33,858 nucleotides of DNA from Caryophanales bacterium. Lineage in GTDB: Bacteria > Bacillota_I > Bacilli_A > RFN20 > CAG-449. The notes below the pieces were generated by a model. The model was not told the DNA's origin and searched no databases. It was given only the letters and a program-made list of their open reading frames with translations. Below are positions 1 to 33,858 of this stretch, piece by piece; position 1 is the first letter of the stretch; each line of letters begins with the position of its first letter. The stretch is taken from assembly GCA_029006735.1 (NCBI GenBank), contig JAQXGN010000057.1, forward strand, positions 1 through 33,858, read 5' to 3'. The position numbers and the translations under genes were made by a program.

Positions 1-371
1 TCATATGGATATTTTTCATCCGTATTTTCTTCAACTGTAGTTTTTACTATATCTTCTCCAAGAAAACTATCTAATGCAGTAAAATACTCATTGAATTTTT
101 CTGCTTGTTCTTTTACGACTTGTTCTGAATCATCTTCTTTGTTTGAAGTTTTCTCCTCTTCATAAGTATTCCCTCTTACTGCTGATAATGTTCTTATCGC
201 TTTTGTGGTTACATTACTTCCTAATAACTTAACACTTGTTACTGCTCCTAGACCATATACATCATTTGGAGATGTTAAACCATTTGCTTTACTAGAACCT
301 CCACATGCAACCAATGTCAATGACATCCCCATAGATAAACATAAACCTATAAATAATAATTTCTTTTTCAC
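1..371 (-). CDS. Lipoprotein, C-terminus truncated by window edge
   Basis: Reverse strand from a GTG start with upstream GGAGGG reads MKKKLLFIGLCLSMGMSLTLVACGGSSKANGLTSPNDVYGLG...; signal peptide plus lipobox LVAC. Not in the ORF track because it runs off the edge. Confidence 0.85.
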   Translation of the reverse strand, partial: MKKKLLFIGLCLSMGMSLTLVACGGSSKANGLTSPNDVYGLGAVTSVKLLGSNVTTKAIRTLSAVRGNTYEEEKTSNKEDDSEQVVKEQAEKFNEYFTALDSFLGEDIVKTTVEENTDEKYPY

Positions 372-483
372 TTTATTTCCCTCCTTAGTGTTTATCAAGA
401 GATTTCTCCCTTTCACTATAATCAACAAAGTAAGTATCAAAAATGTTGGTAAAAAATATTTTTTTCTTATGAACGCATAAAAA

Positions 484-520
484 AATCCTCAACCATAAGC
501 AATCAGCATGGATGAGGATT
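484..520 (-). terminator. Intrinsic terminator downstream of nusG
   Basis: AATCCTCA...TGAGGATT stem followed on the minus strand by a T tract. Confidence 0.8.
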
Positions 521-536
521 AAAAAATATAATAGAA

Positions 537-1088
537 TTAAATCTTTTCAATTTCTGAGAATTTTACATCGATTGATTGAGGTCTTCCGAAGAAGATAATA
601 GAAACAGTTGCTTGACCAAGAGAAGAATCAATAGATTCAATTGTTCCATCAACGCCTTCAAATGATCCAGAAAGAATACGTACAAGATCACCAACACTGT
701 AATTTGAATACATATCTTCATCAACCATACCCATTCTCTTAAGAACTGGTTCAATTTGTTCTCTTGTAACAGGGAATGGTTTAGCGTGTCCACCTGAAGA
801 ACCAACGAATCCAGTAACGCCTGGAGTATTACGAACAATATACCAAGCTTCATCTGTCATAATCATTTCAACAAAGATGTAACCTGGATATAAGTTTTTC
901 ATCTTGGTTTTACCCGTTGGAACACCATCTCTAATAACTGGTACTTCATGTTCTGCGACTAAAATTCTAAAAATATAATCTTGTAAGTTTTGTGTTTCTA
1001 CACGTCTTTCAAGATTATCTTTAACCTTGTTTTCATGACCTGAATATGTATTGACAACATACCATTGTTTTTCAATTTTATATTCCAT
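537..1088 (-). CDS. nusG: Transcription termination/antitermination protein NusG
   Basis: WYVVNTYSGHENKVKDNL..., LYPGYIFVEM, NTPGVTGFVG, KOW-like C-terminus; ATG with GGAGGT SD; follows secE. Confidence 0.97.
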   Translation of the reverse strand: MEYKIEKQWYVVNTYSGHENKVKDNLERRVETQNLQDYIFRILVAEHEVPVIRDGVPTGKTKMKNLYPGYIFVEMIMTDEAWYIVRNTPGVTGFVGSSGGHAKPFPVTREQIEPVLKRMGMVDEDMYSNYSVGDLVRILSGSFEGVDGTIESIDSSLGQATVSIIFFGRPQSIDVKFSEIEKI

Positions 1089-1090
1089 AA

Positions 1091-1330
1091 TTACCTCCAA
1101 AATAACATAGAAATTAAGCGAACGCTTGATTCGGATGAACCAGCAAATTGGCCATCTAACATTTTTAATAATTGACCAACTAAAAGATCACTTAATGATA
1201 AAGCAATTGCTGAAACAACCATAACAATTAAAACAACACAAACAGAAGAAAGTAAGTCTTTTCTTGTTGGCCATCTAACCATCTTTGCTTGTTTCCATAC
1301 TCCTTGGAAATATTTTTTAATTTTATTCAT
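1091..1330 (-). CDS. secE: Preprotein translocase subunit SecE
   Basis: Short protein with VRWPTRKDLLSSVCVVLIVMVV motif and one TM; between rpmG and nusG. Confidence 0.93.
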   Translation of the reverse strand: MNKIKKYFQGVWKQAKMVRWPTRKDLLSSVCVVLIVMVVSAIALSLSDLLVGQLLKMLDGQFAGSSESSVRLISMLFWR

Positions 1331-1339
1331 AAGATCCTC

Positions 1340-1489
1340 CTATTTAGATTCTTTATGCATTGTCATCTCGCCACATTTTGGACAGAATTTTTTTAACTCT
1401 AATCTCTTAGATGCAGCTTCCTTTTTCTTAGTTGTAGTATAGTTTCTAGATAAGCATTTTGAGCATATTAAAATTATCTTCTCTCTCAT
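1340..1489 (-). CDS. rpmG: 50S ribosomal protein L33
   Basis: 49-aa [52 protein letters not shown] with two CxxC motifs; absent from the ORF track because of its length; upstream of secE as in Bacilli. Confidence 0.93.
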
Positions 1490-1566
1490 CTAAATCACCA
1501 TCCTATTTTTTAACTTTGCGATAGAATAATAACACATTGATTTTGATAAGGCAATAGTAATAAATA

Positions 1567-2598
1567 CTAATTTATAAAATCATTAAAAATACTGTATTCT
1601 TTCAAATTGTCTAATGAAGGTTGACGTTTTTGATTTTCTATTTCATGAACTAATTTAATCGTTAAGTCATTTATTGGTGAAGGGATATTAACTTCTTTTG
1701 CATAAAAAGAAACTACTCCATTAATAGCATCGATTTCACATTTCTTTCCTTCTAGTAAATCTCTCAACATACCTGAATTTGTCTTCTTATGTTTTCTCAT
1801 TGCAAAAGGTATTAACATATATGATATTTTTTGTTTGAATTTATTAGAATAATCAAAGAATTTGACTATATCATTTCCTTGGATTGGTTCTATTTTAATA
1901 TTATGCGCTTTTGCTACATTTATTATCTCTTTAATCATATATTGAACTAATAATCTTGATTTTCTATTCTTCGCTACTGTTCCAAAAGGAACTCCTAAGA
2001 CTGCAGAAAGACCAGAAAAAGAAGAATTGATTAATAATTTAGTAAAGCGATCTCCAATAAAGTTTTCTGAAACATTCACTTTTCCCATCAAAGATAACAA
2101 TTTAATGATTTCATTAAAATGTTTCTTACTTCTTCCCTTTTCAGTTAATGCACCTAAAGTAAATTCAAATGTATCAGGTGTTGAAGTTACTTCTACTACT
2201 CCAGGTTGATTAATTCTTGCTCCCCAACCTATAATGCATCCGTATGTGTTATCTTCTCCAATTATCGAAGAAATTAATCTTTCAGGTAATCCATTTTGCA
2301 TTGTGCAAATTACACCATCATTATTAAGATGAGATTTTAACATTTTTACGACATTCTCATTATCAATTTGTTTAGTTAGCAAAAAAATAATATCGTATTT
2401 CCCATCCATTTCTTCAACAGTTAAAGCATTAACTTTTTGCGTAAAATTAATATGACCAATTATCTTTGCCCCATTTTGTTTTAAGATTTGAACATGTTCT
2501 TTATTACGATTAATTAGATCTATTTCAACATTAGCTTTTGAAATGAAGGCACCAAGTACTGTGCCTAAAGATCCTGCTCCATATATTGCTACTTTCAC
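1567..2598 (-). CDS. Ketopantoate reductase (PanE/ApbA) family protein
   Basis: N-terminal Rossmann GAGSLGTVLGAFISKA, QNGLPE motif, family-like C-terminal domain; GTG start. Confidence 0.85.
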   Translation of the reverse strand: MKVAIYGAGSLGTVLGAFISKANVEIDLINRNKEHVQILKQNGAKIIGHINFTQKVNALTVEEMDGKYDIIFLLTKQIDNENVVKMLKSHLNNDGVICTMQNGLPERLISSIIGEDNTYGCIIGWGARINQPGVVEVTSTPDTFEFTLGALTEKGRSKKHFNEIIKLLSLMGKVNVSENFIGDRFTKLLINSSFSGLSAVLGVPFGTVAKNRKSRLLVQYMIKEIINVAKAHNIKIEPIQGNDIVKFFDYSNKFKQKISYMLIPFAMRKHKKTNSGMLRDLLEGKKCEIDAINGVVSFYAKEVNIPSPINDLTIKLVHEIENQKRQPSLDNLKEYSIFNDFIN

Positions 2599-2665
2599 AA
2601 TTAATTCCTTCTTTCCTTATTAGAATTATGCGCTAAAATAAACAAAACAACAAGTCATATCTTCT

Positions 2666-3232
2666 TTACATTTTATTTGCATATGTTTTAATTTTCTTTC
2701 TTATTTTTTGAAGAACATTACTCACTTTTTTTCTCGAATAATTCTGTTTTTGAGAAATTTCATTATAAGAAAATCCCGCAATATACATTTTAAGGATTTC
2801 TTTCTCTACATCAGTAAAGTCATTTATTTGTTCAACAATTGAATAATAATCTATCTTTCTTTGAATATCATAATGTTCATCTTTAATTGAATCTTCTAAT
2901 AAATAATCATCATAAGGAAGATCAACTTTAAAAAGATTAATCTCAACCGAAGAAGAATGTTCCCTTAATACATTAGTTATCTCTCTAACATAAACAACAC
3001 TACTAAAAGAAAAAAATCCTCCATACCCTTGTACATAGCTATTCAATACTTTTAAAAATGATTTAATGTTCATTATCTTTATATCTTCATTACTGTATCC
3101 AATTCTAGTTAATAAAAATTCATATTTTTCTAATATTTTTCTCATTCTTTTATTAAAAATTGAAAAAAGGGAGTCAAACGCCTCCCTTTTACCTAATTTA
3201 ATATAATAAATGTATTCTTCCGTCTTCATCAT
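2666..3232 (-). CDS. Sigma-70 family factor, SigH-like
   Basis: C-terminal region 4 HTH FTDVEKEILKMYIAGFSYNEISQKQNYSRKKVSNVLQKIRKKI resembles SigH; ATGA overlap with rlmB; position between rlmB and rpmG matches B. subtilis sigH. Confidence 0.78.
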   Translation of the reverse strand: MMKTEEYIYYIKLGKREAFDSLFSIFNKRMRKILEKYEFLLTRIGYSNEDIKIMNIKSFLKVLNSYVQGYGGFFSFSSVVYVREITNVLREHSSSVEINLFKVDLPYDDYLLEDSIKDEHYDIQRKIDYYSIVEQINDFTDVEKEILKMYIAGFSYNEISQKQNYSRKKVSNVLQKIRKKIKTYANKM

Positions 3233-3954
3233 AATGGATTCCTTTTGTTATACACTTGCGCTAAAAGCAAGGCACATGCAACAGAAGCATTTAATGAATT
3301 AACATGTCCAACCATTGGGATTTTAACGATAAAATCCGAGTTCTTCAATAAAAGTGGAGAAATACCAAATCCTTCTGAGCCTATTATTAAAACTGTCTTC
3401 ATATTATAATCGACTTCACGATAATCAAGATTTGCCGATCCATCACTTGCAACAACCCAATAACCATTTTCTTTTAATTCTTTGATTGCTTGATTTAAAT
3501 TTGTAACCATAGCAACATCAACAAATTCAATTGCACCAGTTGATACTTTTGCAACTGTACCATTTAATTTAACGCTTCTATTCGCTCCAATGATAACTCC
3601 GTCTGCGCCAAAAGCATCTACACTACGTAATATTGCACCTAAATTATGTGGATCTTCAAGACTATCAAGAACAACAATACAAGGGTTTTCTTTATTATTT
3701 AATTTGTTTATTAATTGTTTTAAAGATAAATAAGTATATTCTTCTATTTCTGCAATAATTCCTTGATGATTGACATTACCAACTAAAGAATTTAATTCTC
3801 CACTAGATACAATCTTTGTTTTTATTCTTTTTTCTTTTAATAATTTTGAAATACGAGCATCTTGAAAATTACCGATTAAAAATACTTGTTTAATCGTTGT
3901 GTTGCGTTCTAACGCATTGGCTAATGTATTTTTACCATATATATAATTTTTCAA
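3229..3954 (-). CDS. rlmB: 23S rRNA (guanosine-2'-O-)-methyltransferase RlmB, TrmH/SpoU family
   Basis: YGKNTLANAL, DSLEDPHNLGAILRSVDAFGADGVI, IGSEGFGISPLLLKNSDFIVKIPMVGHVNSLNASVACALLLAQ. Confidence 0.95.
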   Translation of the reverse strand: MKNYIYGKNTLANALERNTTIKQVFLIGNFQDARISKLLKEKRIKTKIVSSGELNSLVGNVNHQGIIAEIEEYTYLSLKQLINKLNNKENPCIVVLDSLEDPHNLGAILRSVDAFGADGVIIGANRSVKLNGTVAKVSTGAIEFVDVAMVTNLNQAIKELKENGYWVVASDGSANLDYREVDYNMKTVLIIGSEGFGISPLLLKNSDFIVKIPMVGHVNSLNASVACALLLAQVYNKRNPL

Positions 3955-3970
3955 GATATGTCCCTCCTTA

Positions 3971-5311
3971 TTAAAGAATCTTTTTTTCTATAAGAGTTTT
4001 ACGATATTCATCTGCTGCTACAAAATCTTTATTTGTTCTTGCTTCAAGATATTTAGAATAAAGTAATTTATCATCTTCTGTTAAAATAACATTATTAAAT
4101 TCAAGTCCTAAAATATTAAACATCTTCTTTAAACTAAAATATTTAACTTTAATTAAATCTAAATCCATTGGCTTTGCTCTCAAAGCAACGTTTGATTCTT
4201 TAATTACTCGATATACTTCTGTTAATGCATTTGGAGTATTTAAATCATCACATAATGCTTTTAAAAAGCTTTCAACATCTAGTTCACCAGAATAATCATC
4301 AATTGATTGATCTGCTAGTTGTAATTGTACTGCTAACTTATTATATGTTTGTTCTAATTTATCTAATTCTTTTGCTGCAGAAAGAGCAAGTTCATCACTG
4401 AAATTAACTGGAGTTCTATAATATGAATTAACTAAGATATATCTAACTACATTTCCACCATAATGATTGATTAAATCTTTTGCTTGCTTAACATTACCTA
4501 AAGATTTTGACATTTTTACATTGTCAATATTAATAAATCCATTATGCATCCAATAGTTTGCAATCTTGTGTCCTTTTAAAGCTTCTTCTTGCGCTATTTC
4601 ATTTTCGTGATGAGGGAATTTTAAATCAAATCCTCCACCATGAATATCGATATGTCCATCTGGAATTAAAGAATTAATCATAACAACACATTCTGAGTGC
4701 CATCCTGGTCTTCCTTCTGACCAAGGAGAATCAAATTTGATTCCATCATCTGTTTTTTTCCAAAGAGCAAAATCCAGTGGTGATTCTTTTTTGCTATTTT
4801 CATCAATACGTGCACCTACTAATAAGTCTTCTTTTTTCATTTTTGATAAGCAACCATAGTCATCAATTTTGTTTACTCTAAAATAAACATCTCCATCAAT
4901 AACATAAGCAAACCCTTTTTTGACTAACTGATCGATAAAATCAATAATTAAATCCATAGTTTCTGTTACTCTAGGTTGATAATCGGGTTTTAAAGCATGG
5001 ACGTTTTCTCTATCTTCTTCAAAGGCGGCAATATATTTTTTCGCAATTTCTTTTTCGGAAATTCCTTCTAATTTTGCTTGTTTGATGATTTTATCATCAA
5101 TATCAGTAAAGTTTGAAATAAATGTTACTTTGTACCCTAATTCAATAAATAGTCTTCTCAAAACATCAAAGACTACAACTGGTCTCATATTTCCAAAATG
5201 AACATAATTATATACAGTTGGTCCACATACATAGCAAGAAACCTCGCCTTCTTTAATTGGGTGAAATGGTTCTATTTGATTTGTAAGGCTGTTATATAAT
5301 TTAATTTCCAT
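3971..5311 (-). CDS. cysS: Cysteinyl-tRNA synthetase
   Basis: CYVCGPTVYNYVHFGNMRP, GGFDLKFPHHENEIAQEEA, KMSKSLGN; internal ATG preferred (MEIKLYNSL). Confidence 0.98.
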   Translation of the reverse strand: MEIKLYNSLTNQIEPFHPIKEGEVSCYVCGPTVYNYVHFGNMRPVVVFDVLRRLFIELGYKVTFISNFTDIDDKIIKQAKLEGISEKEIAKKYIAAFEEDRENVHALKPDYQPRVTETMDLIIDFIDQLVKKGFAYVIDGDVYFRVNKIDDYGCLSKMKKEDLLVGARIDENSKKESPLDFALWKKTDDGIKFDSPWSEGRPGWHSECVVMINSLIPDGHIDIHGGGFDLKFPHHENEIAQEEALKGHKIANYWMHNGFINIDNVKMSKSLGNVKQAKDLINHYGGNVVRYILVNSYYRTPVNFSDELALSAAKELDKLEQTYNKLAVQLQLADQSIDDYSGELDVESFLKALCDDLNTPNALTEVYRVIKESNVALRAKPMDLDLIKVKYFSLKKMFNILGLEFNNVILTEDDKLLYSKYLEARTNKDFVAADEYRKTLIEKKIL

Positions 5312-5369
5312 ATTTAAAAATCCTTTCAATAAAAAATCAAAGATATTATATCATAATATTTTTTTATGA

Positions 5370-6029
5370 CTACTTATTTTTTACTATTTCTACAATATCG
5401 CTAAATTGTCTCAAAACATAATCAGGTTTGTATTGAAGTAGAAGTGAAATATCCCTAAACCCCCAAGTTACAGCCACTTTCTTAACTCCTAAATTATCTG
5501 CAGTTTTCATATCTGTGTCAGAATCACCAACATATAGAACTTCTTCCTTCTTTACAAATAATTCTTCAATTATATCATTTAAACTGGTTGGATCGGGTTT
5601 TAAAGGGACATTTATCCTTTGTCCTCGAACAATATCAAAAATAGATTCACCTAATAAGCTATTAATAATATATTTAGTATTCTCTTCAACTTTATTAGAT
5701 AATACTGCGATTTTACATCCTAATCGTTTTAACGCTAAAAGTCCTTCTTTTACACCATTATATGGTTTAGTATTATCTAGTTGATGGAGTCTGTATTGTT
5801 TAGAGAATTCTTTATAAACTTCTTCAATATCTTCATCATTAGCACTATATTTTGATAATGCACGTTTGCACAAAACTTTTGTACCTGAACCGATTAAACT
5901 CTTTGTCTCTTCTTTGTTAAAAGATATATCATATCCTCTATTCTTCATTGCTAAATTAATACTATTTGATAGATCTTGTAATGTGTCAATTAACGTTCCA
6001 TCAAGATCAAAAATAACTGCTTTAATCAT
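5370..6029 (-). CDS. HAD hydrolase, phosphoglycolate phosphatase-like
   Basis: VIFDLDGTLIDTLQD, AVLSNK, KPDP, YVGDSDTDMKTADNLG. Confidence 0.9.
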   Translation of the reverse strand: MIKAVIFDLDGTLIDTLQDLSNSINLAMKNRGYDISFNKEETKSLIGSGTKVLCKRALSKYSANDEDIEEVYKEFSKQYRLHQLDNTKPYNGVKEGLLALKRLGCKIAVLSNKVEENTKYIINSLLGESIFDIVRGQRINVPLKPDPTSLNDIIEELFVKKEEVLYVGDSDTDMKTADNLGVKKVAVTWGFRDISLLLQYKPDYVLRQFSDIVEIVKNK

Positions 6030-6034
6030 TTTTA

Positions 6035-6907
6035 TTATCTTCCTTTCTTAAAATCGTTTGGTATTTCACAAGTAATATCAATGTGTTTTCCATCTATTGG
6101 GTTGTCTAAAGATACATGATATGAATGTAGTGCAACTCTATCAATGTATTTTTTGCTTCCTCCATAAAGTGTATCTCCTAATAAAGGGTGTTTTAAATAA
6201 GACAAATGAACTCTAATTTGGTGCGTTCTTCCAGTTTCCAATCTACACTTAATTAAAGAATAATCTCTAAACGACTCAACTACCTCATAATGTGTGATAG
6301 ATTCTTTTGCCCCTTTTGAACCAACACTGACCCTATATTTATTAGAAACATGTCTATCTCTTCCTATAGGTAAGTTAATGGTATCTTTATCCTTTTTTAA
6401 TGCCCCAGTAACAAGTGCTAAATATTCTCTTACGATTTCATGAGTTTCAACTTGATGATTAAGTAAAGAGAATGTCAAAAAATCTTTCGCAAAAACAACA
6501 ATACCGCTAGTTTCAAAATCTATTCTATGAATATATCTAATTTCTCTATTAATTCCTTTAGATAAATAATAATTTGCAATATAATTCACTAAACATTCTT
6601 TATTAGAACCATCCGAATGAATCAATAATCTCGATGGTTTATTGACAATAATAATTTGTTCGTCTTCATATAATATTTCAATGCTTTTATTAATAGGAAT
6701 ACAGTTTATTTTCTCGCTAAAACCTATAGATAATATGTCGTTTTCTTTAACATTATATTCTAAATTAACTGGGTATGAATTAATAAAGATTTGTTTAGAT
6801 TTTCGTATTTCTTCTATTTTTGGTTTGCCAACATAAAAAGACTTTAAAACTTCTTTAATAGTAAAGCCTTCATATAATTTACCAATTACCAATTCTACCT
6901 TATCCAT
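6035..6907 (-). CDS. RluA-family pseudouridine synthase
   Basis: HRIDFETSGIVVFAKD (catalytic HRxD), ETGRTHQIRVHLSYLKHPLLGDTLYGG; S4-like N-terminus. Confidence 0.93.
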   Translation of the reverse strand: MDKVELVIGKLYEGFTIKEVLKSFYVGKPKIEEIRKSKQIFINSYPVNLEYNVKENDILSIGFSEKINCIPINKSIEILYEDEQIIIVNKPSRLLIHSDGSNKECLVNYIANYYLSKGINREIRYIHRIDFETSGIVVFAKDFLTFSLLNHQVETHEIVREYLALVTGALKKDKDTINLPIGRDRHVSNKYRVSVGSKGAKESITHYEVVESFRDYSLIKCRLETGRTHQIRVHLSYLKHPLLGDTLYGGSKKYIDRVALHSYHVSLDNPIDGKHIDITCEIPNDFKKGR

Positions 6908-6909
6908 AA

Positions 6910-7554
6910 CTACTCCCAATCAATCGGTGTTAAATTATTGCTTTGTAAAAAGTTGTTGATTTTACTAAATGGTTTTGAACCAAAGAATCCACGATAAGCA
7001 GATAAAGGTGAAGGATGCGCAGAAGTAATCACTAAATGATGTTCATTTGTAATAAAGGATTTTTTCTGAATAGCGTCATTCCCCCATAGTAAAAATACTT
7101 TAGGAGAATCATCCTTATTTAATTCTTCTATTACTCTAGTTGTAAAAATTTCCCAACCATGATTTCTATGTGATCCTGCTTCATGCTCTCTTACAGTTAA
7201 AACAGTATTTAATAAAAAGACTCCTTGTTTTGCCCAACTAGATAAATCGCCAGTTAATCTAGTAATTCCTAAATCATCATATAATTCTTTGTAAATATTA
7301 ATTAAGCTTTTTGGTAATGGTCTTCCATCAACAATAGAAAAAGCTAAACCATGAGCTTGAAATGGTTCATGATATGGGTCTTGTCCTAGAATTACAACTT
7401 TAATTTTATTGATATCATTAAATTTAAATGCATTAAAAATATCATCAAATGATGGATAGCACTTATGAGAATGATATTCATCACTAACATACTTCATTAA
7501 TTGAATATAATATTCTTTTTTGCTTTCTTCTACAATCAATTCTTCAAACGTCAT
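6910..7554 (-). CDS. ung: Uracil-DNA glycosylase, family 1
   Basis: VVILGQDPYHEPFQAHGLAFSI, FLLNTVLTVREHEAGSH, TSAHPSPLSAYRGFFGSKPFSKIN. Confidence 0.98.
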   Translation of the reverse strand: MTFEELIVEESKKEYYIQLMKYVSDEYHSHKCYPSFDDIFNAFKFNDINKIKVVILGQDPYHEPFQAHGLAFSIVDGRPLPKSLINIYKELYDDLGITRLTGDLSSWAKQGVFLLNTVLTVREHEAGSHRNHGWEIFTTRVIEELNKDDSPKVFLLWGNDAIQKKSFITNEHHLVITSAHPSPLSAYRGFFGSKPFSKINNFLQSNNLTPIDWE

Positions 7555-7781
7555 TTTTACTCACCAAATTAATTATAAATAAAAGAAATACATAAAAGAA
7601 GAAAATTAATTATATTATTAATTTTAGTTAATCAAAATATATATCGTTGTTTAAGACATTAATACATAAATTATTAATAATTTTCATATAAAATAGTGGC
7701 TTTTTATCGTAAAAATAGACTGTTAAATCAAATTATCAATTATCTATTTAAGTTGTATATAAAATAGTATAATATATAAAT

Positions 7782-8285
7782 ATGAAACAATTAGAATACA
7801 TACATGCGACGCATACGCTTAAACCCTTACTATATAAAACAACTGAAATACTAATATTAGGATCATTCCCAAGTGTCAAATCAAGGGAAAATGATTTTTA
7901 TTATATGCACAAGCAAAATAGATTTTGGAAAGTAATTGGTTCTTTACTTAATGAAGATTTATCTCAAGCATCCATAGAAGAAAGAACAAATTGTTTAAAA
8001 AAATATCGTATCGGTTTATATGATGTAATAGAGGAATGTGATATTATTGGTTCTTCTGATTTAAAGATAAGAAATGTTGTACCTGCAGATATTAATCGTA
8101 TCATAAAAGAACTCCCAATAAAATTAATAATAATTAATGGGAGTAAGGCGTATAGTCTTTTTAGTAAGTATTTTCCTACATTACGAGCAATAAAAATGCC
8201 ATCTACCTCACCCGCTAACGCATCATATTCACTAGATGACTTAATCGATAGATGGTCAGAATTAAAAAAATATATTAAAGAGTAA
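7782..8285 (+). CDS. UDG-superfamily DNA glycosylase, HDG/family-6-like (hypoxanthine/deoxyinosine)
   Basis: ILILGSFPSVKSRENDFYYMHKQNRFWKVIGSLL, GLYDVIEECDIIGSSDLKIRNVVPADI, IINGSKA, MPSTSPANA. Confidence 0.85.
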   Translation: MKQLEYIHATHTLKPLLYKTTEILILGSFPSVKSRENDFYYMHKQNRFWKVIGSLLNEDLSQASIEERTNCLKKYRIGLYDVIEECDIIGSSDLKIRNVVPADINRIIKELPIKLIIINGSKAYSLFSKYFPTLRAIKMPSTSPANASYSLDDLIDRWSELKKYIKE

Positions 8286-8991
8286 CTTTAGCAAGAAAAC
8301 TAGTTATATCACCATTGCATCCTTTGACATAAACCACATTATCTTTTTGATAAGAGAAAACTTTGATTTCTTCATCTTTTTTTAATTCATGCAAATAGTT
8401 AATCTCAAATTCTTTGATTTCTACATCCTGAAGTTCTTTTACACCCTCAATAATGTATTTAGCATATTTAGTATTATTTACATGCTTATTGTGATCTAAA
8501 TCAAAGTATGAGGTCCTAATAATATTTGGAGTGAGTTTAGAACAATCGAAATCAACTAATTTTTCAAATGGTTTACCATAGGAAGGAGGATTATTATAAT
8601 CTTCAATATTAGAAAACAAATCATTAATCTTCAATATTCTTCTTGTAGTAGCATCGCATACAATCCATTGAGAAACTCCATGAAGGCACAATTCATCTTG
8701 TTCATTATACATTTCATAATATCTATAAGAATCTATTCTAGATGGTTTAGTAGGCCATGTTTTTATTGTAACACTAGTATGCTCTAGTGGTTGTTTCAAG
8801 ATAGTGAAACGCGTTTTTAAAACAATCCAAATTTTATTATCTTTTTTTAAATCATCAAACCCAATGTTTATTAAATTCGCATGTTTCCCTGCAACATCTT
8901 GGAATAAATCTAATACACAATCAGGCAAAATATTATCGTATGAATCAAAGTCACTAATTCTAAGTCTAAATATATCTTTTAATTCATTCAT
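8275..8991 (-). CDS. Acyl-ACP thioesterase family protein
   Basis: Double hot-dog layout: ISDFDSYDNILPDCVLDLFQDVAGKHA, WIVLKTRFTI, TSYFDLDHNKHVNNTKYAKYIIEG. Confidence 0.85.
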   Translation of the reverse strand: MNELKDIFRLRISDFDSYDNILPDCVLDLFQDVAGKHANLINIGFDDLKKDNKIWIVLKTRFTILKQPLEHTSVTIKTWPTKPSRIDSYRYYEMYNEQDELCLHGVSQWIVCDATTRRILKINDLFSNIEDYNNPPSYGKPFEKLVDFDCSKLTPNIIRTSYFDLDHNKHVNNTKYAKYIIEGVKELQDVEIKEFEINYLHELKKDEEIKVFSYQKDNVVYVKGCNGDITSFLAKVTL

Positions 8992-8992
8992 A

Positions 8993-9670
8993 TTAATTTG
9001 TCCTCATTAAACTTCTTAACTTATTTAAAGACGGAATAATTATTGCTCCAATAGCATTTCCAAGCGTAATATACACAAGATTTAGCGATAAAACTCCATT
9101 AAATGGCGAATATGCAGACGTTAAGAAAACTTGAATTGTTGTTTCCTCTAATCCAATAATAGAAATAAGGCAAGATGCTAAAATAACAGAGCCAAATCTT
9201 GCAATTGGTTGCTCTGCTTTTTTATATGTATTAACAGCTAAATAAATAATAATACCTGTTAAAATCGAAATTAAAAATATAGATATCATATCATCATTAG
9301 ATTTAACTTCCATTATTTCTTTTAATGCCAAATAAAACTTTGATGTATCTTTTAATAGTCTTGTTCCTTTTAAAGTTATTCCTATAACAAATGCTCCAAG
9401 ATAATTACCAAACCATGATAATACAATTTCCAAAATATATAGAGCATTTTCTTCTAATAGATAACCCATTTTAGCACTAAATAAATTATAGCCATACAAT
9501 AAAACCATCATTAATCCGAAACTTGATAATAAAGCACCAGCAACTTCATGAGAAATAGCTTTAAATCCAATATAAGCAACTCCGCCTAAAGAAATCATTA
9601 CACCTGCTAAAAATGCTGATAATAATACTTTTAAGTATCTGATAACAACAATTTTCCAATTAATCTTCAT
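8993..9670 (-). CDS. Formate/nitrite transporter (FNT) family protein
   Basis: Six-TM FNT pattern: FLAGVMISLGGVAYIG, GYNLFSAKMGYL, NYLGAFVIG, SCLISIIGLEETTIQVFLTSAY, NLVYITLGNAIGAIIIP. Confidence 0.85.
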   Translation of the reverse strand: MKINWKIVVIRYLKVLLSAFLAGVMISLGGVAYIGFKAISHEVAGALLSSFGLMMVLLYGYNLFSAKMGYLLEENALYILEIVLSWFGNYLGAFVIGITLKGTRLLKDTSKFYLALKEIMEVKSNDDMISIFLISILTGIIIYLAVNTYKKAEQPIARFGSVILASCLISIIGLEETTIQVFLTSAYSPFNGVLSLNLVYITLGNAIGAIIIPSLNKLRSLMRTN

Positions 9671-9680
9671 ATTATCCTCC

Positions 9681-10553
9681 TTATATAGACATTGGTGCAT
9701 CATCTTTATCAATATCAAATGAATCAACAACTAAGAATGTCATAGATAAAAAGTTACCTACTAATGATATGCCATATCCAACAACTGTAATAAATGCAAA
9801 TATACCACTTGCCTTTAATGCAGTGAACGATTCAGCTTTATAACTGCTTGATATTTCTTGAATGAGCATTAATATTCTTTTTGCTTGACCTAGTGTTAAT
9901 CCATTCATTGATCCATTTGCAAATGAATATTCTTCAGATAAAGTTTGTGTAGTCTCAACAAACTTAGATATTAAACTATACCCATTATTAGCTAAAGACA
10001 ATACAATAATTGAAAACAATAAAACAAAAGACAAAACCGAAGTACTTAACCCCACACAAGTACCAACTTTACCAATTTTTGATTTATTATTTAAAAGCAA
10101 TAAACCAATCATTACCAAAACAACACAGAATAATAAGATTAAAATAGATATATTTTTAATTGATACCAATACATCTAATAAAGTTAATATTTTACTAGTT
10201 GAAGAATACATTGTTGTTCTATTCACACTTGTAACAATTAAAAACACTATTTGTGAAACAATGTTTACTATGCAGCTGATCCCTCCTAAAAGTCCACCGA
10301 TATGGACATAAAATTGTTCTTTCCTAGAATGTCTAAAATATCCATAAAGCATTAATGCAATTAATGCCATTCCAAAAATGGAAATAATGGATGGAGTAAT
10401 AAATTTAATATAGTCTGCATTAGATGATTTTCCCATTAATAAACTATTAGTAACATCAAAATTACTCCATGAAATAAATGAAACAATTTGTAATAAGAAA
10501 CCTAATAATCCCGAAATTAAGTAATAAGAAAATCTAAATTTAATCCTTTTCAT
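9681..10553 (-). CDS. Multi-pass membrane protein of unknown function
   Basis: Uninterrupted ORF with several TM segments; start at MKRIKFRFSYY. Confidence 0.75.
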   Translation of the reverse strand: MKRIKFRFSYYLISGLLGFLLQIVSFISWSNFDVTNSLLMGKSSNADYIKFITPSIISIFGMALIALMLYGYFRHSRKEQFYVHIGGLLGGISCIVNIVSQIVFLIVTSVNRTTMYSSTSKILTLLDVLVSIKNISILILLFCVVLVMIGLLLLNNKSKIGKVGTCVGLSTSVLSFVLLFSIIVLSLANNGYSLISKFVETTQTLSEEYSFANGSMNGLTLGQAKRILMLIQEISSSYKAESFTALKASGIFAFITVVGYGISLVGNFLSMTFLVVDSFDIDKDDAPMSI

Positions 10554-10677
10554 ATAATCACCTTTAAAAATTATATAAAATAGAGTCAACATATGACAAT
10601 ACTATTTAATACTTTCATTAATATAATTAATGATTTTTAATAGAGAATAATATTATAATATACTCGGTGATTTAGAT

Positions 10678-11394
10678 ATGGAAATTAAAAATTATAAGAA
10701 AGACTCATTTTACTCTTATTCATTAGGTGCATTCCCAACTATTGAATTATTGAAGAAACATCCACAAGATTTGATTAAAATATATGTTCATTCCTCATTC
10801 AAAAACGAAGAAGTATTAAGTTTAATTAATACACTAAGAGGAAATCACGAAATAGAATTCAATGACAAAATGATAAATAAACTATCCCAAAAAGAAAATT
10901 GTTTTATTATTGGTATCTTCAAAAAATATAATACTCCATTAGATAGTAACGAAAATCATGTTGTATTAGTTAATCCATCCAATATGGGAAATCTTGGAAC
11001 AATCATTCGTTCATGTCTAGGATTTAATATTAAAAATATAGCTGTAATAAAACCAGGTGTGGATTACTTTGATCCTAAAGTAATTAGAGCCTCAATGGGC
11101 GCTATATTTTCGCTAAATATCCACTATTTTAATAATTATGATGAATATTGTAAATTATTTCCAAACCATGTAAAGAGAACGTTTATGCTTCAAGCAAATA
11201 AAACTTTACAAGAAGCTGTTTTTGATAAAAATAAACTTTCTTCACTCGTATTTGGAAATGAAGCAACCGGATTAGATGATTCCCTATTAGACAATAATAG
11301 TATTATCATTAGACATAGCAAAGAAATTGATTCATTAAATCTTCCTTCTTCTCTTGCTATTGCATTATACGAATTTTCTAAGCAAACCAAATAA
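10678..11394 (+). CDS. TrmH/SpoU-family RNA 2'-O-methyltransferase
   Basis: VLVNPSNMGNLGTIIRSCLGFNIKNIAVI, VIRASMGAIFSLNI, LVFGNEATGLDDSLL, DSLNLPSSLAIALYEFSK. Confidence 0.88.
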   Translation: MEIKNYKKDSFYSYSLGAFPTIELLKKHPQDLIKIYVHSSFKNEEVLSLINTLRGNHEIEFNDKMINKLSQKENCFIIGIFKKYNTPLDSNENHVVLVNPSNMGNLGTIIRSCLGFNIKNIAVIKPGVDYFDPKVIRASMGAIFSLNIHYFNNYDEYCKLFPNHVKRTFMLQANKTLQEAVFDKNKLSSLVFGNEATGLDDSLLDNNSIIIRHSKEIDSLNLPSSLAIALYEFSKQTK

Positions 11395-11484
11395 CTCTTT
11401 TAGAATGTTTTACATTCTATTGAACATATTTTATTGAAATGTACTTTGTTTTACTATATTATTTGTTAGAAAGGAAAAAATAAT

Positions 11485-12531
11485 ATGAAAGATTTTTTTA
11501 AATTTATATTTAAAGGTAGCATTAATAACCAAGAGCTCATTGACAATTCAAAAGTTCATTCTTTTTTATCAAGTTTATTAATATTAATTATTTCTCTTGT
11601 CATTGCTATTGTCCCTTCATTTGTTACAGCAGCAAAGCAAAAAGGCTCACAAGTTTTAACAGTAGCAAATAATCAATCACTAAATACTAGCTTATCAATA
11701 TTTACAGATTATTTAGATAAAGAAAATCTAGATATCGTAATCAAAGATGGTAAGATTGATATAGAGAATACTTCATTTAAAGATGGTAAAAAAGAATACC
11801 TTGTTACTGTTCCAAATAGAGAAGATTCGTCTAAACAAGATGAATTATTAGCAATTCGTCTTTGTACAAATGATCAATTAGAAGAAACAATTAATCGATA
11901 TAAATCAGGTATGTTAGAAGGATCAAATACCCCTACTGAAAACCCTCGTTCATATCTAATATTTACTGAAACAAATATTTATATCAGCCTATACTCACCT
12001 TCTTCAACAAATACCTTTGATAAAGATAAAGACGGATTTTTAATTCTAGATGATGATGGTTTACCAGTTATAAAAACTTATGCAAGTGCAGCTATCTCAT
12101 ATAAAGGAACAACTGAAAAAATAAAAAATGAAATTAGCATTAAAACATTTAATGATTCTACTTTAGAAGAATCAAAATATGATGAAACAACAAAAAACTG
12201 GGCAAATTTATTAGATGTTGCTTTCAAACCATATAGAACACAAAATATGTGGGTAACAGCAGGCATTTATTCTGCAATTAACTTTGGTACTGTATTACTT
12301 GTTTCATTATTATTAGTAATTATGACTCATTTAAAACATTCTGTTGGTAATAAAATTAATTATCTTGAAGCATTAAAAATTGCAAGCTATAGTGCTTTAG
12401 CACCAGCAATTGTTTCAATCATTCTTGGATTTATCATTTCTTCATTTGCAACAATCGGATTCGTAATGTGCTTAAGCTTAAGATCAACATTTATTGCAAT
12501 GAAATTAACTAATCCAAATCCACTACAATAA
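11485..12531 (+). CDS. DUF1189-like membrane protein
   Basis: N-terminal TM (SFLSSLLILIISLVIAIVPSFVTA), extracytoplasmic middle, C-terminal TM cluster; upstream candidate TTGAAA/TATTAT promoter and GAAAGG SD. Confidence 0.65.
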   Translation: MKDFFKFIFKGSINNQELIDNSKVHSFLSSLLILIISLVIAIVPSFVTAAKQKGSQVLTVANNQSLNTSLSIFTDYLDKENLDIVIKDGKIDIENTSFKDGKKEYLVTVPNREDSSKQDELLAIRLCTNDQLEETINRYKSGMLEGSNTPTENPRSYLIFTETNIYISLYSPSSTNTFDKDKDGFLILDDDGLPVIKTYASAAISYKGTTEKIKNEISIKTFNDSTLEESKYDETTKNWANLLDVAFKPYRTQNMWVTAGIYSAINFGTVLLVSLLLVIMTHLKHSVGNKINYLEALKIASYSALAPAIVSIILGFIISSFATIGFVMCLSLRSTFIAMKLTNPNPLQ

Positions 12532-12539
12532 AAAAATTG

Positions 12540-12588
12540 ACATCTAATTTATTTTGTAAATCTCTACAAATATTAGATGTTTTTTTTA
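12540..12588 (+). terminator. Intrinsic terminator after DUF1189-like gene
   Basis: ACATCTAAT...ATTAGATGT then T8. Confidence 0.85.
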
Positions 12589-12600
12589 CTTATTTTAAAT

Positions 12601-12646
12601 AAAAATACTCCTATCCCTAGACTATTTTCTAAAGATAAGGAGTATT
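12601..12646 (-). terminator. Intrinsic terminator after nucleotide-sugar dehydrogenase gene
   Basis: Minus strand AATACTCCTTATC...GATAGGAGTATT followed by TTT. Confidence 0.8.
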
Positions 12647-12662
12647 TTAAATATCTATTAAA

Positions 12663-13961
12663 CTATTTTTTTATTCTTTTGCCAATTGCATAGTATGTAA
12701 CATTTGGTAATTGGTATGGATTTAATACTGCTTTTCCATCAAATACAATTGGTCTTTTCATGAATTCAACGATTTCATTATTTGTTAATTTTTTAAATTC
12801 TTCTGAATCATTTAAGAAGATTGCATAATCACAAGTTCTTAAAGCTTCTTCCAATGAATTTGCATATACAAGATGTTGATCACTCTTCATTTTCTTTCTA
12901 AATAATGTTGTTGAAACTGAATCATATGCTATAACTTTTGCATCTTCTTTTAATAATTGCTCAATAACTTTAAATGCAGGTGATTCACGAATATCATCTG
13001 TATTTCCTTTATATGATAACCCAAGGACAGCAAACTTCTTTCCAACACAGCTACCAATAACACTCTTAATTTTTTTAACAAGTGCCAATGATCTTTTTTC
13101 ATTAACTTCAGTAGCAGATTCTAAAATCGATAAATCTACATTTTTTTCTTTAGCTAAATTTAATAATACTTTTGTATCTTGAGGTAATGCTGGTCCACCA
13201 AATCCAACGCCAGAAGATAAGTATTTATTACCAATACGAGGATCTAAACCAATACCAAAGCTAACTTCTTGAATATCCGCATTTATTGCATCACATAAAT
13301 CAGCAATTTCATTAATATATGATAGTTTTACCGCTAAATATGCGTTAGAAGCATATTTAATTAATTCAGCACTTTCAGGAGAGACGAATAACAATGGAGC
13401 TTCAAATCCTCTATATAATTCTTTCATAACCATTTGTGCTTCTCTTGAAGTAACACCAACAACGATTCTTGTTGGAGAAAGCATATCTCTAACTGCAGTT
13501 CCTTGTGATAAGAAATCTGGATTAGATACAACATCAATTCTATATTTATGATCTGTATATGTCTCTATAAATGCTTTTATTTCTTTATTTGTTCCAACTG
13601 GAACAGTTGTTCTAATAATAACTGTAACATCTTGAGAAATATACTTACATGCTTCTTTAACTGAAGAATATAAAGGAGTCAAATCAACCTTCCCTGGTTC
13701 CCTTTCTTTTAAATCAAAGCAGAACATTAAAACATTTGCATCATAGATAGAATCTCTATATTCTGAAGTAAATCTAATATTTCTATCATTTTTTTCTAAG
13801 ATTTCTTCTAATTTGTATTCGTCTTTAAACACTTCGTTTCTTCTAAGTGCAGCTATTTTCTTTTTATCTGAATCTAATGCGAATACTTGATGGCCTTTTT
13901 CTGCGAAGCCAACTGTTGTTACTAATCCGACTAAATTCATTCCAATAACAGTAATTTTCAT
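12663..13961 (-). CDS. UDP-glucose/nucleotide-sugar 6-dehydrogenase
   Basis: GMNLVGLVTTVGFAEKGHQVFALD, NPDFLSQGTAVRDMLSPTRIVVG, SGVGFGGPALPQDTKVL (Cys of the usual GGSCxPKD replaced by Ala-Leu), FAVLGLSYKGNTDDIRESPA. Confidence 0.92.
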   Translation of the reverse strand: MKITVIGMNLVGLVTTVGFAEKGHQVFALDSDKKKIAALRRNEVFKDEYKLEEILEKNDRNIRFTSEYRDSIYDANVLMFCFDLKEREPGKVDLTPLYSSVKEACKYISQDVTVIIRTTVPVGTNKEIKAFIETYTDHKYRIDVVSNPDFLSQGTAVRDMLSPTRIVVGVTSREAQMVMKELYRGFEAPLLFVSPESAELIKYASNAYLAVKLSYINEIADLCDAINADIQEVSFGIGLDPRIGNKYLSSGVGFGGPALPQDTKVLLNLAKEKNVDLSILESATEVNEKRSLALVKKIKSVIGSCVGKKFAVLGLSYKGNTDDIRESPAFKVIEQLLKEDAKVIAYDSVSTTLFRKKMKSDQHLVYANSLEEALRTCDYAIFLNDSEEFKKLTNNEIVEFMKRPIVFDGKAVLNPYQLPNVTYYAIGKRIKK

Positions 13962-14013
13962 AATAGTTTCACCTTCCTAGTCTATTATTACATAAAAGTA
14001 GATTATTGACAAA

Positions 14014-14029
14014 TGGTGAGCGCTTTCAA
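14014..14029 (-). promoter_or_regulatory. cre-like / LacI-family operator candidate upstream of nucleotide-sugar dehydrogenase
   Basis: Minus strand TTGAAAGCGCTCACCA; 14 of 16 positions fit WTGNNARCGNWWWCAW by eye; just upstream of candidate TTGTCA -35. Confidence 0.5.
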
Positions 14030-14080
14030 AATAAGTTAACCATAGGTTAAAATATTTTTTATCATAATATAGAATTATAT

Positions 14081-14422
14081 TTAATCTCCGTAATCAGAAC
14101 CGCGAGACTTATCTTCTACAAAAATTTGCAATGGATTACAAACATCTTGGATTGTTAAATATATCGCATTTTCAACATGAGTGATTTCATTTTCTTCATC
14201 ACCTTCAAAAACAATCAAATGATTCTTTTTAACTAATCTTTCCATTTCTTTAATAATATCTTCCATTTTTTCCGGATATCTTTGTCTAAAGCCTTCTAAT
14301 TGCAAATAAAAGACTGGTTCAACATAAAAGCAATCGCCATTTTCATAGACAAATCTTGCTGAATAAGGATTTTTATCATCAATTTCTAACTTTAAATCTT
14401 GCCATTCTTTATAATGTGTCAT
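14081..14422 (-). CDS. Hypothetical protein
   Basis: 113-aa ORF, acidic, no recognised family. Confidence 0.7.
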   Translation of the reverse strand: MTHYKEWQDLKLEIDDKNPYSARFVYENGDCFYVEPVFYLQLEGFRQRYPEKMEDIIKEMERLVKKNHLIVFEGDEENEITHVENAIYLTIQDVCNPLQIFVEDKSRGSDYGD

Positions 14423-14450
14423 AATAGTGAATCCTCTTCAAATAATTATT

Positions 14451-14975
14451 TTAAAAAACAAAGTACTCTTTTTTTGTATCATTTACGAAAGGAATATTTG
14501 CATCAAAGTTTAATTTACATCCAGGGTATATAGATTTACATAAATCTACTGCAATCATTGCATCTGAAACAACATTTTTATTACCAATAATACTTAATTC
14601 TTCAACTATATTTTGTAATTTTTTTGTTTCTAAAAACAATCTATATGGAACCATTGCAGACTTGTATGCTGCAGTTTCAATTAAGGTTTTATCTTTAGTT
14701 TTAAAAGCCGACATCAATTCCGTAAATGATGATGCATCTAAATCCATTAATTCTTTAGCGACATTTTTAACGGATTCCAATTCTACTAAAGTAGACTTTA
14801 TTTTTTCATTTAAATGTTCATAACCTTTTTTATCAATAGTTAGATTACATACCATCATACCTAAAGATGCTGCAGTTTCTAATACTAAAGCTAGAGCAGA
14901 TCCTCCACCTGGTGCCGGTTTTTTTGACCCTAATAAATCTAAATATTCCTCAATTGTATTTTGTTGAAAACTCAT
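14451..14975 (-). CDS. FTCD C-terminal-domain (cyclodeaminase/methenyl-THF cyclohydrolase) family protein
   Basis: SFQQNTIEEYLDLLGSKKPAPGGGSALALVLETAASLGMMVCNLT; helical. Confidence 0.88.
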   Translation of the reverse strand: MSFQQNTIEEYLDLLGSKKPAPGGGSALALVLETAASLGMMVCNLTIDKKGYEHLNEKIKSTLVELESVKNVAKELMDLDASSFTELMSAFKTKDKTLIETAAYKSAMVPYRLFLETKKLQNIVEELSIIGNKNVVSDAMIAVDLCKSIYPGCKLNFDANIPFVNDTKKEYFVF

Positions 14976-15126
14976 ATTTTATTCCCCTCGAATTTATGTT
15001 ATAAAATAAATCGTTATTGTATAAATCATATATTTTTTTTGCTATAATTTCAATAAATCACAGTTTAAAGGTTGTAAATTATATATATTGAATATATAAT
15101 TAAACCGTTCGAAAGGAAATTTAGTC

Positions 15127-15600
15127 ATGAAAAAAGTATCAAAAACAATCTTAATTATTATGGCATTAGCAGCTGCATCTATGCTCTTTTATTTCTTATT
15201 ACCTACATTTTGGATTCCACAACACAAAACAGCGATTATGGGTTGGACTTCAATTTTTGGAGGGGTATTAAAAAATTATAACGATGGCGCTTCCGTTCAT
15301 TATTCAGTTGGAAATATAGTTACATTATTCCTTCCATTAATTACTATTTTATTTGCTTATGTTGGAAGAAATCAAAGATCAACATTCTTCTTTACATTCT
15401 GTTTGTGCGTTGCATCTTGTGTATTATTTGGATTATCAAGAAAATTCTTCTTAAATTCATTTAATACTGGAATTTATGGAATTCATTCTGCAGTATTATT
15501 TGTAGGTCCATACTTTAGTATAGTAATCAGTGCACTCGGTGCTTGTGTTTCATTGTTTGGATTATTCTATAAACCAAACACTAGATTATCAAGACGTTAA
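15127..15600 (+). CDS. Multi-pass membrane protein of unknown function
   Basis: 157-aa ORF with several TMs; GAAAGGA SD. Confidence 0.75.
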   Translation: MKKVSKTILIIMALAAASMLFYFLLPTFWIPQHKTAIMGWTSIFGGVLKNYNDGASVHYSVGNIVTLFLPLITILFAYVGRNQRSTFFFTFCLCVASCVLFGLSRKFFLNSFNTGIYGIHSAVLFVGPYFSIVISALGACVSLFGLFYKPNTRLSRR

Positions 15601-15623
15601 TACAAAAATATAAACAAATTACT

Positions 15624-15657
15624 AAAAGTTAATATCATAAATATGGTATTAACTTTT
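15624..15657. terminator. Bidirectional terminator between convergent genes
   Basis: AAAAGTTAATA...TATTAACTTTT stem between 15600(+) and 15657(-) gene ends. Confidence 0.75.
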
Positions 15658-16073
15658 TAATTTACCAAATAGTCTATAATTTGGATAATCTCTTTTAAAT
15701 TTCTCATTATTTTATCGCTTAATAAAATTATTTTCATTAATTCTTGACGATATATTGTACTACTTAACATCTTAAAAAACATCATGGAATCATTTAAATA
15801 AAAAATTGTTCGTGACATATACTTTTTGATTAAAAGTATATTCTCATTAGAATAATATCCTTCTTTATATTGATTATTAAGTTTTGATTTTGATTCTTTA
15901 AACAATTGTTTTGCTGTATTAAAACTTTTTCTACTATTAATTAATTGATTTGAATTAACAATAGCTTCTTTTTCTATAAAGCTATTAATATCATTACTTA
16001 ATTGCTTAAATAGCTCTAAGGAGGCTTCAAATAACCATTTAGTTTTTGATAATATCCGATAATTATTATTCAT
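15657..16073 (-). CDS. Helical protein of unknown function
   Basis: 138-aa ORF overlapping the 3' end of the upstream lipoprotein gene. Confidence 0.7.
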   Translation of the reverse strand: MNNNYRILSKTKWLFEASLELFKQLSNDINSFIEKEAIVNSNQLINSRKSFNTAKQLFKESKSKLNNQYKEGYYSNENILLIKKYMSRTIFYLNDSMMFFKMLSSTIYRQELMKIILLSDKIMRNLKEIIQIIDYLVN

Positions 16074-16656
16074 AAATCATTTTAAAAATATATTCTCCAC
16101 CTTGATCTATAATTTTATCGTCTTTAATATATTCGTTTATAGAAGAAAGGTCTATTACTCTACAAGAGAAATCCGCAGCAATAGAACATATTTCTTTATT
16201 ATAATCTCTTAAGTATGAATCATAAAAAGAGTCATTTGAATAGTTAATAATTGGAATAATATTTATTTTAGAATTATAGTTTTGCAATGATTCTACAATA
16301 TGAAAATAATAATATGAAAGTAACTCTAGGTTTAATTCGTACTGATCTTGAATTATCTCTATTCCTTTATTAGATATAGAAAACGAATTAATAAAATCAT
16401 AAAAACCAAAGCATAAAGTAATCGATGTTGAGGATAATAAATATTTATTCAATTCTACATCTTTTTCTAAATTACTAATTATTCGATAAACAATTGATCC
16501 ATTGGCCTTTGTAAAAGAAAAATCTTTTGTAATTCCATTTTTATAAAAAGTATCAGGCAGAATATCTCCAATATATACATCATTATTCTTTTTACATCCA
16601 CAAAAAGACAATAATAGTCCCATCAATAGAAAAATACTAATCTTCTTTCTCATCAT
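16066..16656 (-). CDS. Lipoprotein resembling SGNH/GDSL hydrolases, apparently lacking catalytic residues
   Basis: MMRKKISIFLLMGLLLSFCGCKK signal/lipobox; YIGDILPDTFYKNG, STSITLCFGFYDFIN, YNKEICSIAADFSCRVIDL align by eye with YpmR-type SGNH lipoproteins. Confidence 0.65.
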   Translation of the reverse strand: MMRKKISIFLLMGLLLSFCGCKKNNDVYIGDILPDTFYKNGITKDFSFTKANGSIVYRIISNLEKDVELNKYLLSSTSITLCFGFYDFINSFSISNKGIEIIQDQYELNLELLSYYYFHIVESLQNYNSKINIIPIINYSNDSFYDSYLRDYNKEICSIAADFSCRVIDLSSINEYIKDDKIIDQGGEYIFKMIYE

Positions 16657-17893
16657 TATTCTCCAATATATCAATTTTACAATTTAAAGAGATTAACTTA
16701 TCAATCAAATCCTCGTATCCTCTTTGAAGATGCTCTATTCCATAAATATAAAATACCCCATTATGAGTTAAAGCATAGAATAAATACGCCATAGTATCTC
16801 TTAAATTCGTTCCATAAAAAATACGATTGTCTATCTCAAAAGAACAAAAATAATATGCATCATCTTTCTCTTCTTTAATCATTTTTGAATATTCTTTTAA
16901 TGCTGTAATCCTTGATGGATAAATCTTATCAGAAGCCCAGAACTCTTTTTTATTCAATATCAAAAAAGATATTAAAATTGGACCTATATCAGTAGATAAA
17001 TTAGGGTAATTATCAAATGAATATATCTCTAATTCATCAATAGATTCTTTAAAAGAATAGACAATATCTTTATCAATGAATATATCTTTTTTAAAAAGCG
17101 ATGTCATTGCTTTATGTTCTAGTGAATTAAATCCAATCAAAACGATATTGCCTAAAGCTTTAGATAGCAAATAAAAAGTCTCAGCTTCTATCCTATCAGA
17201 ATTAATGGAATAATCTATTGGATAAATATCGTTTTTTTCGTTAAAACTAAGGTAATTTTCATGGATATTAATAGAATAACCACATTGTTTTAAATAAGAA
17301 ATTACATGCATTACTTCTGGCTCATTGGAATAGTTATATAGTTTACTTTCCTTTTTACATTTTACTCCAAGAAAGATTGCATTTATCGTCGCTCCAAATG
17401 ACTTTTTCTCTAATGTATATTCACAAGCTTTGATTTCACTAATATCAACTTTTATACAATTATTATTGAAATGATAATCTCCACCAAATGACTTAATTAA
17501 GTTTAGGTGATAATCAATTGGTCTAGAAGTAAAATTGCACCCACCAGGGAAAGAATATTCAATTGAAGTATTTTTATTAAGCAAAGCAAAAAGTACGTAG
17601 TATGAGGCTCTAATTTGCGATATTTGGGTGATAGTTAAAGGCTTAATTATTACTTCTCTAGTATCAATTATCACTAACTCTTTTTTTCTTTCTATTTTAA
17701 CATTTAAATACTCTAATATTTCAAGCAATTTATTTACATCCAATATATTTGGAACATTATAAAAATGATAAATATCCTTTTTTAATAAAGTCGAAGAGAT
17801 TATTGGCAAAGCTTCATTCTTCGAACCAGATATTTTAATCACTCCATCAATTTTTCTATTTCCAATAACTCTTAAACATGTATTTTTATTCAT
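16637..17893 (-). CDS. Divergent MurA-like UDP-GlcNAc 1-carboxyvinyltransferase
   Basis: GSKNEALPI, QIRASYYVL, PGGCNFTSRPIDYHL (active-site Cys), EKKSFGATINA, YPNLSTDIGP, NLRDTMA, HLQRGYEDLIDKL. Confidence 0.88.
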   Translation of the reverse strand: MNKNTCLRVIGNRKIDGVIKISGSKNEALPIISSTLLKKDIYHFYNVPNILDVNKLLEILEYLNVKIERKKELVIIDTREVIIKPLTITQISQIRASYYVLFALLNKNTSIEYSFPGGCNFTSRPIDYHLNLIKSFGGDYHFNNNCIKVDISEIKACEYTLEKKSFGATINAIFLGVKCKKESKLYNYSNEPEVMHVISYLKQCGYSINIHENYLSFNEKNDIYPIDYSINSDRIEAETFYLLSKALGNIVLIGFNSLEHKAMTSLFKKDIFIDKDIVYSFKESIDELEIYSFDNYPNLSTDIGPILISFLILNKKEFWASDKIYPSRITALKEYSKMIKEEKDDAYYFCSFEIDNRIFYGTNLRDTMAYLFYALTHNGVFYIYGIEHLQRGYEDLIDKLISLNCKIDILENNDEKED

Positions 17894-17929
17894 ATTTAAT
17901 TTTATGAAATAGATTTATATTAATTACAA

Positions 17930-17965
17930 AAAACTTCAAATAGTCTTATGACTAAATGAAGTTTT
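17930..17965 (-). terminator. Intrinsic terminator after GT2 gene
   Basis: AAAACTTCATTTAGTC-ATAA-GACTATTTGAAGTTTT on the minus strand then T-rich. Confidence 0.85.
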
Positions 17966-17972
17966 ATTTAAC

Positions 17973-18923
17973 TCATCTTTTTTCAATATATTCATCAACA
18001 ATATAAACGGGTCTATCTTGTGATTCTATCATTATTCTACCAATATACATTCCCATTATTCCTAAAACAAATAGAATTACTCCTAAAGAGAAGAATATAC
18101 TGATTAATATATAAAATAATGAATAATTAAACTGACCAATTACTCCAGAAATATGACACATATGGAAAATAAAATTAACTATGAATAAGAATGCATTTAT
18201 TCCCATTAATCCAATACCAATAACAAATGGGTATCGTAATGGTTCAATTGAACTTGAACAAATTGAGTCACCTGCCAAATGGAACATTGATTTATAATTG
18301 TAATGCGTTTTGCCTTTAGGTCTTTCTTGCCTTACAAACTCAACTTCTGTTGTTTTAAATCCGGCGAAAGGAACTTCAACTCTAAATACTCTATTTTTTT
18401 CTGGTAATTTATTAATTTCATCCACGACTCTTCTATCCATTAGTCGATAATTACCTACATTTTCAGGAACTTTAATTTTTCCTGATAATTTTTTAATTAC
18501 CTTATAGAATGCAGCAGCAGTATTACGTTTCATAAATGAATCTTTTTGACGATCTACTCTTTTTCCATTTACTACTAAATATCCTTCTTCATATTTCTTC
18601 AACATATCTTTCATAACTTCTGGTGGATCTTGTAAATCTGCATCCATAACGATCATTACATCGCCTTTTGCATATGCAAAGCCTGCTGCAACGGCTGCTT
18701 CATGGCCAAAGTTTCTTGAAAAAGAAACTAAATTTATATTATCTTGTTTCTTTTGATATTCTTTTAATATTGATAAAGTATTGTCCTTACTCCCATCATT
18801 AACTAAGACATATTCAAATTGATATCCTTCAATTTCATTTATTACCTTATTTAAAGTCTCAAAAAATAAAGGAATCATTTCTTCTTCGTTATACATAGGA
18901 ACAATTAAAGAGACTGTTTTCAT
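17973..18923 (-). CDS. Family 2 glycosyltransferase with C-terminal TMs (GtrB/polyprenyl-phosphate type)
   Basis: VSLIVPMYNEEEMIPLFFETL, NDGSKDNT, SFSRNFGHEAAVAAGFAYAKGDVMIVMDADLQDPPEV, two C-terminal TM helices. Confidence 0.95.
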   Translation of the reverse strand: MKTVSLIVPMYNEEEMIPLFFETLNKVINEIEGYQFEYVLVNDGSKDNTLSILKEYQKKQDNINLVSFSRNFGHEAAVAAGFAYAKGDVMIVMDADLQDPPEVMKDMLKKYEEGYLVVNGKRVDRQKDSFMKRNTAAAFYKVIKKLSGKIKVPENVGNYRLMDRRVVDEINKLPEKNRVFRVEVPFAGFKTTEVEFVRQERPKGKTHYNYKSMFHLAGDSICSSSIEPLRYPFVIGIGLMGINAFLFIVNFIFHMCHISGVIGQFNYSLFYILISIFFSLGVILFVLGIMGMYIGRIMIESQDRPVYIVDEYIEKR

Positions 18924-19070
18924 AATGAATTTTCCTCCAAAATATAATATTATTATATCACCATAAAAACCAGTTAAGAAAGAGACAATTTACACAATCT
19001 CTTTTTTATTTACATATATTTTTTTTCAAAACAATTTATGATAAAATAATACTTAATGATAGGTGGACAT

Positions 19071-22000
19071 ATGGTTGAGAATAATACACTTAAAAACTGG
19101 ATAACAAAATTTGAAAGTGAATTAGCAAATTCACCACTTATTAACATTAATACCCCTGCTTCAATGATAAGAATCATGGAAGATGATTTTATTGTGCTTT
19201 TTAATAATTTATTAAGTGGTAAAAAATATAAAATAGCAAACTTGGACACTGCAGATTCTCTTATTGATTCAATCAATAAATATAGAATGGACAATAAAAA
19301 TGAATATGAAACATTCACCGAATTTTTTCAAGAAAAGCAAAATGAAATACTAAAGAATATTAAGGACGCAAACGATAAATCAATAGAGTTAAAATCAGTT
19401 GGAAATGCTTTTTTATGTTTCGGAATATTAAGATATTCACTTGATCCATTTAAAGGAGAAACAAATAAGGCACCATTAGTATTATTACCAATTGAGATAG
19501 GTTTTGACGAAAAAACAAGCAATTATTATATAAGTTCTCCTTCGAAAGAAATCATATTAAACGATCCACTTATTGACAAATTAAAAGCAAAACGAAAAGT
19601 GGATTTATCATATCCGCTAGATTCAACTTTTTCTATTAGTGATTATATTTATAATGTTAGTATTCGTGTTAGACCTTTGAATTGGACCGTAATTAATTAC
19701 AATATTATTACTACATTAGATGTTTATTCTTATTATAGTTTAAAAGATATTTTAGCTAACAAAGATAAAATATCCGAGAAAGATATTATTAAAAAGATAT
19801 CTTATTTAAATTCCGAATTCTTACAATTCAATAAGTCAAAAGGATCTCCTCTTGATAGTAAGTATCTTTCTGTATTAGAGATGAATAATGATGAATTCCA
19901 CTTATTAAAAAAAGTGGCAAATAAAGAACCTTTATTAATTAAACCAACTAACGATATGAATAAAAATCATATCATTTCAAATATTATCTTGTCATATTTA
20001 TTGAATAACCAAAAAATACTTGTCGTATATTCAAATAAAGATGAAAAAGAAAACACATTAAATTATATAAAAAAGCAAGGTTATGATCGTTTTGTATTAG
20101 ACCTTGACATGAATAATATTGATAAGCAAGCTTTAATAATTGATTTAATTAATTATAATCAATATACTTCGTACAAAAATACAAACAATATAAATTTATT
20201 AAACGATACTGTAAAAAACTATTATGATTATAAAAACACATTTAAGAATTTATTAAATGGATTAAGAACAAAAGATAATAGTTTAAAAATATCTATTAAT
20301 AAAGCAATTAATCAATATTATAAACTTTATGACTATCCAACATTAAATATAAATATTCCGGATGCAAACAGATTCACACCAGAAATACTTTCAAGATATA
20401 TCCAATCAATTAGAGATTTTTCAAATTCTATTTCGAACTTAAATTGTCCAATTAAAGAACATCCTTTTTATGGCTTGTTTAGAAACAAACTAGACCAAGA
20501 AGATTATAAAAAAATCAAGAAATCTTGTGCTGAGTTATCCACATATTTAGAAGATATTCAAACTCTAATTAAACTAGGTTATAAGAACTACAGCTTACCT
20601 TATCCAACCAATTTAAAAGAATTAAAAGCAACTTTAAATATCCTTACATTTGCAAGTGAATATAAAGAAAAACTTGAATGGATTAATATTGATAATTTAG
20701 ACGCTATCTATGATAAATTAGTCGAATTAAAAGATAATATTACTAATCTAAAGCAAACGCATGATAATCTAGTAAACAAATATACAAGAAAGATTGATTT
20801 TGTTACTGAAGACATTATTGATGGGTGTTTTAGCGAAAAACTAGCGAATAAATCTAAAAAGAAAATACGCACATTATTAGCAAAAAACTTTAATTCAGAA
20901 GAATTAAATACAGTTATTGATTCATTACATGTATATTATAATTCTCTTCAATTAAATAAAGAAGAATACAATTCAATTGATACTTGTTTTACATATTATT
21001 TAGATACAAGTAATCTTTCAGAACTACGTCATCATATAAACTTAATTAACACATTTAAGAACAATTTTAAATATATAAGTAAAAAAGATAATTTTGATAT
21101 TCATAAATTTATGAACATCCATAATAGACACGATTTACTTCTTTTAAGGCGAGCTTTACAAACTATTTATAATTGTATACTCCGAAACGTTAATATAATC
21201 CAACCATATTTTAACGCTAATGATTTTGATTTTGGTGTCTATAATTTTGTTCTTTTCCAAAAGAAAGCAGATGTTATTAGTAAGAATTTTAATAAAATAA
21301 ATGACTATACTAGCTTCCTTATTGAATCTCATAAAGTTAATAAACTAGTGAAAAATTTAGAAAGTGAACTATTAAGAATTGATGATTCATCAAAATATGA
21401 AAACTCCTTCTTAAAAGCTTATTATAAACAATTCATCTTTCAATCAATCAACACTAATGCTATTTTAAAAAAAGCAAATAAAGAAGATTTGATTTCAATT
21501 TTAAACAACTTTTCTTCTAGTGATGAAAAAAGAAAGGAAATCATTAATAACATAATCATCGAATATTTTAATCGTTATTTACATAAAAAGGTTGCAACAC
21601 TTAAGAAAGAAGAAAGTGGTGAATTAATATCCCTCTTAAAAAAGGGAAATACTCCTCTATCTTTAAAATCTATTGTTAAGTATGAAAAGAATACAATCTT
21701 TAATTTAAAACCATGTGTGTTTGTACCATACAATAACTTAAGTTATTTATTAAACGATAATGAATATGATGCTATATTATATTGTTCCAATAATACGATG
21801 ACAATGAATGATGTTTTATCCTCAATCTATAGAGGGAAAAATATTATGGTTATCAGTAATGAATACAACGTTTCTATTAATGAGAATAATATGCCATCAA
21901 GCACAGATAATTTTATTTCTAATGTAAAAACTATTTATCCAGAAATCTATTGTGAAGTTGAAGAAGAATACCAACCTTTAAGAGGTAACTTTATTGATGT

Positions 22001-22856
22001 TTATTTAAAACAATCAATTTATAAACAATTAGTCAATAAAGGATTTGATGTTTTTATAGATAAAATCATTGAAGGATATTCTATTGATTTATTAGTTCGA
22101 ATAAAAAATACAAGATCATCTGTAGCAGTAGTTATTGATCATTTATCATATAATTCTCCAGAAGTTGCTTCTCGCAACTTACAAATCGAAAATAGCATAT
22201 TAACCACACTTGGTTTATTTGAATATAGAATCTTCCCATCCGATTATATATTAAATGAAGAAACCGAATTAAATAGACTAATAGATTATATTGTTGAAAA
22301 ATCAGAAATGGTACCAGAGATTAATAAGAAAGTGGAAAGGGTATTATTAATGGATTATCTATTCCCTAAATATATTGATCCTCATTTTGTTTACTATAGT
22401 ATTGATAAAAAAACAACAAAGCCATTAGACTTAGTAAAAGAAGTAATTATAAAATGTGCACCTATAAGTGTTGAAGAATTATCAGTAGTAATGAAAGAAA
22501 ATAGCGTAGATTTAGCGAAAAAACTTATATCAAATGGCGACATTGAATTACATGATAATTTCTACTTTGTTCCAAATCAAAAAATATGTTTTAGAAGAAT
22601 AGAAAGAAATGCAAATATTTATAGACCTTTAAAATATGTATCCAATAGAGAAATATACGATGCAATATTTAAAGTTGTAAATCATCTTGCATCTATTTCT
22701 AAAGACACACTTATCAAAATGATTTTATTATCATTAGGTTATAAAAAGATTAATCATACTCTTTATGATAAAATAGATGATTGCATTAAATTCCTATTAA
22801 TTCAAAGAATCATCTTTATTGAAGACGATATTCTATATAGAGATTTTGAAAACTAA
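19071..22856 (+). CDS. DUF4011 / SF1-helicase-like / Vsr-like / DUF3320-type protein with degenerate catalytic motifs
   Basis: ATG at 19071 with AGGTGG SD. LRYSLDPFKGETNKAPLVLLPIEIG (DUF4011-like), degenerate P-loop and motif II regions, GYSIDLLV...VVIDHLSYNSPEVASRNLQIENSILTTLGLFEYRIFPSDYI (Vsr-like fold), PISVEELSVVMKE...YDAIFKVV...LSLGYKKINHTLYDKI (DUF3320-like wHTH). Confidence 0.75.
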   Translation: MVENNTLKNWITKFESELANSPLININTPASMIRIMEDDFIVLFNNLLSGKKYKIANLDTADSLIDSINKYRMDNKNEYETFTEFFQEKQNEILKNIKDANDKSIELKSVGNAFLCFGILRYSLDPFKGETNKAPLVLLPIEIGFDEKTSNYYISSPSKEIILNDPLIDKLKAKRKVDLSYPLDSTFSISDYIYNVSIRVRPLNWTVINYNIITTLDVYSYYSLKDILANKDKISEKDIIKKISYLNSEFLQFNKSKGSPLDSKYLSVLEMNNDEFHLLKKVANKEPLLIKPTNDMNKNHIISNIILSYLLNNQKILVVYSNKDEKENTLNYIKKQGYDRFVLDLDMNNIDKQALIIDLINYNQYTSYKNTNNINLLNDTVKNYYDYKNTFKNLLNGLRTKDNSLKISINKAINQYYKLYDYPTLNINIPDANRFTPEILSRYIQSIRDFSNSISNLNCPIKEHPFYGLFRNKLDQEDYKKIKKSCAELSTYLEDIQTLIKLGYKNYSLPYPTNLKELKATLNILTFASEYKEKLEWINIDNLDAIYDKLVELKDNITNLKQTHDNLVNKYTRKIDFVTEDIIDGCFSEKLANKSKKKIRTLLAKNFNSEELNTVIDSLHVYYNSLQLNKEEYNSIDTCFTYYLDTSNLSELRHHINLINTFKNNFKYISKKDNFDIHKFMNIHNRHDLLLLRRALQTIYNCILRNVNIIQPYFNANDFDFGVYNFVLFQKKADVISKNFNKINDYTSFLIESHKVNKLVKNLESELLRIDDSSKYENSFLKAYYKQFIFQSINTNAILKKANKEDLISILNNFSSSDEKRKEIINNIIIEYFNRYLHKKVATLKKEESGELISLLKKGNTPLSLKSIVKYEKNTIFNLKPCVFVPYNNLSYLLNDNEYDAILYCSNNTMTMNDVLSSIYRGKNIMVISNEYNVSINENNMPSSTDNFISNVKTIYPEIYCEVEEEYQPLRGNFIDVYLKQSIYKQLVNKGFDVFIDKIIEGYSIDLLVRIKNTRSSVAVVIDHLSYNSPEVASRNLQIENSILTTLGLFEYRIFPSDYILNEETELNRLIDYIVEKSEMVPEINKKVERVLLMDYLFPKYIDPHFVYYSIDKKTTKPLDLVKEVIIKCAPISVEELSVVMKENSVDLAKKLISNGDIELHDNFYFVPNQKICFRRIERNANIYRPLKYVSNREIYDAIFKVVNHLASISKDTLIKMILLSLGYKKINHTLYDKIDDCIKFLLIQRIIFIEDDILYRDFEN

Positions 22857-22877
22857 AAACTAGATAATTTATAAAAG

Positions 22878-22903
22878 CCTATAAACCCCGTTTATAGGTT
22901 TTT
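22878..22903. terminator. Bidirectional terminator between convergent genes
   Basis: CCTATAAA-CCCCG-TTTATAGG then TTTTT; overlaps the last codons of the 22879 CDS. Confidence 0.85.
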
Positions 22904-25407
22904 CTTAATAATTGTTGAAATAATAAAGGAATCACTGCAATACCTAATAACCATAATAATTCCAAAGCATTTAAATGTGTTATTTTAAAGAAATTAGAAA
23001 AAAGAGGAATTTCAAGTAATATTAATTGAAGTCCAATACCAACAATTAATGACGCTGCTTTTAAGCCATTAAAATGTTTAAATAGATCTTTTAAATTTGC
23101 TCTAACATTACTCATGCCAAGCATATGGAATAATTGCGTCATGCCTAATGTTGTAAAAGCAAACGTTCTAGCTTTAGTTAAAACCGCTTCATCTTGAAGA
23201 ATATATCTTATTGTCGATAAAGAAAAGGATAAATCTTGGCTTTTTAGCGCGATAATAGGATATATCAAGAAGCTAGCACTAGTTAAAATAAAGATTAAGA
23301 TTCCATAAAATAGTGTGATAAAAAGCCCTTTATTTGCAAATATTGATTCATCTTTTTTTCTTGGTTCATCATCCATAATATCTGTATATTTTTTATCACT
23401 ACCTAATGCTAAAGCAGGTAAAGAATCCGATATTAAATTAACCCATAAAATATGAATAGATAATAATGGGGTTGGTAATTTTAATAAAACAAACAAAACG
23501 ACGCTTAATATTTCACCTAAATTACTAGATAAAAGAAATAGTACTGCTTTTTTTATGTTTATATAAACATTTCTACCTTCCTCTATCGCATTTTCTATTG
23601 TTGAGAAATTGTCATCCGTTAATACCATATCTGCTGATTCTTTTGCAACATCTGAGCCTTTTTCTCCCATTGCAATACCTATATCGGCTTTTTTTAATGC
23701 CGGACAATCATTTACTCCATCACCAGTCATCGCTACAACATAATTCTTCCTTTGATAATAATCGATTATCATAGCTTTATGAGAAGGGTTAGCTCGTGCA
23801 AAAACTTTATATTTATCAATTGGTTCTCCTTTTTCAATTAATTGATCTAATTCATCTCCTGTAATGCATTCATCTATTAAATCTGTAATACCCGCTTGCT
23901 TTGATATTTCATATGCCGTTATTTTATGATCTCCAGTTATCATTATTGTTTTAATTCCTGCTTTCTTTAATACGGAAATTAAATCTGCTATATTTTCTCT
24001 AATTGGATCAGAAAAACCAACCACTCCTAAAAATGAAAATACTTTATCATCATATGAGCAAGCAAAAGCAAGAGTTCTATACCCTCTTGTTTGTAAATCT
24101 AACAATGTTTCATTGATTCTATATTTATATAAAGAAATATTACTACCATTAAACATTGTACTACATTTAGAAATAATTATCTCAGGAGCCCCTTTATATA
24201 AATATACCTTCTTTCCATCTTTCTTTATAATACATGACATTATTTTTAATTCACTTTCAAACGGTCTTTCTTTTATCTTTATTGTTCCTTTATCCGCTAA
24301 AAACCCGTTGTTTTTACAATAATTAACTAATGCTACATCAATTGGATCTCCTTTATTCTCTTTTAATGAATTACAGAATAAAAATGCATCTTTTAGTAGT
24401 CCCTCTACCTTGCTAGTTTCTTCTATTCCAGAATATATTTTTTGCACTTCTAATTCATTTTTTGTAATTGTTCCTGTTTTATCTGTACACACTATATTTA
24501 CTGATCCTAATGTTTCTACTGAAGGTAATTTCCTTACAATTGTCTTCTTCATTGCAAGTTTTCTTACCCCTAAAGAAAGAACAATTGTTACAACTGCAGG
24601 TAATCCTTCTGGTATTGCTGCAACTGCTAAAGAGATTGAAAATATCAGCATTTCAATTCTATCCATTTTAAAAATCATCGCAATAAGAAATACAACCAAT
24701 ACAATTCCAACAATGATAATTCCTAACCATTTAGATAGCTTTTCTAATCTTTGTTGTAATGGAGTAATCATCTTTTCATTAGTATTTAACTGCTTTGCAA
24801 TTTTACCTACCTCAGTCTGCATTCCAATTCCATATACTATTCCTTCACAATTACCAGAAATTACTTTACTAGATGCAAACGCATCACATAAACGATCAAT
24901 AATATTATTGGATTTTACTTTATTACACTTATCTTTTTTCTCAACCGGAAAAGATTCTCCCGTTAATAAAGATTCATCTATTTTCAAATTGTTACAATCG
25001 GTAATATGAATATCTGCAGGAACAATGTCGCCTTCTTCTAAATACACAACATCACCAATTGTTAGATACTTTGTATCTATTTCTATTAAATTACCATCAC
25101 GATATACTTTGGCATTCGGACTAGATAACTTTTTTAATGCAGCGATTGAATTTTCTGCTTTTATCTCTTGTATTGTCCCAATTGTTGAATTAATAACTAA
25201 TACAATAAATATTATTATTGAATCGACATATTCACCTAATAATATCGATAATATCGTTGCAAATAGCAAAAGATAGACTGTCACATCTTTAAATTGTGAA
25301 AGTACTATCTTAATGATTGATTGTTTCTTTTGTTTTTCTATTTCATTTAATCCATATTCTTGATTCTTTTTTATAGCTTCTTGCTGAGTTAGACCTTTTT
25401 TCTCCAT
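22879..25407 (-). CDS. PacL/SERCA-type (P2) calcium-transporting P-type ATPase
   Basis: LLTGESFPV, AAIPEGLPAVVTIVLSLGVRKLA, CTDKTGTITKNEL, TGDGVNDCPALKKADIGIAMG, SSNLGEILS, WVNLISDSLPALALG. Confidence 0.96.
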   Translation of the reverse strand: MEKKGLTQQEAIKKNQEYGLNEIEKQKKQSIIKIVLSQFKDVTVYLLLFATILSILLGEYVDSIIIFIVLVINSTIGTIQEIKAENSIAALKKLSSPNAKVYRDGNLIEIDTKYLTIGDVVYLEEGDIVPADIHITDCNNLKIDESLLTGESFPVEKKDKCNKVKSNNIIDRLCDAFASSKVISGNCEGIVYGIGMQTEVGKIAKQLNTNEKMITPLQQRLEKLSKWLGIIIVGIVLVVFLIAMIFKMDRIEMLIFSISLAVAAIPEGLPAVVTIVLSLGVRKLAMKKTIVRKLPSVETLGSVNIVCTDKTGTITKNELEVQKIYSGIEETSKVEGLLKDAFLFCNSLKENKGDPIDVALVNYCKNNGFLADKGTIKIKERPFESELKIMSCIIKKDGKKVYLYKGAPEIIISKCSTMFNGSNISLYKYRINETLLDLQTRGYRTLAFACSYDDKVFSFLGVVGFSDPIRENIADLISVLKKAGIKTIMITGDHKITAYEISKQAGITDLIDECITGDELDQLIEKGEPIDKYKVFARANPSHKAMIIDYYQRKNYVVAMTGDGVNDCPALKKADIGIAMGEKGSDVAKESADMVLTDDNFSTIENAIEEGRNVYINIKKAVLFLLSSNLGEILSVVLFVLLKLPTPLLSIHILWVNLISDSLPALALGSDKKYTDIMDDEPRKKDESIFANKGLFITLFYGILIFILTSASFLIYPIIALKSQDLSFSLSTIRYILQDEAVLTKARTFAFTTLGMTQLFHMLGMSNVRANLKDLFKHFNGLKAASLIVGIGLQLILLEIPLFSNFFKITHLNALELLWLLGIAVIPLLFQQLLRKTYKRGL

Positions 25408-25423
25408 AATATATCCTCGATAT

Positions 25424-25454
25424 AAAAAACCTTTAACATTACTGCTAAAGGTTT
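25424..25454 (-). terminator. Intrinsic terminator downstream of M50-like gene
   Basis: Minus strand AACCTTTAgcagtaatgtTAAAGGTT then T tract. Confidence 0.8.
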
Positions 25455-25500
25455 ATTCACTAAATATATATGTTCAAAATATTTAATTATGACAAAAATT

Positions 25501-26628
25501 TTAATCTGCCCATTCTGGATGTTCTTTTAATACTATTTGTTCTACTTCTTCAATTAATTTAGTTTCTTCATCAACACGTGCTACATAACGATATTTTTTC
25601 TTTGTTTTTTCTATTGAAGTTATTGTTTTATGATATTCTTCATAATTTACATCAATAAATGTAGAGATATACAAAGAAGTTTTAATACTTTCATAATTCT
25701 TTCTATCAGTTAAAACATGTCTTGTCCCAGAATCTAATTTCCAATAGAAATCTTCTAATTCTTTAAACTCTTGATTTCTACACATATTAAATATTTTTGA
25801 TATTAATGCAGTACTAATATGATACTCTTCAATAAAATATTTATTATTTGTTGCGATAAAGGATGCAAGTTCAGTCATTTCTTCTACTTTATTATTATCC
25901 AATAAATAATAGTAATTATAAATGTTACCTTCCATTCTTAATGGATCAAGCGCATCTTTATAATCACAGTATTCAATATCTCCATCAGTTAATAAAGCAT
26001 GTTCATTTAATAGATTTCTATGATAAACATCTAATGCATTTTCTTTTTTAATTAAAGATAAAATATATCCATCATTTAAATGATCCATTTTTCCAGGAAT
26101 CATATTAATAATAAATGAGGCAATATAGAAAAAGCTTTCAAATAGAAAGAAATATCTTACAGACTCATTGTCAGATAAAAATGACAACGAAATTGTTAAC
26201 ACTAAAACAAAAAGTAATGCAATAGTTCCTCCCCAATGAGCTAATTTATAATTGATTCTCTCTTTCTTTGGTAAGAATTGTACTTTACAAGAAAAATCGA
26301 ATTTTGATCCAGGATATATTTTTACTTTTCCATTATTAACTAATAATCCAATAACAAATAAATTGACATAGGAAATTCCATAGCCCGCGATTTTACCAAA
26401 AATTAATTTGCCCACCAAATAAGCTAAAGCACCAGTTACAAATCCATATACTAGGAATACTGCCATTGATACATATCCATTTCCAATAATATTGATAGAG
26501 ATTCCTGCTTCATTTGTAGCCACCCATAAAAATACACAGCCAATGACAATTAGTGCAATATAAACAAGCCATGAAATATTAATTGAAGGACTCTTTTTGT
26601 CATTTTTTACTTCTTCTTTATTTTCCAT
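25501..26628 (-). CDS. M50 (site-2-protease)-like membrane protein lacking HExxH
   Basis: TM-rich N-terminus, INMIPGKMDHLNDGYIL (NxxP...DG motif), helical C-terminal repeat-like region; YLVGK at expected HExGH site; start MENKEEV with AAAGGAG SD. Confidence 0.65.
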   Translation of the reverse strand: MENKEEVKNDKKSPSINISWLVYIALIVIGCVFLWVATNEAGISINIIGNGYVSMAVFLVYGFVTGALAYLVGKLIFGKIAGYGISYVNLFVIGLLVNNGKVKIYPGSKFDFSCKVQFLPKKERINYKLAHWGGTIALLFVLVLTISLSFLSDNESVRYFFLFESFFYIASFIINMIPGKMDHLNDGYILSLIKKENALDVYHRNLLNEHALLTDGDIEYCDYKDALDPLRMEGNIYNYYYLLDNNKVEEMTELASFIATNNKYFIEEYHISTALISKIFNMCRNQEFKELEDFYWKLDSGTRHVLTDRKNYESIKTSLYISTFIDVNYEEYHKTITSIEKTKKKYRYVARVDEETKLIEEVEQIVLKEHPEWAD

Positions 26629-26832
26629 AATTTCTCCTTTTATTTTATTTGGAATTATATATTCCAATCTTATTATGATATTCGTATAGACAATATCATC
26701 CGACGTAATATCTTTTAGCTTTTCGCCATCTATACTTTTATTAATAATACAAATTAAATATTATTATCTATCAAGATACTATTAAATCATATCATTTTTA
26801 TAATAGGATTTGTATTTAAATATTTGATAATA

Positions 26833-28011
26833 TCAATAATTCTCTTTCAAATTGGTTTTAATTGTAAAAAGAATTATTATACCAACGATTTGAATAATAC
26901 CAAATAATAAATACATTCCATCAAACCCAATGTTTTTATAAATAAAAGGACTTATTAAAATACCTAATGCTGCAAATAAATTTATTTCAATAGACATTAA
27001 AGTAATACCTTTAGTAGTCAAATTTGATCCTAATATATGTTTTACAATCGGCATATGAGATAGTAAGAAGAACCCCCAAGCAACGCCTCTTAATAATGGG
27101 ACAGCAATTTTTAAACCCAATAAAGGAATTGGTAAACTCATAATAACAAATCTAATTGACATAATGATAGAAGCGATATAAAGGAGAAACTTATAAACAT
27201 TAGGATTTTTAATTAATTTACTACCTAAAAAAAGAATAATTACTTCAATGCCAACTTGGGCAGCAAACATATATCCCCATTCACCTACACTCACACCTAA
27301 TTCATTAAAATAAGTAGAACAATATGATTCTCCAACGGTCCATATACCTAATACAAAGAAATAGAAAATCAAATACTTAATAAATGTTTTATTTTTTATT
27401 ACTTCTAAAAAGGTAATCTTTGTCTTCTTTTTATCTTCACTTGAATTATCATTAACTGGTACGATAAAAAAATAAATTACCAAGGTAATAACAAAGAATA
27501 ATGCTGCTACTAAAAACATCCACTTAAATGGTTCTTCTCCATTTATTTCCTTAATTTTATCAATAATAAACCCACCTAATAACAAAACAATAAAATAACC
27601 AAATGAGCCAAAAGATCGCACAGTTGAATATTGTTTGTTTTCTTTTTCACATATTTTAACTGCTACACCATCTTCCATAGAAAATAGAGTATTATTATGC
27701 AATGAATATATTAGAGTTAGAAATAAAATCACCCAATAATTTGCGATAAAACCAAATATAAGAGCAACAATCATATTAATAACTGTAACTATCTTTATTA
27801 ATAAAATATTTCTTTTAATCCCCTTAGAAATTTTACCATATAGATAATTACCTACTACCGTTCCTAAAGGTATAATCATTAATAAGACACTTCTTTGAAA
27901 ATCCGTAAATCCAAGCGAAATAAAATATAACGCTAAAAAAGGTGAAAACAATGCATCACCCATAAATACTGATAAATACGCTAATCTAATTTTATTAATG
28001 TTTCTTTCCAT
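26833..28011 (-). CDS. MFS transporter
   Basis: About 12 TMs; AYLSVFMGDALFSPFLALYFISLGFTDFQRSVLLMIIPLGTVVGNYLYGKISK; start overlaps the upstream P-type ATPase 3' end. Confidence 0.9.
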   Translation of the reverse strand: MERNINKIRLAYLSVFMGDALFSPFLALYFISLGFTDFQRSVLLMIIPLGTVVGNYLYGKISKGIKRNILLIKIVTVINMIVALIFGFIANYWVILFLTLIYSLHNNTLFSMEDGVAVKICEKENKQYSTVRSFGSFGYFIVLLLGGFIIDKIKEINGEEPFKWMFLVAALFFVITLVIYFFIVPVNDNSSEDKKKTKITFLEVIKNKTFIKYLIFYFFVLGIWTVGESYCSTYFNELGVSVGEWGYMFAAQVGIEVIILFLGSKLIKNPNVYKFLLYIASIIMSIRFVIMSLPIPLLGLKIAVPLLRGVAWGFFLLSHMPIVKHILGSNLTTKGITLMSIEINLFAALGILISPFIYKNIGFDGMYLLFGIIQIVGIIILFTIKTNLKENY

Positions 28012-30517
28012 GATCACATTTTTTTATTATGAATTCTACTAACATTTTTGATCCAATAAATACAATAATACCAATTATGAATGCAACAAAAATCATGATC
28101 CATTCATCTGTGTTTAATGCACTTTGATTAAGCTTAACTATATTATTAGATGTTATTGGAATAAATAACATACATATCGCAACAATCGACATAGAAACAA
28201 ATACCATAATACGGAATTTATTTAATGGTAAGCAGTGGAATAATAAGGTAATGACTGCCATTAAAGTAATATATGTAGCAGCAATTGTAGCTGCATTATC
28301 TGGCGAAGCATTGAATATTCCATTATTGCACAAAATAACTAACACAATAACCCCAATAGCGTATGTTAATCCACCTGGAACAGCCTTAACTAAAACATTC
28401 TTTAAGAATCCACCTTTAATTTTTCGATTATTAGGTTGTAAAGCTAATAAGAATGATGGAATTCCACTACAAAATATTTCAAGAATTAAAAGATTACTTG
28501 GTTGGAATGGATATAAAGAACTTAAAGTAACAATAAAAGCAAAAATGGTTTTCATTAAAAATAATGATGCTACTTCGGTAATATTATTAATAACTCTTCT
28601 ACCCTCTTCAACTACTTTTGGTAGACAAGCAAAATTAGAATCTACTAATACTAAAGAAGATACATTTCTAGCAGCTTCCGATCCACTTGCCATAGCAATA
28701 GAGCAATCTGCAATCTTTAACGCTAAAATATCATTAACTCCATCACCTGTCATCGCTACGGTTTTATGTGCCTTTTTTAGTGCAGAAACAATCATAGCTT
28801 TTTGTTCTGGAGCAACTCTACCAAATACCGTATATTTTGTTGCAGCTTCTGCTACTTGTTCCAGAGTTAATCCCTCTAATGATATATATTTTTCTGCATT
28901 AACTACCCCTGCTTCATGTGCTACTTTACTAACAGTCAAAGCATTATCTCCAGAAATAATCTTTACTTCAACATCGTTAGAAGCAAACCATTTTAATGTA
29001 TCATATGCTTCTTTACGGATGTGATCTTTAATAATATAAACTTGCAAAGGATATGGTTTTCCTTTAACTTCATTAGAAACAATATCGTCCACTTGTGCTA
29101 ATAACAAAACACGATATCCTTGCTTTGTATATTCTTCTAATTCTAAAACTAAATTATCTTTTTTATCTAAAACAAATTCTGGTGCACCAAGAACATATGT
29201 TCCTATCTTATCAAACTTTGCACAACACATTTTTCTATCACTAGAAAATGGAATTTTTTCTAATACTTTATATTCATTATTCCCAGGATGAACATCTAAT
29301 ATTGCTTTAGCAGTTTGATTTTTTTCTTCGAATGCAGATAATAAATTTCCAACAAGTATACTTGAAGATATTGATGAATGATGAATTGTTTTTTCATCAA
29401 ATAAAGTCATTGTTCCATCAGTGATTGTCCCTGTTTTATCAAGGCACAAAACATCAGTTCTAGCCAACATTTCAATTGAATATGAATCTTGAACAAGTGT
29501 CTTTCTTTTAGCAAGAGCAATAACAGAAACCATTAAAGAAACTGATGTAGTTAAATATAAGCCAGATGGAATTAAAGCAATCATCGAACTTCCAGTAGTT
29601 TTTAATATTTCTTGAATCTCTATCCAATTTTTTGTCCATCCTACTGAACTCCATTGAGTTAAGAAATTATAAATTGCAAATGGAACAACGCATAAAGATA
29701 CTGCTCCTATAATATAATTCAAAGATTTTAAGATAACTGAATTGTTCTTTTTTTCTTTCTTTGCTTTTTCTTGTAATTTAGTGACATAGTTATCTGATCC
29801 AATATGTTCTGCTTTACAAATACAGCTACCACTAGAAATAAATGAACCTGCAAAAACCATATCTCCAACAGATTTTTTTACTGGTAAAGATTCACCAGTT
29901 AATAATGATTCATTCACTTCAACAACACCATCAATAATAATAGAATCAGTAACGATTTTTTTGCCAAGTGAAAGTTTTATTAAATCATCTAAAACAATTT
30001 CTGATGCATCAACATCTTCAACTTGTCCTTCTCGAATTACCTTAACCTTCTCTTTAGTTTCTAATGATAATTTATCAACAACTTTTTTTGCTCTAATCTC
30101 TTGAACAATCCCAATAACTAAATTACTACCAATAATAAGAAGAAAGAAATAATCTGTTATACTTGTATCTTGAGCGATAAGAAGAATGAGTAATATGGAA
30201 AAAAGAAGAATATTTAAATATGTGAAAATATTTTTAATAATAATTTGCAAATATGAACGTTCATATCTTTTTTTTGGTTTATTTACTAATCCTTGTTCTT
30301 TTCTTTCACTAACTTGACTATATGCTAAACCACGATCTTTTTTAGGATTAAAACGAATAATTGCATTTTCAACATCAGTTTCGACTTTTTTGAATTCTCT
30401 TGTGCTTTCAAGGTTTTTGAAATCGTCTTCATCTTCAATAATGATTGTTTTTTTCTTTTTTCTTAAAACACGAAAGATGGTAGTTTCATCACTATGTTGT
30501 TTGTTGTCTTCTTTCAT
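27995..30517 (-). CDS. Cation-transporting P-type ATPase, CtpE-like
   Basis: LLTGESLPVKK, IALIPSGLYLTTSVSLMVSVIALAKR, CLDKTGTITDGTM, TGDGVNDILALKIADCSIAM, IFCSGIPSFLLALQPN; charged N-terminal extension. Confidence 0.92.
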   Translation of the reverse strand: MKEDNKQHSDETTIFRVLRKKKKTIIIEDEDDFKNLESTREFKKVETDVENAIIRFNPKKDRGLAYSQVSERKEQGLVNKPKKRYERSYLQIIIKNIFTYLNILLFSILLILLIAQDTSITDYFFLLIIGSNLVIGIVQEIRAKKVVDKLSLETKEKVKVIREGQVEDVDASEIVLDDLIKLSLGKKIVTDSIIIDGVVEVNESLLTGESLPVKKSVGDMVFAGSFISSGSCICKAEHIGSDNYVTKLQEKAKKEKKNNSVILKSLNYIIGAVSLCVVPFAIYNFLTQWSSVGWTKNWIEIQEILKTTGSSMIALIPSGLYLTTSVSLMVSVIALAKRKTLVQDSYSIEMLARTDVLCLDKTGTITDGTMTLFDEKTIHHSSISSSILVGNLLSAFEEKNQTAKAILDVHPGNNEYKVLEKIPFSSDRKMCCAKFDKIGTYVLGAPEFVLDKKDNLVLELEEYTKQGYRVLLLAQVDDIVSNEVKGKPYPLQVYIIKDHIRKEAYDTLKWFASNDVEVKIISGDNALTVSKVAHEAGVVNAEKYISLEGLTLEQVAEAATKYTVFGRVAPEQKAMIVSALKKAHKTVAMTGDGVNDILALKIADCSIAMASGSEAARNVSSLVLVDSNFACLPKVVEEGRRVINNITEVASLFLMKTIFAFIVTLSSLYPFQPSNLLILEIFCSGIPSFLLALQPNNRKIKGGFLKNVLVKAVPGGLTYAIGVIVLVILCNNGIFNASPDNAATIAATYITLMAVITLLFHCLPLNKFRIMVFVSMSIVAICMLFIPITSNNIVKLNQSALNTDEWIMIFVAFIIGIIVFIGSKMLVEFIIKKCDHGKKH

Positions 30518-30621
30518 TAGATTCACACCTTTCTTGGTTACTATATTAATTAGTATATCAATTATATTTTTTCTTTAAAAGAATAAACAATTCTTTTAAT
30601 ATTATTTACGGTTTTTTAACC

Positions 30622-30662
30622 AAAAAAGTACTCATAGATTATTGCTTTTCTGTGAATACTTT
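30622..30662 (-). terminator. Intrinsic terminator downstream of SpoVIF-like gene
   Basis: Minus strand AAAGTATTCACAGA...TCTATGAGTACTTTTTT. Confidence 0.75.
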
Positions 30663-30668
30663 ATTGTT

Positions 30669-30914
30669 TTACATAATATTTTTTAAATCTTTAGGAATTT
30701 TATCTTTCTTAACAGCATTGATAATTTTTTCTTCTTTTTCTTTTGATACTTCTTTACCTGCTAGTCGAGCAACATCTTTAATCAATTTTCGTAAATTTTT
30801 TTCATCATTAAGATCTTTCCCGCTCACTGATTTAGCCAGTTTAACAATATCATCTTTTTTAACACTTGTTTTTGTTTCAACTTTTTCAAAAATAGAATCA
30901 CTTTTATTTGACAT
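30669..30914 (-). CDS. SpoVIF (YjcC)-like small protein
   Basis: MSNKSDSIFEKVETKTSVKKDDIVKLAKSVSGKDLNDEKNLRKLIKDVARLAGKEVSKEKEEKIINAVKKDKIPKDL resembles the B. subtilis SpoVIF pattern; AGGAGAG SD before ATG. Confidence 0.82.
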   Translation of the reverse strand: MSNKSDSIFEKVETKTSVKKDDIVKLAKSVSGKDLNDEKNLRKLIKDVARLAGKEVSKEKEEKIINAVKKDKIPKDLKNIM

Positions 30915-30968
30915 AATCAACTCTCCTATAACATAGTATGAGTAATCTGCCTAATTGTTAATAAAATT

Positions 30969-32276
30969 TTATTTACGTAATCTAGATATGATTTTAATAG
31001 GTGTGCCTGTAAAATCAAAACTATCTCTTAATCTATTCTCTATATATCTCTCATATGAGAAATGCATATAATCAGGATTATTCACAAATAAAATGAATGT
31101 TGGAGGGCATACTGCAACTTGATTAGCAAAATAAATTTTTAATCTACCTCCATTAAAAATAGGTGTAGGATTAATAATTTGTGCATCTTGGATAATATCA
31201 TTTAATATAGAGGTTCCAACACGATAATTATATGAACTATAAGCGGAATCAATTTCTGGGAAAATCTTTTGAATTCTAGACTTTTCTTTTGCAGAAACAT
31301 AAACAATTGGAGCATAATCTAAGAATTTAAATTCTGCTCTTATCTTCTTTGTGAATTCGTTCATCGCGCTTTCTGTATGTTCAACTAAATCCCATTTATT
31401 AACTACAATTACAATTGCTTTATTGGATTCCATTGCATAACCAACTACATGTTTATCTTGTTGAATAATGCCTTCTTTTGCATCAATAACTAACAAAACA
31501 ACATCACTTCTATCAATCGCAGAAAGTGCCCTTAAAGCAGAGTATTTATCTACTGATTCATATATTTTCCCTCTCTTTTTAAGGCCTGCTGTATCAATAA
31601 CAACATAATCTTTTCCATCTCTAGTAAATGGTGTATCGATAGAATCTCTTGTTGTACCTTCAATATTTGATACAATTACTCTTTCTTGCCCTAATAAAGC
31701 ATTTGTTAAACTAGATTTTCCAACATTTGGACGTCCAATTAAAGAGAAACAGATTGTATTTTGATAAACTTTACTCTTTTTTTCTGGCAACAATTCAATA
31801 ACTTTATCTAATAAATCACCAATACCTATTCCATGTACACCAGATACTGCTATTGGATCGCCAATACCTAAAGAATAAAATTCTAAAATATTATCTAATT
31901 TAGATCCATCATCAATCTTATTAACTGCAAGAATAACTGGCTTATCACTCTTATATAACATCTTACATGCAAAAAGATCATCATTAGTAATACCTACTTT
32001 ACCATCAGCAACATAAATAATGACATCTGCTTCTTCAATCGCAATTTCAACTTGTGCTCTTATTTGTTGTTGAAATGGAGCATCAGCAATTTCAATTCCG
32101 CCAGTATCAATAATTGTAAAATCTTGTGTCAACCAACTAGCTTTACCATATAATCTATCTCTAGTTATACCTGCTGCATCATCAACAATTGCATGTCTTT
32201 GTCCAACAATACGATTAAAAATAGTTGATTTTCCAACATTAGGTGATCCAACAATGGCGACTATACCCCTACTCAT
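30969..32276 (-). CDS. der: Ribosome-associated GTPase Der (EngA)
   Basis: Two G domains: GSPNVGKSTIFNRIVGQRHAIV and GRPNVGKSSLTNALLGQERVIVS; NKID, NKWD, KH-like C-terminus. Confidence 0.98.
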   Translation of the reverse strand: MSRGIVAIVGSPNVGKSTIFNRIVGQRHAIVDDAAGITRDRLYGKASWLTQDFTIIDTGGIEIADAPFQQQIRAQVEIAIEEADVIIYVADGKVGITNDDLFACKMLYKSDKPVILAVNKIDDGSKLDNILEFYSLGIGDPIAVSGVHGIGIGDLLDKVIELLPEKKSKVYQNTICFSLIGRPNVGKSSLTNALLGQERVIVSNIEGTTRDSIDTPFTRDGKDYVVIDTAGLKKRGKIYESVDKYSALRALSAIDRSDVVLLVIDAKEGIIQQDKHVVGYAMESNKAIVIVVNKWDLVEHTESAMNEFTKKIRAEFKFLDYAPIVYVSAKEKSRIQKIFPEIDSAYSSYNYRVGTSILNDIIQDAQIINPTPIFNGGRLKIYFANQVAVCPPTFILFVNNPDYMHFSYERYIENRLRDSFDFTGTPIKIISRLRK

Positions 32277-32940
32277 CTTTGTTATCTCCCAATTTATTTT
32301 TAATAATTCTAATTATTTCTTCAATTGATTCTTCAATTGTCATAAATGATGTATCTACTTCAATTGCATCATCTGCCTTTGTAAGTGGTGCAAATTCGCG
32401 ATGTGAATCAATATAATCTCTTCTTTGTAAATCTTGTTCGACAAATTCTAAAGTGCATTCAATTCCTTTTAATAAGTTTTCTTTATATCTTCTTTTTGCT
32501 CTTTCTTTTACATCTGCTACTTGAAAGATTTTTACATCAGCATTTGGAAAAACATATGTCCCGATGTCTCTACCATCCATAACTATGGATTTATCATCTG
32601 CCATTTTTCTTTGTAAATCTACCAAGAATAAACGAACTCCTTTATTAGCTGCAACAAAAGAAACATTAGCAACAACTTCTTGTTTTCTAATATCTAAAGT
32701 GACATCTTTACCATTTAATAGAACTCTTCCATCAACACATAATTCTATTTGAATATTTGGTAACAATTTAACAACTTCTTCATCTTTTCTACAATCAACA
32801 TTGTTTTCTAATGCAAATAAAGTAACGCAACGATACATTGCGCCAGTATCAACATATACATATCCAATTCTTTTTGCTACGCCTTTTGCTACGGTTGATT
32901 TCCCTGCAGCAGAAGGTCCATCAATTGCGACTACTACCAT
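32269..32940 (-). CDS. cmk: Cytidylate kinase
   Basis: VAIDGPSAAGKSTVAKGVAKRIGYVYVDTGAMYR, VMDGRDIGTYVFPNADVK; overlaps der. Confidence 0.97.
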   Translation of the reverse strand: MVVVAIDGPSAAGKSTVAKGVAKRIGYVYVDTGAMYRCVTLFALENNVDCRKDEEVVKLLPNIQIELCVDGRVLLNGKDVTLDIRKQEVVANVSFVAANKGVRLFLVDLQRKMADDKSIVMDGRDIGTYVFPNADVKIFQVADVKERAKRRYKENLLKGIECTLEFVEQDLQRRDYIDSHREFAPLTKADDAIEVDTSFMTIEESIEEIIRIIKNKLGDNKDE

Positions 32941-32950
32941 ACACTCTCCT

Positions 32951-33319
32951 CTATTGCTTTGCCAATGCTATTACTAGTATAATAATTATCACTGTTAATA
33001 AAATTAATCCACCAATAGCACACATTAATACTGCTAGCTTTCTCATTCGAATTCTATTCACTGCTTTTTTTTGTTTTTCTATATCTTCTTGAGCAAGCAT
33101 TGTTGTATACTCTTCATGAGCTTTTACAATCTGATCAATTGAAATAGATAGGGTATTCTTTTTTAAATGTTCCCCTAAAAGTTCTTCTTCGTTCATTGCT
33201 ACATCATTTGAATCAAAGTCATCATTAACTTGATAAGGATTGTCAAAACGATTGGTATCCATTTCTTCAATTTCTTGACGAAGTTTTTTATATTTTTCTA
33301 CCCTGGTTTGTTTCCCCAT
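32951..33319 (-). CDS. Single-TM protein of unknown function upstream of cmk
   Basis: MGKQTRVEKYKKLRQEIEEMD... with C-terminal TM LAVLMCAIGGLILLTVIIIILVIAL; GGAGA upstream. Confidence 0.7.
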   Translation of the reverse strand: MGKQTRVEKYKKLRQEIEEMDTNRFDNPYQVNDDFDSNDVAMNEEELLGEHLKKNTLSISIDQIVKAHEEYTTMLAQEDIEKQKKAVNRIRMRKLAVLMCAIGGLILLTVIIIILVIALAKQ

Positions 33320-33444
33320 ATCAAATTCATCTCCATTCAAATCAATTTTATAATAGAATACGCTCATAAGTATACCATAAAAATACATAGATATTAAAAA
33401 TATATTTTTAAAAAATGAAAAAACATTTATTATAAAGTTATTAA

Positions 33445-33473
33445 TTGAAAAATAATTTCAAAATAGATATAAT
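33445..33473 (+). promoter_or_regulatory. Sigma-A-type promoter for ferredoxin
   Basis: TTGAAA-N17-TATAAT, followed by AGGAGG SD at 33488. Confidence 0.85.
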
Positions 33474-33503
33474 GTGTAAGTAATTATAGGAGGACATTAT
33501 ACT

Positions 33504-33695
33504 ATGGCAAAAAAAGTTACAGTTAATAAAGATGTTTGTGTCGGTTGTGGTTTATGCACATCAATGGCTGATTCAGTATTAGCAATCGGTGATGATGGTT
33601 TAGCAGAAGCAATTGCAGACGTTACACCAGATACAGAAGATGCAGTCAACGAAGCAGTTGCATCATGCCCTGTCCAAGCAATCGAAGTTGAATAA
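33504..33695 (+). CDS. Ferredoxin, single [4Fe-4S]
   Basis: DVCVGCGLCTSMADSV...VASCPVQAIEVE: CxxCxxC plus CP, acidic. Confidence 0.95.
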   Translation: MAKKVTVNKDVCVGCGLCTSMADSVLAIGDDGLAEAIADVTPDTEDAVNEAVASCPVQAIEVE

Positions 33696-33720
33696 TTAAT
33701 TTCTAAAAATGATTGTTAAA

Positions 33721-33767
33721 AAGGGGATGTTTAGAAACCTAACATAAGGTTTCCATCCTCTTTTTTT
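33721..33767 (+). terminator. Intrinsic terminator after ferredoxin
   Basis: AAGGGGATG...CATCCTCTTTTTTT with inner GAAACCT/AGGTTTC stem. Confidence 0.88.
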
Positions 33768-33811
33768 AATTCTTTCTGAAAACAGCAGCCAAAATAAAGA
33801 TAAGTAGGTTT

Positions 33812-33834
33812 ATAAACAAGCTACGCTTGTTTAT
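33812..33834. repeat. Perfect inverted repeat
   Basis: ATAAACAAGC-TAC-GCTTGTTTAT. Confidence 0.8.
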
Positions 33835-33858
33835 TTGCATACTGCTTTTCATTTAAAC

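Follow-up and report, generated by a model that had tools for sequence, protein, structure and literature searches.

A maintained, apparently non-catalytic relative of DUF4011-SF1 helicase-nucleases conserved in a family of uncultured Bacilli

Why would a bacterium keep a very large gene of the helicase-nuclease type from whose product the helicase motifs are missing? The question is raised by an open reading frame in the window analyzed here, a stretch of 33,858 nucleotides from a Caryophanales bacterium. DUF4011 helicase-nucleases are catalogued as phage-defence proteins, and a sequence-only reading of this DNA had described the product of the frame as a maintained non-catalytic member of that group. 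That reading had also noted a single uninterrupted frame with a good Shine-Dalgarno sequence, which is confirmed. The frame comprises 1261 codons (19071-22853) plus the stop and contains 0 internal stops; since about 119 would be expected by chance in a frame of such length and base composition, its openness is not a matter of chance. An alternative in-frame ATG at 19056 is without a Shine-Dalgarno sequence. A glycosyltransferase gene lies divergently upstream and a P-type ATPase gene convergently downstream.

19071..22856, + strand: pseudo-helicase-nuclease gene, 1261 amino acids, apparently monocistronic
19061-19066, + strand: Shine-Dalgarno sequence AGGTGG, 4 nt upstream of the ATG, identified from sequence
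22878-22898, called on the - strand: terminator-like stem-loop between the pseudo-helicase-nuclease gene and the convergent P-type ATPase gene

When a profile of 16 orthologues was compared with a profile of five intact DUF4011-SF1 proteins, the two matched collinearly across 1231 columns, with a probability of 100 and an E-value of 5.6e-64. Each piece was significant and collinear when compared separately, namely DUF4011 (1e-23), the motif I segment (8e-8), the insertion (7e-19), the motif II/III segment (7e-12), the nuclease (2e-10) and the C terminus (3e-9), and three unrelated control families gave no match in the same comparison. The proposed DUF4011/SF1 similarity is thus present, including in the motif segments taken alone. 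No profile-profile match to the active family was obtained for the linker at residues 936-974, where the alignment jumps over approximately 265 amino acids of the active protein that correspond to the second RecA domain. In Pfam searches, the 1261-amino acid protein matched DUF4011 (7e-17, residues 22-171) and MTES_1575 (7e-10, residues 980-1073), both of which were recognized in 16/16 full-length orthologues, and it matched neither the AAA_11/AAA_12 helicase domains nor DUF3320. The resulting domain map, on the + strand throughout, is as follows.

19134..19583, + strand: DUF4011 domain (residues 22-171), above the Pfam cut-off, 50% of active-family conserved residues retained
19818..20165, + strand: first half of a RecA1-like domain (residues 250-365), from profile and model
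19944..19967, + strand: former Walker A/P-loop, PTNDMNKN (residues 292-299), aligning with GPPGTGKS of active homologues
20178..21695, + strand: long helical insertion inside RecA1 (residues 370-875), with a homologous insertion in active proteins (E 7e-19)
21696..21866, + strand: second half of the RecA1-like domain (residues 876-932), holding former motifs II and III
21783..21797, + strand: former motif II, CSNNT (residues 905-909), aligning with DEASQ of active homologues
21876..21992, + strand: linker (residues 936-974) in place of the entire RecA2 (AAA_12, about 265 amino acids), without similarity to the active family
22008..22289, + strand: MTES_1575/Vsr-like nuclease fold (residues 980-1073), from Pfam, alignment and structure match
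22308..22853, + strand: C-terminal region (residues 1080-1261), modelled as winged-helix-like, 77% retained over only four active-conserved columns

Thus, of the layout proposed earlier (DUF4011, SF1 helicase, Vsr-like nuclease, DUF3320), the DUF4011 domain, the helicase relationship and the nuclease fold stand, whereas DUF3320 has no Pfam match; the description as full-length does not hold, RecA2 being missing relative to the parent family. The nearest PADLOC model is PDC-S37 (E 7e-58). NCBIfam ProA (NF058533) is matched with an E-value of 3e-42 and 144 bits, far under its 1500-bit cut-off, below which two intact relatives (in G026 and G037) likewise fall with 1230-1246 bits. A PDB sequence search with the protein gave no match. 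Like the PDC-S37, ProA and Hhe-type DUF4011-SF1 helicase-Vsr anti-phage proteins, the 1261-amino acid protein has a collinear DUF4011 domain, RecA1 with a long insertion, nuclease fold and C-terminal region. Unlike these, it is without the helicase motifs, RecA2 and the nuclease Glu, has no Hhe match and is encoded in a housekeeping context.

We scored residue retention in 16 orthologues against 23 active homologues. Walker A (GPPGTGKS), motif II (DEASQ) and motif III (GDxxQ) are absent from 16/16 orthologues, and 0/16 keep the glycines of the P-loop, the Asp-Glu of motif II or the Gln of motif III. The two peptides quoted in the sequence-only reading were located at residues 292-299 and 905-909, and all three motifs are altered away from the family consensus as it had described. 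Its statement that every NTP-binding residue is gone applies to the glycines, the Asp-Glu and the Gln, but not to the P-loop Lys position, which is occupied by Lys in 8/16 orthologues including the window protein; the P-loop Ser/Thr position carries Ser in only 3/16. An intact P-loop elsewhere in the protein, a possibility raised with that reading, occurs in none of the 16 orthologues. Of the columns conserved among active proteins, the orthologues keep 50% in DUF4011 and 77% in the C terminus (where there are only four), compared to 22% in RecA1, 5% in RecA2 and 9% in the nuclease. In the nuclease fold, D1006 and D1023 are retained, and the Glu of the I-E-C-D-G motif and the D-R-D motif are lost; I-E-C-D-G is variable even among active relatives of the order.

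At two positions of the former ATP site, all active proteins have Gln, whereas the orthologues have invariant Glu (E275) and His (H300). H300 lies just after the former P-loop and is invariant in 16/16; D900, which precedes former motif II, is also invariant. The fixed replacement of Gln by E275 and H300 suggests that the former ATP site was rebuilt rather than abandoned. These two residues, together with Lys at the P-loop position in 8/16, could be taken to mean that a nucleotide is still bound or hydrolyzed through a remodelled site. We consider this very improbable for a protein that lacks the P-loop glycines and the acids of motif II, has Ser in only 3/16 orthologues and is without the RecA2 domain with which the site would be completed.

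Of the 18 genomes examined in the bacterial family (uncultured Bacilli, several of them gut-derived), 17 contain an orthologue, and these cover all of its four genera. Sixteen are full length (1247-1288 amino acids) and one is split across two contigs. They were recovered from contigs with an alignment query; a single-sequence query gave no match. Named records of the orthologues are metagenome bins of uncultured Bacilli and Erysipelotrichaceae. The matches listed for some 280 genomes of the order and some 400 of the class include none outside the family that is comparable to the orthologues, and the motifs are intact in those relatives from outside that were read. In the tree, the orthologues group into a single clade (SH-aLRT 100) with inner groups that match the genera; the placement of its sister group among the active proteins has an SH-aLRT of only 45.

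The branches of this clade are longer than those of the active paralogue, as would be the case if the gene were merely decaying. Against this, dN/dS is 0.04-0.06 in four close orthologue pairs, and in such pairs the dead regions show no relaxation (0.03-0.09 for motif I and 0.02-0.06 for the nuclease). Dozens of residues are invariant among the orthologues, the gene is present in 17/18 genomes, and the full-length copies, at 1247-1288 amino acids, are intact open reading frames; frameshifted homologues in sister genomes, which the sequence-only reading had named as the mark of simple decay, were not found. The dN/dS values and the intact orthologues rule out a decaying gene, a reading that we regard as barely conceivable. 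In the window's own lineage dN/dS is unreliable because dS is saturated; there, protein divergence of the pseudo-helicase-nuclease is similar to that of a MurA-like neighbour and faster than that of the glycosyltransferase and the P-type ATPase. The claim of a maintained non-catalytic protein, with P-loop loss conserved under a dN/dS below 1, is thus well supported by sequence comparison, given the similarity to the helicase family, the intact orthologues, the absence of the motifs from 16/16 and of a P-loop elsewhere, and dN/dS of 0.04-0.06 in close pairs.

The neighbouring genes for the glycosyltransferase, DegV and the P-type ATPase are largely common within and between genera, and the locus is a fixed chromosomal one among housekeeping genes, with vertical inheritance. 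No operon partner or adjacent effector gene is present at the locus. In the one sister genome without the gene (G007), the genes for the glycosyltransferase and the P-type ATPase lie next to each other, 65 bp apart, which rules out an assembly gap as the cause. This is a clean loss with an empty site, and therefore the gene is not essential there. Relatives were found neither among viral contigs nor among phage records, and plasmids gave one partial match covering 21% of the query and none of full length, ruling out mobile-element or phage cargo.

These observations bear on the possibility of an immune sensor or decoy, which would bind nucleic acid or an anti-helicase factor from a phage, leave it unprocessed, and signal or titrate. 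In favour of such a role, the models matched by the protein point to anti-phage ancestry (PDC-S37, E 7e-58; ProA, E 3e-42), its evolution outpaces that of the neighbouring glycosyltransferase and P-type ATPase, and the gene has been lost cleanly from one species. Nevertheless, a vertically inherited gene at a fixed housekeeping locus, with no neighbouring effector and with no phage, viral-contig or full-length plasmid relatives, makes such a role unlikely in our view. The connection to defence is ancestral only, because of the position of the locus among housekeeping genes and the ProA score of 144 versus 1500 bits. The defence association of the sequence-only reading accordingly survives for the ancestry, through the PDC-S37 and ProA matches, and not for the present locus.

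Active paralogues of about 1520 amino acids with intact helicase motifs are encoded in G001, G007, G008, G011 and G014; G002 has one in two pieces at contig edges. In all of these genomes except G007, the paralogue, with GPPGTGKS, DEASQ and GDSKQL, occurs together with the dead protein (in G002 as the two pieces). Such coexistence would be expected of a regulator of the active helicase-nuclease, for example one that shares targets or partners with the intact DUF4011 paralogue. However, the window genome (94% complete) contains 0 other DUF4011 proteins, and no active paralogue was found in most family genomes with a dead copy. The active paralogue therefore cannot be a general partner, and we judge a regulatory role quite unlikely.

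A second dead paralogue, here termed q, is present in G013 and G016.

L079:2778-7313, - strand (G013): q paralogue with broken motifs
L080:5910-10421, + strand (G016): q paralogue with broken motifs

The motifs of the q proteins read AAPGTGKA/GAPGTGKV, NEASR/NESSR and TGAR/TCAR, from which we infer that they are inactive. Like the window protein, q is a DUF4011 helicase relative with broken motifs; unlike it, q originated inside the active-paralogue clade, retains RecA2 and was changed by substitutions only. Joining q with the 1260-amino acid dead clade was rejected (AU p 4e-6). This rules out a single loss shared by the two, and the helicase motifs were thus damaged at least twice in the family. 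Near q in G013, an intact DUF4011 helicase of 1580 amino acids (L079:10649-15391, - strand) is encoded beside a 461-amino acid kinase-like open reading frame, a possible defence locus. In G015, a 1277-amino acid DUF4011 helicase (L033:4928-8758, + strand) has a variant P-loop, AAAGTGKSQT, with DEASQ intact and motif III present.

AlphaFold2 models built from 17 orthologues had a mean pLDDT of 84.7 (residues 1-1090) and 86.4 (residues 941-1261). In the first half of the RecA1-like domain, the order of strand 288-292, helix 295-311 and strand 316-320 is kept. The C-terminal model matches the catalytic domain of the Vsr-like I-Bth0305I (TM by target 0.63-0.71) and also winged-helix domains of cullin and E2F-DP (0.68-0.70). 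With the 1090-residue model, Foldseek matched UPF1/SETX/IGHMBP2 weakly (probability 0.35-0.63), behind long coiled-coil matches, and the RecA1 claim consequently rests mainly on profiles. Structure comparison, which had been suggested as a check, thus bears out the nuclease fold and is weak for RecA1. The loss of the catalytic parts, the long helical insertion and a near-neutral pI would also suit a protein scaffold with a present role unconnected with nucleic acids, and winged-helix folds double as protein docking sites (compare the cullin matches). Yet the nuclease fold and DUF4011 are recognized in 16/16 full-length orthologues, the active family can still be aligned over the C-terminal region, and we consider this alternative distinctly improbable.

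The explanation that we favour, and to which we would give an even chance, is that the product of 19071-22856 is a selected pseudoenzyme derived from a PDC-S37/ProA-type helicase-nuclease and now acting as a passive scaffold for nucleic-acid recognition and docking. Accordingly worded as a sequence of events, an ancestral DUF4011-SF1 helicase-nuclease of this type would have been deprived of ATP hydrolysis, of RecA2 as one half of its motor and of its nuclease active site ahead of the diversification of the bacterial family, and the gene would afterwards have been retained at one chromosomal locus. The remaining DUF4011, RecA1-with-insertion, nuclease-fold and winged-helix parts may, by analogy, serve as the passive nucleic-acid-recognition and protein-docking scaffold. 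Counting against this are the loss in G007, the absence of an operon partner, the weak Foldseek support for RecA1 and the near-neutral pI of the orthologues (5.7-8.0), which gives no sign of strong nucleic-acid binding.

The closest analogy appears to be RecC/AddB, in which dead helicase and nuclease folds have been turned into DNA-recognition scaffolds. The dead SF1 folds of RecC/AddB scan for Chi, and the dead nuclease of RecC forms a DNA hoop (PMC4824097, PMC1185551). The window protein shares with them a motif-less SF1-derived helicase fold, and it combines a dead SF1 fold with a nuclease fold, as in RecC with its inactivated nuclease-like domain. However, RecC and AddB are subunits with a motor partner, whereas the window protein has no adjacent partner gene, is missing RecA2 and belongs to the DUF4011 lineage. 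By sequence it is not a RecC/AddB member: neither family was matched in Pfam up to an E-value of 1 or in NCBIfam up to 0.1. Nearly all family genomes have separate AddA/AddB-like genes, which rules out replacement of AddB as a general idea; no strong AddA match was found in G000, G007 and G017. The PriA of Deinococcus radiodurans retains DNA and DnaB binding without ATPase activity (PMC4504706). It resembles the window protein in its lineage-wide loss of helicase motifs, with the role of PriA retained, but belongs to an unrelated helicase family, and the window protein has lost both motor and nuclease, half of the motor being physically deleted.

More tentatively, and with somewhat less than even confidence, we propose that a helicase-nuclease of phage-defence type may have become a vertically inherited, motorless, stand-alone RecC-like recognition pseudoenzyme with a rebuilt former ATP site (E275/H300), and that inactivation of the same type of protein twice could hint that DUF4011 proteins generally have a non-catalytic function. 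If so, this function could be studied apart from the motor. A form that occurs in nature under selection but has neither motor nor blade shows which parts function independently, and it can be compared with a natural knock-out, the sister species whose site is cleanly empty. In addition, a profile match to an anti-phage helicase need not indicate an active defence enzyme. The papers found on DUF4011, PDC-S37 and pseudohelicases in the library searched describe no such protein, and no paper on the mechanism of the non-motor parts of DUF4011 helicase-nucleases was found there. New here is a family-wide pseudoenzyme within a defence-helicase family.

Several other genes in the window merit mention. 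The divergent MurA-like gene (16637-17893, - strand) is the top MurA match of the genome, with 222 bits versus a cut-off of 393. It adjoins a fast-evolving gene for a possible lipoprotein of 202 amino acids with no confident family (16066-16674, - strand), and the two genes are again found together in several of the family loci that were read. Two uracil-DNA-glycosylase-superfamily genes are adjacent and divergent (6910-7554, - strand; 7782-8285, + strand), and two P-type cation ATPases of 842 and 843 amino acids are encoded near each other (22879-25407 and 27995-30526, both - strand).
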